A DNA stretch of 64,000 bases, from NCBI GenBank assembly GCA_016182845.1, contig JACPFT010000005.1, forward strand, positions 62,001 to 126,000, written 5' to 3'. Below the pieces are notes generated by a model, which saw nothing but the letters and a program-made list of their open reading frames with translations, was not told the origin of the DNA and did not search any database. Below, piece by piece: positions 1 through 64,000 of this stretch (the first letter of the stretch is position 1; each line of letters begins with the position of its first letter). A program made the position numbers and the translations under genes. The DNA comes from Gammaproteobacteria bacterium. Its GTDB lineage: Bacteria; Pseudomonadota; Gammaproteobacteria; Enterobacterales; Permianibacteraceae.

Positions 1-450
1 GAAGCGCTCGGTGAGCATTTCGCTCTTCAGCTTGCCGAATTCGGCGGAAATCGCCGCCAGGGCATTGCGCAGGCTGGGAGTCTTGAGGATGCCGACCACC
101 AGATAGCCGGTGCGTACCTGGGCCTCGCCGAACATCAGGCTGCCGTAGACCCAGCCGCGCTCCACGGCTTCCTCCACATGGGAGGACAGGTCGGTGATGG
201 AGGTGGAGCCGCGCGGCAGGCGGTCCAGGCTGTCGGTGACGTCCTTGGCCAGGCGCGAAGGTTCGATGCTGAATTGCTTGATGATGCGGTGCAGATCCGA
301 GTCCTGGAGCTGAAGCAGCTGGTGTATCCAGTGCACCAGTTCCACATAGGGATTGCCACGCAGCTTGCAGAACACCGTCGCCGCCTCGATGGCCTTGTAG
401 GCGATTGGATTGAGCTTGCCGAACAGCGCGAGCCGACTGATTTCTCCCAT
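1..450 (-). CDS. clpV: T6SS sheath-disassembly ATPase ClpV (TssH), N-terminal part only
   Basis: This is the first 150 codons of a ClpB/Hsp100-type AAA+ ATPase; the rest lies beyond the left edge. The translation begins MGEISRLALFGKLNPIAYK and continues with FCKLRGNPYVELVHWIHQLL and SSHVEEAVERGWVYGSLMFG, which is the Clp-N domain characteristic of ClpV. In T6SS, ClpV binds the contracted TssB/TssC sheath through this N domain and recycles it. It follows tssG by 15 bp as the last visible gene of the leftward T6SS operon. The ATPase modules cannot be seen here, so completeness is unknown. The family identification is secure because of the N-domain sequence and its position. Confidence 0.93.
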   Translation of the reverse strand, partial: MGEISRLALFGKLNPIAYKAIEAATVFCKLRGNPYVELVHWIHQLLQLQDSDLHRIIKQFSIEPSRLAKDVTDSLDRLPRGSTSITDLSSHVEEAVERGWVYGSLMFGEAQVRTGYLVVGILKTPSLRNALAAISAEFGKLKSEMLTERF

Positions 451-465
451 GGCGTGGTCCTCGTC

Positions 466-1542
466 CTAAGTACCGCTCGTGGCGGCTGAGTGGTGATTCG
501 GGGTGGCGTGCCTGGCGTAGTGCGCATCCAGGCATAAATCGGCGGCATCCTCGCGGCGGTTGCCCAGCCAGGAACTCCAGCCCAGGCGCCCGGCTTCCCC
601 GGAACGCGCGCCGCCCAGGCGCAGGGGCGGCACTTCCTCGGCCTTGAGCACCAGGTTCAGATCCCAGTCCAGCTCGTCGCCGAGATACTCGCGCACCCAG
701 GCGCCCAGGTGGGGCAGGGCCTCGCCGCGGGGCAGCATGTGCAGGTAATCGGCGAGCTTGAGCGGTCCCAGGCGGATGCGGAACTTGTGCTGGCGATCCC
801 AGACCTGGCGGCCTATGCAGGCGTCCTCGCCCAGGCGGGTCCCGATCCGGCCCAGTTGGGAGCGCTCCGGCAGCTCCAGCCAGTGGCCGACGAATTCCTC
901 GATGGCCACCGGCAGGCGGAAATACTCGGCGAGGATGCCGGCCAGGCCCTCGGCGTAGCGGTTGTTGGCGGCCAGATGCCCGGTGTAATAGCGGCGCGCA
1001 TCGTCATGCAGCGGGCCGTGGCCGCGCAGGCTGGCCATGCCCCGCCCGGACAGGGCGCCGACCCAGGAGGCGTAATCGTCGTCCTCGGGCCGGTCGAAGC
1101 TGACCGTGGGCCTGGCCTCGGCCCAGGCCCGGTAGAACAGGCTGAGCATGCGGTGGTGGAAGACGTCGAAGAAGCGCTTGAGGGTCAGATCGCCTTTGTT
1201 GCGCTGGCGGTCGCGGGCGTACTCGGTCAGATGCAGGGGCAGGGGGCCGTTGGGGCCGGTCAGGCCGAAGAACAGGACTTCCAGGCGCGGCTTGCCGCTG
1301 GCGGGATCGGTGTGCAGGCCGGCGAGACTGGCGGGGGCGAAGGCGCAGTCCGGCGCCTGGCCGAGGCGCACGGGATCGTCGGAGATGCGCACGGAACGGC
1401 CCAGGCGGGGCAGTTCCGGGTGGGCTGCATCGACGCGGCGCAGTGCCTGGAAGAAATCGTACTCCCAGGGCTTGTCCTGCATCTGCCCCAGCGCGGCCTG
1501 GGCGCTCACAGGATGGGACGGCGTCCGGCTTTCGGTTTCCAT
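466..1542 (-). CDS. tssG: T6SS baseplate protein TssG
   Basis: A 358-residue protein of the TssG (ImpH/VasB) family, a wedge component of the T6SS baseplate that works with TssE, TssF and TssK. Family features include the N-terminal WEYDFFQALRRVD segment, the LEVLFFGLTGPNGPLPLHLTEY stretch (split here as LEVLFFGLTG and PLPLHLTEY) and the KRFFDVFHHRMLSLFYRAW segment. The open frame extends upstream to about 2052, but that extension is a shadow of tssF. I place the start at the ATG giving METESRTPS, which overlaps the end of tssF by 37 bp; a start at the later MQDKPWEYDFFQ is also possible. The C-terminus runs to a TAG stop just before clpV. Confidence 0.93.
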   Translation of the reverse strand: METESRTPSHPVSAQAALGQMQDKPWEYDFFQALRRVDAAHPELPRLGRSVRISDDPVRLGQAPDCAFAPASLAGLHTDPASGKPRLEVLFFGLTGPNGPLPLHLTEYARDRQRNKGDLTLKRFFDVFHHRMLSLFYRAWAEARPTVSFDRPEDDDYASWVGALSGRGMASLRGHGPLHDDARRYYTGHLAANNRYAEGLAGILAEYFRLPVAIEEFVGHWLELPERSQLGRIGTRLGEDACIGRQVWDRQHKFRIRLGPLKLADYLHMLPRGEALPHLGAWVREYLGDELDWDLNLVLKAEEVPPLRLGGARSGEAGRLGWSSWLGNRREDAADLCLDAHYARHATPNHHSAATSGT

Positions 1543-3365
1543 CGCATGATCTCGCCGCGCTCCGAGGTTCGGATCACGGTTTCCGTGAAGCTGTTGATCG
1601 ACACATAGCGTGCCAGGAAGCGGTCCAGGAGGGCGCCCAGGAGGAACACGCCTGTGCCGCGGAAGGCGGCCTCGTCGAATTCCAGGTCGATTTCCAGGCC
1701 GCGCCCGAAGACGATGGGCCCGGGCATGGGCAGGCGCCGGGTGCAGGGCCTGGCACTGACGCCGCGCAGGCCCTCGATCTGCAGCTTGACCGCCGGATCG
1801 CTGGCATCGCCGTAGAGTTGCAGCACCTCGCGCAAGGCCGCCGCGCCCTGGCCGTTTTCCAGCAGGGACAGGTAATTGAGCGAGAGCTGGCTGACGAGCC
1901 TCCAGGCCATGTCGTTCTGGGCCGGGCTGGGTCGCGGGCGGCTGGGCCCGGCCAGGCAGCGGATGGCTTCCACCGGCGCGCTCTCGTCCAGGCTGAAATC
2001 GGATTTGCCCAGGCCCACCGGCATGAACAGGGGCAGATCCCGGTTGGTGCACAGGCTCATGATGCCCAGCTGGCGCAGATCGTGGCGGTAGGGCGCCTCC
2101 TTGGCATCCACCAGGGACAGGAAGATCTCGCTGCCGATATAGCTGGAGCGGGGCCCGTGGCGGCGCTGGCGGCTGGACAACAGGCGCGGCTCGCGGCGCA
2201 GGGTGTAATAGGCCTGTTCATGGCCGTAGCGGCTGGGATCGCGCACGGCGTAGAAGGGCAGGAATTCCTGCTCCGGGCCGCTGCCATGGCCGCTCACCGC
2301 CAGCACGCTGTGCACCTCGTAATCCAGGGGCCGGGTTCGGTCCGGGATGATCTGGTGTTCGTAGACCCGCTCCGTGAGGTGGATGCGGTCGGTGCGCTTC
2401 GGGAAGAGGTTGATGACCGGCGTGCAGAAGGGTCGGAACTGGGCGGCGCTGACCGTGCCCTCCAGGCTGGCGTCGTGGCGGTCGAAGACTAAGGTGAGCT
2501 CCAGCTCGGTGCCCTGGGTACGGCGTACGGCGGGATTCAGGGCGCTGAATTCCACGAACAGGAAGCGGTTGGGCAGGGCGAAATACTCCTGGAGCAACCG
2601 GTAGCCCTGGAAGGCGCGCGGCACCACGGGCAGGGCCGACTCCGTGTCGGCGAAGCCGACCGGGCGCAGGCTGTCCAGGGGCAGGCGCTCGCTCCAGCTC
2701 TCGCCCGGCGCGGAAACCAGGATCGCGACGGTATTGCCCAGGAGTTGTTCGTAGAGCCTAAAGGGCTGCTCGTCGGCGCCGTTCAGGAACAGGGGCAGGC
2801 TGTCCAGGCTCAGGGCATTCATCTTCAGGCCGGCGCCGCTCTTCAGGCGCAGGCTCAAGGCCGCGCGTGCCCGGGGCAGGTCGGCGATGCGCGGACCCAG
2901 GACGGTGCCAGGATTGCCGAAATAGCGCGCCTCGGCGACGGCGAGGGGCCAGAGCGTCAGCGGATGGGCCGTGCGGTATTCGCAGGCGGTCTGCTCGTCC
3001 CGGGCCAGGGAACCGCGCAGGGCCGTGCCGCGCGGCAGGGTGAAGCCGGTGGCCAGTGCCCCCTCGTTGGGATCGGGTTGTAGCTGCACCACGGCCAGGG
3101 AGGGCATGGGCGCCAGGTAATGGGGGTAGGCGATCTCCAGCAGATGCTGGGTGAAGGTCGGGTATTCCGCGTCCAGCTTGAGCTGAACGCGTGCCGCCAT
3201 GTAGGCGAAGCCCTCCAGCAGGCGCTCCACGTAGGGGTCGGTGCAGTCCAGCCCGGACAGGGACAATCGCCCGGCGATCTTGGGGAATTCCTGGGCGAAT
3301 TCCTCGGCGCTCTCCCGAACGTGCAGGAGCTCGCGATTGTAGTAGTCGAGCAGGCGCGGGTGCAT
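1506..3365 (-). CDS. tssF: T6SS baseplate protein TssF
   Basis: A 619-residue TssF (ImpG/VasA) family protein, the largest baseplate wedge subunit. The N-terminus [20 protein letters not shown] followed by FAQEFPKIAGRLSL and DPYVERLLEGFAYMAARVQ is diagnostic of the family, and the length is the usual one. The start codon shares one base with the tssE stop (TGATG), which indicates translational coupling in the tssE-tssF-tssG-clpV run. TssF acts in the cytoplasm at the baseplate where TssA, TssK and VgrG assemble. Confidence 0.97.
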   Translation of the reverse strand: MHPRLLDYYNRELLHVRESAEEFAQEFPKIAGRLSLSGLDCTDPYVERLLEGFAYMAARVQLKLDAEYPTFTQHLLEIAYPHYLAPMPSLAVVQLQPDPNEGALATGFTLPRGTALRGSLARDEQTACEYRTAHPLTLWPLAVAEARYFGNPGTVLGPRIADLPRARAALSLRLKSGAGLKMNALSLDSLPLFLNGADEQPFRLYEQLLGNTVAILVSAPGESWSERLPLDSLRPVGFADTESALPVVPRAFQGYRLLQEYFALPNRFLFVEFSALNPAVRRTQGTELELTLVFDRHDASLEGTVSAAQFRPFCTPVINLFPKRTDRIHLTERVYEHQIIPDRTRPLDYEVHSVLAVSGHGSGPEQEFLPFYAVRDPSRYGHEQAYYTLRREPRLLSSRQRRHGPRSSYIGSEIFLSLVDAKEAPYRHDLRQLGIMSLCTNRDLPLFMPVGLGKSDFSLDESAPVEAIRCLAGPSRPRPSPAQNDMAWRLVSQLSLNYLSLLENGQGAAALREVLQLYGDASDPAVKLQIEGLRGVSARPCTRRLPMPGPIVFGRGLEIDLEFDEAAFRGTGVFLLGALLDRFLARYVSINSFTETVIRTSERGEIMRWKPKAGRRPIL

Positions 3366-3871
3366 CAGCGTCTCCTATCCGCGGAGAGGACTTGCACATG
3401 CCCGGTTTCCAGGTCCACCTGGGTCTTGAGCAGGAGCCGCAAGGGCACCGGGTCCGCCCAGAGATCGCCCTCCAGCTCGAAGGCCAGGGCATTGTGGTTC
3501 ATCTGGTCGTGGCCCACCTGGGCACGCACTTTCAGGCTGTCCTTCAGGATGCGCGGCTCGAAACGCTGGATGGCCTCGGCGAGCATCTGCTCCACCTCGT
3601 CCAGATCCACGCTGGAGGCGGTGAACCCGGCCAGGCCAGGCAGGCCGAAATTGACCACCGAATGGGCGGCCTCGACAAAGTCCGTGTTGTCCGGGTCCAT
3701 GAGGCGCGTGCTGTTGAACAGCCAGCTCAGGTCGCGCAGGACCGAGGCGCGCAGTTGGCTGACGCTGAGCACGCGCTTGTCCGGGCCTTCCTGGCGGTTC
3801 TGGGGCTCGTCGTCGGTGAGCCTATCCAGCAGGGAGGGCTGCAGGCGTTCCTGGGGCGTCAGCTCGGCCAC
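3365..3871 (-). CDS. tssE: T6SS baseplate protein TssE (gp25-like)
   Basis: A 168-residue TssE family protein, homologous to phage T4 gp25, the lysozyme-fold baseplate protein that initiates sheath assembly. The N-terminus [20 protein letters not shown] and the central [20 protein letters not shown] are typical, as is the NFGLPGL segment and the late [11 protein letters not shown] strand. The gene starts 3 bp after the tagJ stop and ends in a one-base overlap with tssF, so it is inside a tight operon. Confidence 0.95.
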
Positions 3872-3874
3872 GCG

Positions 3875-4660
3875 TCACGCGCCTCCCGGGGTGAAGACCA
3901 GTTTTTCCAGGTCGAATAGCGAGTAATCACGCTCCTCGGCGGCGAACATGCGCAGGCCTAGCGGCAAGCCAGCCTCGGTCCATTCGGTCTTGCGGGCCAG
4001 GCGCAGGGCGCCGTCTTCCTGGCTTTCTGTGCCGGGATAGCGGCTGGGCAGCAACCCATAGAGCTCGCCGCCGTTGGCGAGCACGATATGGGCCGGCAGC
4101 CAGACCAGGTCGCGCAGATCGCTGACCTTCTCCAGATCGACTTGCTGGACATGCTGCATGGGTAGCCAGCAATAGCGGCCGTTGATCACCGCCTCGAAGA
4201 CCGGACCCAGGCGCGGATCGGCGTCGGCGAACCAGGGGAAGGCCTCGCCATCGGCCGTGCCGGGATTGGCGGGCGCCTGCTCGAAGGCCTGGGCGCGCAA
4301 GTCCTCGGCCAGGGCATGCCGGCCTTCCGCGTCGGCGGCGAGGGCTTGGATCAGGGGCGCAAGCCAGGCCTCCGGCGCGCCGAACACCACCGGTGTGTGC
4401 TTGCCCTCGAACACGGCGGCGCGCAAGGGCTCGCATTCCAGGGCGGGGCGGTAGGTATTGGCCATGGCCAGGGTCCCGGCATCCAGTTCGGCGGCCACAT
4501 TGAGCTGGTTCAGCGCCCGTTCCCATTGGCCCAGCACGCACAGGAGTTGGAATAAAAACACGCGCAAGGCCGGTTCGGCCGGCTTCTGGCGGACCTGGTC
4601 CTGCAGGAGCTTCAGGGCCTCGTCGAGGCGGCCATCCCGGAGTGCTTGTTCGGCGGACAT
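3875..4660 (-). CDS. tagJ: T6SS accessory protein TagJ (ImpE family)
   Basis: A 261-residue ImpE/TagJ family protein. The N-terminal part (roughly residues 1-60, with LRVFLFQLLCVLGQWERALN) is a helical TPR-like domain; the C-terminal part contains the conserved family segment DLVWLPAHIVLANGGE and ends in a beta-rich domain. In HSI-I-type systems TagJ binds the TssB N-terminus and influences sheath interaction with ClpV. The gene follows hcp after a strong terminator, so its transcription must come from read-through or a promoter in 4661-4793. A good Shine-Dalgarno sequence (GAGGAG) precedes the ATG. Confidence 0.93.
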   Translation of the reverse strand: MSAEQALRDGRLDEALKLLQDQVRQKPAEPALRVFLFQLLCVLGQWERALNQLNVAAELDAGTLAMANTYRPALECEPLRAAVFEGKHTPVVFGAPEAWLAPLIQALAADAEGRHALAEDLRAQAFEQAPANPGTADGEAFPWFADADPRLGPVFEAVINGRYCWLPMQHVQQVDLEKVSDLRDLVWLPAHIVLANGGELYGLLPSRYPGTESQEDGALRLARKTEWTEAGLPLGLRMFAAEERDYSLFDLEKLVFTPGGA

Positions 4661-4793
4661 AGAGGCTCCTCGTCGGTGTTGCGTGCTGGGCGGAGGCGAG
4701 ATACACGCCCCATAGGGAAGGGGATGCTATGTCGAAAGGACTCTTGGCCGTGTCCTGGAGCCGTTTCGAAATGGCACGAGCATGGGCGAGCGG

Positions 4794-4825
4794 AAAACCC
4801 GGCGCTCCCAGGAACGCCGGGTTTT
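4794..4825 (-). terminator. Rho-independent terminator after hcp
   Basis: A perfect 11-bp stem (AAAACCCGGCG / CGCCGGGTTTT) with a 10-nt loop lies 9 bp beyond the hcp stop codon. Read on the minus strand the stem ends in a short U run, and the symmetric A and T ends mean it could work in both directions. It would limit read-through from the highly expressed hcp into tagJ. Confidence 0.8.
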
Positions 4826-4834
4826 CGCCATGGC

Positions 4835-5323
4835 TCAAATCTTCACGTTTTCGCGAATATTCCAGCCGTACTTGATGGGGCCGCCGTCCTTGCTGCCGTC
4901 GGCCTTCTGGGGCTGGTAATCCACCTGGACCTGGGCAAAATTCAGGGTGAGGTTCTCGGTCAGACGATCCTCGCCGCCGCTGCCGCCGGTGCTGACGCTG
5001 GTGACCAGAACTTCCTTCATGGTGATGATCAGGTATTCCACCGGATTATCGCCGCCCGCCTTGCGGACCGTCAGCTTGGCTTCCGGATAGTGCTTCCCGT
5101 TCGAGCAGGACATCATCATATTGGGCGAGGATTTGTCGACCCATTTGGTGAGCGACAGGTCCTGGATATTGACCTTGCCGGCGCCGCCGCCGCCGCCGAC
5201 GTGCATGGAACCGGACTGGGACATGCCCCAGCTCCAGGCCAAGACGTCGATTTCCTCCTTGTGGGACTTGTCATGGGATTCGCCCTTGACGTCGCCAATC
5301 TTCAAAAACATATCAACTGCCAT
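4835..5323 (-). CDS. hcp: T6SS tube protein Hcp
   Basis: A 162-residue Hcp family protein, the length of Hcp1 in the HSI-I system. It begins MAVDMFLKIGDVKGESHD and has the usual IDVLAWSWGMSQSGSMH and EAKLTVRKAGG segments, ending in a beta strand with YGWNIRENVKI. Hcp hexamers stack to form the inner tube that is expelled with effectors; Hcp also acts as a chaperone for small effectors. A very strong Shine-Dalgarno (GAGGAGG) precedes the start. The gene is bracketed by hairpins on both sides, consistent with separate control of its mRNA level. Confidence 0.98.
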   Translation of the reverse strand: MAVDMFLKIGDVKGESHDKSHKEEIDVLAWSWGMSQSGSMHVGGGGGAGKVNIQDLSLTKWVDKSSPNMMMSCSNGKHYPEAKLTVRKAGGDNPVEYLIITMKEVLVTSVSTGGSGGEDRLTENLTLNFAQVQVDYQPQKADGSKDGGPIKYGWNIRENVKI

Positions 5324-5361
5324 CTTGCCTCCTCGTTAGCTTGCGCTAATTCAATCAAATT

Positions 5362-5386
5362 GCGCGCAGTCCGTAGGACTGCGCGC
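5362..5386 (-). terminator. Intercistronic hairpin between tssC and hcp
   Basis: A perfect 11-bp inverted repeat (GCGCGCAGTCC / GGACTGCGCGC) with a 3-nt loop sits 14 bp past the tssC stop and about 38 bp before hcp. On the minus strand only a weak U tract (AATTTGATT) follows, so it may be a partial terminator or an mRNA-stabilising structure at the 5' side of hcp mRNA. Confidence 0.55.
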
Positions 5387-5400
5387 CAGGGTTTACCGCC

Positions 5401-6891
5401 TCAGCCAGCCTTCGCCGATGGCAGCTTGGACACCAGACGCAGGGACACCGTCAGGCCCTCCAACTGGTAATGCGGGCGCAGGAAGAACTTCGAGCTGTAA
5501 TAACCCGGATTGCCTTCCACTTCCTCGACCACCACTTCCGCGGCGGCCAGCGGGTGCTGGGCCTTGGTGGTTTCCGAGGAGTGGGCCGGATCCCCGTCCA
5601 CGTAATTTAAGATCCAATCCTGCAGCCAACGTTGCATGTCTTCACGTTCCTTGAAGGAACCGATCTTGTCGCGCACGATGCACTTCAGGTAGTGGGCGAA
5701 ACGGCAGGTGGAGAACAGATAGGGCAGGCGTGCCGCCAGGTTGGCATTGGCCGTCGCGTCCGGATCGTCGTATTCCGCCGGCTTCTGCAGGGACTGGGCG
5801 CCGATGAAGGCGGCGAAATCCGTGTTCTTCTTGTGCAGAAGCGGCATGAAGCCGTTCTTGGCCAGCTCCGCCTCGCGGCGATCGGAAATGGCGATTTCCG
5901 TCGGGCATTTCATGTCCACGCCGCCGTCGTCGGTGGGGAAGGTATGGGCCGGCAGGTTTTCCACCACGCCGCCGGATTCCACGCCGCGGATGCGCGAGCA
6001 CCAGCCGTAGAGCTTGAAGGAGCGGTTGATATTGACCGCCATGGCATAAGCGGAGTTTGCCCAGGCGTATTTATTGCTGTCCGCGCCGGTGGTGTCTTCC
6101 TCGAAGGCGAAGGCTTCCACGGGGCTGGTCTTTGCGCCATAGGGCAGGCGCGCCAGGAAACGCGGCATGGTCAGGCCGATGTAGCGCGAGTCGTCCGAGT
6201 CGCGCAGGGAACGCCAGGCGGCATATTCCGGCGTCGTGAAGATCTTGGTCAGATCGCGCGGATTGGACAGCTCCTGCCAGGAGCCCATGCCCATGACCGT
6301 GGGCGAGGAAGCGGCGAGGAAGGGCGCGTGGATGGCAGCGGCCACCTTGGCCATTTCCCCCAGCAGTTCCACGTCCACGGGCGAGTGATCGAAATAATAA
6401 TCGCCCACCAGGCAGCCGTAGGGTTCGCCGCCGAACTGGCCATATTCTTCTTCGTACATCTTCTTGAAGATCGGACTCTGATCCCAGGCCGTGCCCTTGA
6501 ACTTCTTCAGGGTCTTGTGCAGGTCTGTCTTGGAAATGTTCAACACGCGGATCTTCAGCTGCTCGTCGGTCTCGGTGTTATTGACGAGGTAATTCAAGCC
6601 GCGCCAGGCGCTTTCCAGCTGTTGGAAGTCCTGGTGGTGCATGATCAGGTTGATCTGCTCGGTCAGCTTGGCATCGATCGCGGCGATGATGGCCTCGATG
6701 GAATTGATCGCGTCATGGGAGATCAGGTTGCTGGCGCTCAAGGCGTGTTCGGCCAGGGTGCGCACGGCGGTTTCCACCGCTTCCTTGGCTTTTTCGGTCT
6801 TGGGCTTGAATTCCTGCATGAGCAGGGAGGCAAAATCGCCGGTTTCCGCCGTCGCGGCGGCGGCTTGTTCGAGCTGGTTGAGTTCGGCCAT
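5401..6891 (-). CDS. tssC: T6SS contractile sheath large subunit TssC
   Basis: A 496-residue TssC (VipB/ImpC/EvpB) family protein of full length. Diagnostic stretches are HHQDFQQLESAWRGLNYLV near residue 85-105, FGGEPYGCLVGDYYFDHSP in the first half, and NFVDGDPA-like NYVDGDPAHSSE followed by the C-terminal PLAAAEVVVEEVEGNPGYY. TssC pairs with TssB to build the cytoplasmic sheath whose contraction drives the Hcp tube. It follows tssB by 18 bp with a good AAGGAG ribosome-binding site. Confidence 0.98.
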   Translation of the reverse strand: MAELNQLEQAAAATAETGDFASLLMQEFKPKTEKAKEAVETAVRTLAEHALSASNLISHDAINSIEAIIAAIDAKLTEQINLIMHHQDFQQLESAWRGLNYLVNNTETDEQLKIRVLNISKTDLHKTLKKFKGTAWDQSPIFKKMYEEEYGQFGGEPYGCLVGDYYFDHSPVDVELLGEMAKVAAAIHAPFLAASSPTVMGMGSWQELSNPRDLTKIFTTPEYAAWRSLRDSDDSRYIGLTMPRFLARLPYGAKTSPVEAFAFEEDTTGADSNKYAWANSAYAMAVNINRSFKLYGWCSRIRGVESGGVVENLPAHTFPTDDGGVDMKCPTEIAISDRREAELAKNGFMPLLHKKNTDFAAFIGAQSLQKPAEYDDPDATANANLAARLPYLFSTCRFAHYLKCIVRDKIGSFKEREDMQRWLQDWILNYVDGDPAHSSETTKAQHPLAAAEVVVEEVEGNPGYYSSKFFLRPHYQLEGLTVSLRLVSKLPSAKAG

Positions 6892-6909
6892 GGTGCTTGC
6901 TCCTTGCGT

Positions 6910-7410
6910 TTACTCTTGCGGCTTGGGGGCCGAGGCGAGGGCCTGCAGCAAGGCAGGATCGTTGATGGCCTTGGTGATCAAATCCTCGGCGCCGGTCTTG
7001 CCGTCCATATAGGTCAGCAGGTTGGCGAGTTGGCTGCGGGCCTCCAGAAGCTTGTTGAGGGCATCGACCTTCCGGGCGATGGCGGCCGGCGTGAAGTCCT
7101 CCATGCTCTCGAAGGTGATGTCGACGCTGACATTGCCCTCGCCCGTGAGGGTATTGGGCACGGCGAAGGCGACGCGGGGTTTCATGGCCTTGAGGCGGGC
7201 GTCGAAATTATCGACGTCGATCTCCAGGAATTTGCGATCGGCGACCGGAGCCAGAGGCTCGGCGGGCTTACCGGCCAGGTCGGCCATGACGCCCATCACG
7301 AAGGGAAGCTGGACCTTTTTCTCGGCGCCATACAATTCCACGTCGTATTCGATTTGCACTCGCGGCGCACGGTTGCGTGCGATGAACTTTTGGCTGCTTG
7401 AACCGCTCAC
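6910..7410 (-). CDS. tssB: T6SS contractile sheath small subunit TssB
   Basis: A 166-residue TssB (VipA/ImpB) family protein. The conserved core FIARNRAPRVQIEYDVELYG and QLPFVMGVMADLAGKP is followed by KFLEIDVDNFD and a C-terminal helical region that docks on TssC. The longest open frame begins at 7482 and adds 24 residues, but I prefer the GTG at 7410: it gives MSGSSSQKFIARN, the usual family N-terminus, and sits 5 nt after a perfect AAGGAGG site (7416-7422). The upstream extension has no good ribosome-binding site. Confidence 0.95.
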   Translation of the reverse strand: MSGSSSQKFIARNRAPRVQIEYDVELYGAEKKVQLPFVMGVMADLAGKPAEPLAPVADRKFLEIDVDNFDARLKAMKPRVAFAVPNTLTGEGNVSVDITFESMEDFTPAAIARKVDALNKLLEARSQLANLLTYMDGKTGAEDLITKAINDPALLQALASAPKPQE

Positions 7411-7539
7411 CTCTTCCTCCTTCGCCACAAGGGGCGATGATGTTGGCACGGCCTCCGGCCGTGAGATAGAACCTGGCGGCATGGGCTTTCATGCCTGGCC
7501 TTGCCATGGGCAAGGTGAAAATGCGGGAGCTGCTGTCGC

Positions 7540-8565
7540 TCAGTTGTCGTCGTTATCCGGCCCTTTAATCGTCGCCAGCTGATTCACGCCGTCCGAGAGG
7601 AGATTGCGCACGATGGTGGCGAAATCGGCGTTGACCAGGCTCTGGGCACGTTTGAGCAGGATGGGAACCGGGCTTGAGGGTTCGTTGTCGGTGTAATAAC
7701 GCTGGATTTTCTCCAGGGCCTGCATGACATCGTCGCGGCTGGCGATCTCGCCGCTCAGCCGCGTTGGAGCGGCGCGGGAATGGCTGGCCATTCCGGGTTG
7801 GCCGCCCTCGGCGGGCAGGGAGTCCTGGTCTGTCGCTTCGGCGGGGGCTTCGCCCAGGAATTGCATGGCCTGGCGCAGCAGATTGCGCAAGGGAGCGAGA
7901 TCCACGCCCTCGGTCAGTCCGACTTTTTCGGCCACGGTCCGTTCGATGTCGGCGGCAAGTTTCTGAGAGTTCGTGAGGGCCGCGCGCACCGATTCCCGAT
8001 GTTCCTCGTCGGCGTCCTGGAACGCGGCGGTAACCTGTTCCCGGTTCAGGTTCTCCCCGGCGCCGGCCATGTGGCCATGGGCAATCAGCGCAGCACGCAG
8101 ATTGATGACGCCGAAGCCGCGCGAGCGCACCAGGGCCGACTGGCGCAGGAGGCGCTGCATGGGCTCGGTGGCGGTCAGGGCGCCAAGCAGGTTGATGCGC
8201 ACGGTGGGATCGTTGCCGTCATCCGGATCGAGCATCGGGTAGGCGCTGTCCCAGAACTCGTGGCTCAGGCCATAAATAATTTCTAGGGCTTGCTCGAGGC
8301 CGATAAATCCTTCTTGGGCAACGAGGCTATGGGCCAGGTGCATGGCCACGCGCAGATCGCGGGTTCGCTCGAAGAGGGCCAGGGCCTGGCGGCGCACTTC
8401 GCGCCAATCCGGATCCTCGGCCGGGACGATGACGTCGCCCATCTGCCGCTCGGGCTGGGCTTGGGCGCTGCGTTCGAGCGCCAGGAATTCCGGGTCGTAT
8501 TCGAGGTCTTCGCCGGCGGGGCGCTCGGGAGAGAGGGCAGAAAGCAGCGAGGGCACGTCCAACAC
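7540..8565 (-). CDS. tssA: T6SS assembly protein TssA (ImpA family)
   Basis: A 341-residue TssA family protein. The N-terminal ImpA domain is visible as PAGEDLEYDPEFLALE and RDLRVAMHLAHSLV, with the family-typical WDSAYPMLDPDDGNDPTVR motif near residue 125. The C-terminal part has RDDVMQALEKIQRYYTDNEP and ends in a short helical segment, as in the class of TssA that stays at the baseplate. TssA coordinates tail-sheath polymerisation. I chose the GTG at 8565, eight bases after a GGAG, rather than an ATG at 8616 that would add an atypical cysteine-containing leader. The gene heads the leftward operon. Confidence 0.92.
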   Translation of the reverse strand: MLDVPSLLSALSPERPAGEDLEYDPEFLALERSAQAQPERQMGDVIVPAEDPDWREVRRQALALFERTRDLRVAMHLAHSLVAQEGFIGLEQALEIIYGLSHEFWDSAYPMLDPDDGNDPTVRINLLGALTATEPMQRLLRQSALVRSRGFGVINLRAALIAHGHMAGAGENLNREQVTAAFQDADEEHRESVRAALTNSQKLAADIERTVAEKVGLTEGVDLAPLRNLLRQAMQFLGEAPAEATDQDSLPAEGGQPGMASHSRAAPTRLSGEIASRDDVMQALEKIQRYYTDNEPSSPVPILLKRAQSLVNADFATIVRNLLSDGVNQLATIKGPDNDDN

Positions 8566-8884
8566 GCAAAACACTCCATTGGCCTGATACGGTACAACCG
8601 ACCTGGTACAGCACAACGATAGTGGGCGCGAAAAAACGACCTATCCGCATCCCTGGGATCGGCCTTGAAAAGACGCAACTGGTTGGACCATGGCGAGCTG
8701 AACAAGGCCACTAGGCTCGTCAGTTATGTGGCATAGGCGTGGGGCTGTCAAGCCGGAGACCGAACGGGATTGAATTTTTGCCGCATCGGTTCACGCATTG
8801 GCGTAAATTTCGGTTAACAATAAGAATCTCGGTCATTCCGCCGGAGTAATTCCGCGGAAATCCTTCGTTGACATAGGTTCGTGC
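8566..8884. other. Divergent promoter region between the two T6SS operons
   Basis: About 320 bp without a gene separates tssA (leftward) from tagH (rightward). It must carry both operon promoters. A candidate rightward promoter is listed separately. I see no convincing sigma-54 element and no recognisable operator; an imperfect inverted motif TTCCGC...GCGGAA lies around 8838-8860. Confidence 0.6.
8798..8826 (+). promoter_or_regulatory. Candidate sigma-70 promoter for tagH operon
   Basis: TTGGCG and TAAGAA are separated by 17 bp, with an AT-rich spacer that contrasts with the GC-rich surroundings. The start codon of tagH lies 59 bp further on. The match to consensus is moderate, so this is only a candidate. 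Confidence 0.35.
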
Positions 8885-10288
8885 ATGCCGCTGATACTGA
8901 GCATCACCAGTTATCACAAGCTGACCCCAGGGCAGGTGGCCGAGAAGTCCCTGGCCTCGGGCTCGCTATGCATCGGTCGCGCCCCCGACAACGACTGGGT
9001 GCTGCCCGATCCGGAGCGCCTGGTGTCGGGGAGGCATTGCCAGATCCACCAGGCCCAAGGTGAATATTTCGTTACCGACACCAGTACCAACGGGACGTTC
9101 TTCGCCAGGAGCGGACAGCGCCTGGCGCGCGGCGCCGCCGAACGCCTGGTCGACGGCGAGGTCTTGCGCCTGGGTGAATACGAGATCCAGGTGCGCATCG
9201 CCGTCGATGCCCAGGGCTTGCCGCTGGCGGCCGATCCCTTCGCCGATTTCGATGCCCTGATGGCGGCCCCGGCCGCCATGCCCCTGGGCGGCGCCTCGGC
9301 CCCGCCGATGGGCATGAGCCCCGCCGTCCCGTTCCAGGAGCCGGCGGAGGCCGCGGTTTTGCCCGCCCGTTCCGATCTGTTCGACTTCCTGGAGCCTGCC
9401 GGCACGCCGCCGCCCACCCAGGCTGATCACTTGCCGGCCCAGCAGCATGATTTTCGGCCGCCCGAGCCGGTGGCGAAACCGGTGTCCGCCGTGCCGATGA
9501 GCTCAGGTGGCTCGCCGGTGATTCCCGCCGACTGGGACCCCTTTGCCGATCCGATGGGCACGCCGCCCAATCAGGTCACTCACCCGCTTTCGGCGGCTCC
9601 GCCGGCGGAAATGCCGCGTGCCCGGGTGGAAGCTCCCGCGACGCCCCTGCCTGCGCCTGCTTCCGTCGGCGCTGCGGCGAATGCCGCCAGCCTGTCCTGT
9701 GGCGCCGCCCTGGAGGCATTCCTGCGCGGTGCGGGTCTCGAAAACCTGCGTGTCGATGCCGGCGATGAGCAGGCCTTGATGGAGGCCCTGGGTCGTGGCT
9801 ACCGGCACATGGTGGAGGGTTTGGTGGATGTGCTGCGCGCTAGAGCTAGCCTGAAAAGCGAGTTTCGCATGTCCCAGACGCTGATTCGGCCGGTGGAGAA
9901 CAACCCGCTGAAATTCGCCCCGAATGTGGAGGAGGCCATGCTGCTGCTGCTGCGGCGCAGCTCCCAGGCCTTCATGGCGCCAGACGAGGCCATCCGCGAC
10001 TCTTTCGACGATGTGAAGGCTCACCAGCTGGCGGTCATGGCCGGCGTGCAGGCGGCCTTGAAGCATCTGCTCAAGCGTTTTGAACCGGGCGTCCTGGAAG
10101 CCCGTCTGGGCCAGCAATCCATGCTCGCCAATCTCTTGCCCGGCGCGCGTCAAGCCCGTTACTGGGAGGTGTTCACCCAGGAATACGGTGCGATTCAGCG
10201 CGAGGCCGAGGATGATTTCCAGGAGTTGTTCGGGCGCGAATTCAGCCGCGCCTATGAGGAGCAGAGCGCGCGCATGAAGGGGCGCTGA
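8885..10288 (+). CDS. tagH: T6SS FHA-domain protein TagH (Fha1)
   Basis: A 467-residue protein with an N-terminal FHA domain (about residues 25-95: IGRAPDNDWVLPDPERLVSG, then RHCQIH and the TSTNGTFF motif that reads phosphothreonine). A proline/alanine-rich linker of about 150 residues follows, then a conserved C-terminal helical domain of T6SS FHA proteins (DVLRARASLKSEFRMSQT, ending near DFQELFGREFSRAYEEQS). In HSI-I systems Fha is phosphorylated by PpkA and dephosphorylated by PppA, and the phospho-form recruits and activates the apparatus. It is the first gene of the rightward operon that encodes both enzymes. Confidence 0.95.
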   Translation: MPLILSITSYHKLTPGQVAEKSLASGSLCIGRAPDNDWVLPDPERLVSGRHCQIHQAQGEYFVTDTSTNGTFFARSGQRLARGAAERLVDGEVLRLGEYEIQVRIAVDAQGLPLAADPFADFDALMAAPAAMPLGGASAPPMGMSPAVPFQEPAEAAVLPARSDLFDFLEPAGTPPPTQADHLPAQQHDFRPPEPVAKPVSAVPMSSGGSPVIPADWDPFADPMGTPPNQVTHPLSAAPPAEMPRARVEAPATPLPAPASVGAAANAASLSCGAALEAFLRGAGLENLRVDAGDEQALMEALGRGYRHMVEGLVDVLRARASLKSEFRMSQTLIRPVENNPLKFAPNVEEAMLLLLRRSSQAFMAPDEAIRDSFDDVKAHQLAVMAGVQAALKHLLKRFEPGVLEARLGQQSMLANLLPGARQARYWEVFTQEYGAIQREAEDDFQELFGREFSRAYEEQSARMKGR

Positions 10289-10323
10289 GCGGGGACGCCG
10301 CAAGCGCGGCGCGTATTCTCCCC

Positions 10324-10370
10324 GTAGGTCGGGCTTCAGCCCGACATTGTTGGACTAAAGTCCGACCTAC
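10324..10370. repeat. Paired inverted repeat of the GTAGGTC family, copy 1
   Basis: GTAGGTC at 10324 and its complement at 10370 enclose two internal hairpins: one built on CGGGCTTCAGCCCG, the other on GGACTAAAGTCC. The same architecture recurs at 26637-26706 and 36356-36410. It lies between tagH and tssJ, and is REP/BIME-like in form. Confidence 0.8.
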
Positions 10371-10440
10371 CGGGCGACTATGCTGCGGTTGATGTGCGTC
10401 GCTGCCGTGAATCACAAGCTACAAGAACAAGGAGTCGGAC

Positions 10441-10902
10441 ATGAGCAAGGCAGTATGGGCAGCGGTTTTCGCCATGGGTCTGGCCGCCTGCGCCAGCGAG
10501 CCGCCACCGCCGCCGCCCACCGTGGTGCAGCTGGAGTTCAAGGCCGGCGCCGATCTCAATGCCACGCCGGACGGGCGGGGCGCGCCGGCGCGGGTGCGCA
10601 TCCTCGAGCTGAAAAACGCCGGCGTGTTCCAGCAGGCCGGCTTCTTCGCCCTCTATGACCAGGCCCAGGGCACCCTGGGCGCCGATCTGGTTGCCCAGGA
10701 CGAGGCGCTGCTGACGCCGGGCCAGAGCCTGAGCCGCAGCCGCACGCTCGATGGCGATACCCGGCAACTGGGCATCATGGTCGCCTTCCGCGACATCGAC
10801 AACGCCAGCTGGCGCCAGGTCATCGAGGTGGTGCCCGCCGCGACGACGCGCTACACCGTCGAGGTGGGCGCACGGGCGGTGAGCGTGCATCCGGTCCAGT
10901 GA
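10441..10902 (+). CDS. tssJ: T6SS outer-membrane lipoprotein TssJ
   Basis: A 153-residue lipoprotein with a type II signal peptide: a short hydrophobic stretch ending in the lipobox LAAC, with Cys17 as the lipidated residue. The mature part starts with a proline run and contains the family stretches VRILELKNAGVFQQAGFFAL and GIMVAFRDIDNASWRQVI of the TssJ (VasD/SciN) transthyretin-like fold. TssJ anchors TssM to the outer membrane. A GGAG site precedes the ATG. A hairpin repeat lies just upstream. Confidence 0.95.
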   Translation: MSKAVWAAVFAMGLAACASEPPPPPPTVVQLEFKAGADLNATPDGRGAPARVRILELKNAGVFQQAGFFALYDQAQGTLGADLVAQDEALLTPGQSLSRSRTLDGDTRQLGIMVAFRDIDNASWRQVIEVVPAATTRYTVEVGARAVSVHPVQ

Positions 10903-10950
10903 GTGCCGCGAGCTCCCGCTTTTTAAAATCCACACGCTAAGGAAGCGTCC

Positions 10951-12285
10951 ATGTCTTGGAAAAACAGGGTGGTTTGGTCGGAAGGGATGTTTCTCCGGCC
11001 GCAACATTTTCAACAGCACGATCGCTATGTCGAGGCCCTCGTAGACGGCCGCTGCCGGCCGGTTTCCGCCTTTCCCTGGGGCTTCTCCACCTTAAGCCTG
11101 GACAAGGGACTCCTGGCCCTGGGCAAGCTGGCCATCCTCTCGGCGCGCGGCGTCCTGCCCGACGGTACGCCTTTCAATATCCCCGAGGACGATCCGGCGC
11201 CGCCGCCGCTGGCCATCGAGGATTCCCTGCGGGACGGCCTGATCGTCCTGGCCCTGCCCCTGGCGAGGCCGGGCGTGCGCGACACCGCCAGCGAGGGCGA
11301 GGCCATGAACGGCGCCCGCTATCGCGGCTTTGTGCACGAGGTCCGCGACGACAATGCCGGTTTCGACTCCCGGGCGCCGGTGGAACTGGGCGCCCGGGCC
11401 TTGCGCTTGGTGTCCGAGAAGGACGGCATCGGCGAGTACGCGAGCCTGGGATTGGCGCGGGTCGTGGAGAAGCGCGCCGATCAACAGCTGGTGCTGGACG
11501 AGGACTATTCGCCGCCCTGCCTGGATCTGGCGGCGGCGCCGGTCCTGGCCGGTTTCCGCAGCGAGCTCCTGGGCCTCTTGCACCAGCGCGGCGAGGCCTT
11601 AGGGGGGCGGGTCGTGGCGTCCTCCCGGGGCGGCGCCTCGGAGATCGCCGATTTCCTCATGCTGCAGCTGGTCAACCGCGCCGAGCCGCTGATGGCGCAT
11701 CTGGCTCGGCTCTCGCCCCTGCATCCGGAGGACTTCTATCGGGAGCTGCTCAAGCTCGCGGGGGAGTTCGCCACCTTCAGCACGGCCGAGCGCCGGCCTG
11801 CCGAATTCCCGCCCTATGTGCACGACGATCTGAAGGCCAGCTTCCAACCGGTCATGACCGCGTTGCGCCAGGCCCTGTCCATGGTCATGGAGACCACGGC
11901 CGTGCCCATCCCCCTGGCGGAGAAGGCCTATGGCATCCGCGTCGCCGTTCTGCAAGATCGCAGCCTGCTGGACGGCGCCAGCTTCGTCCTGGCGGTGCGC
12001 GCCGACGTGCCCGGCGAGAACCTGCGCCGGCAGTTCCCCCTGCAGATCAAGATCGGTTCGGTGGAGCATATCCGCGATCTGGTGAATCTCCAGTTGCCCG
12101 GCATCGGCCTCATGGCCCTGCCGGTGGCGCCGCGCCAGATCCCTTACCACGCCGGCTGGAGCTATTTCGAGCTGGATCGCGGCAGCGAGCACTGGAAGCT
12201 GCTGGGCCAGTCCGGCGGCTTCGCCTTCCATATTTCCGGGCAGTTTCCCGGCCTGGAACTGGCCTTCTGGGCCATACGCGCCTAA
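10951..12285 (+). CDS. tssK: T6SS baseplate-membrane complex connector TssK
   Basis: A 444-residue TssK (ImpJ/VasE) family protein of normal length. The N-terminus SWKNRVVWSEGMFLRPQHFQ with QQHDRYVE is the family hallmark, and the C-terminal IPYHAGWSYFELDRGSEHW plus FAFHISGQFPGLELAFWAI is equally conserved. TssK trimers link the baseplate to the TssL/TssM cytoplasmic domains. It sits between tssJ and tssL with an AAGGAA ribosome-binding site. Confidence 0.98.
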   Translation: MSWKNRVVWSEGMFLRPQHFQQHDRYVEALVDGRCRPVSAFPWGFSTLSLDKGLLALGKLAILSARGVLPDGTPFNIPEDDPAPPPLAIEDSLRDGLIVLALPLARPGVRDTASEGEAMNGARYRGFVHEVRDDNAGFDSRAPVELGARALRLVSEKDGIGEYASLGLARVVEKRADQQLVLDEDYSPPCLDLAAAPVLAGFRSELLGLLHQRGEALGGRVVASSRGGASEIADFLMLQLVNRAEPLMAHLARLSPLHPEDFYRELLKLAGEFATFSTAERRPAEFPPYVHDDLKASFQPVMTALRQALSMVMETTAVPIPLAEKAYGIRVAVLQDRSLLDGASFVLAVRADVPGENLRRQFPLQIKIGSVEHIRDLVNLQLPGIGLMALPVAPRQIPYHAGWSYFELDRGSEHWKLLGQSGGFAFHISGQFPGLELAFWAIRA

Positions 12286-12311
12286 CGCCTAATGCATAAG
12301 GAGACTCGGAG

Positions 12312-13733
12312 ATGAGTCACCCGGACGATCCCTTCGGCGGCAATAACAAGGCGCCGCCCGGCAACGACCGCACCATGATCATGCCCCGGCCGGGCGGCCG
12401 TCCCGCGCCGGGCGCGGCGCCGGCTTCGCCTCAGGCCCAGCCGGCCCCCGCCTATACGCCGCCGCCGGGACCAGCCTATACGCCGCCTCCGGCCCAGGCC
12501 GCGCCGGCCTATGCCCAGCCCGCTTACGCGCCGGCATCCGCGCCGACGGCGGCGCCGCTGCGCATGGAGCGTGTCTCGGGGGCCAATCCCCTGGCCCGCG
12601 CAGCCGGGCCGCTCCTGGCCCTGGTGGGCCGGTTGCGCGCCACCATCGCCCATGCCTCGCCGGCGGGTCTGCGCGCCCAGCTCCTGGCCCAGCTGCGGGA
12701 TTTCGAGCAGGAGGCCAGCGGCGCGGGCATCGCCCAGGAGGACGTGCTCCTGGCGCGCTACACGCTCTGCACCGTTCTGGACGAGGCCGTGATGGGCACG
12801 CCCTGGGGCAGCGCCAGCGAATGGGGTAGGCAGAGCCTGCTCGCCACCTTGCACAACGAGACCTGGGGCGGGGAGAAGGTCTTCAAGCTCCTGGAACACT
12901 GCCTGCAGAATCCGCGCGGCCGCCTGGATCTCCTGGAACTGCTCTACCTCTGCCTCTGCCTGGGCTTCGAAGGCCGCTTCCGGGTCCTGCCCGACGGCCG
13001 CGGCCAGCTGGAGGCCCTGCGCGCCCAGACCTACGCCGCCCTGCGCGGCGCGCGCGGCGAATTCGAGCGGGAGCTCTCTCCTCGCTGGCGCGGCCTGGTG
13101 ACGGGCGGGGGCGGGCTGTCGCGCGTCCTGCCGCCCTGGCTGGGCCTGGTTCTGGGAGCGGCCCTGCTGCTCGCCCTCTTGCTGGGCTTCCGCCTGAGTC
13201 TGAGCGGCAAGACCGACCCGGTCTTGGGCCAGATCGCCGCCCTGGGCGATATCGCCCTCGCGCCCCTGGACGCCGCGCCGCCGGCGCCGGTGGTGCGCCC
13301 CAAGCTGGCGGATTTCCTGCCCGAGGATATCGCCTCCGGGCGCGTGGCCGTCGAGGATCTGGACGACCGTTCCATCGTCACCATCAAGGGCGACGGCCTG
13401 TTCGCCTCCGGCAGCGACGAGGTGGCGGAAGCCCATCTGCCGCTGATGGGCCGGATCGGCAAGGCCCTGGAGCAAGTGCCCGGCAATGTCCTGGTGGAAG
13501 GCCATACCGACAACCGGCCCATCACCTCCTTGCGCTTCCCGTCCAACTGGGCGCTGTCCGAGCAGCGGGCCACGCATGTCGTGATGTTGCTGGCCACATC
13601 CTCGGGCAATCCCCAGCGTTACCGCATCGAGGGCCGGGGCGACAGTAAGCCCGTCGCCAGCAACGACACGGCGGAAGGCCGGGCCAGGAACCGGCGCGTG
13701 GTGGTGACGCTGTTCGCGGAAGGGGCGCAGTGA
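12312..13733 (+). CDS. tssL: T6SS inner-membrane protein TssL with C-terminal OmpA domain
   Basis: A 473-residue evolved TssL. Residues 1-80 are an extended proline/alanine-rich cytoplasmic tail. Next comes the DotU/IcmH domain (about 95-260, including LARYTLCTVLDEAVMGTPWG and ETWGGEKVFKLLEHCLQNP). One transmembrane helix follows at about 275-297 (LPPWLGLVLGAALLLALLLG). The periplasmic part ends with an OmpA-like peptidoglycan-binding domain (about 380-470, with VEGHTDNRPI and NWALSEQRATHVV). TssL thus combines the membrane-complex role with cell-wall anchoring, so no separate TagL is needed. Confidence 0.95.
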   Translation: MSHPDDPFGGNNKAPPGNDRTMIMPRPGGRPAPGAAPASPQAQPAPAYTPPPGPAYTPPPAQAAPAYAQPAYAPASAPTAAPLRMERVSGANPLARAAGPLLALVGRLRATIAHASPAGLRAQLLAQLRDFEQEASGAGIAQEDVLLARYTLCTVLDEAVMGTPWGSASEWGRQSLLATLHNETWGGEKVFKLLEHCLQNPRGRLDLLELLYLCLCLGFEGRFRVLPDGRGQLEALRAQTYAALRGARGEFERELSPRWRGLVTGGGGLSRVLPPWLGLVLGAALLLALLLGFRLSLSGKTDPVLGQIAALGDIALAPLDAAPPAPVVRPKLADFLPEDIASGRVAVEDLDDRSIVTIKGDGLFASGSDEVAEAHLPLMGRIGKALEQVPGNVLVEGHTDNRPITSLRFPSNWALSEQRATHVVMLLATSSGNPQRYRIEGRGDSKPVASNDTAEGRARNRRVVVTLFAEGAQ

Positions 13734-13755
13734 GTGGGGTCGAGCGAATAAGAGC

Positions 13756-13863
13756 ACCGTTCGTCCTGAGTAAGGGCTCGCAGAGCCCTGTATCGAAGGG
13801 CGGGCGGTTCCGTTCATGGTTCGATACAGGCGTTTTCAACGCCTTACTCACCACGAACGGAAC
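13756..13863. repeat. Inverted pair of an intergenic repeat (CCGTTCGT...TATCGAA family)
   Basis: Two copies of the pattern CCGTTCGTnnTGAGTAAGG - short hairpin - CCTGTATCGAA face each other between tssL and tssM. The left copy has the internal stem GGGCTC/GAGCCC, the right copy GGCGTT/AACGCC. A third, single copy lies at 31781-31823. The whole forms a large potential stem in the tssL-tssM mRNA. Confidence 0.7.
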
Positions 13864-13928
13864 CTTAGTGGGTGTCGAAGCCGAATCGGGCCGTTCCGAC
13901 CGCGCCCGGTGACTAGGAAAGAACAACG

Positions 13929-16900
13929 ATGAAAGCCTTTTTGAGCATCCTGACCCGCTGGGTCCTGCCCATCCTGGGGCTTCTGGCCCTGGCGGCCCTG
14001 ATCTGGTTCGTGGGGCCATTGATCGCCATCGGCGCCTTCAAGCCCCTGGACCCGGAATGGCTGCGCTGGACCCTGATCGCCCTGGTCTTCCTGATCTGGA
14101 TCGGCAAGCGCGTGTTCCAGACCCTCAAGGCCAAGCGCGATGCGGCCCAGCTCCTGGGCGGCATCGTCGCCGCCCAGCCGGATCCCTCGGGCGTCCAGAG
14201 CGCCGAGGAACTGGCCAGCCTCGCCAAGCGCATGGACGAGGCCCTGGCCGTGCTCAAGAAGGCCAAGCTGGGCGGCGAGGAGCGGCGCGACATCTACCAG
14301 CTGCCCTGGTACATCATCATCGGCCCGCCGGGCTCGGGTAAAACCACGGCCCTGGTGAACTCCGGGCTGAATTTCCCCCTGGCCGAGCGCTTCGGCGCCG
14401 AGGCCATACGCGGCGTGGGCGGCACCCGCCAGTGCGACTGGTGGTTTACCGACGAGGCCGTGCTCATCGACACGGCCGGGCGCTACACCACCCAGGACAG
14501 TCACGAGGCGGTGGACAAGGCGGCCTGGAGCGGTTTCCTGGATCTGCTGAAAAACCACCGCCGGCGTCGGCCCATCGACGGCGCCTTCGTGGCCTTGAGC
14601 CTCTCGGATCTGCTCTTGGGCACGGAAGCGGAACGGGCCGCCCATGTGAAGGCCCTGCGCAGCCGCTTGAACGAGCTCTACCAGCGCCTGGGCGTGCGCT
14701 TCCCGGTCTATGTGATGCTCACCAAGCTGGACCTGGTGCCCGGCTTCGCCGAGTTCTTCGACAACCTGGACAAGGACGGCCGCCGCCAGGTCTGGGGAAC
14801 GAGCTTCGCGCTGGACGATGGCCGCTCGGCCGACGGCGCCATCGCCGCCTTCCGTAGCGAGTTCGCCGCCCTGGAGCAGCGCCTCGACCAGCGCCTCAAC
14901 GAGCGGCTGCAAACCGAGCAAGACCAGGGCCGGCGCGAGCTTATCTACGGCTTCCCGCAACAGATGGCGTCCTTGCGCGAGACGCTCTGCGGCTTCCTGG
15001 ACAGCCTGTTCAAGCCCAATCCCTACGACGAGCGCGTGCTCCTGCGCGGCGTGTATTTCACCTCCGGCACCCAGGAAGGCTCGCCCATAGACCGGATGCT
15101 GGGGGCCATGGCCCAGAGCATGGGCCTGGACCGCCAGCGCCTGGCGCGCGGCGGCTCGGGGCGGGCCTATTTCATCGAGCGCCTGTTCCGGGAAGTGGCC
15201 TTCGCCGAGCGCGGCCTGGTGGGCGCCGATCCCCGGGTGGAGCGCCGCCGGCGGATCCTGACCTTAAGTGCCCTGGCGGCGTCCCTCTTGCTGGTTCTGG
15301 GCATGAGCGGGATCTGGACCCTGAGCTACCGGGCCAATACCGCCCGCCTGGACGAGGTGGCCGGGCGCGTGCCGAATCTCAAGCAGCAGATCGAGGGCAT
15401 CAGCCCGGCGCAGCGCGATGCCCTACAGATCGTGCCGGTCTTGGATGCGGTCAAGGCCATGGCCGGGGCCACGCCGCCCTGGGCCGAGGGCTGGGGCCTG
15501 GGCCAGGAAGCGGGGTTGAATGCACAAGTTCGGCGGGTCTACGAGCGGCTGCTGGAAACCGCCCTGCTGCCGCGCCTGGCCCGGCGCATGGAGGAGCAAC
15601 TGCAGTCCGGCGGGACGACCGATTTTCTCTACGAGGGGCTCAAGGCCTATCTGATGCTGGGCTCGACGGAGCATTTCGATGCCGGCTTCGTGAAGGCCTG
15701 GATCGCCCTGGACTGGGACCAGGTCCTGCCCCGGGATCTGCCGGAGCAGGAGCGTCAGGCCCTGCAGCGCCACCTGGATGCCCTGTTCGCGCGCAAGCCC
15801 ACGGCGCCGCGCCTGAACCAGGAGCTGGTCCGCGACGTGCGTCGACGCCTGGAGCAGATGCCCCTGGCCCAGCGGGTTTATGACCGGGTCAAGCGCGGGC
15901 CACTGCCGGAGGGCCTGGCGGAGTTCCGCTTGAGCGACGCCGCCGGCCGCGATGCGCCCCTGGTGTTCATGCGCAAGAGCGGCAAGCCGCTCAACGAGGG
16001 CATCAGCGGCTTCTACACCTACAAGGGTTACCAGCAGGTCTTCCTGACCGCGAGCCTGTCCCAGGCCGGGACCCTGGCCGAGGAGCAATGGGTCCTGGAC
16101 CAGCCGGTGGGCGGGGTCGAGGCCACGGCGGAGCTGGCCGGGCAGGTGCGTGCCCTGTATTTCCAGGATTACCAGCGCCAGTGGCTGGCCTTGATGAACG
16201 ATCTCGATTTCGTGCCCATGACCTCCGCCGCCCAGGCGGCGGATGCCCTGCGCATCCTGTCCGGGCCGACCTCACCCCTGAAGAAGCTCCTGGAGGCCGT
16301 GGCCAAGGAGACCGATCTGAACCGCCAGGAGCGCCTGGCCAGTCAAGCGGCCGAGAAGAAGACCGATTCAGGCTTGGCCGAGCTCAAGGCCAAGTTGGGC
16401 AGCCTGGTGGGCCAGGCCGGCGCGGCTACCGGCGTCAAGCCGCAAGGCGATCCGGTGAGCACGGCCTTCGCGGACATGAATGCCCTGGTGGAGAAGGAGG
16501 GCGATGGCCCGGCGCCCATCGACGGGGTGCTGCAGACCCTCAATGCGCTCTATGTGCAAATGAGCGCCCTCTCCGGCTCCAGCGGCGAGGCCTTGATCGG
16601 CGAGGCCAAGAACCAGGCGGCGGCGGCGGCGGGGCAGGTGGCCCTGGAGGCGGAGCGTCAGCCGGAATTCGTGCAGAAGCTGATGAAGTCGGTGGCCAGT
16701 TCCAGTTCCTCGCTGATGATGGGCGGAGTGCGCAGCCAGCTGAACGGGGTGTGGACCAGCGAGGTGGTCAGCTTCTACCGCCAGTCCCTGGCCGGGCGCT
16801 ATCCCCTGGAACCCGACAGCGCCCGCGAGGCGACGCTGGAGGATTTCGGCCAGTTCTTCGGCGTCGGTGGCGTCCTGGACGGCTTCTTCCGCAAGTATCT

Positions 16901-17438
16901 GGCGAGCTATGTGGACACCTCCACGACGCCCTGGCGTTGGCAACCGGGAGCCGCCGAGAAGCTGGGCATCGCCGGCGGCGTCCTGGCCGATTTTCAGCGC
17001 GGCGCGGCGATCCGCGATGCCTTCTTCCGCGCCGGAGGCATGCAGCCGGGCGTGCGCTTCGAGCTCAAGCCGGTGAGCATGGACGCCGGCCTGACTCAGT
17101 TCCAACTGGATCTGGACGGGCAGAAGACCAGTTATGACCACGGGCCCATCCGACCCACGGCCATGCAATGGCCCAGCCCCAATGGCGTGGGCCAGATCCG
17201 CTTGAGCATCGCGCCGGCCAGCCAGGCCGGCCGCTCCGGTCTGACCTTCGACGGTCCCTGGGCCTGGTTCCGCCTGCTCAAGCAATCGTCTCTGAGCGAA
17301 GCCGGCGCGCCGGATCGCTTTAACTTGGTGTTCCGGGTGGACGAGGCCTCCATCCGCTACGAGCTGCGCGCCAGCAGTGCCTTCAATCCCTTCGGCAAGG
17401 ATGTGATGGCGGGCTTCCGTCTACCGGAGCGCCTCTGA
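13929..17438 (+). CDS. tssM: T6SS inner-membrane core protein TssM (IcmF)
   Basis: A 1169-residue IcmF/VasK family protein. Two N-terminal transmembrane helices (about 11-33 and 46-62) are followed by a cytoplasmic NTPase-like domain with an intact Walker A, GPPGSGKT at 132-139, and a DTAGRY switch. A third helix at about 440-465 (RILTLSALAASLLLVLGMSG) leads to a large periplasmic region with the ImcF-related and DUF1215-type C-terminal domains that bind TssJ. The Walker motif suggests nucleotide binding is retained. tagF begins 1 bp after the stop. Confidence 0.97.
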   Translation: MKAFLSILTRWVLPILGLLALAALIWFVGPLIAIGAFKPLDPEWLRWTLIALVFLIWIGKRVFQTLKAKRDAAQLLGGIVAAQPDPSGVQSAEELASLAKRMDEALAVLKKAKLGGEERRDIYQLPWYIIIGPPGSGKTTALVNSGLNFPLAERFGAEAIRGVGGTRQCDWWFTDEAVLIDTAGRYTTQDSHEAVDKAAWSGFLDLLKNHRRRRPIDGAFVALSLSDLLLGTEAERAAHVKALRSRLNELYQRLGVRFPVYVMLTKLDLVPGFAEFFDNLDKDGRRQVWGTSFALDDGRSADGAIAAFRSEFAALEQRLDQRLNERLQTEQDQGRRELIYGFPQQMASLRETLCGFLDSLFKPNPYDERVLLRGVYFTSGTQEGSPIDRMLGAMAQSMGLDRQRLARGGSGRAYFIERLFREVAFAERGLVGADPRVERRRRILTLSALAASLLLVLGMSGIWTLSYRANTARLDEVAGRVPNLKQQIEGISPAQRDALQIVPVLDAVKAMAGATPPWAEGWGLGQEAGLNAQVRRVYERLLETALLPRLARRMEEQLQSGGTTDFLYEGLKAYLMLGSTEHFDAGFVKAWIALDWDQVLPRDLPEQERQALQRHLDALFARKPTAPRLNQELVRDVRRRLEQMPLAQRVYDRVKRGPLPEGLAEFRLSDAAGRDAPLVFMRKSGKPLNEGISGFYTYKGYQQVFLTASLSQAGTLAEEQWVLDQPVGGVEATAELAGQVRALYFQDYQRQWLALMNDLDFVPMTSAAQAADALRILSGPTSPLKKLLEAVAKETDLNRQERLASQAAEKKTDSGLAELKAKLGSLVGQAGAATGVKPQGDPVSTAFADMNALVEKEGDGPAPIDGVLQTLNALYVQMSALSGSSGEALIGEAKNQAAAAAGQVALEAERQPEFVQKLMKSVASSSSSLMMGGVRSQLNGVWTSEVVSFYRQSLAGRYPLEPDSAREATLEDFGQFFGVGGVLDGFFRKYLASYVDTSTTPWRWQPGAAEKLGIAGGVLADFQRGAAIRDAFFRAGGMQPGVRFELKPVSMDAGLTQFQLDLDGQKTSYDHGPIRPTAMQWPSPNGVGQIRLSIAPASQAGRSGLTFDGPWAWFRLLKQSSLSEAGAPDRFNLVFRVDEASIRYELRASSAFNPFGKDVMAGFRLPERL

Positions 17439-17439
17439 C

Positions 17440-18084
17440 ATGGCGAAATTGGGATTTCACGGGAAGCTGCCCAGCCGGGGCGATTTCGTGCAGCGGGATC
17501 TGCCGGCGGGTTTCGTCCAGGCCTGGGATGCCTGGCTGGCGGCGGGCCTGGCCTTTACCCAGGCCCGCCTGGGCGAGGCCTGGCTGGAGACATATCTGAC
17601 CAGTCCCATTTGGCGCTTCGCCCTCACGCCGGGGCTGTGCGGCGACGAGGCGGTGGTCGGGGTGATGATGCCTTCCGTGGACAAGGTGGGGCGCTACTAC
17701 CCCTTGACCGTGGCACTGCCCCTGCCGGCCGATGCCGATCTGGCAGGCCTCATCAGCGGCCAGTACGGTTGGTTCGCGGCGATCGAGGAGGCGACGCTGG
17801 CGACTCTGGAGGATGGCGCCAGCTTCGAGGGCTTCGAAGCGGCCGTCGGCGCGTTGCCGCCGCCGCCTTACTCGCGCCTGGAAATGCAGGGGGCCTATGC
17901 CCTGCGGGCCTTCTCCGGCGATACGCCGGAGGACTTAAGCCTGGCCCTGGCGCGCCTGGGGGCGGCTTCCGGCAGTTTCTGGTGGGGCGCGGGCTCGGAG
18001 CGCGTGGCGCCGGGCCTGCGCTATGCTCCTCATATGCCCGAGGCGGGGCAGTTCGTGGAACTACTCAACGGGAGCCTGCCATGA
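17440..18084 (+). CDS. tagF: T6SS regulatory protein TagF (ImpM family)
   Basis: A 214-residue TagF (DUF2094) family protein. The N-terminus GFHGKLPSRGDFVQRDLP followed by FVQAWDAWLAAGL and SPIWRFALTPGLCG is diagnostic. In P. aeruginosa TagF1 is a posttranslational repressor of T6SS that works through Fha independently of PpkA. The stop overlaps the pppA start by 4 bp (ATGA), and it directly follows tssM, so membrane complex and regulators are co-transcribed. Confidence 0.95.
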   Translation: MAKLGFHGKLPSRGDFVQRDLPAGFVQAWDAWLAAGLAFTQARLGEAWLETYLTSPIWRFALTPGLCGDEAVVGVMMPSVDKVGRYYPLTVALPLPADADLAGLISGQYGWFAAIEEATLATLEDGASFEGFEAAVGALPPPPYSRLEMQGAYALRAFSGDTPEDLSLALARLGAASGSFWWGAGSERVAPGLRYAPHMPEAGQFVELLNGSLP

Positions 18085-18803
18085 TGCGCGTGAAAGGCTA
18101 TGTTTCGGCCGGCCATACCCATGTGGGCATGGTGCGCGATCACAACGAGGATGCCTTTCTCGATGCGCCGGATCGGGGTCTGTGGGTCGTGGCCGACGGC
18201 ATGGGCGGGCACGCGGCCGGCGAGGTGGTCAGCGGCCATATCGTCGAGACCCTGGCGCGCATTCCCCCCAATGCCCATTTCCAGGCCTATCTGGCGGCCC
18301 TGCGCACCGGGATTGCCCAGAGCAACGACATGGCGCGGCGGGAAGCCTTGGCGCGGGCGGTGAACATGATGGGCAGCACGGTGGTCGCCTTGGCGGCCCA
18401 AGGCGAGCAGGCCGTGGTGCTCTGGGCCGGCGACAGCCGCGCCTACCGCTGCCGGGCCGGGCGCCTGGAGACCCTGTCCAGGGATCACAGCTATGTCCAG
18501 GATCTGGTGGATTCCGGGCTCATCAGCGAGGCCGAGGCACGGATCCATCCCATGGGCAATATCGTCACCCGCGCCGTGGGCGCCGACGACAGCCTCAACC
18601 TGGAGGCGCGGGAGTTCGCCGTGCAACCGGGCGATACCTTTCTGCTGTGCAGCGATGGCCTGACCAAGACCGTCGAGGACGGTGAGCTCTCCGGCGTGCT
18701 GATGCACGCGAATCCCGCCGAGAGCGTGCGCAGTCTGATCCACATGGGTCTGATGCGGGGCGCGCCGGACAATATCACCGTGGTCGTAGTAAAAGCACAA
18801 TAA
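18081..18803 (+). CDS. pppA: T6SS PP2C-type phosphatase PppA
   Basis: A 240-residue Stp1/PP2C serine-threonine phosphatase. Metal-binding motifs are intact: VRDHNEDAF near residue 17, VVADGMGGHAAGE near 37, LWAGDSRAY near 115, and the C-terminal LLCSDGLTK and APDNITVVVV. PppA removes the phosphate that PpkA places on Fha, resetting the apparatus. The open frame continues upstream through tagF in another frame; the real start is the ATG at 18081, in a 4-bp overlap with tagF. An ATG directly after it at 18084 could serve equally. Confidence 0.95.
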   Translation: MMRVKGYVSAGHTHVGMVRDHNEDAFLDAPDRGLWVVADGMGGHAAGEVVSGHIVETLARIPPNAHFQAYLAALRTGIAQSNDMARREALARAVNMMGSTVVALAAQGEQAVVLWAGDSRAYRCRAGRLETLSRDHSYVQDLVDSGLISEAEARIHPMGNIVTRAVGADDSLNLEAREFAVQPGDTFLLCSDGLTKTVEDGELSGVLMHANPAESVRSLIHMGLMRGAPDNITVVVVKAQ

Positions 18804-18821
18804 AAACAACAGGTTTTTGAT

Positions 18822-21800
18822 ATGGAAGTTCAGGTTCCCGGTTTTCAGATCGAGGGCGAGCTAGGTTCGGGGGCCATGGCCTCGGTTTACCTGGCCACCC
18901 AGACTTCGCTGGATCGCAAGGTCGCCCTCAAGATCATGGCGGCCTCCCTGGCGGCGGATCAGAGTTTCTGTGAGCGTTTCCTGCGCGAGGGGCGCATGCT
19001 GGCGCGCCTGTCCCATCCCCATACGGTGACCATTCACGACATCGGTAGCACCGGCCATCACTACTACATGGCCATGGAATACCTGCCGGGCGGGACCCTG
19101 AAGGACAAGATGCGCGCCGGCATGAGCCTGGAGCAGGGCCTGAAAGTCCTGCGCCAGATCGCGGAGGCACTCGGCTATGCCCATAGCCGGGGCGTGGTGC
19201 ACCGCGACGTCAAGCCAGCCAATATCCTGTTCCGCGAGAACGGTTCGGCCGTGCTCTCCGATTTCGGTATCGCCAAGCCCCTGGGCGAGGGCACCCAGTT
19301 CACCCAGGCCGGCTTCGCCGTGGGCACGCCCAGCTACATGAGCCCGGAGCAGGCCCAGGGCAAGGAGTTGGACGGGCGCAGCGATCTCTATGCCCTGGGC
19401 ATCGTGCTGCACGAGCTGCTGACCGGCAAGCCGCCTTTCGAGGGCACGGACACGCTCTCGACCGCCCTGATGCACCTGACCCAGCCGGTGCCCCAGCTAC
19501 CGCCGGCCCTGTCTCGTTACCAGAATCTCATCGATCGGCTGATGGCCAAGACGCCGGAGGAACGCTTCGCCAATGCCGATGCCCTGGTCCAGGCCCTGGA
19601 CGCGGTGATGGCCGGCACGCCCAATGGAGCCGCGGCCGCCAGCAACGAGGAAACCCAGGCTATCGGCGCGGTGAGCCTTCCGGAGATGCCGGCCGCCTCC
19701 CAGCTTTCTCGGCCGTCGCAGCCGGGCATGGCTCCGGCGGGGGCCGCCACCAGCGTAGGCCCGGCGGTCACCGAGGCCACGGCGGTCACGCCGGCGGCCG
19801 CGCCGCAGCCCAGCCCGGTGCCGCAGTCCGTCGAAATCCCGACGGCGCCGCCGGTACGGGCCGCGCCACCCGTGGCCAAACCCGCGCCTTCGCGCCTGGG
19901 CCTGGTGGCGGCGGCCGTGGGCTTGGTCCTGGTCGGCCTGGTGGGCGGCGGCGGTTATTGGCTGTACCAGCAGAGCCTGCCGCCGATGGCGCCGGACGGA
20001 GGAAACGCCAAAGCCGGCGGGGACAAGCAGGCGAGCGGAGAAATCGCGGATACGACCGGCGGCAGCAGCGACGCGACGCCGGACGCGAACCGCGACGAGA
20101 GCAAGCCCGCCGATGCCAGCGGCGGCACGGTCACCGGCGAGACCGGCGGCCAGACTAACGCCGGCGACGGCAAACCGCTCCTGATGCCCGGCAAGAAGAG
20201 CCTTTTCCAGCGCGTCCTGGCCAAGCCGGGCGCCCGGCTTCATGCCGCGCCGGGCGGTGCGCCGGGGACGGAGCTGCCGGCCTTCAGCGTGCTCTATGTC
20301 TATGAGCGCAAGACCGCCGGCGACGGCGAGTGGCTGGCGGTGGGCGCCGGCAGCGGCGGGTCGCGGGATGGCTGGCTGAAGGCCGATGCCGCGACCGACT
20401 GGAAGCAGACCCTGGTTCTGAAATTTACCGAGCGTTCCGGGCGCTCCCCGGTCCTGTTCCTGAACGGGCCGGAGACCGTGGAGCAGTTGCTCACCGATCC
20501 GGCCGATGCCCGTAGCCTCCTGGCCGAGGCCACGGCCGGCAAGACCGGCGGCGGTCGCGTGCTGGCCATCGAGCCGCCGGCGGCGGCCATTCCCCAGGAC
20601 CAGTTCTACCTACTGCCCATCTTCGAGGCCCGGGAGACCTTCGACGCCAACGGCGGGCCGGTCCAGCTCCTGCAAGTCGCCTCCATCGACCCGGGCGGGT
20701 CGGGCCAGGGAGGCACCCCCGGAGCGCCGGTCGTGCCCGATGCCTTCCGTACCGGCATCGTCTTCGTCATCGACACCTCGGTGTCCATGCAGCCCTATAT
20801 CGACCAGGTGCGCCAGGTCGTGCGCGGCGTGCAGCAGCGGCTGGCCAAGGACGGGCATCTGTCCGACGTCAGCTTCGGCCTCGTGGCCTTCCGCAACAAC
20901 ACCGACAAGACCCCGGGCCTGGAATACGTCAGCCGCCGGGTCGTGGATCTGAAGGCCGGCAGCGATCCCCAGCAGTTCCTCAAGCTGACCGAGGATCTGA
21001 AGGCCACCACGGTGTCCAGCCACAGCTTCAGCGAGGACGCCTTCGCGGGCATCAACACCGCGCTGACCGACACCAACTGGTCCGGTTTCGGCGGGCGGCT
21101 CGTCGTGCTGATCACCGACGCCGGCGCCCTGCGTAAGGCCGATCCCCTGAGCGCCACGGGCATGAACGAGGCGGAGATGCGCGAGCTGGCGCGTACCAAG
21201 CAGGTCAAGATCCTGGCCCTGCATCTGCTCACCCCGGCCGGCAAGAAGAACCATGCCGGCGCCGAACAGCAATACCGCGTGCTCACCGCCGATCCCAATC
21301 CCCAGGTGGGCGATCTCTATCTACCGGTGCCCGGCGGCGACGTGAATGCCTTCGGGCGCATCGTCGACGAGCTGTCCAGCTATTTCGCGGCCCTGGTGCG
21401 CGAGGTGGGCGAGGGCAAGCCCCAGTCCATTCCCGAGCTCAAGGGCGGGGCGGACTGGAAGGCGCGCACCAAGGCCTTGGGCTATGCCATGCGCATGGAC
21501 TTCCTGGGCCGGGGCGGCCAGGCCCGCGCCCCCAGCCTGGTGACCGCCTGGACTGCCGACAAGGACTTGAGCAATCCCAACCTGCCCAGCTTCCAGATCT
21601 GCGCCCTGCTCACCAAGCTGCAACTCAACGATCTGCAGCAGGCCCTGAAGCTCATCGTCGATTCGGCCAAGCGCACCCAGTCCAGCCCCCAGGATTTCTT
21701 CCAGGCCATCGCCGCCGCCTCCGCCCAGATGAGCCGCGACCCCAGCCGCCTGAACAAGCCCGGCTTCACCAATCTCAAGGACAGCGGCCTCCTGGGCGAA

Positions 21801-22019
21801 TACTTGGACGGCCTGCCCTACCGCAGCAAGGTCTTGAGCATGAGCGAGGAGCTCTGGCTAAGCTTGAGCGTCGCCGAGCAGCAGGATTTCATCGACGAGC
21901 TGGATTCCAAGATCACCCTGTACCAGAGCTTCCATAACGACGCCGGCAACTGGGTCCGCTTCGGCAACGCCGGCGAGGGCGATGCCCTGTACCGCGTGCC
22001 GCTGTCGACCCTGCCGTGA
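18822..22019 (+). CDS. ppkA: T6SS transmembrane Ser/Thr kinase PpkA with vWA domain
   Basis: A 1065-residue Hanks-type kinase similar in length and layout to P. aeruginosa PpkA. The kinase domain spans about 1-265 with GSGAMASVY, Lys37, HRDVKPANILF (Asp129) and DFG at 147-149, all intact. A proline/alanine-rich linker leads to one transmembrane helix at about 358-380. The periplasmic part has an SH3-like stretch around 470-510 and a von Willebrand factor A domain starting near residue 645 with the MIDAS motif DTSVS. PpkA phosphorylates Fha after a periplasmic signal relayed by TagQRST. tagT begins at its last stop base. Confidence 0.96.
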   Translation: MEVQVPGFQIEGELGSGAMASVYLATQTSLDRKVALKIMAASLAADQSFCERFLREGRMLARLSHPHTVTIHDIGSTGHHYYMAMEYLPGGTLKDKMRAGMSLEQGLKVLRQIAEALGYAHSRGVVHRDVKPANILFRENGSAVLSDFGIAKPLGEGTQFTQAGFAVGTPSYMSPEQAQGKELDGRSDLYALGIVLHELLTGKPPFEGTDTLSTALMHLTQPVPQLPPALSRYQNLIDRLMAKTPEERFANADALVQALDAVMAGTPNGAAAASNEETQAIGAVSLPEMPAASQLSRPSQPGMAPAGAATSVGPAVTEATAVTPAAAPQPSPVPQSVEIPTAPPVRAAPPVAKPAPSRLGLVAAAVGLVLVGLVGGGGYWLYQQSLPPMAPDGGNAKAGGDKQASGEIADTTGGSSDATPDANRDESKPADASGGTVTGETGGQTNAGDGKPLLMPGKKSLFQRVLAKPGARLHAAPGGAPGTELPAFSVLYVYERKTAGDGEWLAVGAGSGGSRDGWLKADAATDWKQTLVLKFTERSGRSPVLFLNGPETVEQLLTDPADARSLLAEATAGKTGGGRVLAIEPPAAAIPQDQFYLLPIFEARETFDANGGPVQLLQVASIDPGGSGQGGTPGAPVVPDAFRTGIVFVIDTSVSMQPYIDQVRQVVRGVQQRLAKDGHLSDVSFGLVAFRNNTDKTPGLEYVSRRVVDLKAGSDPQQFLKLTEDLKATTVSSHSFSEDAFAGINTALTDTNWSGFGGRLVVLITDAGALRKADPLSATGMNEAEMRELARTKQVKILALHLLTPAGKKNHAGAEQQYRVLTADPNPQVGDLYLPVPGGDVNAFGRIVDELSSYFAALVREVGEGKPQSIPELKGGADWKARTKALGYAMRMDFLGRGGQARAPSLVTAWTADKDLSNPNLPSFQICALLTKLQLNDLQQALKLIVDSAKRTQSSPQDFFQAIAAASAQMSRDPSRLNKPGFTNLKDSGLLGEYLDGLPYRSKVLSMSEELWLSLSVAEQQDFIDELDSKITLYQSFHNDAGNWVRFGNAGEGDALYRVPLSTLP

Positions 22020-22747
22020 TGGTCGAGATGGGTGCCCAGGCCCTGCGGCTGAAGGGGATTGGCAAGGAGCGTGTCCAGGGCGGCGCGCGTTTCCGCTTGG
22101 AAGTGCCGGCTTTTGTGCTGCGGCGCGGCGAGCGCCATGCCCTGGTGGGCGAGAGCGGCACGGGCAAGAGCACCCTGCTGGATCTGCTGGCCCTGGTCCT
22201 GGCGCCCGAGGCCGGCGGGGGCTTCGGCCTGGAGGGGGAGGCCGGCACGGTCGATCTGGCCGCCCTCTGGCGGACCGGCGACCAGGATGGCCTGGCGGCC
22301 CTGCGCCGCCGCCACTACGGCTATGTGCTGCAGACCGGCGGCCTGCTGCCTTATCTGAACGTGGCCGACAACCTGGGTCTGCCGGCCCGGTTGCTGAGCC
22401 GGACCGATGACGCGCGGGTGCGCTCCCTGGCGCAGGCTCTGGACATCGCCTCGCAGCTGGCCAAGATGCCGGCCGCGCTCTCGGTGGGCCAGCGCCAGCG
22501 CGTCGCCGTGGGCCGCGCCCTGGTGCACCGGCCGGCTTTCATCCTGGCTGACGAACCCACGGCATCCCTGGATCCGGTCAACGCCGAGCAGGTCATGCGC
22601 TTGCTGATCGCGCAGGCCGGCGAATGCCAGGCGGGCCTGCTGGTGGCGACTCACGACGCGGCCCTGGCCGCGCGCCTGGGCCTGCCCATCCTGCGCCTGG
22701 TGGCCGAACGGCGCGGCGCGGATATCGTGGCGAGGCTGGAAGCATGA
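22019..22747 (+). CDS. tagT: ABC transporter ATP-binding protein TagT
   Basis: A LolD/MacB-like ABC ATPase of 242 residues. Walker A is GESGTGKST, the signature appears as a variant LSVGQRQRVAVGRAL, and Walker B is FILADEPTASLD; the switch His is in LLVATHDAAL. In the H1-T6SS, TagT and the permease TagS form an inner-membrane complex that is required for PpkA activation. The ATG shares one base with the ppkA stop; an in-frame GTG one codon earlier is an alternative. It overlaps tagS by 4 bp. Confidence 0.9.
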   Translation: MVEMGAQALRLKGIGKERVQGGARFRLEVPAFVLRRGERHALVGESGTGKSTLLDLLALVLAPEAGGGFGLEGEAGTVDLAALWRTGDQDGLAALRRRHYGYVLQTGGLLPYLNVADNLGLPARLLSRTDDARVRSLAQALDIASQLAKMPAALSVGQRQRVAVGRALVHRPAFILADEPTASLDPVNAEQVMRLLIAQAGECQAGLLVATHDAALAARLGLPILRLVAERRGADIVARLEA

Positions 22748-23931
22748 GCACGCTCTGGCGCCTGGCTTTCGCCGACTACCGCCACGAGGCCCTGCTCTCG
22801 GCCTGCGCCGTACTGGCCCTGGCGGCGGTGCTGGCGCCCCTGCTGATCCTGTTCGGGCTCAAGTTCGGGATCCTGAGCACCCTGGAGGCGCGGCTCCTGG
22901 CCGATCCGGCGGTGCGCGAGATCGTGCCCATAGGCTCGGGGCGTTATACGGCGGCGGATATCGCCGCCTTGGCCGAGCGACCGGAAACGGCCTTCGTCCT
23001 GGCCCGCACCCGGCCCATCGCCGCCAGCGCCGATATCTACCCGGCCGGCGGCGGCCAGGCCCTGCATGCCGAGATGCTGCCCACGGCGGCGGGCGATCCC
23101 TTGCTGGATGGCGAGCCGCCGGCGGCGGGCGAGATGCTGCTTAGCCAGGGCCTGGCCGAGCGCCTGGGGGCCTGGCCCGGGCAGAGCCTGATGCTGGCCT
23201 TCGGCCGTAGCGACAAGGGCCGGCAGGAGTATGTGCGCCTGAGCCTCAAGCTCAAGGCCGTGCTGCCCCTGTCCCGTTTCGCCCGCGACGGGGTGTTCGT
23301 GCCTCTGCCGCTCCTGGAGGCGGTGGAGGATTACCGGGACGGCTTGGCGGTGCCGGCCTTCGGCTGGCCGGGGCGGGTGGAGGCGGAGCGGAGTGCGCGT
23401 CGCTACCCGGCTTTCCGGCTCTATGCCCGGGAGCTGGACGACGTGGAGCGCCTGCGGCGGTATTTCCAGGACAAGGGCCAGGAGGTGCAGACCCAGGCCG
23501 GCGCCATCGTCAACCTGCGCGCCTTGAGCGGGAATCTCGGCGCCGTGTTCTGGATCGTAGCCGGGGTGGCGGTCCTGGGTGCGGGCGCCACGCTCGCCGC
23601 CTCGGGCCTGGCCGCCGTGGCGCGCAAGCGCCGCGAGCTCTCGGTCCTGCGCCTCCTGGGTCTTTCCTCGCGGGAGCTGGTGCTGTTCCCGGTGCTGCAG
23701 GCGGGCATGACCGCGGGCCTGGGCCTGGCCGCCTCGGCCTTGGGCTATGCCCTCGCTGCGGGCTTTTTGGATCGCTGGTTCGCGAAAGCGGGCGAGACCG
23801 CCTGCCGGTTGCTGGGGACGCACTGGTTGCTGGCGACCCTGCTGACCCTGGCCGTGGTCATGGGCGCCGCCGCCTGGGGCGGTTGGCGCGCCGCGCAGAT
23901 TCAAGCTTCGGAAGGGATACGCGATGTTTAA
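22744..23931 (+). CDS. tagS: ABC transporter permease TagS
   Basis: A 395-residue FtsX/MacB-type permease. One N-terminal transmembrane helix (about 15-38, LLSACAVLALAAVLAPLLIL) is followed by a periplasmic domain of about 220 residues, then three C-terminal helices (about 265-290, 315-340 and 360-382). The cytoplasmic ARKRRELSVLRLLGLSSREL between helices is the typical coupling segment. With TagT it belongs to the TagQRST sensing branch upstream of PpkA. The start is the ATG in the 4-bp overlap with tagT; the longer frame upstream is a shadow of tagT. Confidence 0.88.
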   Translation: MSTLWRLAFADYRHEALLSACAVLALAAVLAPLLILFGLKFGILSTLEARLLADPAVREIVPIGSGRYTAADIAALAERPETAFVLARTRPIAASADIYPAGGGQALHAEMLPTAAGDPLLDGEPPAAGEMLLSQGLAERLGAWPGQSLMLAFGRSDKGRQEYVRLSLKLKAVLPLSRFARDGVFVPLPLLEAVEDYRDGLAVPAFGWPGRVEAERSARRYPAFRLYARELDDVERLRRYFQDKGQEVQTQAGAIVNLRALSGNLGAVFWIVAGVAVLGAGATLAASGLAAVARKRRELSVLRLLGLSSRELVLFPVLQAGMTAGLGLAASALGYALAAGFLDRWFAKAGETACRLLGTHWLLATLLTLAVVMGAAAWGGWRAAQIQASEGIRDV

Positions 23932-25612
23932 GTCTTTGGGTTTTGTCGCGGGATTATTGCTGACGGCTACCGCCCTGGCCGCCGATCCGCGTTTCGACCC
24001 CAAACCCGCCGCCGACGACCTGCTCCTGCCGTTTCCCTGCGACGGGCAGATGGTCCTGCGCGCCGTGCACGTCATGAGCCAGGGCGCCCTGGACGACCGG
24101 CCCATCGCCCTGGGGCAGGTCTATGGCGAAGACGAGCCGGGCTACCGCCAGGGCTTCGTGTCCGGCTACCGGCGCGAATACATCGGCGGGCCCTTCGCCT
24201 TGGGCGATTTGTCGGCGGACTGGCAGGGTCGCTTGAAGCCGGTGATGCCGGCCACCAGCGGCAATCTCAGGCCCATGTTTTATTTCTTGGGCAAGTACGA
24301 GCTCTCCGCCTGGCAATGGGCGGCCATGCAGTCCCAGGCGCCGGCCCTGGACGGCACGGGGCCGGCGCTTGCCTGTCCCGAACTGCCGGGGGCGGCGGGG
24401 CGGTTGCCGGCGGTGAAGCTGTCCTGGTTCGAGGCCCAGCGTTTCACCGAGTTGTACAGTGCCTGGCTCTTGCGCAATCACAAGGCGGCCCTGCCCATGA
24501 GCGGCCGGGTCGGGGGCGAGGGCGGCATCGCCCATGTGCGCCTGCCTACCGAAGTGGAATGGGAATACGCGGCGCGCGGCGGCGCGGCGGTGGAGGAACG
24601 GGAACTGGAGGCACGCTTGTTTCCACGCCGGGTGGAAGGCGGCGAGGGCGAGGGGCCCTTGAGCGAATGGGCGGTCTATACCCAGGTGGCCGGCGGCAGC
24701 GGCCAGGGCTCGCGGATCCTGCCCATCGGCATGAAGAAGCCCAATCCCCTGGGCTTGCACGACATGCTGGGCAATGCCGGCGAGATGGTGCAGGAGCCTT
24801 TCCAGCTGATCCGCGCCGGGCGCCGCCAGGGCGCCTATGGCGGTTTCGTGGTCAAGGGCGGCAATTACCTGGACGGCGAGCTGGCCCTGATGTCGGGCAT
24901 GCGTCGCGAGTATCCGCTGTTCAACGATCAGGGCCAGGAACAGCGCAACGAGGCGACGGGTCTGCGCATCGCCCTGGGCGCCCTGACCGCGCCTCGCTCC
25001 CGCTACGAGGAATTATTCGCCCTCTGGCAGAAGGAGGGACGGCTGGCCGCCCTGAGCGACGAAATCGATGCGATCCAGGATCCGACCAAGCGCCTGGAGG
25101 CCATCATGGCCACGGTCACGGACAGCAAGTTGCAGCATGCGCTGGGCGCCATCAATGCCGAGCTGAAGCGCAACGTGGAGTTAATCGCCGAGCAGCGCCG
25201 GGAGGCTGCCGGGAATTTGATCCAGTCGGCGGCTCTTGTCGCCGAGACCATCAATAATTACAACATTCGTCTGATGAACCTACGCAGCGAGCGGGACAAG
25301 GCCTTGGGTTCCGGCAATGCGGAGCTGGCGGCCCGTTACGACAACACCATTAAAAATGGCGGCAGCGCCCTGGACGGCGCCCTGGGGATCTACCTGGACA
25401 ATATCGCCACGGCCACCCGCTATACTGACGAGGTCATCCAGACCGAGTTCCAGCGCGTGCGCCAGAGTCTTGAGCGCAAGCCCGTCGTCGGCGCCAGCCT
25501 GGTGAACCGAGCCACGGTGTTTTTGCGCCATGTGGGCGAGTACCGCAAGCTGCGCAAACTGGATTCAGCCCGTGTGCTCAAGGATTTGCAAGGCAACGGA
25601 GCTAAACCATGA
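23924..25612 (+). CDS. tagR: Periplasmic T6SS activator TagR (FGE-sulfatase fold)
   Basis: A 562-residue exported protein. A Sec signal peptide (about residues 1-20, FVAGLLLTATALA) precedes a formylglycine-generating-enzyme-like domain, recognised by FYFLGKYELSAWQWAAMQ, LPTEVEWEYAARGGA and GLHDMLGNAGEMVQEPF. In place of an enzyme role, TagR in P. aeruginosa promotes PpkA activation at the periplasmic face. The C-terminal third (about 375-562) is helical, with an LRSERDKALGSGNAELAARY segment, and probably coiled. The gene overlaps tagS by 8 bp. Confidence 0.88.
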   Translation: MFKSLGFVAGLLLTATALAADPRFDPKPAADDLLLPFPCDGQMVLRAVHVMSQGALDDRPIALGQVYGEDEPGYRQGFVSGYRREYIGGPFALGDLSADWQGRLKPVMPATSGNLRPMFYFLGKYELSAWQWAAMQSQAPALDGTGPALACPELPGAAGRLPAVKLSWFEAQRFTELYSAWLLRNHKAALPMSGRVGGEGGIAHVRLPTEVEWEYAARGGAAVEERELEARLFPRRVEGGEGEGPLSEWAVYTQVAGGSGQGSRILPIGMKKPNPLGLHDMLGNAGEMVQEPFQLIRAGRRQGAYGGFVVKGGNYLDGELALMSGMRREYPLFNDQGQEQRNEATGLRIALGALTAPRSRYEELFALWQKEGRLAALSDEIDAIQDPTKRLEAIMATVTDSKLQHALGAINAELKRNVELIAEQRREAAGNLIQSAALVAETINNYNIRLMNLRSERDKALGSGNAELAARYDNTIKNGGSALDGALGIYLDNIATATRYTDEVIQTEFQRVRQSLERKPVVGASLVNRATVFLRHVGEYRKLRKLDSARVLKDLQGNGAKP

Positions 25613-25659
25613 CCATGAGCTTTCACCCAACCACGATGTCACTACGAGAAGGAATTCCT

Positions 25660-26592
25660 ATGCACTCACGTCTCCTCCCCCGTATCGCCCTGGGCCTGTC
25701 CCTGGCCGCCGTCCTGGGCCTGGCCGGCTGCGCCACCACCGCCACCTCCAAGGTCAAGCAGTCCGTGGACGTGAATCATTATCGCGAGTGTTATCAGCCG
25801 GTGTCCTATCTGCGCCAGAGCGATGAGCGCATGAAGAAGGCGGTGGCCCAGGGCGCCGTGACCGGTGGCTTGCTGGGTGCCCTGGCCGGTGGTTTGATGG
25901 GGGGCGACAATCGCGGCGAGCATGCCCTGATCGGCGCGGCGGCGGGCGCTATCGCCGGCGGTTTCGCCGGGTATTACCAGGAAAAGCAACGCCAGATCGC
26001 CGACGACAACGAGCGCATCGAGTCCTATGGCGCGGATCTGTCGCGAACCTCCTCCGAGTACGAGCGCACCATCCGCCTGGCCCAGGAGGCGCAGAATTGT
26101 TACCAGGCGCGCTACACGGAACTGATGTCCTCGAAAGCCAACGGCATGGCCAGCAGCGAGGGCCGCGCCCGATTGAAGGAAATCATTTCCGGTCTCAAGG
26201 AAACCAACCAGCTGATGGCCGCCGTCGATGGCCGCATGGGCACGGATCTGAATAATTACGAGCAGGCCTATGAGCAGGATCTGGGCAAGGTCGGCCTGCA
26301 ACGCAACGACGTCGCCGCCACGGTAGGCCCGGTGGAAGTGGCACCCATCGCGCAGACTCCGGCAGCCAAGCCGGCGCCCGCCGCCAAGCCCACTCCCAAG
26401 CCGGCGGCCGTGGCCAGTGCCAAGCCGGTGTCCTACGGGACCCAGAACACCGAGCGCAAGCTGCAGGAAGCCAAGGCCCGCCAGGCGGAGAGCAAGGCCG
26501 TGGCCCAGCGCGGCGACACCATGGTGCGCGATATCTGCTCCAATCCGGACGTGGGCGATTGGGGCCCGACGGATCTGGGCTGCACGGCCTGA
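25660..26592 (+). CDS. tagQ: Outer-membrane lipoprotein TagQ
   Basis: A 310-residue lipoprotein with signal peptide and lipobox LAGC near residue 21-24. Residues about 55-92 form two glycine-zipper helices (GAVTGGLLGALAGGLMGG and GAAAGAIAGGFAGYY), followed by a predicted coiled region and a proline/alanine-rich tail. Position after tagTSR and lipoprotein nature match TagQ, which places TagR at the outer membrane in the threonine-phosphorylation pathway. The frame opens at 25609, but the ATG at 25660 has an AAGGA site and begins the signal peptide directly. It ends the rightward T6SS operon. Confidence 0.82.
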   Translation: MHSRLLPRIALGLSLAAVLGLAGCATTATSKVKQSVDVNHYRECYQPVSYLRQSDERMKKAVAQGAVTGGLLGALAGGLMGGDNRGEHALIGAAAGAIAGGFAGYYQEKQRQIADDNERIESYGADLSRTSSEYERTIRLAQEAQNCYQARYTELMSSKANGMASSEGRARLKEIISGLKETNQLMAAVDGRMGTDLNNYEQAYEQDLGKVGLQRNDVAATVGPVEVAPIAQTPAAKPAPAAKPTPKPAAVASAKPVSYGTQNTERKLQEAKARQAESKAVAQRGDTMVRDICSNPDVGDWGPTDLGCTA

Positions 26593-26608
26593 GCTCGTCT
26601 CGTGAAAG

Positions 26609-26636
26609 AACGCCGGCGCATTCCGCCGGCGTTTTT
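26609..26636 (+). terminator. Rho-independent terminator of the tagH-tagQ operon
   Basis: A 10-bp stem (AACGCCGGCG / CGCCGGCGTT) with the 5-nt loop CATTC is followed by a run of five T, 17 bp after the tagQ stop. Confidence 0.9.
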
Positions 26637-26706
26637 GTCCGACTAAAGTCGGACCTACTGACGAAGCCAAGGCCGAATGAACCGGTAGGTCCCGCTTCAG
26701 CGGGAC
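26637..26706. repeat. Paired inverted repeat of the GTAGGTC family, copy 2
   Basis: The half-element GTCCGACTAAAGTCGGACC ending in CTAC at 26658 and the half-element GTAGGTCCCGCTTCAGCGGG starting at 26685 are the two hairpin types of this family, here with arms pointing outward relative to copy 1. It separates tagQ from the convergent Mth938-like gene. Confidence 0.75.
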
Positions 26707-26714
26707 TTGGATTT

Positions 26715-27092
26715 CTAGGTTTTGTCGATCAGCAAGCCTAAGGCCACCTTGCGCCCCTCGGCCGAGAGCACCGCGTAGGTGCGGCAGGCCGCGTGGTTGT
26801 CCATGACGTCCAGGCTGCGGCCTCGAGCCTGCACCGCCTTCAGTAAATCCATGGAAGGGAAGCGATGGGTCTCGCCGGTGCCCAGGAGCAGGACCTCCAT
26901 CTCTGTCGCTAGCAGCGGTTCCAGATCCTCCAGGGTCAGGTCCTCGACCCGGCGCGGGCGCCAGTCCGGCAGCAGGCTGTGGCGGCTCACCACCAGGCTG
27001 CGCTCGTGCACCTGCTCGTTGATGCGCACGCGCCCCGCCTCGTAGGCGTGGATGCGGTAATGGGCATCGCCCATGTCCAGGATGAACTGCAT
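26715..27092 (-). CDS. Mth938-like (DUF498) domain protein
   Basis: A 125-residue protein of the Mth938/NDUFAF3-like fold. The segments VINEQVHERSLVV-like RINEQVHERSLVVS, then MEVLLLGTGETHRFP and MDNHAACRTYAVLSAEGR followed by VALGLLI are the family's conserved core. Function in bacteria is not established; the eukaryotic relative NDUFAF3 assists complex I assembly. The gene stands alone between the tagQ terminator and the divergent rpfE. No signal or membrane segment is seen. Confidence 0.85.
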   Translation of the reverse strand: MQFILDMGDAHYRIHAYEAGRVRINEQVHERSLVVSRHSLLPDWRPRRVEDLTLEDLEPLLATEMEVLLLGTGETHRFPSMDLLKAVQARGRSLDVMDNHAACRTYAVLSAEGRKVALGLLIDKT

Positions 27093-27210
27093 GGTGGCTT
27101 CCGGCTGACGGGAAAATGGGCCTATAGCTTAGCAAGCTCGCAACAGAACGGCACTCGGCAGGCGCCTACCCCTCCGGTATCATGCCGACCAAACCACTAG
27201 CGAAGCCCCC

Positions 27211-28185
27211 ATGAATCTGACGATCTACCTGCCCGGCCTGCTTGAGGCCCGGGGTGCGAGCGCCGGCGAGCATCCCATCGCCCATGCCGCCGCCCTCCAG
27301 TTGCGCCGTTTCCTGGCCAAGGCATCCTCGACGCCGCTAGATCCGGGCGACGCCGGCTTCATGCAGCCCCTGCCCGGGGCCGCCGGCCTCGCCGCCAAGG
27401 CCCATGGCCTGCCCGCCGGGCACTGGCTCTGCGCCTCCCCGGTAGAGCTGTCCGCCGATCACCGGGGCATCTACCTCTTGGGCAACGAGTCCCTGGCCCT
27501 GTCCGACGTCGAGGTGGCGGCCCTGGCGGCCAGTCTGAATGCCTTCCTGGCCGAGGACGGCCTACAGCTCTATGCGCCCGAGGCTCACCACTGGTATCTG
27601 CGCGGCGATGCGCCCATCGCCCTGGAAACCACGCCGCTGGCCCAGGTGCTGGGCAAGGACATCGCAGCCTACCAACCGGGCGGCGCCGATGCCCGCCATT
27701 GGCAGCGCCTCGCCACCGAACTGGCCATGCTCCTGCACGGCCATCCGGTCAACGAGGCGCGCCGGGCGGATGGCCGCGCCACCGTGGCGGGCCTGTGGCT
27801 CTGGGGCGAGGGCGAGGGGTCATTGCCCGCGCCGGCCCGGGCCGTGTATTCGGACGAGGCCGCCGTGCGCGGCTGGACGGGCGGGGCGGTCCTGAGCGAG
27901 GCCGAGGGGCTGTGGCGGGGCGGCTTCGCCGGCGACGCGGCGGTGCATAGCGCCGCCCTGGCCCGGGCCATGCGCGAGGGCGATGTGGCGGTCTGGCTGG
28001 CCCGCGTCGCCGAGTGGGATGCCCTGCGCTTCGGGCCGGCCTTGGCGGCCCTGGCTCAGGGGCGTCTCGCCGAGCTCCGCCTCCTGCCCGGCAACGGCCG
28101 GCAATACCGCTTGCGTTCCAGTGACTTGCGTAAATTCTGGCGTCGGCCCAAGCCCCTGACGCACTACCTGGGAGACGCATCATGA
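27211..28185 (+). CDS. rpfE: RpfE-like regulatory protein (COG4255)
   Basis: A 324-residue protein of the family named after Xanthomonas RpfE, distantly related in form to phosphoglycerate mutase-like proteins. Visible conserved stretches are LPAGHWLCASPVELSADHRG, APEAHHWYLRGD and VAGLWLWGEGEG. Biochemical function is unknown; in Xanthomonas rpfE lies next to recJ in the rpf region, as here. The stop overlaps the recJ start by 4 bp. Confidence in the family is good, confidence in any role in cell signalling is low. Confidence 0.75.
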   Translation: MNLTIYLPGLLEARGASAGEHPIAHAAALQLRRFLAKASSTPLDPGDAGFMQPLPGAAGLAAKAHGLPAGHWLCASPVELSADHRGIYLLGNESLALSDVEVAALAASLNAFLAEDGLQLYAPEAHHWYLRGDAPIALETTPLAQVLGKDIAAYQPGGADARHWQRLATELAMLLHGHPVNEARRADGRATVAGLWLWGEGEGSLPAPARAVYSDEAAVRGWTGGAVLSEAEGLWRGGFAGDAAVHSAALARAMREGDVAVWLARVAEWDALRFGPALAALAQGRLAELRLLPGNGRQYRLRSSDLRKFWRRPKPLTHYLGDAS

Positions 28186-29933
28186 GCATGGACACCGCCG
28201 CACCGGCCCGGCTTGCCAAGACCCTGCGCCGGCGCGCTGTCGACGCCGCCCGCGCCGACCAGCTGTCCGGGCATCCGGTCCTGCGCCGGGTCTATGCCGC
28301 GCGGGGCGTGGACGCCGCCGACGAGCTGGAGCTGGGTCTGGCCGGCCTGCTGCCTTACTCCCTGCTGTCCGGGATGGACGCCGCCGTGGACCTGCTGGAA
28401 CGGGCCCTGCGCGACCGGCAGCGCATGCTCATCGTCGGCGATTTCGACGCCGATGGCGCCACGTCCACGGCCCTGGCCTGCCTGGTTCTGCGCGGCCTCG
28501 GCGCGCAGGTCGACTACCTGGTGCCCAACCGCTTCGAGTACGGCTACGGCCTGACTCCGGAGATCGTGGAGGTCGCGGCCGGTATGCACCCTGACCTGCT
28601 CATCACCGTCGACAACGGCATCTCCAGCCTGGCCGGCGTGGCCGCGGCCAAGGCCTTGGGCATGCGCGTCCTGGTCACCGACCACCATTTGCCCGGGGCC
28701 GAGCTTCCGGAAGCCGACGCCATCGTCAATCCCAACCAGCCCGGTTGCGCCTTCCCCTCCAAGGCCCTGGCCGGCGTCGGCGTCATGTTCTACGTCCTGC
28801 TGGCCTTGCGCGCACGCCTGCGCGAGCGGGGCTGGTTCGCCGAGAACGGCTTGCCTGAGCCCAATCTGGCCGAATACCTGGACCTGGTGGCCCTGGGCAC
28901 CGTCGCCGATGTTGTGCCCCTGGACCGCAACAACCGCATCCTCGTCGCCCAGGGACTGGCGCGCATCCGCGCCGGGCGCTGCCGGCCCGGGATCTCGGCC
29001 CTGCTCAGCGTCGGCAAGCGCGAGCGCGCCCGGGTCGGCGCCACGGATCTGGGCTTCACCCTGGGGCCCCGGCTCAATGCCGCCGGGCGCCTTGACGATA
29101 TGTCGGCGGGTATCGAGTGCCTGCTCTGCGCCCACCCGGACCGGGCCCTGACCATGGCCGCCGAGCTGGACGCCCTGAATGCCGAGCGCAAGGACATCGA
29201 GTCGGGCATGCAGGCCGAGGCCTTCGCCGCCCTGGATCGGGTCCTGCCAGGCCTGGCCGGCGAGCTGCCGGCCGGCCTCGCCCTGTTCGAACGGGATTGG
29301 CACCAAGGCGTGGTGGGCATCCTCGCCGCCCGCGTCAAGGACCGCTACCACCGACCCACCATCTGCTTCACCGAGGTGGGGGAGGGCGAGCTCAAGGGTT
29401 CGGCGCGCTCCGTGCCGGGCGTGCATATCCGCGACGCCCTGGACTGGGTGGCCGCCCGGCGCCCGGGCCTGCTCACGAAATTCGGCGGCCATGCCATGGC
29501 GGCGGGCCTGAGCCTGCGCGAAGCCGATCTGCCGGCCTTCCGCACGGCCTTCGCCGAGGCCGTCCTGGCACAGCTGGACGGTCGGGAACTGGTGGCGGAA
29601 ATCTGGAGCGACGGCGAGCTCCAGGCCGAGGAACTGGGCATCGAGCTCGCCGAGATCCTGCGCGCCGCCGGCCCTTGGGGCCAGCATTTCCCCGAGCCGA
29701 CCTTCGACGGCCAGTTCCTGGTGCGCGGCCAGCGCGTCCTGGCCGACAAGCACCTGAAGTTGCAGCTTGCCCACCCGGACACCGGCCTGCTGCTGGATGC
29801 CATCGCCTTCAATGCCGCCCCGGAATGGCTCAAGGGACTGCCCGAGCGCGTGCAGCTGGTCTACAAGCTGGACGTCAACGAATGGCGCGGCGAGCGCAAG
29901 CTGCAGCTTTTGGTGGATTACCTGGCATTTTGA
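28182..29933 (+). CDS. recJ: Single-stranded-DNA-specific exonuclease RecJ
   Basis: A 583-residue RecJ, close to the usual length. The DHH-family phosphoesterase motifs are intact: DFDADG starting at Asp87, VDNGISS near 145, and DHH at 167-169. The DHHA1 domain is visible as EVGEGELKGSARSVPG and KFGGHAMAAGLSL. RecJ degrades single-stranded DNA 5' to 3' in recombination and mismatch or base-excision repair. It is translationally coupled to rpfE by a 4-bp overlap. Confidence 0.97.
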   Translation: MSMDTAAPARLAKTLRRRAVDAARADQLSGHPVLRRVYAARGVDAADELELGLAGLLPYSLLSGMDAAVDLLERALRDRQRMLIVGDFDADGATSTALACLVLRGLGAQVDYLVPNRFEYGYGLTPEIVEVAAGMHPDLLITVDNGISSLAGVAAAKALGMRVLVTDHHLPGAELPEADAIVNPNQPGCAFPSKALAGVGVMFYVLLALRARLRERGWFAENGLPEPNLAEYLDLVALGTVADVVPLDRNNRILVAQGLARIRAGRCRPGISALLSVGKRERARVGATDLGFTLGPRLNAAGRLDDMSAGIECLLCAHPDRALTMAAELDALNAERKDIESGMQAEAFAALDRVLPGLAGELPAGLALFERDWHQGVVGILAARVKDRYHRPTICFTEVGEGELKGSARSVPGVHIRDALDWVAARRPGLLTKFGGHAMAAGLSLREADLPAFRTAFAEAVLAQLDGRELVAEIWSDGELQAEELGIELAEILRAAGPWGQHFPEPTFDGQFLVRGQRVLADKHLKLQLAHPDTGLLLDAIAFNAAPEWLKGLPERVQLVYKLDVNEWRGERKLQLLVDYLAF

Positions 29934-30006
29934 CGGGGGGATAAACCTAGTCCCGGCGCGGCGGCACTCGCTATGCTTGGGCTTTTGCCCTGCCGGAGTG
30001 TTATTC

Positions 30007-31761
30007 ATGCGCCGCCTGCGTACCCTGTCCCTGGCCCTGCTTTGCAGCTACAGCGCCGCCGTCCTGGCCAATCCCATGGACGAGCGTTTCCATGCCCTGA
30101 CCGACAAGGACTGGGCTTTCCGTCTGGCCGAGTTTCCGGATCTGAAGTCCGAGGAGAACCCGGAATTCGTCGCCGACCGCCTGGGCCATGCTGCCGAGGC
30201 CGATCAGCGGCGCCGCCATGCCTTCTGGCTGGGCTTGCGCCAGGAGCTGGACTCGGTCAACGTCGATGCGCTCTCGCCGGATCAGCGCATCAACCACGCC
30301 ATCTTCCGCCGCCAGTTGGACAGCTTCATCGCCGATTACGAGCTGGGCGGTTATCTAATGCCCCTCAATAGCGACAGCAGCTTCTACACCTATCTGTCCC
30401 AGATGCCCGGCCGTCAGCCCTTCGAGACCGAGGCCCATTACCGGGCTTATCTCGGTAAGCTCAAGGATTTCCCGCGCTATTTCGCCGACTACACGGCCCT
30501 GATGCGGGAAGGCCTGAAGCGCGGCATGACCGTGCCCCAGGTGGTGCTCGTCGGCCGGGAGCTGGCCATTAAGCGGCATGCGGAGGTCGCCGATCCGGTC
30601 AAGAGCGTGTATTACTCGCCCTTCCTGACCATGCCCAAGAGCCTGCCGGCGGAGCGCCAGGCCGCGCTGCGGGGCGAGGCCAAGAAGCTTATCGCCGAGG
30701 CGGTCCTGCCGGCCTACCGGGACTTCCTGAAGTTCTTCACCCAGACCTATGTGCCCGGCGCGCGCAAGGATTTGGCGGCGACGCGCCTGCCCAATGGCCA
30801 GGCCTATTACCAGCAGCAGATCCGCGAATACACGACCCTGGATCTGCCGCCGGAGAAGATCCACGCCATCGGCCTATCCGAGGTCAAGCGCATCCGCGCC
30901 GAAATGGACGGCATCATCCGCCAAGTCGGCTTCAAAGGTTCGTTCGCCGAGTTCCTGAGCTTCCTGCGCAGCGACCCCCAGTTCTACGCCAAGACCCCGC
31001 GCGAGTTGCTGATGCATGCCCGCGACATCGCCAAGCGCATCGACGACAAGCTGCCTTCCCAGTTCAAGCTGCTGCCGCGCCAACCCTATGGCGTGGTGCC
31101 GGTGCCCGAAGATATCGCCGAGAGCTATACCGCCGGTCGCTATGTCGGTGCGCCGGCCGGGGGCATGGAGGCCGGGGACTTCTGGGTCAACACCAGCAAA
31201 CTGGAAAGTCGGCCGCTCTATGCCCTGCCGGCCCTGGCCCTGCACGAGGCCGTGCCCGGCCATCATCTGCAAAACGCCCTGGCCGCCGAGCAGGGCGAGC
31301 AGCCGGCCTTCCGCCGCCTGTCCTATATCTCCGCCTACGGCGAGGGTTGGGCGCTGTACAGCGAGCACCTGGGCGTGGAGATGGGCATCTACGAGACGCC
31401 CTATGAGCATTTCGGCCGCCTGACCTATGAGATGTGGCGCGCCTGCCGCCTGGTGGTGGACACCGGCATCCACGCCAAGGGCTGGAGCCGCGATCAGGCC
31501 CTGGACTTCATGCGCGACAACACCGCCTTGTCCTTGCACGAGATCGGCACCGAGATCGACCGCTACATCTCCTGGCCGGGCCAGGCCCTGTCCTACAAGC
31601 TGGGTGAACTCAAGATCCGCGAACTGCGTGCCCGTGCCGAGAAGACGCTGGGCGAGAAGTTCGACCGCCGCGCCTTCCATGACACCATCCTGGCCCTGGG
31701 GTCGGTGCCCCTGGATGTCCTGGAGCGGGAGATGGATGCCTGGATCGCCAAGCAGGGTTGA
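30007..31761 (+). CDS. DUF885 family exported metallopeptidase-like protein
   Basis: A 584-residue protein with an N-terminal signal peptide (RRLRTLSLALLCSYSAAVLA, cleavage near residue 22). The DUF885 family signature HEAVPGHHLQ, a gluzincin-like zinc site, lies around residue 414, followed by YGEGWALYSEHLGVEMG, which supplies further conserved Glu and His. The family contains putative carboxypeptidases; the substrate here is unknown. The longer open frame from 29767 overlaps recJ and lacks a signal peptide, so the ATG at 30007 (GGAG upstream) is preferred. Confidence 0.88.
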   Translation: MRRLRTLSLALLCSYSAAVLANPMDERFHALTDKDWAFRLAEFPDLKSEENPEFVADRLGHAAEADQRRRHAFWLGLRQELDSVNVDALSPDQRINHAIFRRQLDSFIADYELGGYLMPLNSDSSFYTYLSQMPGRQPFETEAHYRAYLGKLKDFPRYFADYTALMREGLKRGMTVPQVVLVGRELAIKRHAEVADPVKSVYYSPFLTMPKSLPAERQAALRGEAKKLIAEAVLPAYRDFLKFFTQTYVPGARKDLAATRLPNGQAYYQQQIREYTTLDLPPEKIHAIGLSEVKRIRAEMDGIIRQVGFKGSFAEFLSFLRSDPQFYAKTPRELLMHARDIAKRIDDKLPSQFKLLPRQPYGVVPVPEDIAESYTAGRYVGAPAGGMEAGDFWVNTSKLESRPLYALPALALHEAVPGHHLQNALAAEQGEQPAFRRLSYISAYGEGWALYSEHLGVEMGIYETPYEHFGRLTYEMWRACRLVVDTGIHAKGWSRDQALDFMRDNTALSLHEIGTEIDRYISWPGQALSYKLGELKIRELRARAEKTLGEKFDRRAFHDTILALGSVPLDVLEREMDAWIAKQG

Positions 31762-31780
31762 ACCGTCGGTGAGAGAAACC

Positions 31781-31823
31781 ACCGTTCGTGCTGAGTAGCG
31801 GGCCGCATGGCCCGCGTATCGAA
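31781..31823. repeat. Single copy of CCGTTCGT...TATCGAA intergenic repeat
   Basis: ACCGTTCGTGCTGAGTAGCG, a GGGCC/GGCCC stem and GTATCGAA match the elements paired at 13756-13863. It lies between the convergent DUF885 and TauE/SafE genes and may act as a weak bidirectional terminator. Confidence 0.65.
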
Positions 31824-31838
31824 GCACTCCCCGTCAGC

Positions 31839-32828
31839 TTAGCGGACGATTTCACCGGTGGCGACGGCTGGCATCTCACCGGCTTCCCGCCAGCCCGCCT
31901 TCAACAAACCCCAGGCCACATAACTCACCACCGCCAGCACGATCCAGCGCACCGCATCAAGCGGCAGCGACTTCACCAGATAGGCCGCCACCAGGACCGC
32001 CGGCACGCCGGCCAGGACGATGGCCCAGGCCGCCCGGGGGTCGAAGGCGTCGCTCAGGCAGAAGCGCGCGCCGCTCAAGGGCATCAGAAACGCGCAGGAG
32101 CCCATCATGATGGGAAAGGCCGCCAGCGGGTTCATGCCCAAGAGGCTGACCACGATCATGCAGGGCGCGTAGAGGCCGATGCCTAGCGGCATGATGAGCC
32201 CCAGCACGAAATTCGCGGCGATGGCGATGCCCAGTTTCATGCCCGAGAGTCCCAGGGCATCCTCGCCGGCCGGCAGGAAGTCCAGTTGCTTGGCGAGCAT
32301 GATGGCCGCCGCCACCAGCAGGGCCGTGCCCATCCCCAAGCGGATCTGCCGGCGCGGCAAGCGCGTCACGGTCCCCGTGCCCAGCCAGGCGCCCAGGCCG
32401 GCGGCGGCGATCATGGGCAGGAGCGTCGAGGGCGCGACCGGCACCAGCTGGATGAAGATCAGGGCCTGGACGATGGTGGGCAGGGTATGGCCCACGGTCA
32501 GCGTGCCGGGGATGCGCTCGTCGGGCACGAGTTTCCAGAAGCGGAACAGGGCCGTGGTCACCGCGAAGGAGCCTATGCCCAAGGTATCGCCGAAATCGGT
32601 GATGGCGCCGGTGGCCAGCTGCTTCCAGCCCGGCCGCCAGATCCGCGCCTCCGGCTCACGCCGCGCCGCGCGGCGCAGTGCCGCCAGCAGAAAGCCCAGG
32701 AAGACCAGGCCCAGCAGGGCGAAGACGCCGAGCAGGGGCAGGGTCAGGGACTGGCCGTCCAGAGTGCAGCCGGAGAGCAACAGGCAGGCGAAAGGGGCGA
32801 GCGGGCGGGGCAGAGTCATGGCGATCAT
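31839..32828 (-). CDS. TauE/SafE (TSUP) family membrane transporter
   Basis: A 329-residue integral membrane protein with about eight hydrophobic helices. The segment TGAITDFGDTLGIGSFAVTT is the family's first repeat signature; FVLGLIMPLGIGLYAPCM is the second. The family exports sulfite, sulfoacetate or related organosulfur anions; the substrate here is unknown. A long basic loop (ARREPEARIWRPGWK) separates the first helix from the repeats. The gene is convergent with the DUF885 gene. Confidence 0.85.
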   Translation of the reverse strand: MIAMTLPRPLAPFACLLLSGCTLDGQSLTLPLLGVFALLGLVFLGFLLAALRRAARREPEARIWRPGWKQLATGAITDFGDTLGIGSFAVTTALFRFWKLVPDERIPGTLTVGHTLPTIVQALIFIQLVPVAPSTLLPMIAAAGLGAWLGTGTVTRLPRRQIRLGMGTALLVAAAIMLAKQLDFLPAGEDALGLSGMKLGIAIAANFVLGLIMPLGIGLYAPCMIVVSLLGMNPLAAFPIMMGSCAFLMPLSGARFCLSDAFDPRAAWAIVLAGVPAVLVAAYLVKSLPLDAVRWIVLAVVSYVAWGLLKAGWREAGEMPAVATGEIVR

Positions 32829-32946
32829 CCTAAGCGCGGTTCAGCCATCCAGTAGAGCCCGGAATCCCAGCGGCGTCCTGCACGATCCGGACGCCGGAAC
32901 GGCGCAATCGTCCAATGCCGCTCAGGCGACCGTTTGAAGCGGCGCC

Positions 32947-33753
32947 TCAGTCCGTCCCCGGCCCGCCGCCGGGATCCTCCTGTACCGGAGTCTCATGCAC
33001 CGGCTCGGCGCCCGGCCTTAGCCAGCCCTGGAGCATGTCCAGGGGCACCGGGAACACGATGGTGCTGCTCTTCTCCCCGGCGATCTCGGTCAGGGTCTGA
33101 AGATAGCGCAGTTGCAGGGCCTGGGGCTGGGCCGCCAGGATCTGCGCTGCCTCCAGCAGCTTGTGGGAGGCCTGAAGCTCGCCCTCGGCATGGATCACCT
33201 TGGCGCGCCGCTCGCGTTCGGCCTCGGCCTGGCGGGCGATGGCGCGGATCATGCTCTCGTTCAGGTCCACGTGCTTGAGCTCCACATTGGAGACCTTGAT
33301 GCCCCAGGCCTCGGTCTGGGCGTCCAGAATGGCCTGGATATCGGCATTGAGCCGGTCTCGCGCGGCCAGCATTTCGTCCAGCTCGTGCTGGCCCAGGACC
33401 GAGCGCAGGGTGGTCTGGGCCAACTGGCTGGTGGCCTCCAGGAAATTCATGACATTGATGATGGCGTGCTTGGGGTCGATGACCCGGAAATACAGCACGG
33501 CATTGACCTTCACCGAGACATTGTCCCGGGAAATCACGTCCTGGGGCGGCACGTCCATGACCAGGGTGCGCAGGTCCACGCGCACCATCTGCTGCACGAT
33601 GGGGATGATGACCACCAGGCCCGGGCCCTTGACCCGCCAGAAGCGGCCCAGGAGGAACACCACGCCGCGCTCGTACTCGCGCAGGACCCGGAACATGCCT
33701 AAGAGGAAGAAGAGGGCGAGTGCGCCCAGGACACCCAGGAATTCCATCAACAT
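32947..33753 (-). CDS. Slipin (stomatin/prohibitin-family SPFH protein)
   Basis: A 268-residue SPFH-domain protein with one N-terminal membrane hairpin (about 5-22). Hallmarks are [10 protein letters not shown]-like [39 protein letters not shown] and [18 protein letters not shown], with a C-terminal helical region rich in Ala/Glu ([17 protein letters not shown]). It begins 3 bp after the stop of the upstream NfeD gene, the classic nfeD-slipin pairing in which the NfeD protease cleaves the slipin C-terminus. Confidence 0.95.
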
Positions 33754-33756
33754 AAT

Positions 33757-35103
33757 CTAGTCCTCTGGTTTCACCGTCAGTCGTAGGCCTTCCCGCCCCA
33801 GGACGCGCAGGCGCGCGCCACGGCGCACGGGCGTCGCGCAGTGCGCCTGCCAGATCTCGCCGCGCAGGCGCACCCGCCCCAGGCCCGTGAAATCCTCCAC
33901 CGCTTCCGCCTCCGCGCCCAGGATCTCCTCGCCGCCTGCCAGGGCCGGCCGGCGCCTTGCCTTCACGGCCAGGCTCAGGATGGCGCCAAAGAACAGGGCG
34001 CTGAAGGCAGTGACGGCCAGGACCACGGGCAGGGCGACCGCGAAACCCGGCACGTCCCGGTCGAAGAGCAGGAGCGATCCGGCCAGGAAGGCCGCGATGC
34101 CGCCGATGCCGGCCACGCCGAAGCTGGGCATGAAGGCCTCGGCGGCCATGAGGGCAATGCCCAGTGCGAGTAGCCCCAGGCCGGCGTAGGAGACGGGCAG
34201 GAGCTGTAGCGCATAGGCCGCCATCAGCAAGGCGATGGCGCCGACCACGCCCGGCACCAGGCCGCCCGGGTGGTAGAACTCGAAGAACAGGCCGTACACC
34301 CCGATCAGCATCAGCAAATAAGCGACCGTGGGATCGGTGAGCACCATCAGCATGCGCGTGCGCCAATCCGGCTCCAGGACCACCAGCCGCGCCCCGGCCG
34401 TGGCCAAGACCCGCTCGCCCCGCGCCGTCTTCAGCTTGCGGCCCTGAGCCAGGCGCAGCAGCTCCTCCCGGTCCCTGGCCATGAACTCGATGACCCCGGC
34501 CTTGAGGGCATCCTCGGCGCTCAGACTGGAGGCCTCGCGCACGGCCTTCTCGGCGAATTCGGCGTTGCGTCCCCGCTCCTGGGCCAGGCTGCGCAGATAA
34601 GCCGCCGCGTCGTTGACCATCTTGCGCTCCATGGCCGGGCCGGACTCGGCGGACTTGTCCGCTTTGTCCTTGCCTTTGTCCTTGTCCGCCTCCGGCGCGC
34701 TGGGCGTGGGCAACCCGCCTATGGCCACGGGCGTCGCCGCCCCCAGGTTGGTGGCCGGTGCCATGACCGCCAGATGGCTGGCATAGAGGATATAGGTTCC
34801 GGCGCTGGCGGCCCGCGCGCCGGAGGGTGCCACATAGGCGATGACCGGGACCTCGGAGGCCAGGATGGCGTGGATGATGTCGCGCATGGCCTTGTCCAGG
34901 CCGCCCGGGGTGTCCATTTCCAAAATGAGGCATTCGGCCCGTGCCGCCTGTGCCTGGGCCAGGCCCTTTTGCACATGGTCGGCCACGGCCGGCCCGATGG
35001 CTCCGTCGATGTTCAATACATAGACATCGGCGGCGTCGACCCGCGCCGTGCTTATGCCGGCCAGGAAAATGGCCAGGAGGGTGGCCCAAAGGCGGTGCGC
35101 CAT
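33757..35103 (-). CDS. nfeD: NfeD membrane serine protease (ClpP-class)
   Basis: A 448-residue long-form NfeD. A signal peptide (about 1-25, WATLLAIFLAGISTA) is followed by a ClpP-like domain with EMDTPGGLDKAMRDI and APSGARAASAGTYI; by analogy to PH1510, Ser100 is the nucleophile and Lys161 in ERKMVNDAAAYLRSLA the base. Several transmembrane helices follow (about 235-370), and the C-terminus is the NfeD OB-fold (GLGRVRLRGEIWQA). The frame opens at 35184, but ATG 35103 has GGAG five bases upstream and starts the signal peptide. A lysine/aspartate-rich insert (DKDKGKDKADK) lies between the catalytic residues. Confidence 0.93.
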   Translation of the reverse strand: MAHRLWATLLAIFLAGISTARVDAADVYVLNIDGAIGPAVADHVQKGLAQAQAARAECLILEMDTPGGLDKAMRDIIHAILASEVPVIAYVAPSGARAASAGTYILYASHLAVMAPATNLGAATPVAIGGLPTPSAPEADKDKGKDKADKSAESGPAMERKMVNDAAAYLRSLAQERGRNAEFAEKAVREASSLSAEDALKAGVIEFMARDREELLRLAQGRKLKTARGERVLATAGARLVVLEPDWRTRMLMVLTDPTVAYLLMLIGVYGLFFEFYHPGGLVPGVVGAIALLMAAYALQLLPVSYAGLGLLALGIALMAAEAFMPSFGVAGIGGIAAFLAGSLLLFDRDVPGFAVALPVVLAVTAFSALFFGAILSLAVKARRRPALAGGEEILGAEAEAVEDFTGLGRVRLRGEIWQAHCATPVRRGARLRVLGREGLRLTVKPED

Positions 35104-35238
35104 GGGAACTCCCGCGTGTGCATACATAGTTAGCTTAGCAGCGGACCGGGATTCCGGCGGCTGGGGCCATTTAGCGGTGGGCAAGAAACGACCGATTCTA
35201 TAAAATGACGGGTTTACTTCCCGTCACGCGCAATCCCC

Positions 35239-36337
35239 ATGATCGAAATCAACGTCCTCAAGAACACCATCGCCGACCTCCGTGAGCGCACCGCCTCGCT
35301 CAGGGGGTATCTTTGACTACGATCTGAAGTCCGAACAGCTTCAGGAAGTCCAGCGCGAGCTGGAGCAGCCCAACGTCTGGAACGATCCGGAACGCGCCCA
35401 GAACTTAGGGAGAGAGCGCGCCGCCCTGGAAATCGTCGTCAACACCATCGACAAGCTGGAAAGCGGCTGCCATGACGCCGACGAGCTCCTGGAGATGGCC
35501 GCCGAGGAAAACGACGAAGCCACCCTGGTCGGCATCGAGTCCGACCTGAAACAGTTGGAAAAGGCCATCGCCAGCCTGGAATTCCGCCGCATGTTCTCTG
35601 GCAAGATGGACCATTGCACGGCCTATTTCGACATCCAGGCTGGCGCCGGCGGCACCGAGGCCCAGGACTGGGCTAGCATGCTGCTGCGCATGTACTTGCG
35701 CTGGTGCGATGCCCATGGCTTCAAGACCGAGGTCCTGGAAGAGTCCGAGGGCGACGTGGCCGGGATCAAGACCGCCACCGTGCGCGTCGAGGGCGAGTAT
35801 GCCTACGGCTGGCTGCGCACGGAAACCGGCGTGCACCGCCTGGTGCGCAAATCACCCTTCGACTCCGACAACCGCCGCCACACCTCCTTCACCTCCATGT
35901 TCGTCTACCCGGAAGTGGACGATTCCATCGAGATCGACATCAACCCGGCGGATCTGAAGGTCGACACCTACCGCGCCTCCGGTGCCGGCGGCCAGCACGT
36001 GAACCGTACCGAGTCGGCCATCCGCATCACCCACATGCCCACCGGCGTGGTGGTGGCCTGCCAGGCCGACCGTTCCCAGCACAAGAACCGCGCCACGGCC
36101 ATGGGCCAGCTGAAAGCCAAGCTCTACGAGCTGGAGATTCAGAAGCAGAACGCCGAGAAGCAGCGCCTGGAAGAAACCAAGTCCGACATCGGCTGGGGCA
36201 GCCAGATCCGCTCCTACGTCCTCGACCAGTCGCGTATCAAGGATCTGCGCACCGGCGTCGAGCGCACCGACACCCAGTCGGTCCTGGACGGCGATCTGGA
36301 CGAGTACATCGAGGCCAGCCTGAAGAGCGGGCTGTAA
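35239..36337 (+). CDS. prfB: Peptide chain release factor 2, with programmed +1 frameshift
   Basis: RF2, which releases peptides at UGA and UAA. The zero frame from ATG 35239 reads 25 codons to an in-frame TGA at 35314-35316. The classic shift site AGGGGG-TAT-CTT-TGA-C is intact, so a +1 shift at CTT continues in the frame from GAC at 35315 to the TAA at 36337. The product has 365 residues, the same as E. coli RF2. The stop-recognition tripeptide SPF is present ([11 protein letters not shown]), and the catalytic GGQ falls at residues 250-252. Low RF2 raises frameshifting, which gives autoregulation. It is followed by lysS, as in many proteobacteria. Confidence 0.98.
35301..35317 (+). promoter_or_regulatory. 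RF2 programmed frameshift signal
   Basis: The internal Shine-Dalgarno-like AGGGGG, then TAT, the slippery CTT and the UGA stop followed by C, form the standard RF2 recoding element. Confidence 0.97.
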
Positions 36338-36355
36338 ACCGGACACATATTCCCT

Positions 36356-36410
36356 GTAGGTCCCGCTTCAGCGGGACATGGGCAGAATGTCCCGCTGAAG
36401 CGGGACCTAC
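36356..36410. repeat. Paired inverted repeat of the GTAGGTC family, copy 3
   Basis: Two perfect 22-bp complementary arms (starting GTAGGTCCCGCTTCAGCGGG and ending CCCGCTGAAGCGGGACCTAC) are separated by 11 bp. Each arm is itself a hairpin. It fills the gap between prfB and lysS and ends 11 bp before the lysS start codon, so the lysS ribosome-binding region abuts a very stable stem. Confidence 0.85.
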
Positions 36411-36421
36411 GAGAAAACACC

Positions 36422-37954
36422 ATGAGCGAACAGAACCAGCCTATCGACGCCTCGCACGACGAAGCCCAACACGACGAGAATGCCCAGGTCGCCCTGCGCC
36501 GCGAGAAGCTGTCGCGCTTGCGCGAGCTCGGCCAGGCCTTCCCCAACGACTTCCGGCGCGACGCCACCGCCGCCGATGTCCATGCGCAGTACGGCGACAA
36601 GTCCGCCGAGGAACTGGAGGCCCTCAAGGCCCGCGTGGTCATCGCCGGGCGCATGATGACCCGCCGCGACATGGGCAAGGCCAGCTTCGCCACCCTGCAG
36701 GACATGGGCGGCCGCATCCAGGCCTATGTGCGCCTCAACGACCTGCCGGACGGCCAGTACGAGCAGTTCAAGTCCTGGGACTTGGGCGACATCATCGGCG
36801 TCGAAGGCCATGTGTTCCGCACCCGTACCGGCGAGCTGTCCGTGCACGCGAGCAGCGTGCGCATCCTCACCAAGGCCCTGCGCCCCCTGCCGGACAAGTT
36901 CCACGGCCTGGCCGACATGGAGCAGCGTTACCGCCAGCGTTATCTCGACCTCATCGCCAACCCGGAATCGCGCCAGACCTTCCTGATCCGTTCCCAGGTC
37001 GTTTCCGGCATCCGCCAGTTCATGAGCGGCGAAGGCTTCCTGGAAGTGGAAACCCCGATGATGCACGTCATCCCCGGCGGCGCCGCGGCCCGGCCCTTCG
37101 AGACCCACCACAATGCCCTGGACATGCCGCTCTTCCTGCGCATCGCCCCCGAGCTCTACCTGAAGCGCCTGACCGTGGGCGGCTTCGAGAAGGTCTTCGA
37201 GATCAACCGCAACTTCCGCAACGAAGGCGTCTCGACCCGGCACAACCCGGAATTCACCATGATGGAATTCTACTGGGCCTATGCCGACTACCACGACCTG
37301 ATGAACCTGACCGAGGCCCTGTTCAAGCGCCTGGCCCTGGACATCCTGGGCACGACCGAGCTGCCCTATGGCGAGGAGGTCTATGACTTCGGCAAGCCCT
37401 TCGCGCGCCTGACCATCCCCGAGTCCATCGTCGCCCATAACGAGGGCGTCACGCTCGACGAGCTGCAGTCCCTGGAAGGCGCCCGCGCCGTCGCCGCCCG
37501 CTTAGGGCTTGCCGTCCATGCCAGCTGGGGCCTGGGCAAGTTGCAGACCCATATCTTCGAGGAAACGGTGGAGCACAAGCTGCGCCAGCCCACCTTCGTC
37601 TACGCCTACCCGACCGAGGTCTCGCCGCTCGCCCGCCGCAACGATCAGAACCCGGAGGTCACCGACCGCTTCGAGCTGTTTATCGGCGGAAGGGAAATCG
37701 CGAATGGTTTCTCGGAACTGAACGATCCGGAAGACCAGGCCCAGCGCTTCCAGGATCAGGTCAAGGCCAAGGACGCCGGCGATCTGGAGGCCATGTACTT
37801 CGACGCCGACTACATCACCGCCCTGGAACACGGCCTGCCCCCCACGGCCGGCGAGGGCATAGGCATCGACCGCCTGGTCATGCTCTTCGCCAACGCCCCG
37901 TCCATCCGCGACGTGATCCTGTTCCCGCATATGCGCCAAAGGTCGGCGCCCTGA
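36422..37954 (+). CDS. lysS: Lysyl-tRNA synthetase (class II)
   Basis: A 510-residue class II LysRS of normal length. The N-terminal anticodon-binding OB-fold is visible ([20 protein letters not shown]); class II motif 1 is near [10 protein letters not shown], motif 2 is [20 protein letters not shown], and motif 3 is [13 protein letters not shown] near the C-terminus. It charges tRNA-Lys. The canonical Shine-Dalgarno is poor (CGAGAA) and lies next to a strong inverted repeat. Confidence 0.98.
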
Positions 37955-38034
37955 TGAGGCCGAGGGCGGCTTTCTGAACGCTGGCGCCGGGTCTTTCCCG
38001 GCGCGGCGTCAGACCGTCGCGTGTCCGCTCAGCG

Positions 38035-38934
38035 CTATACCCTGGGTAAATCGGCGCCCAGCCAACGCCCATCCCCGGACGGGTCGAGGACCAGTGCCTG
38101 TGCGCCCAGCGCGCACAGGAGTCGATCGCAGTCCGGATCCAGGAAGACCAGTTTGGTCAGCGCGTCGGCGAGCATGCAGGTCGGCGCGAACACCGACACG
38201 CTGTGCTCGCGGTGCATCGGATGTCGGCTCTGCGGGTTGACGATGGCGCTACGCCTGCCGTCGCGGCTCTCGACATCCCGGTTGATGAAATAACTGGCGC
38301 TGGTCGCCAGCGCCGGGGCGCGCATCGCCAGCGTTTGGGGCGTGCCGGTTTCGAGAGCCGGGTGACGGACAGCGACGACATGTCCCTGCCAATGACTGAG
38401 CCTAAGGTCGCCGCCGGCATTGACGAGAAGGCGCAGCTCGCCGCCAGCCGCGCCCGGTTGGAGACTTTCCAAGACTCCGAGGGCGCGATCCACCGCATAA
38501 CCCTTGGCGATGCCGCCGAGATCCAGGAGCAGCTCCCGCTCGAAGCGGATTTCGTCCCCTTCGATCCGGATGTCCTTCCAGCAACCGCGGGCCGTCTCGG
38601 GCATGGCGCCGGCGTGGGGCAGCAGCCCCTGGGCGATCAATTCCGGGGCGATGCTGACGTCGAACAGCCCGTCGCTGAGGCGGCTGAGGTAAAGGGCTTG
38701 CCGCAGGACTTCCAGGGTTTGTGCCGACACGCGGCAAGGTCGCCGGAACGCCTGCCGGTTGAGGCGGGACAGCTCGCTGTCCTCCCGGTGAAAGCTCATC
38801 AGGGCATCGACCTGGGCGATCGCCTGGAATGCCGCCTCGCTGATGGCGAGCAGCCGGTCGCGATCCGCATCGCCCCAGACCGCGATCTCGACGAAGGTGC
38901 CCAAGAGCGGCTTGCAGCGGGATAAGCGGTTCAT
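38035..38934 (-). CDS. apbE: ApbE-family FAD:protein FMN transferase
   Basis: A 299-residue ApbE. It lacks an obvious lipoprotein signal; the N-terminus MNRLSRCKPLLGTFVEIAVW enters the domain directly. Motifs: MSFHREDSELSRLNR for FAD contact, ELLLDLGGIAKGYAVDRAL near the centre, NAGGDLRL and TSASYFIN. ApbE transfers FMN from FAD to a Thr in a (D)xxx(S/T)GA(T/S) motif. The target is almost certainly the FMN-binding protein encoded 17 bp upstream in the same operon. The longer frame to 39108 overlaps that gene and is not used. Confidence 0.93.
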   Translation of the reverse strand: MNRLSRCKPLLGTFVEIAVWGDADRDRLLAISEAAFQAIAQVDALMSFHREDSELSRLNRQAFRRPCRVSAQTLEVLRQALYLSRLSDGLFDVSIAPELIAQGLLPHAGAMPETARGCWKDIRIEGDEIRFERELLLDLGGIAKGYAVDRALGVLESLQPGAAGGELRLLVNAGGDLRLSHWQGHVVAVRHPALETGTPQTLAMRAPALATSASYFINRDVESRDGRRSAIVNPQSRHPMHREHSVSVFAPTCMLADALTKLVFLDPDCDRLLCALGAQALVLDPSGDGRWLGADLPRV

Positions 38935-38951
38935 CGCGATGAGCGTCCGGA

Positions 38952-39491
38952 TTACAGCTTGCTGAGCACCAGTTCCCAGGTCGCCGTCAGCCGGTTGATG
39001 CCGTCGGTGATATGCCGGCAGGAGAGGGTCGCGCCGGAAATGTTCTGGATATCCCGGTCGAGTTCTAGTTTCGGCGCGGAACCCTTGCCGAGGAACTGCG
39101 CCAGCCACTTGGGACTCCTGACCTCGGAACCGTAAGTTTCGCGGTAGGTCAGGATCTCGATGCCCTTGACCTTGCCTTCCGCAGTCAGGGCTACGGCGAG
39201 GTCGATGTTCTCATGCTTGCCGATTACCTCGTCCAGGATAAACCAGCCATTGCTGTCGGTTTTCCATGCCCGTAATTCGGCATTGCGAACCCGGACGCCG
39301 GAAGTCTCCGCGATGGCGCTCCGCTGCGCTTCGGTCAGGCTCACCGCGACCGGGTGCAGCGGGCTGTCACCCCAGAGCAGTTTCTGTGCTTCCGCCGCGC
39401 TCAGGTAGCTCGTCGCCCGGACGCGCGCGATCGGCAACAGCGCCGAGGCGAGCGCCAGGCCCAGGCTCTTTGCAAACCCTCTTCGCTTCAT
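38952..39491 (-). CDS. Exported FMN-binding domain protein (ApbE substrate)
   Basis: A 179-residue protein with a signal peptide (residues about 1-27, RRGFAKSLGLALASALLPIA; the arginine pair precedes the hydrophobic core but is not a full Tat motif). The NosR/RnfG-type FMN-binding domain contains GKVKGIEILTYRETYGSEV and, near the C-terminus, DIQNISGATLS, where Thr155 of SGAT is the expected site of covalent FMN attachment. It sits between an outer-membrane protein gene and apbE, so FMN is presumably loaded after export. Confidence 0.9.
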   Translation of the reverse strand: MKRRGFAKSLGLALASALLPIARVRATSYLSAAEAQKLLWGDSPLHPVAVSLTEAQRSAIAETSGVRVRNAELRAWKTDSNGWFILDEVIGKHENIDLAVALTAEGKVKGIEILTYRETYGSEVRSPKWLAQFLGKGSAPKLELDRDIQNISGATLSCRHITDGINRLTATWELVLSKL

Positions 39492-39510
39492 GGCTAGGCC
39501 TTCCCCGTCT

Positions 39511-40455
39511 TCAGATTTCGTAGGCGAAGGAAAGGCCGACGTGCATGCGCTCATGCTCGTCCCAGTTGCGGCCGTCGCGGCTGAAGGAGAACTTGGAACC
39601 GCCGCCGCGAACCTGCCAGAGCACGCCCGCCGTCACCCACCATTCCTTCGCGGCGTAATGCAGGGTCGGCCCGAAATAATTGCCGTATTGATGGCGGCTG
39701 CCGACCCGGAAATCGCTGAGGTCGAAGCTGGAGCGATCCAGCTCCGGGTTGAACTCGCCCTCTTCCTGAGGGTTCAGGTAGTCGGATTGATGGCGGAAAT
39801 CCAAGCCGACAAACCACTGCGGCGCGAAGCGGTAGGCGATGCCGGCGGAGAAGTCCAGGGCGATTTCCTCCTCCAGGACGCCGGGCGATTTACGGCGCTC
39901 GAATTCGATCTTGGGCGTCACGGCCAGCATCAGGGTGTCGTCGAGGAAATTCTTCTGCGTGTAGAAGGCCAGAACGAAGGAGTCCTGATCGATGTCGGCG
40001 CCGTCCAGGCGGTATTTTTCGCGCTTCTCATAGCCCAGGCCCACCGAGAAACCCAGGGCGTCCTTGTAGGTGCTCAGCAGGTTGTATTTCATGCTGAGTT
40101 CATAGCCGCCGAATTGCGTGTCCTTGAAGCGTTCGCCTTCGCCGCCCTGGGTTTCGAACATGGGGTTCAGTTCCGGGTCGTCCACGGCGTAGTCGTGATG
40201 GAAAACCAAGGCCTCGGCGCTGATGGTCAGGCTGTCGGTCAGCCCGTATTCGATTTCGGGGCGGATGTCGTGGAAGGCGTAATCGCCGGAGTTCTTGTCG
40301 AGGCGGGAGATGCTGCTCAGCTTGGCTTCGACCCGGCCCTCGGGCAAGGTATCGGCGCCCTTGGTGTAAACCCACAGGCCCTCATCGGCCAGGGCAGCGG
40401 TGGACAGCAGCGAACCGATGCAAACGGCGGGAAACAGGGGGGCGATACTTCTCAT
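39511..40455 (-). CDS. Outer-membrane beta-barrel protein
   Basis: A 314-residue protein with a signal peptide (about residues 1-24, APLFPAVCIGSLLSTAALA). The mature part is a series of amphipathic strands with aromatic belts (YELSMKYNLLSTYKDALGFS, GIAYRFAPQWFVGLDFRHQS, YFGPTLHYAAKEWWVTAGVL) and a C-terminal SFAYEI, an acceptable final strand. It resembles, from memory, the DUF6662 type of protein, but that needs a domain search. It is the first gene of an operon with the FMN-binding protein and apbE. Confidence 0.7.
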   Translation of the reverse strand: MRSIAPLFPAVCIGSLLSTAALADEGLWVYTKGADTLPEGRVEAKLSSISRLDKNSGDYAFHDIRPEIEYGLTDSLTISAEALVFHHDYAVDDPELNPMFETQGGEGERFKDTQFGGYELSMKYNLLSTYKDALGFSVGLGYEKREKYRLDGADIDQDSFVLAFYTQKNFLDDTLMLAVTPKIEFERRKSPGVLEEEIALDFSAGIAYRFAPQWFVGLDFRHQSDYLNPQEEGEFNPELDRSSFDLSDFRVGSRHQYGNYFGPTLHYAAKEWWVTAGVLWQVRGGGSKFSFSRDGRNWDEHERMHVGLSFAYEI

Positions 40456-40576
40456 TCGATGGAGGTCCTGTGGCTGAGGCTCTTGTGTCCGTTCAGGGGG
40501 CTGCAAGAGCGATCATGGGTATCGGATTGCGCCGATTTGATCTCGGGCAAGCTGGAAAGCCGATTATTCTATTCGG

Positions 40577-40594
40577 AATGCGAATCAATATCAA
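40577..40594. promoter_or_regulatory. Possible Fur box
   Basis: AATGCGAATCAATATCAA resembles gammaproteobacterial Fur sites of the form AATGCGAATnnTTATCA. It lies in the divergent region between the barrel operon and the cytochrome gene, 30-47 bp upstream of a good -10. Four or so mismatches to a typical site, so tentative. Confidence 0.35.
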
Positions 40595-40599
40595 ACGGG

Positions 40600-40629
40600 T
40601 TAGCGTTACGTCCATTGCCCTGATATAAT
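40600..40629 (+). promoter_or_regulatory. Extended -10 promoter for the small cytochrome gene
   Basis: A perfect extended -10 (TGATATAAT, 40621-40629) is preceded by a weak -35-like TTAGCG at 18 bp spacing. The start codon lies 69 bp further on. Confidence 0.55.
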
Positions 40630-40697
40630 GCCGACCCCAAGCCGCTGCCCTGGCCAGCCAGTCCCGTGGGCGGCGCAGGCAATACGATGAGGCAGTT

Positions 40698-41159
40698 ATG
40701 TTGAGGCGGGCGTCGCGGCTTTCCCTGTGGTTCATGGCCGCCGGGCTCATCGTCACCGGCTTGGCGCTCTGGTGGATGCGCCCGGCGACGCCGGATGAGT
40801 TTCCCCACCCCTGGACCGGCGCGATGCGGGCCTGGCATGGCGCGTTCATGATGGCGGCCTTGGTCCAGTTCGGTTACATGCTGGCCGAACACATCGCTCC
40901 CAGGCTGCGCGCCTGGCGCAGGAACTGGGACGGCCTGCTGCATCTGGTGCTGTGGCTGCTGCTCGGGATCAGCGGATTTTTCCTGTACTACCCCAGTGAG
41001 GCCTTGGACGCCCTGCTGCCCATGGGCGATGTGCATCTGGCCGCCGGATGCGGGCTGGGCCTGTTCTTCCCCTTGCATGTCGGACGCTGGTTGAAACGCC
41101 GGCGGCGCGCGCGTTTACCGGTGCTATTTCGTTCGGCAAGCCGGGGGCTCGACGGCTGA
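40698..41159 (+). CDS. Small four-helix membrane protein, probable b-type cytochrome
   Basis: A 153-residue protein with four hydrophobic helices (about 8-26, 44-64, 80-98 and 108-127). Histidines at 37, 47, 65, 82, 113 and 127 lie at or near helix ends; pairs such as His47/His113 or His65/His127 could ligate b-type hemes. The layout resembles the small cytochromes (DUF4405-like) found beside flavinylated proteins. The C-terminus is strongly basic (RWLKRRRRARL). It is divergent from the barrel/FMN/apbE operon. Function as the quinol-side donor to the FMN protein is an inference. Confidence 0.6.
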   Translation: MLRRASRLSLWFMAAGLIVTGLALWWMRPATPDEFPHPWTGAMRAWHGAFMMAALVQFGYMLAEHIAPRLRAWRRNWDGLLHLVLWLLLGISGFFLYYPSEALDALLPMGDVHLAAGCGLGLFFPLHVGRWLKRRRRARLPVLFRSASRGLDG

Positions 41160-41351
41160 ACGCGGCCTGCCATCGAAGGCGAGGGCTAGTGGTCTACGTG
41201 GCGCGTCCGTTCCATGACTTCGATAGAGTCCGCTGAGGTGGCGTCAATCCAGACGGGATGGCCGTGGCCATCCTAGTTCTCCGGCAAGGTTGAGTTCGCG
41301 AAGACCTAAGCAACATCGAGGTAAGCTCGATGGCTGACGACAGTATGGCGT
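41160..41351. other. Gene-free stretch
   Basis: No coding potential is seen. TAGTGGTCTACG at 41187-41198 resembles the terminal repeat of the MITE-like element at 41624 and could be the remnant of another end. Confidence 0.4.
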
Positions 41352-41640
41352 TTGCCGAGCGCTCACTTCAGTTTCGGCTTCCATTTCCCGACCGTCAGCG
41401 AAAAGTGGTTCAGCGGAACGACGGCGCGCGGCAGCGTCGTCGGCAACCCGGACTCACAGCCTGGCTGTGGATCTGGGGCTGCATTGGCAGGGCGAGCGGG
41501 CTTCTGCATCGGCCCAGTTCTTCGTCCAGGATGTCGAGGACTACATCGAGCGCGTACGCCTGGCTCCCGAAGTTTGCAGCTATAGAAACCTGGGGAGCGG
41601 GCGCATCCAGGGCATCGAGGCGCTAGTGGTCCATGCGGGG
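41352..41640 (+). pseudogene. TonB-dependent receptor remnant
   Basis: Two short frames together give a recognisable late-barrel segment of a TonB-dependent receptor. Frame 1 (from about 41370) reads FPTVSEKWFSGTTARGSVVG and then NPDS; after a small deletion and frameshift near 41455, frame 2 reads SLAVDLGLHWQGERASASAQ, then FFVQDVEDYIERV and SYRNLGSGRIQGIEA. Receptors of this type have GNPDLxPE joining these blocks, so the LxPE part is lost. Both ends are missing, and the right end is cut by a MITE-like element. The receptor class (iron or heme) cannot be told. Confidence 0.55.
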
Positions 41641-41785
41641 TGTGGTTAACGTCAGTTCGGATGCATGAAGCCCTGAGACAAGGCGCCGCGACGAGTCATA
41701 GCAGGGCTATGGCGAGGAGCGGCAACGCTGTATCAGGGTTTCAGGCGCCGAAATCATGTAACCGAACTATCCGCATGGACCACTA
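41624..41785. mobile_element. MITE-like palindromic element (162 bp)
   Basis: The ends TAGTGGTCCATGCGG and CCGCATGGACCACTA are perfect 15-bp terminal inverted repeats, and similarity continues inward (GTGTGGTTA against TAACCGAAC). The interior is also an imperfect palindrome centred on CATAGCAGGGCTATG near 41700, with GAAGCCCTGAGAC opposite GTATCAGGGTTTC. The outermost TA could be a target duplication as in Tc1/mariner/IS630-type movement. It holds no gene. It borders the receptor remnant and provides the TAG stop of the adjacent histidine kinase. Confidence 0.75.
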
Positions 41786-43072
41786 TTGCCCGGGAAAGGG
41801 CTGAACGATACCCTCTTGCGCACGGCGCCAGCGCAAACGGAACGAGGCGCCGCCCCAGGCGCTGGTGCCAATGGTCCACTGCGCGCCGCTGTCTTTCAGC
41901 GCCAGATCGGCGATCGCCAGTCCCAGACCGACGCCGCCTGTGCGGCGGTTTCGGTGTTTATCGACGCGGAAGAACGGTTGCCTCACCCACACGCGGGCCT
42001 CTTCGGGGATGCCGGGGCCGTCGTCGCTGATCTCGAGTTCGATGTCGTCGCCGAGCCGCGTCAGGGTGACGGCGATATGCTGGTGGGCGTATTTGCAGGC
42101 ATTTTCGAGCAGGTTGCTGATGGCGCGCTCCAACAGCGGGCGATTGGCGTGTACCTGACAGCGGACGAGATTCATCTGTATGCGGGCGTCATCCAAACGC
42201 AGCGCGCACTGCGCCAGCAAGCGATCCAGCGCCACGTCCTCGCGCGGAGGCGGCGTCTGAGCCAGTCGCAGGCGCGAGAGCGTCAGCAAGTCCTCCATCA
42301 GCTGCGACAGCTCGGTCAGCGCGCCATCCATGTCTTGCAGCAGTTCGGGAATTTCCTGCGGGCGCGGTGTCGTGAGCGCCATGTCTAGCGCCAGCCTCAG
42401 CCGGGTGAGCGGGGTGCGCAGTTCATGGTGAATGGCGGCGGTGAGCACGTGGTTCTCCTGGGTCTTTTCCGCCAGCGCGCGCGTCATACGGTTGAGATCG
42501 TCGTGCAGCTCGATGAAGGCGGCGACGCGAGGCGCCGGTAGTGCGGCGCTGTAATCGCCATCGGCAACCCGCTGCGCTTGCCGACGAATTTCGTCGAGAT
42601 GACGATAAAGCCGGTGCGTCAGCGCATAGAGCAAGGCCGCCAGCACGGCGTAAATCGCCACATAGCCGCCGTAATAGGCCCATAGTGCGCCGGGCTCGGC
42701 ACGGTCGTACACGCTGAAGCTCAAAGCGCGCGTTGAATCGAACGGCGCAATCACATCGAGTCGGTCCTCGGCCTCGGTGATGACTATCGTCTTCACGTAA
42801 GCCTGCGCCATGCCCGGCTCCAGTGGTATGACGTCGAGCTCGATTTCATCGTTCTCATGCAATTGCCTGCGCCACCAGGCGAGGCTTTCCGCCTCGTCGC
42901 TCCCCCGTTCGATGTCGCGACGGATCGCTTGCGTCAACATGGCGGCATACTTCAGATATTCGTCTTCGACTTCACTGGCATAAAACCCGTTGTTGAAATA
43001 GTCGACTGCCAGCATGGCGGCCAGCAGGCAGCCCATGATCAGGCTGTAAACCTGCAGAAAGAAACGCTTCAT
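41783..43072 (-). CDS. Sensor histidine kinase
   Basis: A 429-residue membrane kinase. Helices at about 8-26 and 135-152 flank a periplasmic sensor domain of about 105 residues; a HAMP-like linker follows (LDEIRRQAQRVADGDYS). The H-box is AAIHHELRTPLTRLR with His216 as phosphoacceptor; the ATPase has the N-box SNLLENACKYA, the G1 box ISDDGPGIPEE and G2 GGVGLGLAIADLA. Layout resembles RstB-like kinases. It follows the response regulator gene by 4 bp. The stop TAG is formed by the end of the MITE-like element, so the last residues (GIVQPFPGQ) may have been altered by its insertion. Confidence 0.93.
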   Translation of the reverse strand: MKRFFLQVYSLIMGCLLAAMLAVDYFNNGFYASEVEDEYLKYAAMLTQAIRRDIERGSDEAESLAWWRRQLHENDEIELDVIPLEPGMAQAYVKTIVITEAEDRLDVIAPFDSTRALSFSVYDRAEPGALWAYYGGYVAIYAVLAALLYALTHRLYRHLDEIRRQAQRVADGDYSAALPAPRVAAFIELHDDLNRMTRALAEKTQENHVLTAAIHHELRTPLTRLRLALDMALTTPRPQEIPELLQDMDGALTELSQLMEDLLTLSRLRLAQTPPPREDVALDRLLAQCALRLDDARIQMNLVRCQVHANRPLLERAISNLLENACKYAHQHIAVTLTRLGDDIELEISDDGPGIPEEARVWVRQPFFRVDKHRNRRTGGVGLGLAIADLALKDSGAQWTIGTSAWGGASFRLRWRRAQEGIVQPFPGQ

Positions 43073-43076
43073 GCCA

Positions 43077-43751
43077 TTAATCCTTGACGAAGATGTAGCC
43101 GAGCTGCCGCAGCGTTCGGATCAATTCACGGTCGGTATACGCGGCAAGTTTTTTGCGCAATTTCGACACGCGCATGTCGATGGAACGATCGAGGCCGTCG
43201 TATTCCTTGCTGCGCAAGCGCTGGAACAGGGCGTCGCGAGGCACGACGTCGCCGGCACGGCTGGCCAGCGCCCATAACAGCTCGAACTCGGACTCGGAGA
43301 GTTCGACGGCCTCGTCGTTGAAAAACACTCGGCGGCGCTCGCGTTCGATGCGGAAGCCGGCGATCGCTAGCGCCGAGGGGGGAGGCGCATGACGGCGCAG
43401 CAAGGCGTGTATGCGCGCTTTCAGGACATGGGGCCGGATGGGCTTGTGAAGGAAATCGTCGACCCCGGCGTTGAGTGCGATGACTTCCTGCATCTCGCCT
43501 TCGTGGGCGGTCAGCATCAAGACTGGTCCGAGGTAGAACTCGCGCAAGGCCAGGCAGGTTTCGACGCCATCCATGCCCGGCAGCATCAGGTCCAGCACGA
43601 TTAGGTCCGGCGGCGCGGCGCGCGCCAGGGCAATCGCCTCTTCCCCGCAGGCGACGGTGGCGGTTTCAAAACTCTCGCCTTCGAGGAACTGGCGGAGCAG
43701 CTTGGCGATGGGGGCGTCGTCTTCGACGACGAGTAGGCGGGCGAGGGGCAT
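43077..43751 (-). CDS. OmpR-family response regulator
   Basis: A 224-residue regulator. The receiver domain has the acidic pair in VVEDDAP, the phosphoacceptor Asp54 in LIVLDLMLPGMDG, Thr in LMLTAHE and Lys in FLHKPIRP. The C-terminal winged helix shows SESEFELLWALASRAGDVV and DRSIDMRVSKLRKKL. The upstream extension of the frame to 43937 is not expected in the family, so ATG 43751 is chosen. It precedes the kinase gene and is divergent from the amine oxidase. The regulated genes are unknown. Confidence 0.94.
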   Translation of the reverse strand: MPLARLLVVEDDAPIAKLLRQFLEGESFETATVACGEEAIALARAAPPDLIVLDLMLPGMDGVETCLALREFYLGPVLMLTAHEGEMQEVIALNAGVDDFLHKPIRPHVLKARIHALLRRHAPPPSALAIAGFRIERERRRVFFNDEAVELSESEFELLWALASRAGDVVPRDALFQRLRSKEYDGLDRSIDMRVSKLRKKLAAYTDRELIRTLRQLGYIFVKD

Positions 43752-43981
43752 GCGTCTTGGGGTCCTGTCGGTAATCCGAACGCCGCTGCAGGCCGCTGTC
43801 AGCGGAAGCGTCTCGACGGGATAGTGTAGGTCATCCGGCCTCGTCTTGGCCGTCCGGTGACATAGGGTGACAATCGGATGGCGGCGGTGACGGAAGTGGC
43901 CGATGCGTGCGGGTAGACTGGCCCCGGAACGAAGCACGCGAGCCTAGGGCTTCGCCAGCACACAACACCCCGGAGATGCGG

Positions 43982-45406
43982 ATGAACATGAAACGGCGAG
44001 ACTTTTTGGCAGTGACCGGCGCGGGTTTTGGGGCGATGCTGCTGACCGGCTGTGCGGGGGGCGGTGGCGAGGATTCCGCCGCCTCGCCCGGTTTGCCGGA
44101 TACGCCAGGCCCGACGGTTCCGACCGGCAGGATTCTCGTGATTGGCGCCGGCATGGCCGGCCTCGCCGCCGCGCGAAAACTGCGTGATGCCGGAAAAGAG
44201 GTGGTGGTCCTGGAAGCTCGGGAGCGTATCGGCGGTCGCATTTTCACCTCGCCCAGGTGGAACGATGCGAAGGTCGATCTCGGCGCGACTTGGATTCACG
44301 GCGATGGCGCGGACAATCCGGTTGCCAGGCTTGCGCGCCAGATCCGCGCGCGTCTGGCGACGACAAGCTTCGACAGCAGTGAAACCTTCGATACCAACGG
44401 GATGAAACTGGGCGCCGACGCCTTGGCCCAGCTCGAAGCGTTACAAGCTTCGCTCGAGGCGGCCTTGACCTCGGCGCAAGACGCGAGTGCCGACATATCG
44501 GTGCAAGATGCCGCGCGCAATGGCCTGGGCTACGCGAGCCGATCCCGTGCGGAGCGGGATCGGCTCGACTTCCTGGTCAACACGACGATCGAGCACGAGT
44601 ACGCCGGCGAGGCCACGCGCCTGTCGACGCTCTGGTACAACAGCGACGAGACCTATGACGGCGACGAATCGTTGTTCCTCGACGGCTACCAGGTATTGAC
44701 CAACCACCTCGCGCAGGGGCTGGATATCCGACTGGGCCAGGTCGTCAATGCCATTTCCTACGCGGCGGACGGCGAGACTGTCGTCACCACCAACCAGGGG
44801 CGTTTCACCGCTCAGCGCGTCATCGTCACGCTGCCGCTGGGCGTGCTGCAGTCCGGGTCGGTAAGCTTCTCGCCGCCGCTGCCGAGCGGTAAGCAGACCG
44901 CTATCAACGGCTTGGGCATGGGAGTGCTCAACAAATGCTATCTGCGTTTCCCTTATGCATTCTGGGACGTCGACGCTGACTGGTTGAACTATATTCCCGA
45001 CGGTGCCAAGTATGGTCAGTGGGCCGAGTGGGTTAGTTTTGTGCGTCCTACGGGTCAGCCTATCCTGCTGGGTTTCAACGCAGCGGCGTTCGGTCGCGAG
45101 GTTGAGGGCTGGAGCGACACGGATATCGTCAATAGCGCAATGGCGACCCTGCGCACGATGTACGGCGATGCGATCCCATACCCCAACGACTGGGTGATCA
45201 CCCGCTGGGATTCCGATCCCTATGCGCGCGGGGCCTACTCGTGCAATGTACTGGGTTCCACGCCGGACATGCGTACCGATCTGGCGCGTAGCGTCGGTGG
45301 CTGTTTGTTTTTCGCCGGCGAGGCCACCGAGCGTCTGCATTTCCAGACGGTGCATGGCGCCTACGAGTCTGGCCTGCGGGCGGCGGATGAGATACTGGCG
45401 TTGTGA
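43982..45406 (+). CDS. Flavin amine oxidase with Tat and lipobox signals
   Basis: A 474-residue flavin-containing monoamine oxidase-like protein. The N-terminus MNMKRRDFLAVTGAGFGAML has a twin-arginine motif (KRRDFL) and then a lipobox LTGC, suggesting folded, FAD-loaded export and lipid anchoring. The FAD-binding motif is VIGAGMAGLAAARKL, followed by VLEARERIGGRI; the C-terminal flavin motif is FFAGEATERLHFQTVHGAYE with SG. Substrate could be a polyamine or aromatic amine. The ATG at 43982 has CGGAG six bases upstream; ATGs at 43976 and 43988 are alternatives. Confidence 0.88.
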   Translation: MNMKRRDFLAVTGAGFGAMLLTGCAGGGGEDSAASPGLPDTPGPTVPTGRILVIGAGMAGLAAARKLRDAGKEVVVLEARERIGGRIFTSPRWNDAKVDLGATWIHGDGADNPVARLARQIRARLATTSFDSSETFDTNGMKLGADALAQLEALQASLEAALTSAQDASADISVQDAARNGLGYASRSRAERDRLDFLVNTTIEHEYAGEATRLSTLWYNSDETYDGDESLFLDGYQVLTNHLAQGLDIRLGQVVNAISYAADGETVVTTNQGRFTAQRVIVTLPLGVLQSGSVSFSPPLPSGKQTAINGLGMGVLNKCYLRFPYAFWDVDADWLNYIPDGAKYGQWAEWVSFVRPTGQPILLGFNAAAFGREVEGWSDTDIVNSAMATLRTMYGDAIPYPNDWVITRWDSDPYARGAYSCNVLGSTPDMRTDLARSVGGCLFFAGEATERLHFQTVHGAYESGLRAADEILAL

Positions 45407-45540
45407 ATGCCTTGAGGCGGCCGTGCGCGACCGCCTACAACCCGCGCTTCTGAATGGGCGCCAGCCAACTTTTTCTTTCGCCTGGATAATGGCGAGAGGG
45501 GGGCTTTCCTTCGATTCCCTGCGGCCGGCCCGACGTGAGA

Positions 45541-45566
45541 AAAAGCCCTTGGAAACAAGGGCTTTT
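45541..45566. terminator. Bidirectional rho-independent terminator
   Basis: The 10-bp stem AAAAGCCCTT / AAGGGCTTTT with a 6-nt loop lies between the convergent amine oxidase and HDOD genes. A and T ends fit termination in either direction. Confidence 0.85.
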
Positions 45567-45586
45567 GTGTCGGCGGGGATGGCAGC

Positions 45587-46423
45587 TCAGCCGAACAACT
45601 GCTTGGCACACTCGATGTCTTCGGCCAGCTCCTCGGCGGTGTGCACGTCGATCTCCGGCGACAGGCCCAGCTTGGCGAAGGCCGGCACCTGGCTCCAGTC
45701 GAACTGGGTCAGGGGGTGGTTGGTCCCGGCATAGCTCTGCAGATTGGCGACGGTGACCACGTCCACATAGTCCGGCGTCGGGCCGTTGTTGCGGCCCAGG
45801 TTCAGATAGCCTTCCGGGACCTCGACCAGCTCGGGCGGGAAATCCCAGGCCTTGAGGATGGCGGTGCCCACCTTGGGGTGCAGCTGATCGAGGATGCTGT
45901 TGAAGGTGTCCTCGTCCTCCAAGAGGGCCGGGGTGTCCTCGGCGCAGGCCAGGATGGGCAGGATGCCGATCTCGTGCACGAGCCCCGCGAGGGTGGCCTG
46001 GTCCGGTTTAAGACGCGTGTAATGGCTGGCCAGGACATGGGAGATGGAGGCGACTTCGATGCTGTGTTCCCAGGATTGACGCAGGCGCGCATCCACCAGC
46101 TCGTGGGTGGCCTGGAACATCTGTTCCATGGCGAGGCCGGTGGCCAGGTTGCGCACGAAGGTGATACCGAGGCGGGTGATGGCGGACTGCAGGTTGTCCA
46201 CCACCATGCGTCCGCGCAGCAGGGGCGAGTTGGCGACCTTGATGAGGCGGGCGGCGAGGGCCGCGTCATTGCCGATGGTCTGCGCCAGGCGCCCGGCGGA
46301 GACATTGGGATCGTCCACGGCCTCGCGGATGCGCAGGGCGACTTCCGGCAGGGTAGGCAGGGTCAGGCGGTCGTGTTCGAGCGCGTCGAGCAGCTCTTTC
46401 AGGAAATCGTCGGCAAGACTCAT
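45587..46423 (-). CDS. HDOD domain protein
   Basis: A 278-residue HDOD-domain protein. The domain covers about residues 15-215: LPTLPEVALRIREAVDDPNV, NDAALAARLIKVANSPLLRG and the degenerate HD region LAGLVHEIGILPILA. Such proteins are regulators linked to signalling and cell-cycle control; catalytic activity is generally not shown. No other domain is attached. It lies 39 bp downstream of ygfZ on the same strand. Confidence 0.9.
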   Translation of the reverse strand: MSLADDFLKELLDALEHDRLTLPTLPEVALRIREAVDDPNVSAGRLAQTIGNDAALAARLIKVANSPLLRGRMVVDNLQSAITRLGITFVRNLATGLAMEQMFQATHELVDARLRQSWEHSIEVASISHVLASHYTRLKPDQATLAGLVHEIGILPILACAEDTPALLEDEDTFNSILDQLHPKVGTAILKAWDFPPELVEVPEGYLNLGRNNGPTPDYVDVVTVANLQSYAGTNHPLTQFDWSQVPAFAKLGLSPEIDVHTAEELAEDIECAKQLFG

Positions 46424-46462
46424 TGTTATTGGTGGCTCCGCGCTGTTCTCGGTCCCGTAGGG

Positions 46463-47515
46463 TCAGGACGCACTGCTTTGGTAGGAGGCGACGAGGGAAT
46501 AGGGAAGCTCGTCAAATTCCAGTATAGGCCCATCGGCAGAGCCGAGACGAACTTCGCCCCGTTCTTTTGCCTCGATCGGGAGCTCGGTCAACAAATGCAC
46601 GAGCCCGGCGCCGGCCCGGGCGGCGCGTACTACCGTTCCGACCGCTTGGCCGCCGGAGAAGACCTCCATGCCCGGCGCCGGACGGGTATCCGAGCGGGCA
46701 TGGGCAAGATAGGCGTGACGCTTGAGCGTGGAGCGGTAGTGCATGCGCGCGATGATTTCCTGGCCGGTATAACAGCCCTTTTTCCAATGGATGCCATCGA
46801 CGAGCTGCAGGTTGATGTGCAGGGGCAGGTAGGCCTGGGCGGTCTCGGCATGGACCTCGGGCAGGCCCGCCGCGATCTCGGTCAGCTCCCAGCTTTCCGG
46901 GCCGACCAGGGTGAAGCCCAGGCTAAGCTCGGCCCAGCGCTCGCGCACCGTCGCCTCGCGGCCCATCAGCTGGAAGCGCGGGCCGGCGCCGGGCAGGCGT
47001 AAGGCCAAGAGGCCCTTCGCCGCCACGCCCTGGCCGGGTTGTTCGGGCAGGGCGCCGAACAGGGCGAGCACGCGCTCGGCGGCGATCTGGCCCGCCAAGC
47101 CCAGGACCACCAGCCCGTCGCTGGCCGCGTCCAGCTTGAGCTGGCGATAGAGCGGGGCGAACTTGCGGAACTCGGCCTGCACCGCGTCGGCGACGCCTGC
47201 CTGCGTCTGCAGCCAATAGGCATCCTCGAAGCGGCTGACCCGGACGATGGCGCGCAGGCGGCCCTGGACATTGGCGAAACCGGCCAGGACGCTGGCATGC
47301 TCGGGCAGGTTCTGTATGTCCTGGCTGAGCTGGCCGTGCAGCAGCTTGGCGGCGTCGGCGCCGGCAAAGCGCAGCAGGGCGGGGGAGAGGGGGGCCAGCA
47401 CATTGCCGCCTAGCGCGGCGGCGCGTTCGGCATCGAGCTCGCCGAAATCGAGCAACTGGCCGTCGGCACAGCGGGCGCCTAGGGCTGCGAGAAATTCCTG
47501 CCAGGAAGCGGTCAT
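46463..47515 (-). CDS. ygfZ: Folate-binding protein YgfZ (Fe-S cluster repair)
   Basis: A 350-residue YgfZ/GcvT-like protein. The family signature KGCYTGQEIIARMHYR is intact, with the redox-important Cys, and the N-terminal RFAGADAAKLLHGQLSQDIQ is typical. YgfZ is a tetrahydrofolate-dependent helper for maintenance of certain Fe-S enzymes. It is divergent from sdhE across about 107 bp, as in many gammaproteobacteria. Confidence 0.95.
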   Translation of the reverse strand: MTASWQEFLAALGARCADGQLLDFGELDAERAAALGGNVLAPLSPALLRFAGADAAKLLHGQLSQDIQNLPEHASVLAGFANVQGRLRAIVRVSRFEDAYWLQTQAGVADAVQAEFRKFAPLYRQLKLDAASDGLVVLGLAGQIAAERVLALFGALPEQPGQGVAAKGLLALRLPGAGPRFQLMGREATVRERWAELSLGFTLVGPESWELTEIAAGLPEVHAETAQAYLPLHINLQLVDGIHWKKGCYTGQEIIARMHYRSTLKRHAYLAHARSDTRPAPGMEVFSGGQAVGTVVRAARAGAGLVHLLTELPIEAKERGEVRLGSADGPILEFDELPYSLVASYQSSAS

Positions 47516-47622
47516 GGTAAGCCCTTGAGTGGCGAAGCAAATATGACCAAGGTATGGGCGGGGACGGGCAAGATCAAGCGGCCTCGTGCTAAACTTCGCC
47601 TGCCCATTCCTAGGTGGACTCC

Positions 47623-47874
47623 ATGACCCAAGACACCCGATTCGCCCGTTTGCGCTACACCAGCCGGCGCGGCATGCTGGAGCTGGATGTGCTCCTCATC
47701 CCCTTCCTCGACGAGCAGTATCCGGAGCTGTCCGAGGCCGAGCTGGCCACCTACGAGGCCTTTCTCGAGGAACCGGACCCGGATCTCTTCGCCTGGCTCA
47801 TGGGCTTCCAGGCCTGCGACAACGAGGCCTACCGTGAACTCATCGCCCGCATCCGTCGCCGCATCCCGGCTTGA
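47623..47874 (+). CDS. sdhE: Succinate dehydrogenase flavinylation factor SdhE
   Basis: An 83-residue SdhE (YgfY/CptB). The conserved RRGMLELD motif, which binds SdhA, is at residues 15-22, and FLEEPDPDLFAWLMG follows. It assists covalent FAD attachment to SdhA and FrdA. The ATG at 47623 with AGGTGG upstream is used in place of the GTG three codons earlier. ygfX overlaps its 3' end. Confidence 0.95.
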   Translation: MTQDTRFARLRYTSRRGMLELDVLLIPFLDEQYPELSEAELATYEAFLEEPDPDLFAWLMGFQACDNEAYRELIARIRRRIPA

Positions 47875-48283
47875 GTGGCATCTAGGCCCCTCGCGTCGGC
47901 TTCATTATGCCCTGGTGGCCGGCCATGTCCTGGCCCTGGTCGTGCTCAGCCTGAGCTATCTGCCGATCTGGCTGCGCAGCATCGGCGTATTGGCCCTCCT
48001 GCTCTTCGCCGTTTACAACGCCCGGCGCTACCGCCTGCCGCCGGTGCACTCCCTGCGCCGCCAAGGCGACGACTGGTATCTGTCCCGGGACGGCCAGACC
48101 GTCAAGGCCGAGTTGACCGGCCATTGGCACAGCCCCTGGCTGGCCCTGCTGTATTTTCGCGGCGAGGAGGGCGGGCGCTGCTGCGTGGAAGTCCTGCCGG
48201 ACATGCTGCCCGACGCCGATTGGCGCCGCCTGCTCTGGGTGTTGCGCGGTTTCATGCGCCCGGGCCGGGAGCCGACGCCGTAG
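47834..48283 (+). CDS. ygfX: YgfX (CptA) family membrane protein
   Basis: About 149 residues in a frame overlapping the end of sdhE. It has the family form: a short basic N-terminus (PSRRLHYALVAGHVLALVVL), two close transmembrane helices (about 27-44 and 48-62), and a soluble tail with the conserved WRRLLWVLRGFMRP. YgfX is co-encoded with SdhE and has been proposed to affect cytoskeletal proteins. No ATG lies at the right place; I use GTG 47834, which gives a 41-bp overlap, but the start is uncertain. Confidence 0.8.
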   Translation: MNSSPASVAASRLEWHLGPSRRLHYALVAGHVLALVVLSLSYLPIWLRSIGVLALLLFAVYNARRYRLPPVHSLRRQGDDWYLSRDGQTVKAELTGHWHSPWLALLYFRGEEGGRCCVEVLPDMLPDADWRRLLWVLRGFMRPGREPTP

Positions 48284-48370
48284 GGCGGGCTAGGCCGCAG
48301 GCCGTAACCCGCCAAGCTCGGCCTGCTTTGCGGCGAAGATGGCGGGTTGCGCTTCGCTAACCCGCCTACG
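48279..48370. repeat. Inverted pair of CGTAGGCGGGTTA-type repeats
   Basis: CGTAGGGCGGGCTAGGCCGC with AACCCGCCA and, inverted, TGGCGGGTT...AACCCGCCTACG, form a two-arm intergenic element between ygfX and nadB. Each arm has its own GCGGGTT/AACCCGC stem. It overlaps the last codons of ygfX. Confidence 0.7.
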
Positions 48371-48387
48371 ACTTGCGGTCTTACGAG

Positions 48388-48426
48388 CCCCTCTCCCCGC
48401 GCGGGAGATGGGTTGGGGAGAGGGGG
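48388..48426. repeat. CCCCTCTCCCC/GGGGAGAGGGG hairpin
   Basis: An 11-bp perfect inverted repeat immediately downstream of nadB. A related element occurs at 60141-60188. It may protect or end the nadB mRNA, but lacks a U tract. Confidence 0.65.
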
Positions 48427-48428
48427 GA

Positions 48429-50039
48429 TCAAAAACTCCCCGGCACCAGAATGGTTGGCTTGAGCAAGCTGTCGTTGCTGTCCGGGTAATCCAGGTTGTA
48501 ATGCAGGCCGCGGCTTTCCTTGCGCGACAGGGCGGAGCGGATGATGAGTTCCGCCACCAGGACCAGGTTGCGCAGTTCCAGCAAGTCCCCGGTCACCCGG
48601 AAATTGCCGTAGTACTCGCCGATCTCCTGCTTGAGCAGGTTGACGCGGGTCAGGGCGCGCTTGAGGCGCTTGTCGGTGCGCACGATGCCCACGTAGTCCC
48701 ACATGAAGCGGCGCAGCTCGTCCCAGTTGTGGGACACCACCACTTCCTCGTCGGAATCGGTGACCCGCGAGGCGTCCCAGGCCGGGGCCTCGGGCGCGGC
48801 GCCGGTAGCCGCCCAGTGGGACACGATGTCCTCGGCGGCGGCGCGGGCGAAGACCAGGCATTCCAGGATCGAGTTGCTGGCCATGCGGTTGGCGCCGTGC
48901 AGGCCGGTATAGGCCACCTCGCCGACGGCGTAGAGGCCCGGCAGATCGGTGCCGCCGCTCAGGTCGGTCATCACGCCGCCGCAGGTGTAATGGGCGGCGG
49001 GCACCACCGGGATCGGCTGGGTCGTGATGTCGATGCCGAACTTCAGGCATTGCTCGTGGATCATGGGGAAGTGTTCGCGCACGAACTCCGCCGGCTGGTG
49101 GCTGATATCCAGGTACATGCAATCCGAGCCGGTCAGCTTCATCTCGTGGTCGATGGCGCGAGCCACGATGTCGCGGGGCGCCAGCTCCGCCATGGGATGC
49201 ACCGTGGTCATGAAGCGCGTGCCGTCCGGCCGGCGCAGGACCGCGCCCTCGCCGCGCAGGGCCTCGGTGACCAGGAAGCTCTTGGCCTGGGGATGGTACA
49301 AGCAGGTCGGGTGGAACTGGTTGAATTCCAGGTTGGCGACGCGGCAGCCGGCGCGCCAGGCCATGGCCACGCCGTCGCCCGAGGACACGTCCGGGTTCGA
49401 GGTATAGAGATAGACCTTGGAGGCGCCGCCGGTGGCCAGAACCACGAAGCGGGCGCGGAACAGCTCCACCTCCTCGGTCTGCTTGTTGAGGGCATAGGCG
49501 CCGAAGCAGCGGTTTTCCTTGAGGCCCAGCTTGCGGCCGTGGATCAGGTCGACGCCGACATAATGCTCGAACAGCTCGATATTGGGCTGGTTGCGCACCG
49601 CCTCCACCAGGGTGGTTTCCACGGCGCGGCCGGTGGCATCGGCGGCATGGATGATGCGGCGATGACTGTGCCCGCCTTCCCGGGTCAGGTGGAATTCGTA
49701 GACGGCATCCTCGTCCTCGTCGCGGGTGAAGGGCACGCCCTGGGCGATCAGCCATTCCACGGCCTGGCGGCTATTCTCCACGGTGTAGCGTACGGCCGCC
49801 TCCTCGCAGAGGTGCCCGCCGGCCACCAGGGTGTCGGCGATATGGGAATCCTCGCTGTCGGCCGAGTCCAGCACGGCGGCGATGCCGCCCTGAGCGTAGA
49901 AGGTCGAGCCCTCGCTGACGATGCTCTTGGACAGGACGGCGACGCGGCCATGTTGGGCGAGCAGCAGGGCCGTGGTCAGGCCGGCGGCGCCGCTGCCGAT
50001 CACCAGGACATCGTGGACATGTTCAAGGGCTTGATTCAT
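48429..50039 (-). CDS. nadB: L-aspartate oxidase
   Basis: A 536-residue NadB, the FAD enzyme that oxidises L-aspartate to iminoaspartate in de novo NAD synthesis. The FAD motif is [16 protein letters not shown]; substrate-region stretches [14 protein letters not shown] and [17 protein letters not shown]-like [16 protein letters not shown] are conserved, as is [19 protein letters not shown] and the [11 protein letters not shown] segment. Length is normal. It is divergent from rpoE, an arrangement widespread in gammaproteobacteria. Confidence 0.97.
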
Positions 50040-50079
50040 CGCAAGATCCGGGAATGGGGTATGATGAGTTGAGCAATGG

Positions 50080-50106
50080 GAACTTAGGGCGGCACTGTCG
50101 CTCTAA
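50080..50106 (+). promoter_or_regulatory. Sigma-E (AlgU) type promoter of rpoE
   Basis: GAACTT (50080-50085) and TCTAA (50102-50106) are separated by 16 bp, which matches the sigma-E/AlgU consensus. It lies about 150 bp upstream of rpoE and indicates autoregulation. Confidence 0.75.
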
Positions 50107-50253
50107 GGCGACTCGTTGCCTGCAAAAGGCACAATTCTACACGCGAAGCGTCCGCTTTTGATTTTTTCATGGCTGGCGCGTGGCAGAAGAACTCTAGAGA
50201 TCCTCCATGGTCATACGCGGTGAGACCCGCGCCGCCCCGAGGGCGCGCCGGTC

Positions 50254-50832
50254 ATGAGTGAACAAGAAAACGACCAGTTGCTGGTCGAGCGCGTGCAGCG
50301 CGGCGACAAGAAGGCCTTCGATGTGCTCGTGCTGAAATACCAGCACAAGATCATCAGCCTGATCGGCCGGTATATCCGCGATCACGCCGAAGTGCTGGAC
50401 GTGGCCCAGGAAGCCTTCATCAAGGCCTACCGGGCCCTGCCGGGTTTCCGCGGCGAGTCTGCCTTTTATACCTGGCTCTACCGCATCGCCATCAACACGG
50501 CCAAGAACACCCTGGTCGCCGCCGGTCGTCGCCCGCCGACCGATGATGTCGACGCCGAGGAAGCCGAGCAGTACGAGGGTGGCATGCTGCTGCGCGATCC
50601 GGAATCGCCGGAGAGCCTGCTGCTCACCGAAGAGATCAAGAACACGGTGTTCAAGGCCATCGACGATCTGCCCGAGGATCTGCGCATGGCCATCACCCTG
50701 CGCGAGCTGGAAGGCTTGAGTTACGAGGAGATCGCCGAGGTCATGAGCTGTCCGGTGGGAACCGTGCGTTCGCGCATCTTCCGGGCGCGCGAGGCCATAG
50801 ATCGGCGTTTGCAGCCCCTGATCGAGAATTGA
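50254..50832 (+). CDS. rpoE: ECF sigma factor RpoE/AlgU
   Basis: A 192-residue sigma-E. Region 2 includes HKIISLIGRYIRDHAEVLDV with AQEAFIKAYRALPGFRGESA; region 4 includes LRELEGLSYEEIAEVMSCPV followed by GTVRSRIFRAREAID. It directs the envelope-stress regulon and is held by the anti-sigma RseA encoded 164 bp downstream. Its own promoter candidate lies upstream. Length and sequence match the gammaproteobacterial RpoE group closely. Confidence 0.97.
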   Translation: MSEQENDQLLVERVQRGDKKAFDVLVLKYQHKIISLIGRYIRDHAEVLDVAQEAFIKAYRALPGFRGESAFYTWLYRIAINTAKNTLVAAGRRPPTDDVDAEEAEQYEGGMLLRDPESPESLLLTEEIKNTVFKAIDDLPEDLRMAITLRELEGLSYEEIAEVMSCPVGTVRSRIFRAREAIDRRLQPLIEN

Positions 50833-50996
50833 CAGCGCGTGCGGCGATAAGCGCGGAACTTTTTCCGTTACAGCGTGGTCTTTGCAGCATTACGGCGGTT
50901 CTTGTGCACACGTGCACGAGGACCGGCTTGGGCAACCCGGCGGGTGTTTTTGACCGGCTTGCTGTTTTGGTGCCCTTTTGGGCCGTGGAGTTGGGT

Positions 50997-51578
50997 ATGA
51001 GCGAACACGAACGGGAACAGCTGTCGGCCTTCATGGACGGCCAGCCTGGAACCCCTGGATTGACGGAGCGCCTGGGCCGCGAGGAGCCGCTCAGGGCCAC
51101 TTGGGCGCGCTACCATCTGATACGCGATGCCATGCAGCACGAGCTGAGCCTGCCCTCCGGCGATCTGGCCAGCCGCATCAGCTTGGCCCTGGAGGTCGAG
51201 CCCACGATTCTGGCCCCTAAGCCGCGCAGGCCTTCGCTGTTGCCTGGCCTATTCAAGCAGGCCGCCAGCTTCGCGGTGGCCGCCTCGGTGACGGCGGCCG
51301 TGATCTTCGGCGTGCAGGGCTATAACGCCCGTCAACAGGCCGGCGCTCCGGGATTTGCCGAGCAGAAGGTCAGTCAGCCGGCGCCTAATCTGGAGCAACC
51401 ACGCTTGCTGCCGCTGGCGCCCATGGCGCAGGCCGCCAGTGCCCGCAACCAGGCCCTGGATCCCCGTCAGCAGCAGCTGCGCAACTATCTGCTGGAACGC
51501 AGTGAGCAGGCGGCCAAGGACGAGGTTCAGCGCCAGCAGTCCCGGGCACCGCTACGCGACCAGACCGAGCGGCCCTGA
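50997..51578 (+). CDS. rseA: Anti-sigma-E factor RseA (MucA)
   Basis: A 193-residue anti-sigma factor. The N-terminal cytoplasmic RseA domain starts MSEHEREQLSAFMDGQ and includes TWARYHLIRDAMQHEL; a single transmembrane helix is at about 88-108 (ASFAVAASVTAAVIFGVQGY); the periplasmic tail is about 85 residues and lacks an obvious RseB-type partner in the operon. The frame opens at 50829 but ATG 50997, with GGAG six bases upstream, begins the family N-terminus. Confidence 0.92.
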   Translation: MSEHEREQLSAFMDGQPGTPGLTERLGREEPLRATWARYHLIRDAMQHELSLPSGDLASRISLALEVEPTILAPKPRRPSLLPGLFKQAASFAVAASVTAAVIFGVQGYNARQQAGAPGFAEQKVSQPAPNLEQPRLLPLAPMAQAASARNQALDPRQQQLRNYLLERSEQAAKDEVQRQQSRAPLRDQTERP

Positions 51579-51698
51579 ACTGGGCCGTTCACGGTCTGCC
51601 GCTTCCCAGAGTATGGGCATCCTCAGCGTGCTGAACTTGCCGATGGCACTGATTTCAGGCGCCGGTGCCCGTCTTGGTCACCGTCGGGTGTGTGTTTG

Positions 51699-52193
51699 AT
51701 GGCGCAATGCCCCGCCGTCGTCGTCGCCTCGGAAGCGCTGGATGCCGGTTACCGACTCTGGCTGCGACCGGAGTCGCCCGCCGATTGTCGAGCCTGCGCC
51801 GAAGGGCGGGGCTGCGGCGGCGGTTTGCTGGCCCAGGCCCTGCGTCGCCAGGCGGAAACCCTGTGCATCATCAGCGCGCAGCCCTATGCCCAAGGCCAGA
51901 CCGTGCTCCTCGAAGTCCCGGACGAGGCTCTGCTGCGCGGCTCCCTTCGTTTCTACTTGTTGCCCCTGTTGGCCCTTATTCTGGCGGCCGGTCTTGCCCA
52001 GGCGCTTGGTCTCAGCGACCCCTGGGTGATCCTGGCCGGCCTGTTTGGTTTGGCGGCAGCGGGTTTGTTTCTAGCCTTGAATTCTCGGCGGCATGGACAC
52101 AATTTGTTACCGATCACCCTGGTCTCGGCCGGAACCGGCCCCGTGGGCACTTGTCCTAGTGCACAGAACAAATCTTCAATGTCATCGAATTGA
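51699..52193 (+). CDS. rseC: RseC/MucC family protein
   Basis: A 164-residue SoxR-reducing system RseC family protein. The N-terminus has the cysteine cluster ADCRACAEGRGCGGG (Cys30, 33 and 39), probably an Fe-S or redox site. Two transmembrane helices follow (about 84-102 and 106-125). The C-terminal tail is soluble. It comes straight after rseA; the ribosome-binding site is weak, and GTG 51690 is an alternative start. Confidence 0.9.
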   Translation: MAQCPAVVVASEALDAGYRLWLRPESPADCRACAEGRGCGGGLLAQALRRQAETLCIISAQPYAQGQTVLLEVPDEALLRGSLRFYLLPLLALILAAGLAQALGLSDPWVILAGLFGLAAAGLFLALNSRRHGHNLLPITLVSAGTGPVGTCPSAQNKSSMSSN

Positions 52194-52259
52194 GTCTATT
52201 GTCTTTGATTTGTTGTGAACATATCTGTCTGTTGTGAACCCATCCATAAGGAGTTGTTT

Positions 52260-53654
52260 GTGTTACGAGCCTATTCCCGAACTGCGCTGGCCATGGTCCT
52301 GCTGGGCTCTCTGAGCCTACCCGCCCGGGCCGCCAGCTACCCGGACTTCACCGGGCTTGTGGAACAGATGTCGCCGTCGGTCGTCAGCATCAAGGCGGTG
52401 CAAAAGCGCGATGAGGATGATTCCAGACAGCGCATGCCCCAACTGCCGCCGCCTTGGGATCAGATCTTCGGCATGCCGCGCGGCGGCCAGGAAGGTTATC
52501 AACCGCCGCCCACGTCCATGGGCTCCGGTTTCATCGTCGAGGACGAGGGCTATATCCTCACCAATAGCCATGTGGTGCACGATGCGGAGGACATCACCAT
52601 CACCCTGGAAGGCGGCAAGGAGCTCAAGGCCAAGCTCATCGGCGAGGACGAGGAGTCCGACGTGGCCGTGCTCAAGGTGGACGGCGGCGACCTGCCGGCC
52701 GTCAAAGTCGGCAAGACCGAGGATCTGAAGGTCGGCTCCTGGGTCGTGGCCGTGGGCGCGCCCTTCGGCTTCGATCACTCCGTCTCCGCCGGCATCGTCT
52801 CCGCCAAGGGCCGCCGCGTCGGTGCCGAACAGCAGTATGTGCCCTTCATCCAGACCGACGTGGCCATCAACCCGGGCAACTCCGGCGGTCCCCTGGTCAA
52901 TATGGATGGCGAGGTGATTGGCATCAACTCCCAGATCTTGTCGCGAACCGGCGGCTATATGGGCATTTCCTTCGCGATCCCCATCGATCTCGCCATGGAT
53001 GTCGCCGAGCAGTTGAAGAAGTCCGGGAAGGTCAAGCGCGGCTACCTAGGCGTGACCTACCAGGACGTGGACTATGACCTGGCCCAGAGCTTCGGCCTCA
53101 AGAATACCAACGGCGCCGTGGTGACCTCGGTGGAGAAGTCCAGCCCGGCCGGTAAGGCCGGCGTCGAGGTGGGCGATGTCATCACCGCCTTTGACGGCAA
53201 GCCGGTGAGCCGCGCCGCCGATCTGCCCTTCCTGGTGGGCCGCACGGCGCCGGGTTCGGAAGTGAGCCTGGACCTGCTGCGCAATGGCAAGGCCAAGTCC
53301 CTGGACCTGAAGGTCGGCGAACGTCCGTCGGGTAGCCTGGCGCGTAATGACGATGACGACGACGATGCCCAACCGAGTTCCGCCAAGCTCGGGATCGCGG
53401 TCGGCGAGATCCCGCCCCAGCTCAAGGAGCGCCTGGATACCGAAGGCGTGTTCGTCGCGGGTCTGAGCAACGGCCCCGCCGCCCGCGCCGGCATCCGCCA
53501 GGGCGATGTGATCGTGTCCATCGATCAGCAGCCGGTGAGCGATGTCGGCGGGTTCAAGGCCGTGGTCGCCAAGCTGAAACCCGGCCGTTCCGTGCCCATC
53601 CTGGTGATGCGCGGACAGGCTCGCCAGTTCATGGTCCTGCAGATGCCGAAGTAA
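52260..53654 (+). CDS. mucD: Periplasmic serine protease MucD (DegP/HtrA family)
   Basis: A 464-residue Do-type protease. A signal peptide (about 1-24, ending LPARA) precedes the trypsin-like domain with the triad His104 (TNSHVVHDAED), Asp134 (ESDVAVLKV) and Ser208 (NPGNSGGPLV), all intact. Two PDZ domains follow (about 260-350 and 375-460). It degrades misfolded envelope proteins. I use GTG 52260, six bases after AAGGAG (52248-52253), rather than the ATG at 52215. A strong terminator follows the gene. Confidence 0.95.
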   Translation: MLRAYSRTALAMVLLGSLSLPARAASYPDFTGLVEQMSPSVVSIKAVQKRDEDDSRQRMPQLPPPWDQIFGMPRGGQEGYQPPPTSMGSGFIVEDEGYILTNSHVVHDAEDITITLEGGKELKAKLIGEDEESDVAVLKVDGGDLPAVKVGKTEDLKVGSWVVAVGAPFGFDHSVSAGIVSAKGRRVGAEQQYVPFIQTDVAINPGNSGGPLVNMDGEVIGINSQILSRTGGYMGISFAIPIDLAMDVAEQLKKSGKVKRGYLGVTYQDVDYDLAQSFGLKNTNGAVVTSVEKSSPAGKAGVEVGDVITAFDGKPVSRAADLPFLVGRTAPGSEVSLDLLRNGKAKSLDLKVGERPSGSLARNDDDDDDAQPSSAKLGIAVGEIPPQLKERLDTEGVFVAGLSNGPAARAGIRQGDVIVSIDQQPVSDVGGFKAVVAKLKPGRSVPILVMRGQARQFMVLQMPK

Positions 53655-53670
53655 GCCTTGGGGCTTATGT

Positions 53671-53706
53671 ACGAAAGGCCGGTGATCCCGGCCTTTCGTC
53701 ATTTTT
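53671..53706 (+). terminator. Rho-independent terminator after mucD
   Basis: A 12-bp perfect stem (ACGAAAGGCCGG / CCGGCCTTTCGT) with a 5-nt loop and a T5 run two bases later, 17 bp after the stop. It separates the sigma-E operon from lepA. Confidence 0.9.
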
Positions 53707-53725
53707 GGGCTATGCAAAACCCCGA

Positions 53726-53755
53726 TTAGTCAGCGCCCCGGCTTTCCGCTAGAAT
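53726..53755 (+). promoter_or_regulatory. Candidate lepA promoter
   Basis: TTAGTC and TAGAAT with 18-bp spacing lie 41 bp before the lepA start and just after the mucD terminator. The -10 is good, the -35 weak. Confidence 0.4.
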
Positions 53756-53795
53756 AGAACGCTTTTTCCACCGATCAGGCTGTGACGACCGCGCC

Positions 53796-55601
53796 ATGAG
53801 CTATACGCAGTTTATCCGTAACTTTTCCATCATCGCCCACATCGACCACGGTAAGTCCACGCTCTCGGATCGTCTGATCCAGTTTTGCGGCGGCTTGTCC
53901 GATCGCGAGATGGAAGCCCAGGTCCTGGACTCCATGGACCTGGAGCGCGAGCGCGGCATCACCATCAAGGCCCAGTCGGTGACCCTGAATTACAAGGCCA
54001 AGGACGGGAATACCTACCAGCTTAACTTCATCGATACACCCGGCCACGTGGACTTCTCCTACGAGGTGTCCCGCTCCCTTGCCGCCTGCGAGGGTGCGCT
54101 CTTGGTGGTCGATGCTTCCCAGGGCGTGGAAGCCCAGACCCTGGCCAATTGCTATACCGCGCTGGATCAGGGCCTGGAGGTCATGCCGGTCCTCAACAAG
54201 ATCGACCTGCCCAATGCCGATCCGGAGCGCATCAGCCAGGAGATCGAGGACATCGTCGGTATCGAGGCCACCGACGCGGTGCGCTGTTCCGCCAAGACCG
54301 GCGTCGGCGTCGAGGACGTGCTGGAGGCCCTGGTCAAGACCATCCCGGCCCCGGTCGGCGACCCGAATGCCCCCTTGCAGGCCTTGATCATCGACTCCTG
54401 GTTCGACAACTACCTGGGCGTCGTGACCCTGGTGCGCGTCAAGCAGGGCACGCTGAAGGCCGGCGACAAGATGCTGGTCATGTCCACGGGCAAGGCCCAT
54501 CTGGTGGATTTCGTCGGCGTGTTCACGCCCAAGCGCAAGGACACCGAATGCCTCAAGGCGGGCGAAGTGGGCTTCGTCATCGCCGGCATCAAGGATATCC
54601 ACGGCGCGCCGGTGGGCGATACCCTGACTCTGGCCAATAACGCGGCCGTCGAGGCGTTGCCCGGCTTCAAGAAGATCCAGCCCCAGGTTTATGCCGGCAT
54701 GTTCACGGTGAGTTCCGACGACTACGAGGACTTCCGCGACGCCCTGGCCAAGCTGTCCCTGAACGACGCCTCCCTGTTCTATGAGCCGGAGAACTCGGCG
54801 GCCCTGGGCTTCGGTTTCCGCATCGGCTTCCTGGGCATGCTGCACATGGAGATCATCCAGGAACGCCTGGAGCGCGAGTACAACATCGATCTCATCACCA
54901 CCGCGCCCACCGTGGTCTATGAGGTGGTGCTGCGCAATGGCGAGACCATTCATATCGACAATCCGTCCCTGTTGCCGGACGGCGGCGTCATCGAGGAGGC
55001 CCGCGAGCCCATCGTCGCCGCCAATATCCTGGTGCCCCAGGAGTATCTCGGCAGCGTCATCACGCTCTGTGTCGAAAAGCGCGGCGTGCAGACCAAGATG
55101 CATTTCACCGGCCGCCAGGTGCAGCTCACCTATGAACTGCCCATGGCCGAGGTGGTCATGGACTTCTTCGACCGCCTGAAGTCCGTGTCACGCGGCTATG
55201 CCTCCCTGGATTATCACTTCCTGCGCTTCCAGGCCGCCGACCTGGTCAAGATGGATGTCATGATCAATGGCGACAAGGTGGACTCCCTGGCCATCATCTG
55301 CCACCGCGAGCAGGCCTATTACCGGGGCCGCGAGCTGGTGGAAAAGATGAAGGAGCTGATCCCGCGCCAGATGTTCGAGGTGGCCATCCAGGCCGCCATC
55401 GGCAACCACGTCATCGCCCGCTCCACGGTCAAGGCCCTTCGCAAGAACGTCTTGGCCAAGTGCTACGGCGGCGACGTTTCGCGTAAGCGCAAGTTGCTGG
55501 AAAAGCAAAAAGAAGGTAAGAAACGCATGAAGCAGCTCGGCAAGGTCGAGATTCCCCAGGAGGCCTTCCTGGCGGTATTGCGTATCGGTAAGGATAATTA
55601 A
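53796..55601 (+). CDS. lepA: Elongation factor 4 (LepA)
   Basis: A 601-residue translational GTPase of normal length. G1 is AHIDHGKST at about residue 13, G3 is DTPGHVDF, G4 is [10 protein letters not shown]. The LepA-specific C-terminal domain is present, ending [20 protein letters not shown]. LepA binds ribosomes and affects initiation or back-translocation. lepB begins 3 bp after the stop, the standard lepA-lepB pairing. Confidence 0.98.
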
Positions 55602-55604
55602 GCT

Positions 55605-56453
55605 ATGGACTTCGCCTTAATACTCGTCGTGGCGGCCGCGGTGACCGGCGTCATCTGGTTGCTCGATTCGGTGTTTTTTCTGCCCAAGCGCAACGCCGCT
55701 ATAGCAGGCGTGACTCAGGCCGGCGGCGAGCTCGATCCCAAGCTCCTGGAACGGGTCGGCAAGGAGCCGGTCATCGTCGAGTACGCCAAGAGTTTCTTCC
55801 CGATCATCCTGATCGTTTTGGTGATTCGTTCCTTCCTGTTCGAGCCCTTCCGCATTCCCTCGGGCTCCATGAAGCCGACCCTGTTGGTGGGCGACTTCAT
55901 CCTGGTCAACAAGTTCACCTACGGCTTGCGACTGCCGGTCTTGCACAACAAGTTCCTGACCCTGGGCGAGCCGCAGCGCGGCGATATCGTGGTGTTCCGA
56001 TACCCTCTGGATCCCAGCAACGACTACATCAAGCGCGTGGTGGGTCTGGCGGGCGACCGCGTCGTCTACCAGGACAAGAACCTGTATTTGCAGAAGGCCT
56101 GTCCCATGGGCACGGCGCCGGACGCCTGCCCCAAGCCCGAATTGATTCAGCGCGTCCCCGCCGAGCCCGCCAGCTTCGACGACGAAGGCCGGGAAGTGAA
56201 TGTCTTCGAGGAAGAGCTGGGTGGGGTGAAGCACCACATCCTGGTCGATCCGAACCGCCCTGGCGATGTCTTCGGACTGCCCTCCGAGTGGGTGGTGCCC
56301 GAAGGGCATTTCTTTGTCATGGGCGACAACCGCGACAATAGCCGGGACAGCCGCTTCTGGGGCTTCGTGCCCGAGGAAAACCTGGTCGGCGAAGCCGTGG
56401 GCATTTGGTTCAATTTGAATTTCAAGCTGGGCCGAATCGGCGGCATCGAGTGA
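55605..56453 (+). CDS. lepB: Signal peptidase I
   Basis: A 282-residue type I signal peptidase. Two N-terminal transmembrane helices (about 3-22 and 64-79) precede the catalytic domain. The nucleophile Ser88 is in RIPSGSMKPTL and the general base Lys143 in SNDYIKRVVGLAGD; the conserved FVMGDNRDNSRDSRFWG is near residue 235. It cleaves Sec and Tat signal peptides on the periplasmic face. Confidence 0.98.
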   Translation: MDFALILVVAAAVTGVIWLLDSVFFLPKRNAAIAGVTQAGGELDPKLLERVGKEPVIVEYAKSFFPIILIVLVIRSFLFEPFRIPSGSMKPTLLVGDFILVNKFTYGLRLPVLHNKFLTLGEPQRGDIVVFRYPLDPSNDYIKRVVGLAGDRVVYQDKNLYLQKACPMGTAPDACPKPELIQRVPAEPASFDDEGREVNVFEEELGGVKHHILVDPNRPGDVFGLPSEWVVPEGHFFVMGDNRDNSRDSRFWGFVPEENLVGEAVGIWFNLNFKLGRIGGIE

Positions 56454-56499
56454 GTTGTTTGACAATACCAATAAGAAAACCCGCAGAGGAGCATAGACC

Positions 56500-56886
56500 A
56501 TGAAGCTGAAGCAGAATCAAGCCGGCATGACCGCCATCGGCTGGCTGATCGTCATCGCGATTTTCGGCTTCTTCGTGCTCCTGGTCTTGCGCATGCTGCC
56601 GGTCTACCTGGAGTGGTTCACCGTCGAGAAGGCCATGGAGATCGTCAAACAGGATCCCGAAGTGGGGAGTTGGACCAAGGATCAGATCGTCAGCCGTTTG
56701 GACAAGCATTTCACCATCAATCAGGTGACGCGCGTCAATCTGAAAGAGCACTTGAAGATCGAGCGTGACGAGAAGACCGACGGCCGCACGATCACCATCA
56801 AATACGATGTGGCAGCCCATGTGGCGGGCAATGTGGATGTGCTGATGCATTTCAACAAGACCGTCGCCCTGCCACCACCGCGGTAA
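56500..56886 (+). CDS. DUF4845 family small membrane protein
   Basis: A 128-residue protein found between lepB and rnc in many proteobacteria. A basic N-terminus (KLKQNQAG) and one transmembrane helix (about 12-32, [20 protein letters not shown]) precede a periplasmic domain ([20 protein letters not shown]). Function is unknown; the constant position suggests an envelope or secretion role. The rnc start lies 4 bp after its stop. Confidence 0.9.
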
Positions 56887-56890
56887 TACA

Positions 56891-57568
56891 ATGGATCTCA
56901 ATATCGACGCCCTGTGCCGCCGGCTGGGCTACCAGTTTCGGCGGCCGGAGCTTTTGACCTGCGCCTTGACGCATCGCAGCGCGGGCGGGCAGCACAATGA
57001 ACGCCTGGAATTCCTGGGCGACGCCATCCTCAGTTTCATCGTTGCCGCCGAGTTGTACCGGCGCTTTCCCAAGGCCACCGAAGGTCAGATGAGCCGCTTG
57101 CGCGCCAGTCTGGTCAAGGGACCGGAACTGGCCGAATTCGCCCGCGGGTTTCAACTGGGCGATTGCCTGATCTTGGGTTCCGGCGAGCTGAAAAGCGGCG
57201 GTTTTCGCCGCGAGTCCATCCTGGCCGACGCCTTCGAGGCCATTATCGGCGCCATCTACCTGGACAGCGGGCTGCCGGCCATCGAAGAGCGCATCCTGCA
57301 CTGGTATCGGGAACATTTCGACGCGATCTCCTTGGATACCGTGCAGAAGGATCCCAAGACTCGCCTGCAGGAGTTCCTGCAGTCGCGCAAGTTGCCGCTG
57401 CCGGAGTACACGGTCTTGTCCGTGCACGGCGAAGCCCATGAACAGAGCTTCCGCGTGGCCTGTGTCGTGCAGAGCGCCCAGCTGACCACCGAAGGGGAAG
57501 GTTCCAGCCGCCGGCGTGCCGAGCAGGAATCCGCGGAAAAGGCTCTGGCCCAATTGGTGAAACGATGA
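56891..57568 (+). CDS. rnc: Ribonuclease III
   Basis: A 225-residue RNase III. The signature [20 protein letters not shown] and the second metal-binding [16 protein letters not shown] are intact; the C-terminal double-stranded RNA-binding domain runs from [14 protein letters not shown] to the end. It processes rRNA and many mRNAs. It overlaps era by 4 bp, so both are translated together. Confidence 0.98.
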
Positions 57569-58482
57569 GTGAAATAATGACGGAACAGCCGGCCACGCGC
57601 TGCGGCTATGTGGCGATTGTCGGGCGCCCCAATGTGGGCAAGTCCACCCTGCTGAACCGTATCCTCGGCCAGAAGATCTCCATCACCTCGAAAAAGCCCC
57701 AGACCACGCGCCATCGCATCCTGGGGATTTTCACCGAGGGCGATACTCAGATCATCTATGTCGACACCCCGGGTCTGCACCGCGAAGAGAAGCGCGCCAT
57801 CAATCGCTACATGAATCGGGCGGCGGCCAGCACGCTCAATGAAGTGGATGCGGTGGTGTTCGTCGTCGACGGCTTGTCCTGGAAGAGCGACGACCAGATG
57901 GTCCTGGAAAAGCTGAAATACGTGCAGGCGCCCGTCGTGCTCTGGGTCAACAAGGCCGATCAGGTCAAGGACAAGGAGCGCCTGCTGCCGCATCTGCAGT
58001 GGCTCGCCGCGCAGCGCGAGTTCAAGGAGATCATTCCGGGTTCGGCGCGCCAAGGCCGCAATGTCGACACCCTGCAGCGCGTGCTGTCCGGCTTGATGCC
58101 GGTCAATGCCTTTTATTACGCCGAGGATCAGGTCACCGATCGCAGCGTGCGCTTTCTCACGGCGGAGATCGTGCGCGAGAAGATCATGCGCAACCTGGGC
58201 GATGAAGTGCCCTATTCGGTGTCGGTGGAAATCGAGAAATTCCAGGCCAATGAGCGCGGCATCGTCGAGATCATCGCCCTGATCCTGGTGGAACGCGACG
58301 GTCAGAAGGCCATCCTGATCGGCGAGAAGGGCGAACGCTTGAAGACCATAGGCCGCGATGCGCGCATCGACATGGAGAAGATGCTCGATCAGAAAGTGTT
58401 TCTGCAGCTTTGGGTCAAGGTCAAGGAAGGCTGGGCCGACGATGAGCGAGCCCTGCAGAGCCTGGGCTATTCGGACCGCTGA
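57565..58482 (+). CDS. era: GTPase Era
   Basis: A 305-residue Era. G1 is [10 protein letters not shown]3 is [16 protein letters not shown]4 is NKADQVKD. The C-terminal KH domain is visible as [20 protein letters not shown]. Era acts in 16S rRNA maturation and small-subunit assembly. A start at the second Met, five codons later, would also be possible. Confidence 0.98.
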
Positions 58483-58491
58483 GGCTAGGGC

Positions 58492-59193
58492 GTGACCGCC
58501 GTGCAGAACTGGGTCCCCGCCTATGTGCTGCACAGCCGTCCCTATCGCGAAACCAGCCTGCTGCTCGACGTGCTGAGCGCTGAACAGGGCCGCATCAGCC
58601 TGGTGGCGCGCGGCGCGCGAGGGGCCAAATCGCCCTGGCGTGCGGTCTTGCAACCCTTTGTTCCTCTGCTCATGTCCTGGGCCGGCCAGGGCGAACTCGC
58701 CACGCTGCGGGGCGCGGAAGCCCGGGGTTTGAGCCGCTTGCCGGGCGGGCAGGGCATGCTCTGCGGCTTTTATCTCAACGAGCTGCTCACGCGTCTACTG
58801 CAACGCCAGGATGCCCAGCCGGAAGTATTCGCCGCCTACGAGGCCTGTTTGTCGCGGCTGTGCGTCGAGCCCGCCGAGCCGGTGCTTCGCGCCTTCGAGT
58901 TGGAGCTTCTGGACGCAATGGGCTATGGCGCGGCGCTGGATTGCGACGAGCGGGGGGCTGACTTGGCGCCGGGTGCCTATTACCGCTACTGGTCCGAACG
59001 GGGCCTTGCCGTCAGCGAACGGCGCGAGCCGGGACTGGACTTTCCGGCCGAGCATCTGCTCGCCATCGCCCGGCGGGATTTTTCCGACGCCGAGGTGCTG
59101 CGCGCCGCGAAATTCCTGTCGCGCCAGCTGCTGGCGCCGCTACTCGGTAATAAGCCCTTGCGTAGCCGGGAATTGTTTCTCAGAAAGGAATAG
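58492..59193 (+). CDS. recO: DNA repair protein RecO
   Basis: A 233-residue RecO. The N-terminal OB-fold reads AYVLHSRPYRETSLLLDVLS and GRISLVARGARGAKS; the helical C-terminal region has GFYLNELLTRLLQRQDAQPE. The zinc-binding cysteines of some RecO proteins are absent, as in many gammaproteobacteria. RecO loads RecA with RecR in the RecF pathway. The start is GTG, 9 bp after the era stop. Confidence 0.95.
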   Translation: MTAVQNWVPAYVLHSRPYRETSLLLDVLSAEQGRISLVARGARGAKSPWRAVLQPFVPLLMSWAGQGELATLRGAEARGLSRLPGGQGMLCGFYLNELLTRLLQRQDAQPEVFAAYEACLSRLCVEPAEPVLRAFELELLDAMGYGAALDCDERGADLAPGAYYRYWSERGLAVSERREPGLDFPAEHLLAIARRDFSDAEVLRAAKFLSRQLLAPLLGNKPLRSRELFLRKE

Positions 59194-59330
59194 CCGCCAA
59201 GGCACCAAGATCACCAAGGATGATCGGGTGCTGCTTGGCGTTATGGGCTGTCGTTTATAACTTTCGCGGGTATTTGCCCTCGCGGCAAGAATCAATGGCT
59301 TTCCCTTGGCGTTCTTGGCGCCTTGGCGGT
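59193..59330. repeat. Inverted CGCCAAGGCnCCAAGA repeat
   Basis: A left arm CCGCCAAGGCACCAAGATCA and right arm (reverse complement) CCGCCAAGGCGCCAAGAACG match over about 28 bp and flank a 80-bp spacer. It fills the recO-pdxJ gap. Arms themselves carry a period-like CCAAG motif. This form of repeat is common between genes in many bacteria. Confidence 0.7.
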
Positions 59331-59369
59331 TAATAATTCTTCTTCTATCGAGTTCTTACGAGGATTCCT

Positions 59370-60116
59370 ATGAGCAGCGGCCAATCCATTCTTCTCGGCG
59401 TCAATATCGATCACGTGGCGACCCTGCGTCAGCAGCGCGGCACGCGTTATCCCGACCCGGTACAGGCGGCCATCGAAGCCGAGCAGGCCGGCGCGGACGG
59501 TATCACCGTGCATCTGCGCGAAGACCGCCGGCATATTATCGATCGCGATGTCTATCTGCTGGCGGACATCCTGCAGACGCGCATGAACCTGGAAATGGCC
59601 ATCACCGAGGAAATGCTGGGCATCGCCGAGAAAGTGCGCCCGGCCTATTGCTGCCTGGTGCCGGAGAAGCGCGAGGAGCGCACCACCGAGGGCGGCCTGG
59701 ACGTCCTGGGGCACGAGGCCGAGGTGAAGGCCGCCGTGGCGCGCCTGAAAGACGCCGGCAGCCAAGTGTCCCTCTTCATCGAGGCCAATCACGCCCAGAT
59801 CGACGCGGCGGTCCGTTGCGACGCGCCGGTCATCGAAATCCATACCGGCACTTACGCCGAGCTGGAGCCGGGCAGGCCGGCCTGGGAAAAGGAGCTGGCG
59901 CGCATCGCCGAGGCGGCCCGTTACGCCCGGGCCGCAGGGCTAGTCGTCAATGGCGGCCACGGCTTGCACTACCACAATGTCCAGGCTATCGCCGCCATCC
60001 CGGAGATGCACGAACTCAATATCGGCCATGCGCTGATCGCCCGCGCCCTGTTCACCGGCTTGCAGGCCGCCGTGCGTGACATGAAGCAGCTGATGCTGGA
60101 CGCGCGCCGGACATGA
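59370..60116 (+). CDS. pdxJ: Pyridoxine 5'-phosphate synthase
   Basis: A 248-residue PdxJ TIM barrel. Conserved segments include [53 protein letters not shown] and [12 protein letters not shown]. It joins deoxyxylulose 5-phosphate with 3-amino-2-oxopropyl phosphate in vitamin B6 synthesis. The recO-pdxJ-acpS order is standard for the group. Confidence 0.98.
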
Positions 60117-60140
60117 GCGTCGCGAAGCTCCATCCAATAA

Positions 60141-60188
60141 CCCTCTCCCCTAGCGGGAGAGGGTGGCGCGTAGCGCCGGGAGAGGGGG
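60141..60188. repeat. CCCTCTCCC/GGGAGAGGG repeat
   Basis: CCCTCTCCCCTAGCGGGAGA plus GGG forms a 9-bp stem, followed by a GGCGC/GCGCC stem and a further GGGAGAGGG. It lies between pdxJ and acpS and resembles the hairpin downstream of nadB. Confidence 0.65.
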
Positions 60189-60198
60189 GAGAACGGAA

Positions 60199-60582
60199 AT
60201 GAGTATCTACGGCATAGGCACGGACATCGCGCATATCAGCCGCGTGCAGCGCTCCCTGGATCGCCACGGCCAGGCTTTCGCCGAGCGCGTGCTCAGCGAC
60301 AAGGAGATGCCGGAATACCATGCCAGCAAGCAGCCCGCGCGACTCGTCGCCAAGCGTTTCGCGGTGAAGGAGGCGGTATCCAAGGCCTTGGGCACGGGGA
60401 TCGGCGCCGAACTGTCTTTCCAGGACGTCAGCGTCGGCCACGATGCGCAGGGTAAGCCGCTTTTGGAATTCTCCGAGGCGGCGAGCGCGCGTCTCGCCGC
60501 GCGGGGCATCACCGGGCATCACCTGAGCCTCAGCGACGATCAGGATACGGTCGTCGCCTTCGTGGTCTTGGAACGGGGCTGA
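60199..60582 (+). CDS. acpS: Holo-[acyl-carrier-protein] synthase
   Basis: A 127-residue AcpS. The N-terminal GIGTDIAHISRVQRS carries the Mg-binding Asp, and VAKRFAVKEAVSKALGTGIG supplies the catalytic Glu and Lys. It transfers 4'-phosphopantetheine from CoA to apo-ACP. The ATG at 60199 gives the family N-terminus; the frame opens earlier inside the repeat. Confidence 0.97.
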   Translation: MSIYGIGTDIAHISRVQRSLDRHGQAFAERVLSDKEMPEYHASKQPARLVAKRFAVKEAVSKALGTGIGAELSFQDVSVGHDAQGKPLLEFSEAASARLAARGITGHHLSLSDDQDTVVAFVVLERG

Positions 60583-60597
60583 GCAGCGGCGGATTTA

Positions 60598-61221
60598 TCA
60601 GCGACGCAAGAAGCGGTGCAGCCACCAATCGGCGCTGACATAGCGCCCACCGCCGATGAAGAACAGAGTCAGCAGCATGATGAAATAAGTGGCGGCGAAC
60701 TCGATGCCGTTATTGAGCACGACGAAGTTGCCGGTTTCGGTCAGCCAGTCGTAATTGCCATGCTCCTGCAGGATTTCCTTGGCCTTGCCCAGGCGCTCGG
60801 CCACGTCAGGGTTCGAGGACTGGGCGATGGCATTCCAGCCCTTTTCCCAGTGCACGGTCACCGCAGCGACAATCATGGTCACCATCAGGGGCAGGCTGAT
60901 CCAGCGGGTCAACAGGCCCAGGGCCAGCGCGATGGCGCCGAAGAATTCCGTGTAGGCGGCCAGCGATGCCATCAGCTCCGGAAAGGGCAGGCCTAGGCCC
61001 CACTCGGCGTTGCCGAACCATTCCACCACCGAATCCTCCACCGTCAGGCGCTCCAGCCAGCTCGCGCCCTCGGCGTAAAAGCCCAGCTTCTCCGTGCCGG
61101 CCATCCAGAACACCGGAACGAGATAAAGGCGCAGGAACAGCGGGGCCAAGCCGTCCAGGTGGCGGCTGGCGTTGAGCACGATGTCGTGCAGGCAGAACAG
61201 GCGGTTGAGCAGGGCATTCAT
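60598..61221 (-). CDS. DoxX family membrane protein
   Basis: A 207-residue membrane protein with about four hydrophobic segments (LFLRLYLVPVFWMAGTEKLG, LAAYTEFFGAIALALGLLTR, LPLMVTMIVAAVTVHWEKGW, AATYFIMLLTLFFIGGGRYV), the DoxX layout with conserved F/W-x-A-G-x-x-K at the first helix. An inserted loop (SSNPDVAERLGKAKEILQEH) separates the third and fourth. DoxX proteins are linked to oxidative and sulfur stress. It is divergent from an ECF sigma factor gene, a pairing seen elsewhere. Confidence 0.88.
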   Translation of the reverse strand: MNALLNRLFCLHDIVLNASRHLDGLAPLFLRLYLVPVFWMAGTEKLGFYAEGASWLERLTVEDSVVEWFGNAEWGLGLPFPELMASLAAYTEFFGAIALALGLLTRWISLPLMVTMIVAAVTVHWEKGWNAIAQSSNPDVAERLGKAKEILQEHGNYDWLTETGNFVVLNNGIEFAATYFIMLLTLFFIGGGRYVSADWWLHRFLRR

Positions 61222-61315
61222 GGGGGATCCTCGAATCGGTTACTGGGCATCAGACTCGCCGGGGCGCGCATCGTTACAACAGTTCCGCATTGTCCTGGCC
61301 TGCGTGGCCCCCTAT

Positions 61316-61343
61316 GCTATGCGCAGATGCTTCGCTATGCGCA
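61316..61343 (+). repeat. Tandem 18-bp direct repeat before the ECF sigma gene
   Basis: GCTATGCGCA occurs at 61316 and 61334, exactly 18 bp apart, in the short region upstream of the sigma factor start. It could be an operator or promoter duplication. Confidence 0.5.
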
Positions 61344-61363
61344 AATTCTAAGGATAGCCCTTC

Positions 61364-61984
61364 GTGACTCTTGCTCAGGAATTTGATGAATCCGCCTGGC
61401 TACCGCGCCTCCGGGCCGGCGACAAGGCCGCCTTCGCGCACATGGTGCGCGCCTATCATGGCAAGCTGGTGGCCACGGCCAAGGCCATCGTCGGCGAATC
61501 CATCGCCGACGAGGTGGTGCAGGAGACCTGGGTATCGGCCTTCAAGGCCCTTCCCCGATTCGAGGGCCGTTCCAGCCTGAAAACCTGGCTGACCCGTATC
61601 GTCATCAACGAGGCGCGCTCGCGCCTGCGCCACGAGTCCCGGCTGATTTCCCTGGACACCTCGCCCTATGACGAACCTGAGTCCCTGGAAGTGCACTTCG
61701 AAGCCGACGGCCACTGGGCCCAGGCTCCGGTGAATTGGGACTCGGCCAGCCCCGAGGCACTGCTCAACGGCCAGGAGCTGGCGGACTGCCTGGAAAATAC
61801 CCTGGACGGCATGCCGCGCATGCAGCGCGCGGTTCTGGGCCTGCGCGACATGGACGGTCTGGAACTGAACGAGATCTGTAACATGCTGGCCGTTTCCGAA
61901 TCCAATGTCCGGGTGTTGCTGCACCGGGCCCGTGCCCGTGTGTACAACATGGTCAGCCATTTTCAGGAGACGGGCGAATGTTGA
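61364..61984 (+). CDS. ECF-type sigma factor
   Basis: A 206-residue sigma-70 family ECF protein. Region 2 is seen as IADEVVQETWVSAFKALPRF with EGRSSLKTWLTRIVINEARS; region 4 as MPRMQRAVLGLRDMDGLELN and EICNMLAVSESNVRVLLHRA. A long acidic linker (about 103-130) separates them. Start is GTG, preceded by AAGGATA. The small zinc anti-sigma gene overlaps its end by 7 bp. The regulon is unknown; the divergent doxX gene is a likely target. Confidence 0.92.
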   Translation: MTLAQEFDESAWLPRLRAGDKAAFAHMVRAYHGKLVATAKAIVGESIADEVVQETWVSAFKALPRFEGRSSLKTWLTRIVINEARSRLRHESRLISLDTSPYDEPESLEVHFEADGHWAQAPVNWDSASPEALLNGQELADCLENTLDGMPRMQRAVLGLRDMDGLELNEICNMLAVSESNVRVLLHRARARVYNMVSHFQETGEC

Positions 61985-62211
61985 GCTGCAAGGAGGTCGT
62001 TGCCCGTGCCGATGACTACGTGGATCGGAATCTGGGGTGGCGGGAAAAACTGGCGGTGCGCCTGCACCTGTTTCTCTGCTCCTATTGCCGGCGCTATGTG
62101 CGCCAGCTGCGCCTGTTGATCGCGGCGCTGCGCCTGCGCGGGCGGGCCGCCACGGAAGAGGAAGTGGCGGCGGTGATGCGGAAGATCGAGGACGACGAGC
62201 ACAGGCATTGA
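61978..62211 (+). CDS. Small zinc-finger anti-sigma factor
   Basis: A 77-residue protein with the HxxxCxxC zinc anti-sigma motif (His30, Cys34, Cys37 in RLHLFLCSYCRRYV). There is no transmembrane helix, so it is a soluble, potentially redox-sensitive anti-sigma partner of the ECF factor just upstream, with which it overlaps by 7 bp. Confidence 0.88.
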   Translation: MLSCKEVVARADDYVDRNLGWREKLAVRLHLFLCSYCRRYVRQLRLLIAALRLRGRAATEEEVAAVMRKIEDDEHRH

Positions 62212-62221
62212 GTGCTCGATG

Positions 62222-62247
62222 AAAAAGGCCGCAGCGCGGCCTTTTTT
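62222..62247. terminator. Bidirectional terminator between anti-sigma and CitE-like genes
   Basis: AAAAAGGCCGC and GCGGCCTTTTTT form an 11-bp stem with a 3-nt loop, 10 bp after the anti-sigma stop and 14 bp from the convergent gene's stop. A and T runs on both sides fit both directions. Confidence 0.9.
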
Positions 62248-62260
62248 ATGGATGAAGCTT

Positions 62261-63265
62261 TCAGGCGAAAAACGCCGTCTTCGCCGCCTCGGGCATGCTC
62301 GCGCCGCTCAGATGGGCGCGCTGCAACAATTCCCAGTAATACCGGTAGGTCGCGCGGTCGTGCAGCTCCCCCTGGTATTGGATCGGTCCCCAGCTGGCCG
62401 CTTGCGCCGCCAAGAGGATATTGGCTGCGTCTTCCACTTCCGAGAAATCCGGCTTCATGGCATCGACGATGGCGCTGATTTGTGCCGGGTAGATCGACCA
62501 CATGCGCAGGAAGCCAAATTCGCGACGGGCGCGCAGGGCGTCCTGATAAGTCTGATAAGTATTCTTTAGATCCAGGGTGACGTTATGGCTGGGCACCACG
62601 CCGTGGGCGAGGGCGGCGGCCACCATTTCCGACTTGGCGCGGCGCAGGAGTTCGTGCTCGAACTGGCCCGGCGAGCGCATGCAGCTGGCCGGAATGGCGC
62701 CGTGATGGCCGGACACGAAGTCCATCATGCCGAAGTCGAGGACCTGCACCCAAGGCGTGGCGGCGATGTCCCAGACCTCGCGCAGGGCGCCGTGGGTCTC
62801 GATCAGCACGTGCACCGGGATCTCGCGGGCGATGCCGTGCTGCCGGCACAGGGCCTGGATATGGCCTACCATTTCCTTGACCTGGGCGGCATTAGTGGGC
62901 TTGGGCAGGGTCACATAGGCCAGGCGTTCGCCGCAGCCGGGGATGAGGATGTCCAGATCGGCGCGCCAATGGGGATGGCTGTAATCGTGGATGCGCACGC
63001 CGGCCATGCCGTGCTTGTTCTGCGGGCCGGCGATGAGGCGGGCCACCATCTGGGCATGTTCCCGTTCGCGCCCCGAGGCCGCGCCGTCCTCGCAGTCGCA
63101 GCTGATGTCGAACACCGGCCCCAGTTTGTCCTGCAGTTCCAGGGCCTTGGTGATGAGCTTCTCGCTGCCGGCGAAATGCTCGCAGGCCGGGATCACCGGG
63201 AAGGGGCGTTCGCCTTCGAAAAGGGCCTTATCGGGATGGACTAAATTCGAATGGACTGTGCTCAT
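62261..63265 (-). CDS. CitE-like (HpcH/HpaI aldolase/citrate lyase superfamily) lyase
   Basis: A 334-residue CitE-like TIM-barrel protein. The metal-binding acidic motif is SCDCEDGAASG, and VLIETHGALREVWDIAATP followed by LDFGMMDFVSGHHGAIP is the active-site region typical of malyl-CoA/citramalyl-CoA lyase relatives. No CoA substrate can be assigned from sequence. The ATG at 63265 (MSTVHSNLVHPDKALFEGE) is used; the longer frame to 63361 has an atypical leader. It is divergent from a second CitE-like gene. Confidence 0.85.
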   Translation of the reverse strand: MSTVHSNLVHPDKALFEGERPFPVIPACEHFAGSEKLITKALELQDKLGPVFDISCDCEDGAASGREREHAQMVARLIAGPQNKHGMAGVRIHDYSHPHWRADLDILIPGCGERLAYVTLPKPTNAAQVKEMVGHIQALCRQHGIAREIPVHVLIETHGALREVWDIAATPWVQVLDFGMMDFVSGHHGAIPASCMRSPGQFEHELLRRAKSEMVAAALAHGVVPSHNVTLDLKNTYQTYQDALRARREFGFLRMWSIYPAQISAIVDAMKPDFSEVEDAANILLAAQAASWGPIQYQGELHDRATYRYYWELLQRAHLSGASMPEAAKTAFFA

Positions 63266-63399
63266 GCACCGGCTCCTATGCTGTGGACCGCCCGTTGCGA
63301 TAGACCTTCGGGCGAGCTGTGCGCCCGATGTTAGCCCGCTCGCGTTGCGTTGCACAACCATTCTTAACCGGTCCGAATTGGAGAGTCAAACAAGTATTT

Positions 63400-63413
63400 G
63401 AAACTTTCGTTTG
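63400..63413. promoter_or_regulatory. PsrA-like palindrome in the divergent CitE region
   Basis: GAAAC-TTTC-GTTTG matches the Pseudomonas PsrA form (G/C)AAAC-N4-GTTT(G/C). A second, imperfect CAAAC...TTTG lies just before it. Being short, it could be chance. Confidence 0.3.
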
Positions 63414-63486
63414 AACGGGTATATTCGGGATGGTGCAGTACACAAAACGCCTAAACACGGGCATCGAGAGAGGGGCTCAGAGCATC

Positions 63487-64000
63487 ATGTTCGACCATCG
63501 CTTCCTGGATAATGTCGACGAGGCGGCCGTGCTGGGCAGCTTCTGGCCGGGCATCCAACTCTACTACCCGCCGGTGAAGTACTCGCCGGCCCAGGGCATC
63601 TACGAGACCATGGAGCAGGCCGCTGAGCGCATGCGCAAGCATGCCCACAACACCAATGCCCACACCCTGCTCTTCGATCTGGAGGACGGCTGCCGGCAGA
63701 AGGCCATGAGCCGCGAGCTCTTGCGCCAGGAGCTGCCGCGCTTCGATCACGACCGGCGCAAATTCCAGATCGCCTTGCGTATCAATCCCTTTCGCACCGA
63801 GGAATACGACAAGGATCTGGAGCTCATTAAAGACGTCGCCGATTACATCGACGTGATCATCCTGGCCAAGGCCGGCGAGGTCTATGGCGCGGCGGAAATC
63901 CGCGATCTCTCGTCCTGGCTGGTGAGCCGCAACAAGAAGATCACCATCCAGCCCATCATCGAACACCCCCGCTCCCTGAAACTCGCCGACGAGCTGCTGG
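63487..64000 (+). CDS. CitE-like lyase, 5' part only
   Basis: The first 171 codons of a second CitE-like protein; the rest is beyond the right edge. It starts MFDHRFLDNVDEAAVLGSFW and carries the acidic motif LLFDLEDGCRQKAMSRELL expected to bind Mg, then IALRINPFRTEEYDKD and DVIILAKAGEV, the usual order in the superfamily. Sequence differs clearly from the divergent neighbour, so the two are not recent duplicates. They probably act in one pathway on a CoA ester or related acid. Confidence 0.8.
   Translation, partial: MFDHRFLDNVDEAAVLGSFWPGIQLYYPPVKYSPAQGIYETMEQAAERMRKHAHNTNAHTLLFDLEDGCRQKAMSRELLRQELPRFDHDRRKFQIALRINPFRTEEYDKDLELIKDVADYIDVIILAKAGEVYGAAEIRDLSSWLVSRNKKITIQPIIEHPRSLKLADELL

Follow-up and report, generated by a model that had tools for sequence, protein, structure and literature searches.

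Flavinylated proteins of the cell envelope have an acknowledged place in bacterial redox biology, but the account of them is incomplete. Flavinylated clusters that encode PepSY-like, DUF2271, DUF4198 and ApbE proteins are linked to Fur and have been proposed to act in iron reduction, some of them together with an outer-membrane receptor (Meheust et al. 2021, PMC8238504). The DUF4405/FezC proteins (Huang et al. 2024, PMC11334425) are small membrane b-type cytochromes with four central histidines that are encoded beside apbE; those described have six transmembrane helices, and their partners are a flavin transporter and Flavodoxin_4.

Here we describe a defined four-gene system that adds to this picture, located within a 64,000-nucleotide stretch of gammaproteobacterial DNA (the window). 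An original prediction made from the sequence had placed an operon of an outer-membrane barrel, an exported FMN-binding protein with an SGAT site and ApbE divergent from a small membrane protein, and all four genes were recovered where they had been predicted (Table 1). The genes for the barrel, the FMN protein and ApbE run in the same direction, separated by 19 and 17 nt. No description of DUF6662 or of the gene combination was found in the papers that could be searched; the set, for which the original prediction could offer no name, is apparently previously undescribed.

Table 1 Features of the module in the window
Feature	Coordinates	Strand	Basis and remarks
DUF6662 outer-membrane protein, 314 aa	39511..40455	-	PF20367; signal peptide and 12-stranded beta-barrel predicted
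Barrel gene start			40506 in the ORF list; ATG at 40455 likely
Exported FMN_bind protein, 179 aa	38952..39491	-	PF04205, alignments; Tat-like signal, NISGATLS (Thr155), GKHE (His93)
ApbE-family protein, 299 aa	38035..38934	-	PF02424, active-site and tree comparison; no signal peptide
Four-helix membrane protein, 153 aa	40698..41159	+	Histidine conservation, AlphaFold, fold matches; predicted di-haem b-type cytochrome
Fur-box-like site CGGAATGCGAATCAATATC	40574..40592	+	13/19 match; shared intergenic region
Sigma-70-like promoter TTGATA-17-TAGAAT	40566..40594	-	Faces the barrel operon; 1 found against 0.1 expected

The four genes form a conserved module

The module was present in all 11 DUF6662-bearing genomes among the 398 Pseudomonadota genomes searched, the window genome included, and this route to the loci is independent of the GKHE and SGAT motifs. 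A further route used sequence patterns around both motifs and gathered 80 of the loci, so that GKHE and SGAT conservation in those 80 is partly by construction. The first 11-12 loci served to build the profiles for the cytochrome and the barrel, and profile matches within these are therefore not independent. The 90 loci are spread over Pseudomonadota, Verrucomicrobiota, Acidobacteriota and other phyla; the cytochrome gene is found in 89 of them, ApbE in 88, the barrel in 78 and all four genes in 76. Co-occurrence of the four families in other genomes, on which the original prediction depended, is thus very strong, and strict collinearity in 76/90 loci leads us to reject chance adjacency. These data support the view that the four parts belong together as a module conserved across several bacterial phyla. 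The usual gene order is barrel-FMN-ApbE-cytochrome, with the cytochrome gene last in the operon, and the sole departure of the window is that this gene is flipped. Relatives of the FMN protein number at least 543 in the species collection. Besides an alternative barrel, no further conserved operon members were found in the loci examined. Ribosomal and rpo genes neighbour the Verrucomicrobia loci, reflecting lineage synteny.

The small membrane protein is a predicted di-haem cytochrome

The small protein has six histidines (37, 47, 65, 82, 113 and 127), to which the original prediction drew attention. Four of these, His47, His65, His113 and His127, are conserved in 86/86 complete homologues, whereas His37 and His82 are not, and a functional set of six was accordingly rejected. 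The AlphaFold model consists of four helices (pLDDT 88.9), with the histidine pairs carried on helices 40-71 and 108-151; the predicted placement puts His47 and His113 on the periplasmic side and His65 and His127 on the cytoplasmic side. The best fold matches include HyaC and a de novo di-haem bundle. It is the combination of conserved histidines, four-helix model and these folds that suggests a di-haem arrangement, and we expect the protein to be a b-type membrane cytochrome with two predicted haem sites.

The window protein scores below threshold for cytochrome b561 (PF01292, 24.2 against a cut-off of 30.1 bits), and PF01292 matches at E<=0.01 were obtained for 26/66 module cytochromes. The proposed identity as a DUF4405 protein had to be abandoned: PF14358 gave no match to the window protein at E up to 1, and there are four helices rather than six transmembrane segments, though the four histidines are kept. 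With weak matches (E<=0.01) in 19/66 module cytochromes, DUF4405 is only a distant relative. One of the 66 gave a weak match to NCBIfam MsrQ. The Pfam profiles PF01794, PF03929/PF16357 and PF12801, covering MsrQ-, PepSY- and NapH-like systems, matched none of the four window proteins.

A predicted FMN carrier paired with an unusual ApbE

The window FMN protein scores 44.5 bits against FMN_bind (PF04205, cut-off 22) and carries a Tat-like signal, MKRRGFAK...ARVRA. Its putative flavinylation site is intact, as had been predicted, with SGAT at Thr155; SGAT is kept in 91/91 FMN proteins, including those of all loci reached independently via DUF6662. The full flavinylation motif is D-x-x-[S/T]-G-A-[S/T] (PMC12052999), and this was not found in the 91 FMN proteins, in which the residue three before the serine is not Asp; the module proteins have an Asp two residues further upstream than the motif position, and the Asn at Ser-2 is invariant. 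Tat export was rejected as a general rule because Tat-like motifs occur in only 3/91 FMN proteins, the signals of most relatives being of the Sec type.

The presence of ApbE was borne out by its Pfam score (PF02424, 147.8 bits against a cut-off of 25.6), but simple flavinylation of the carrier by this enzyme was not, since both a signal peptide and the canonical catalytic histidine are missing. Relative to V. cholerae ApbE, whose catalytic triad is Ser241, His257 and Asp285, the window enzyme has Ala at His257, Lys for the Thr at Asp+4 and His for the flavin-stacking Tyr/Trp. Active-site and tree comparison showed that the module ApbEs form a separate clade without a signal peptide. In this clade the His257 equivalent is kept in 6/88 sequences and lost in 82/88, against retention in 48/48 other ApbEs, a background drawn from class-level genomes only and not exhaustive; the Asp+4 Thr has become Lys in 86/88 and the stacking aromatic His in 81/88. 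The catalytic Ser (84/88) and Asp (87/88) persist, and the replacement residues hardly vary, which argues that the site is under selection. Mutation of His257 abolishes the activity of V. cholerae ApbE (PMC5655446), and with this residue absent the module enzyme may not flavinylate its carrier by the known route.

The same three substitutions would suit an enzyme that binds or hydrolyses FAD and is not a flavin transferase, leaving FMN bound non-covalently or attached by another exported ApbE. In other ApbEs, polar residues at the stacking site favour FAD pyrophosphatase activity (PMC4767422), and the window genome does have a second ApbE, canonical and exported. We nevertheless consider this reading improbable. 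Selection appears to have preserved the site, both ApbE classes transfer FMN when substrate is present (PMC4767422), and in 6/10 module genomes no PF02424 or PF04205 member occurs apart from the module's own ApbE and FMN protein; a His-less module ApbE is present in at least two of the six (L021 and L028). Genomes in which a His-less enzyme is the only ApbE make the His257 requirement directly testable, and the module clade challenges the statement that this histidine is absolutely conserved and essential.

Barrel, regulation and a putative role in iron uptake

The barrel was correctly guessed to belong to DUF6662 (PF20367, 79.9 bits against a cut-off of 27). Its AlphaFold model has 12 strands (pLDDT 87.3), and the nearest solved folds are the COG4313 channel 4rl8 and FapF 5o65 (Z about 21.7, Foldseek/VIA). 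In 10 loci an unrelated Porin_O_P-like barrel adjoins the FMN gene or follows the cytochrome gene. The module gives DUF6662 and the small, unnamed cytochrome family an initial functional context.

Fur-type operators were found in 19/90 module promoters, whereas shuffled motifs averaged 2.6 and 0/60 shuffles reached 19; compared with other upstream regions, the sites occur in 19/91 against 38/842 (Fisher p 3e-7). The window site lies inside the predicted sigma-70-like promoter of the barrel operon, between its hexamers, and taken alone its 13/19 match has a shuffle p of about 0.08. A clear Fur box is absent from about 80% of promoters, as scored with a crude consensus unsuited to non-proteobacteria. 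Neighbouring iron genes are confined to a minority of loci: Fur-family genes are nearby in 5 (two Pfam-checked), bacterioferritin/ferritin genes in 5 (one Pfam-checked), and an imelysin-DHOR-imelysin-DUF1513 run lies beside the module in 1. Together, these sequence data point to iron as the physiological role, which the original prediction did not mention. The module is probably an envelope flavin electron-transfer system that serves, most likely, as an iron-starvation-induced ferric (or ferric-chelate) reductase for iron uptake.

A redox system for a non-iron target, such as an organic or aromatic acceptor, copper, or quinone or oxidant detoxification, would make the Fur link incidental or lineage-specific. 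Most loci have no adjoining iron gene, and among the nearest solved barrels is the COG4313 channel, whose family is tied to aromatic compound pathways. Such a target is unlikely, however, given the Fur-site enrichment against two controls and the Fur, ferritin and imelysin neighbours.

In the ferric reductase model, low iron would lift Fur repression, and the ApbE-family enzyme would move FMN from FAD onto the SGAT threonine of the FMN protein. As this enzyme lacks a signal peptide, attachment should precede export and take place in the cytoplasm; that a cytoplasmic ApbE would act on a substrate exported by Sec is awkward, and counts against our best explanation. The FMN protein would then be exported, by a Tat-like signal in the window and a Sec-type one in most relatives. 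Two b-haems would be stacked across the inner membrane in the four-helix protein, which would take electrons from a cytoplasmic donor or the quinol pool and hand them to the FMN protein in the periplasm. We infer membrane quinol as the source; no quinol site or partner enzyme marking the electron donor or acceptor was found in the module. The 12-stranded barrel would let in the substrate, a small ferric chelate or an electron acceptor, for reduction by the FMN protein. The path from b-type cytochrome to FMN carrier, already part of the original prediction, fits the conserved histidine pattern and the structure models. A bolder proposal, which we advance tentatively and with rather more doubt than the reductase role, is that the module represents a widespread, unrecognised class of envelope iron electron transfer whose ApbE clade would attach flavin to its partner while the latter is still in the cytoplasm and not yet exported, by a different catalytic arrangement: this would involve the stacking-site His and a Lys for the presumed metal-ligand Thr, unlike every characterised ApbE.

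An extracellular conduit akin to a porin-cytochrome complex, with flavin in place of haem and the flavoprotein docked in or under the barrel to pass electrons to solid or external acceptors, would explain why a barrel is constantly co-encoded (78/90) and why another can replace the DUF6662 barrel, but is very unlikely, as a 12-stranded barrel is too narrow for a folded ~18 kDa flavoprotein, a multihaem cytochrome is absent from the module, and the replacement porin, being structurally unrelated, better suits a diffusion channel.

Comparison with known systems

The overall plan of the module resembles that of the PepSY/DUF2271/ApbE clusters, which also combine a haem membrane protein, a secreted flavinylated protein and ApbE. 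In contrast to these, the module cytochrome has no PepSY match, the putative substrate is FMN_bind rather than DUF2271, a dedicated DUF6662 or porin barrel takes the place of the TonB receptor, and the ApbE lacks both signal peptide and catalytic histidine. With DUF4405/FezC the module shares, by prediction, a small b-type cytochrome with four histidines beside apbE, but it differs in its four transmembrane helices, FMN_bind protein and outer-membrane barrel.

The FMN-binding subunits RnfG and NqrC, the nearest solved sequence relatives of the carrier, have the same FMN_bind domain and SGAT threonine. They are, however, parts of a multi-subunit ion pump, whereas the module protein is not; its motif reads N-I-S-G-A-T without Asp at the canonical position, and no membrane anchor is expected after signal cleavage. 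The COG4313 channel and FapF resemble the window barrel in their 12 strands and similar fold, but identity is about 10% and, unlike theirs, its context is a putative flavin electron-transfer operon. Finally, the module ApbE shares the fold family, the GGIAKG and AGGD motifs, Ser241 and Asp285 with the canonical enzymes of V. cholerae, E. coli and S. enterica, and departs from them in lacking His257 and a signal peptide, in the exchange of the Asp+4 Thr for Lys and in stacking a His where they have Tyr/Trp.

A conserved four-gene module

All four genes lie exactly where the original prediction had placed them, with gaps of 19 nt between the barrel and FMN_bind genes and 17 nt between FMN_bind and ApbE. 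In a Pfam search the small membrane protein scored 24.2 bits against cytochrome b561 (cut-off 30.1) and gave no DUF4405 match, and none of the four proteins obtained a specific NCBIfam name.

Features of the module and its surroundings (window coordinates unless a locus is named)
Feature	Position	Strand	Remarks
DUF6662 outer-membrane protein	39511-40455	minus	PF20367 above Pfam cut-off; transcribed first
FMN_bind protein, 179 aa	38952-39491	minus	PF04205 above Pfam cut-off; transcribed second
ApbE-family protein	38035-38934	minus	PF02424 above Pfam cut-off; transcribed third
Membrane protein, 153 aa	40698-41159	plus	divergent from the three minus-strand genes
Fur-type site	40574-40592		13/19; not significant alone
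TonB-dependent receptor barrel remnant	41330-41650	plus	PF00593, 60-aa fragment, 27.8 bits
Histidine kinase and OmpR-type response regulator	41783-43937	minus	adjoin the module
Flavin amine oxidase	43907-45406	plus	PF01593; probable Tat lipoprotein-type signal
Type VI secretion cluster	1506-22000		TssF, Hcp, TssM/IcmF by Pfam; further components recognised by eye
Imelysin, di-haem oxidoreductase (DHOR), imelysin, DUF1513	L018: 6547-11425	minus	directly upstream of module, same strand; one locus
Second DUF6662 copy	L025: 4895-5809	minus	orphan, without FMN/ApbE

DUF6662 was not found in 58 order-level relatives. It occurs in 11 of 398 genomes sampled across the phylum, the window's own included, and all 11 carry FMN_bind and ApbE after it on one strand; in those other than the window's, the gene for the four-helix protein lies 3' of ApbE. 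An alignment-based scan of 84,980 species genomes detected at least 543 relatives of the FMN protein, from which 80 loci were retained (Pseudomonadota, Verrucomicrobiota, Acidobacteriota, Omnitrophota, Chlamydiota and Rokubacteria). The cytochrome gene is present in 89 of 90 loci, ApbE in 88, the barrel in 78 and the complete set in 76, which bears out the expectation that the four families co-occur in other genomes. Gene order is invariably barrel-FMN-ApbE-cytochrome; the sole deviation is the window, where the cytochrome gene lies across the promoter region from the other three. The genome with the orphan DUF6662 copy (G423) has a full module elsewhere, at locus L026.

The barrel and the exported FMN protein

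The AlphaFold model of the barrel has 12 strands (pLDDT 87.3). Among solved structures it most resembles FapF (Z 21.7, 250 residues, rmsd 3.4) and 4rl8, a COG4313 channel (Z 21.6, 241 residues, rmsd 3.0), each at about 10% identity. An unrelated porin-like barrel accompanies the module in 10 loci, adjoining the FMN gene in L043, L051, L053, L087 and L107 and lying 3' of the cytochrome gene in L031, L092, L103, L105 and L110; some barrel thus seems to be needed for the module to function, putatively as an entry channel. Of three porin-like members compared with Porin_O_P, one passed the cut-off, a second narrowly missed it and the third had no match.

By sequence, RnfG and NqrC are the closest structurally solved relatives of the FMN protein. 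Its export signal is Tat-like in three cases (the window, L023 and L056) and Sec-type elsewhere. SGAT is present in 91/91 FMN proteins and GKHE in 90/91; as the scan patterns contained both motifs, independent evidence for them comes only from the loci found via DUF6662. The proteins depart from the seven-residue flavinylation motif D-x-x-[S/T]-G-A-[S/T] (PMC12052999), their Asp lying five residues ahead of Ser, and an Asn at Ser-2 is invariant. The near-invariant GKHE (His93 in the window) is a candidate ligand or docking site.

A divergent ApbE clade

In most members the ApbE start codon lies shortly 5' of the RxxPLLGT motif and no hydrophobic N-terminal segment was seen, so that the module ApbE looks cytoplasmic; such a segment is present in 38 of 48 background ApbEs, a non-exhaustive set from class-level genomes. 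Cytosolic ApbEs are known, for example in Klebsiella, where one serves soluble fumarate reductase (PMC12052999); we found no description of one serving an exported partner in the literature searched.

ApbE His257 has been termed 'absolutely conserved', and an H257G mutant lost flavin transfer (PMC5655446). Its equivalent is kept in 48/48 background sequences but in 6/88 module ApbEs, with Ala in the window. The Asp+4 position is Thr in 44/48 background and Lys in 86/88 module sequences, and the flavin-stacking position is Trp/Tyr in 43/48 and His in 81/88, respectively. The triad Ser (84/88) and Asp (87/88) are retained. All 88 module ApbEs group in a single clade that contains no other sequences (support 0.83). 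The module supplies the sole ApbE and the sole FMN_bind protein in 6 of 10 module genomes, and at least two of these (L021 and L028) lack the His. The clade may flavinylate by a different chemistry or put FAD to some other use.

A predicted di-haem cytochrome

Of the six histidines originally highlighted in the small protein, four (His47, His65, His113 and His127) proved invariant in 86/86 complete homologues, a further four homologues being truncated, whereas His37 and His82 vary. The AlphaFold model (pLDDT 88.9) has helices at 4-27, 40-71, 77-97 and 108-151. Foldseek ranks the cytochrome b subunit of E. coli hydrogenase-1 first (E 0.067, TM 0.55, prob 0.99); VIA-align gave Z 12.1 (rmsd 2.3) for a designed di-haem bundle and 11.4 for HyaC, values that non-kin four-helix bundles can also attain. 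The positive-inside rule would place both termini and the 66-76 loop in the cytoplasm; His47/His113 would therefore bind a haem on the periplasmic side of the membrane, and His65/His127 one on the cytoplasmic side. Electrons would then pass from the cytochrome to the FMN carrier.

A probable link to iron

Of 90 module promoters, 19 carry a Fur-type site of 10 bits or more, against a mean of 2.6 and a maximum of 12 for 60 shuffled palindromes; among upstream regions of the same loci the figures are 19/91 for the module and 38/842 for the others (Fisher p 3e-7). The promoter predicted for the barrel operon has the window's site between its -35 and -10 hexamers. Fur-family genes lie near the module in 5 loci (two Pfam-checked), as does a ferritin-family gene in 5 (one Pfam-checked; 'bacterioferritin' by similarity) and, at L018, the imelysin-DHOR-imelysin-DUF1513 run. 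The PF00593 remnant, flanked by the cytochrome gene on one side and the kinase and regulator genes on the other, points to a decayed TonB-dependent receptor beside the module. Ferric iron would be the presumed substrate. Two-component genes also occur at a few other module loci.

Comparison with known flavinylated systems

We found no mention of DUF6662 in the literature searched, and the supplementary tables of the surveys may hold these loci unassigned. Ten flavinylated systems were defined by key genes in a 2021 survey (PMC8238504); the domains its text names for the MsrQ-, PepSY- and NapH-like systems are absent from the module. A 2024 paper added DUF4405 and FezC cytochromes (PMC11334425). 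Any kinship of the small protein to these is remote, with weak matches in 19 of 66 of its relatives.
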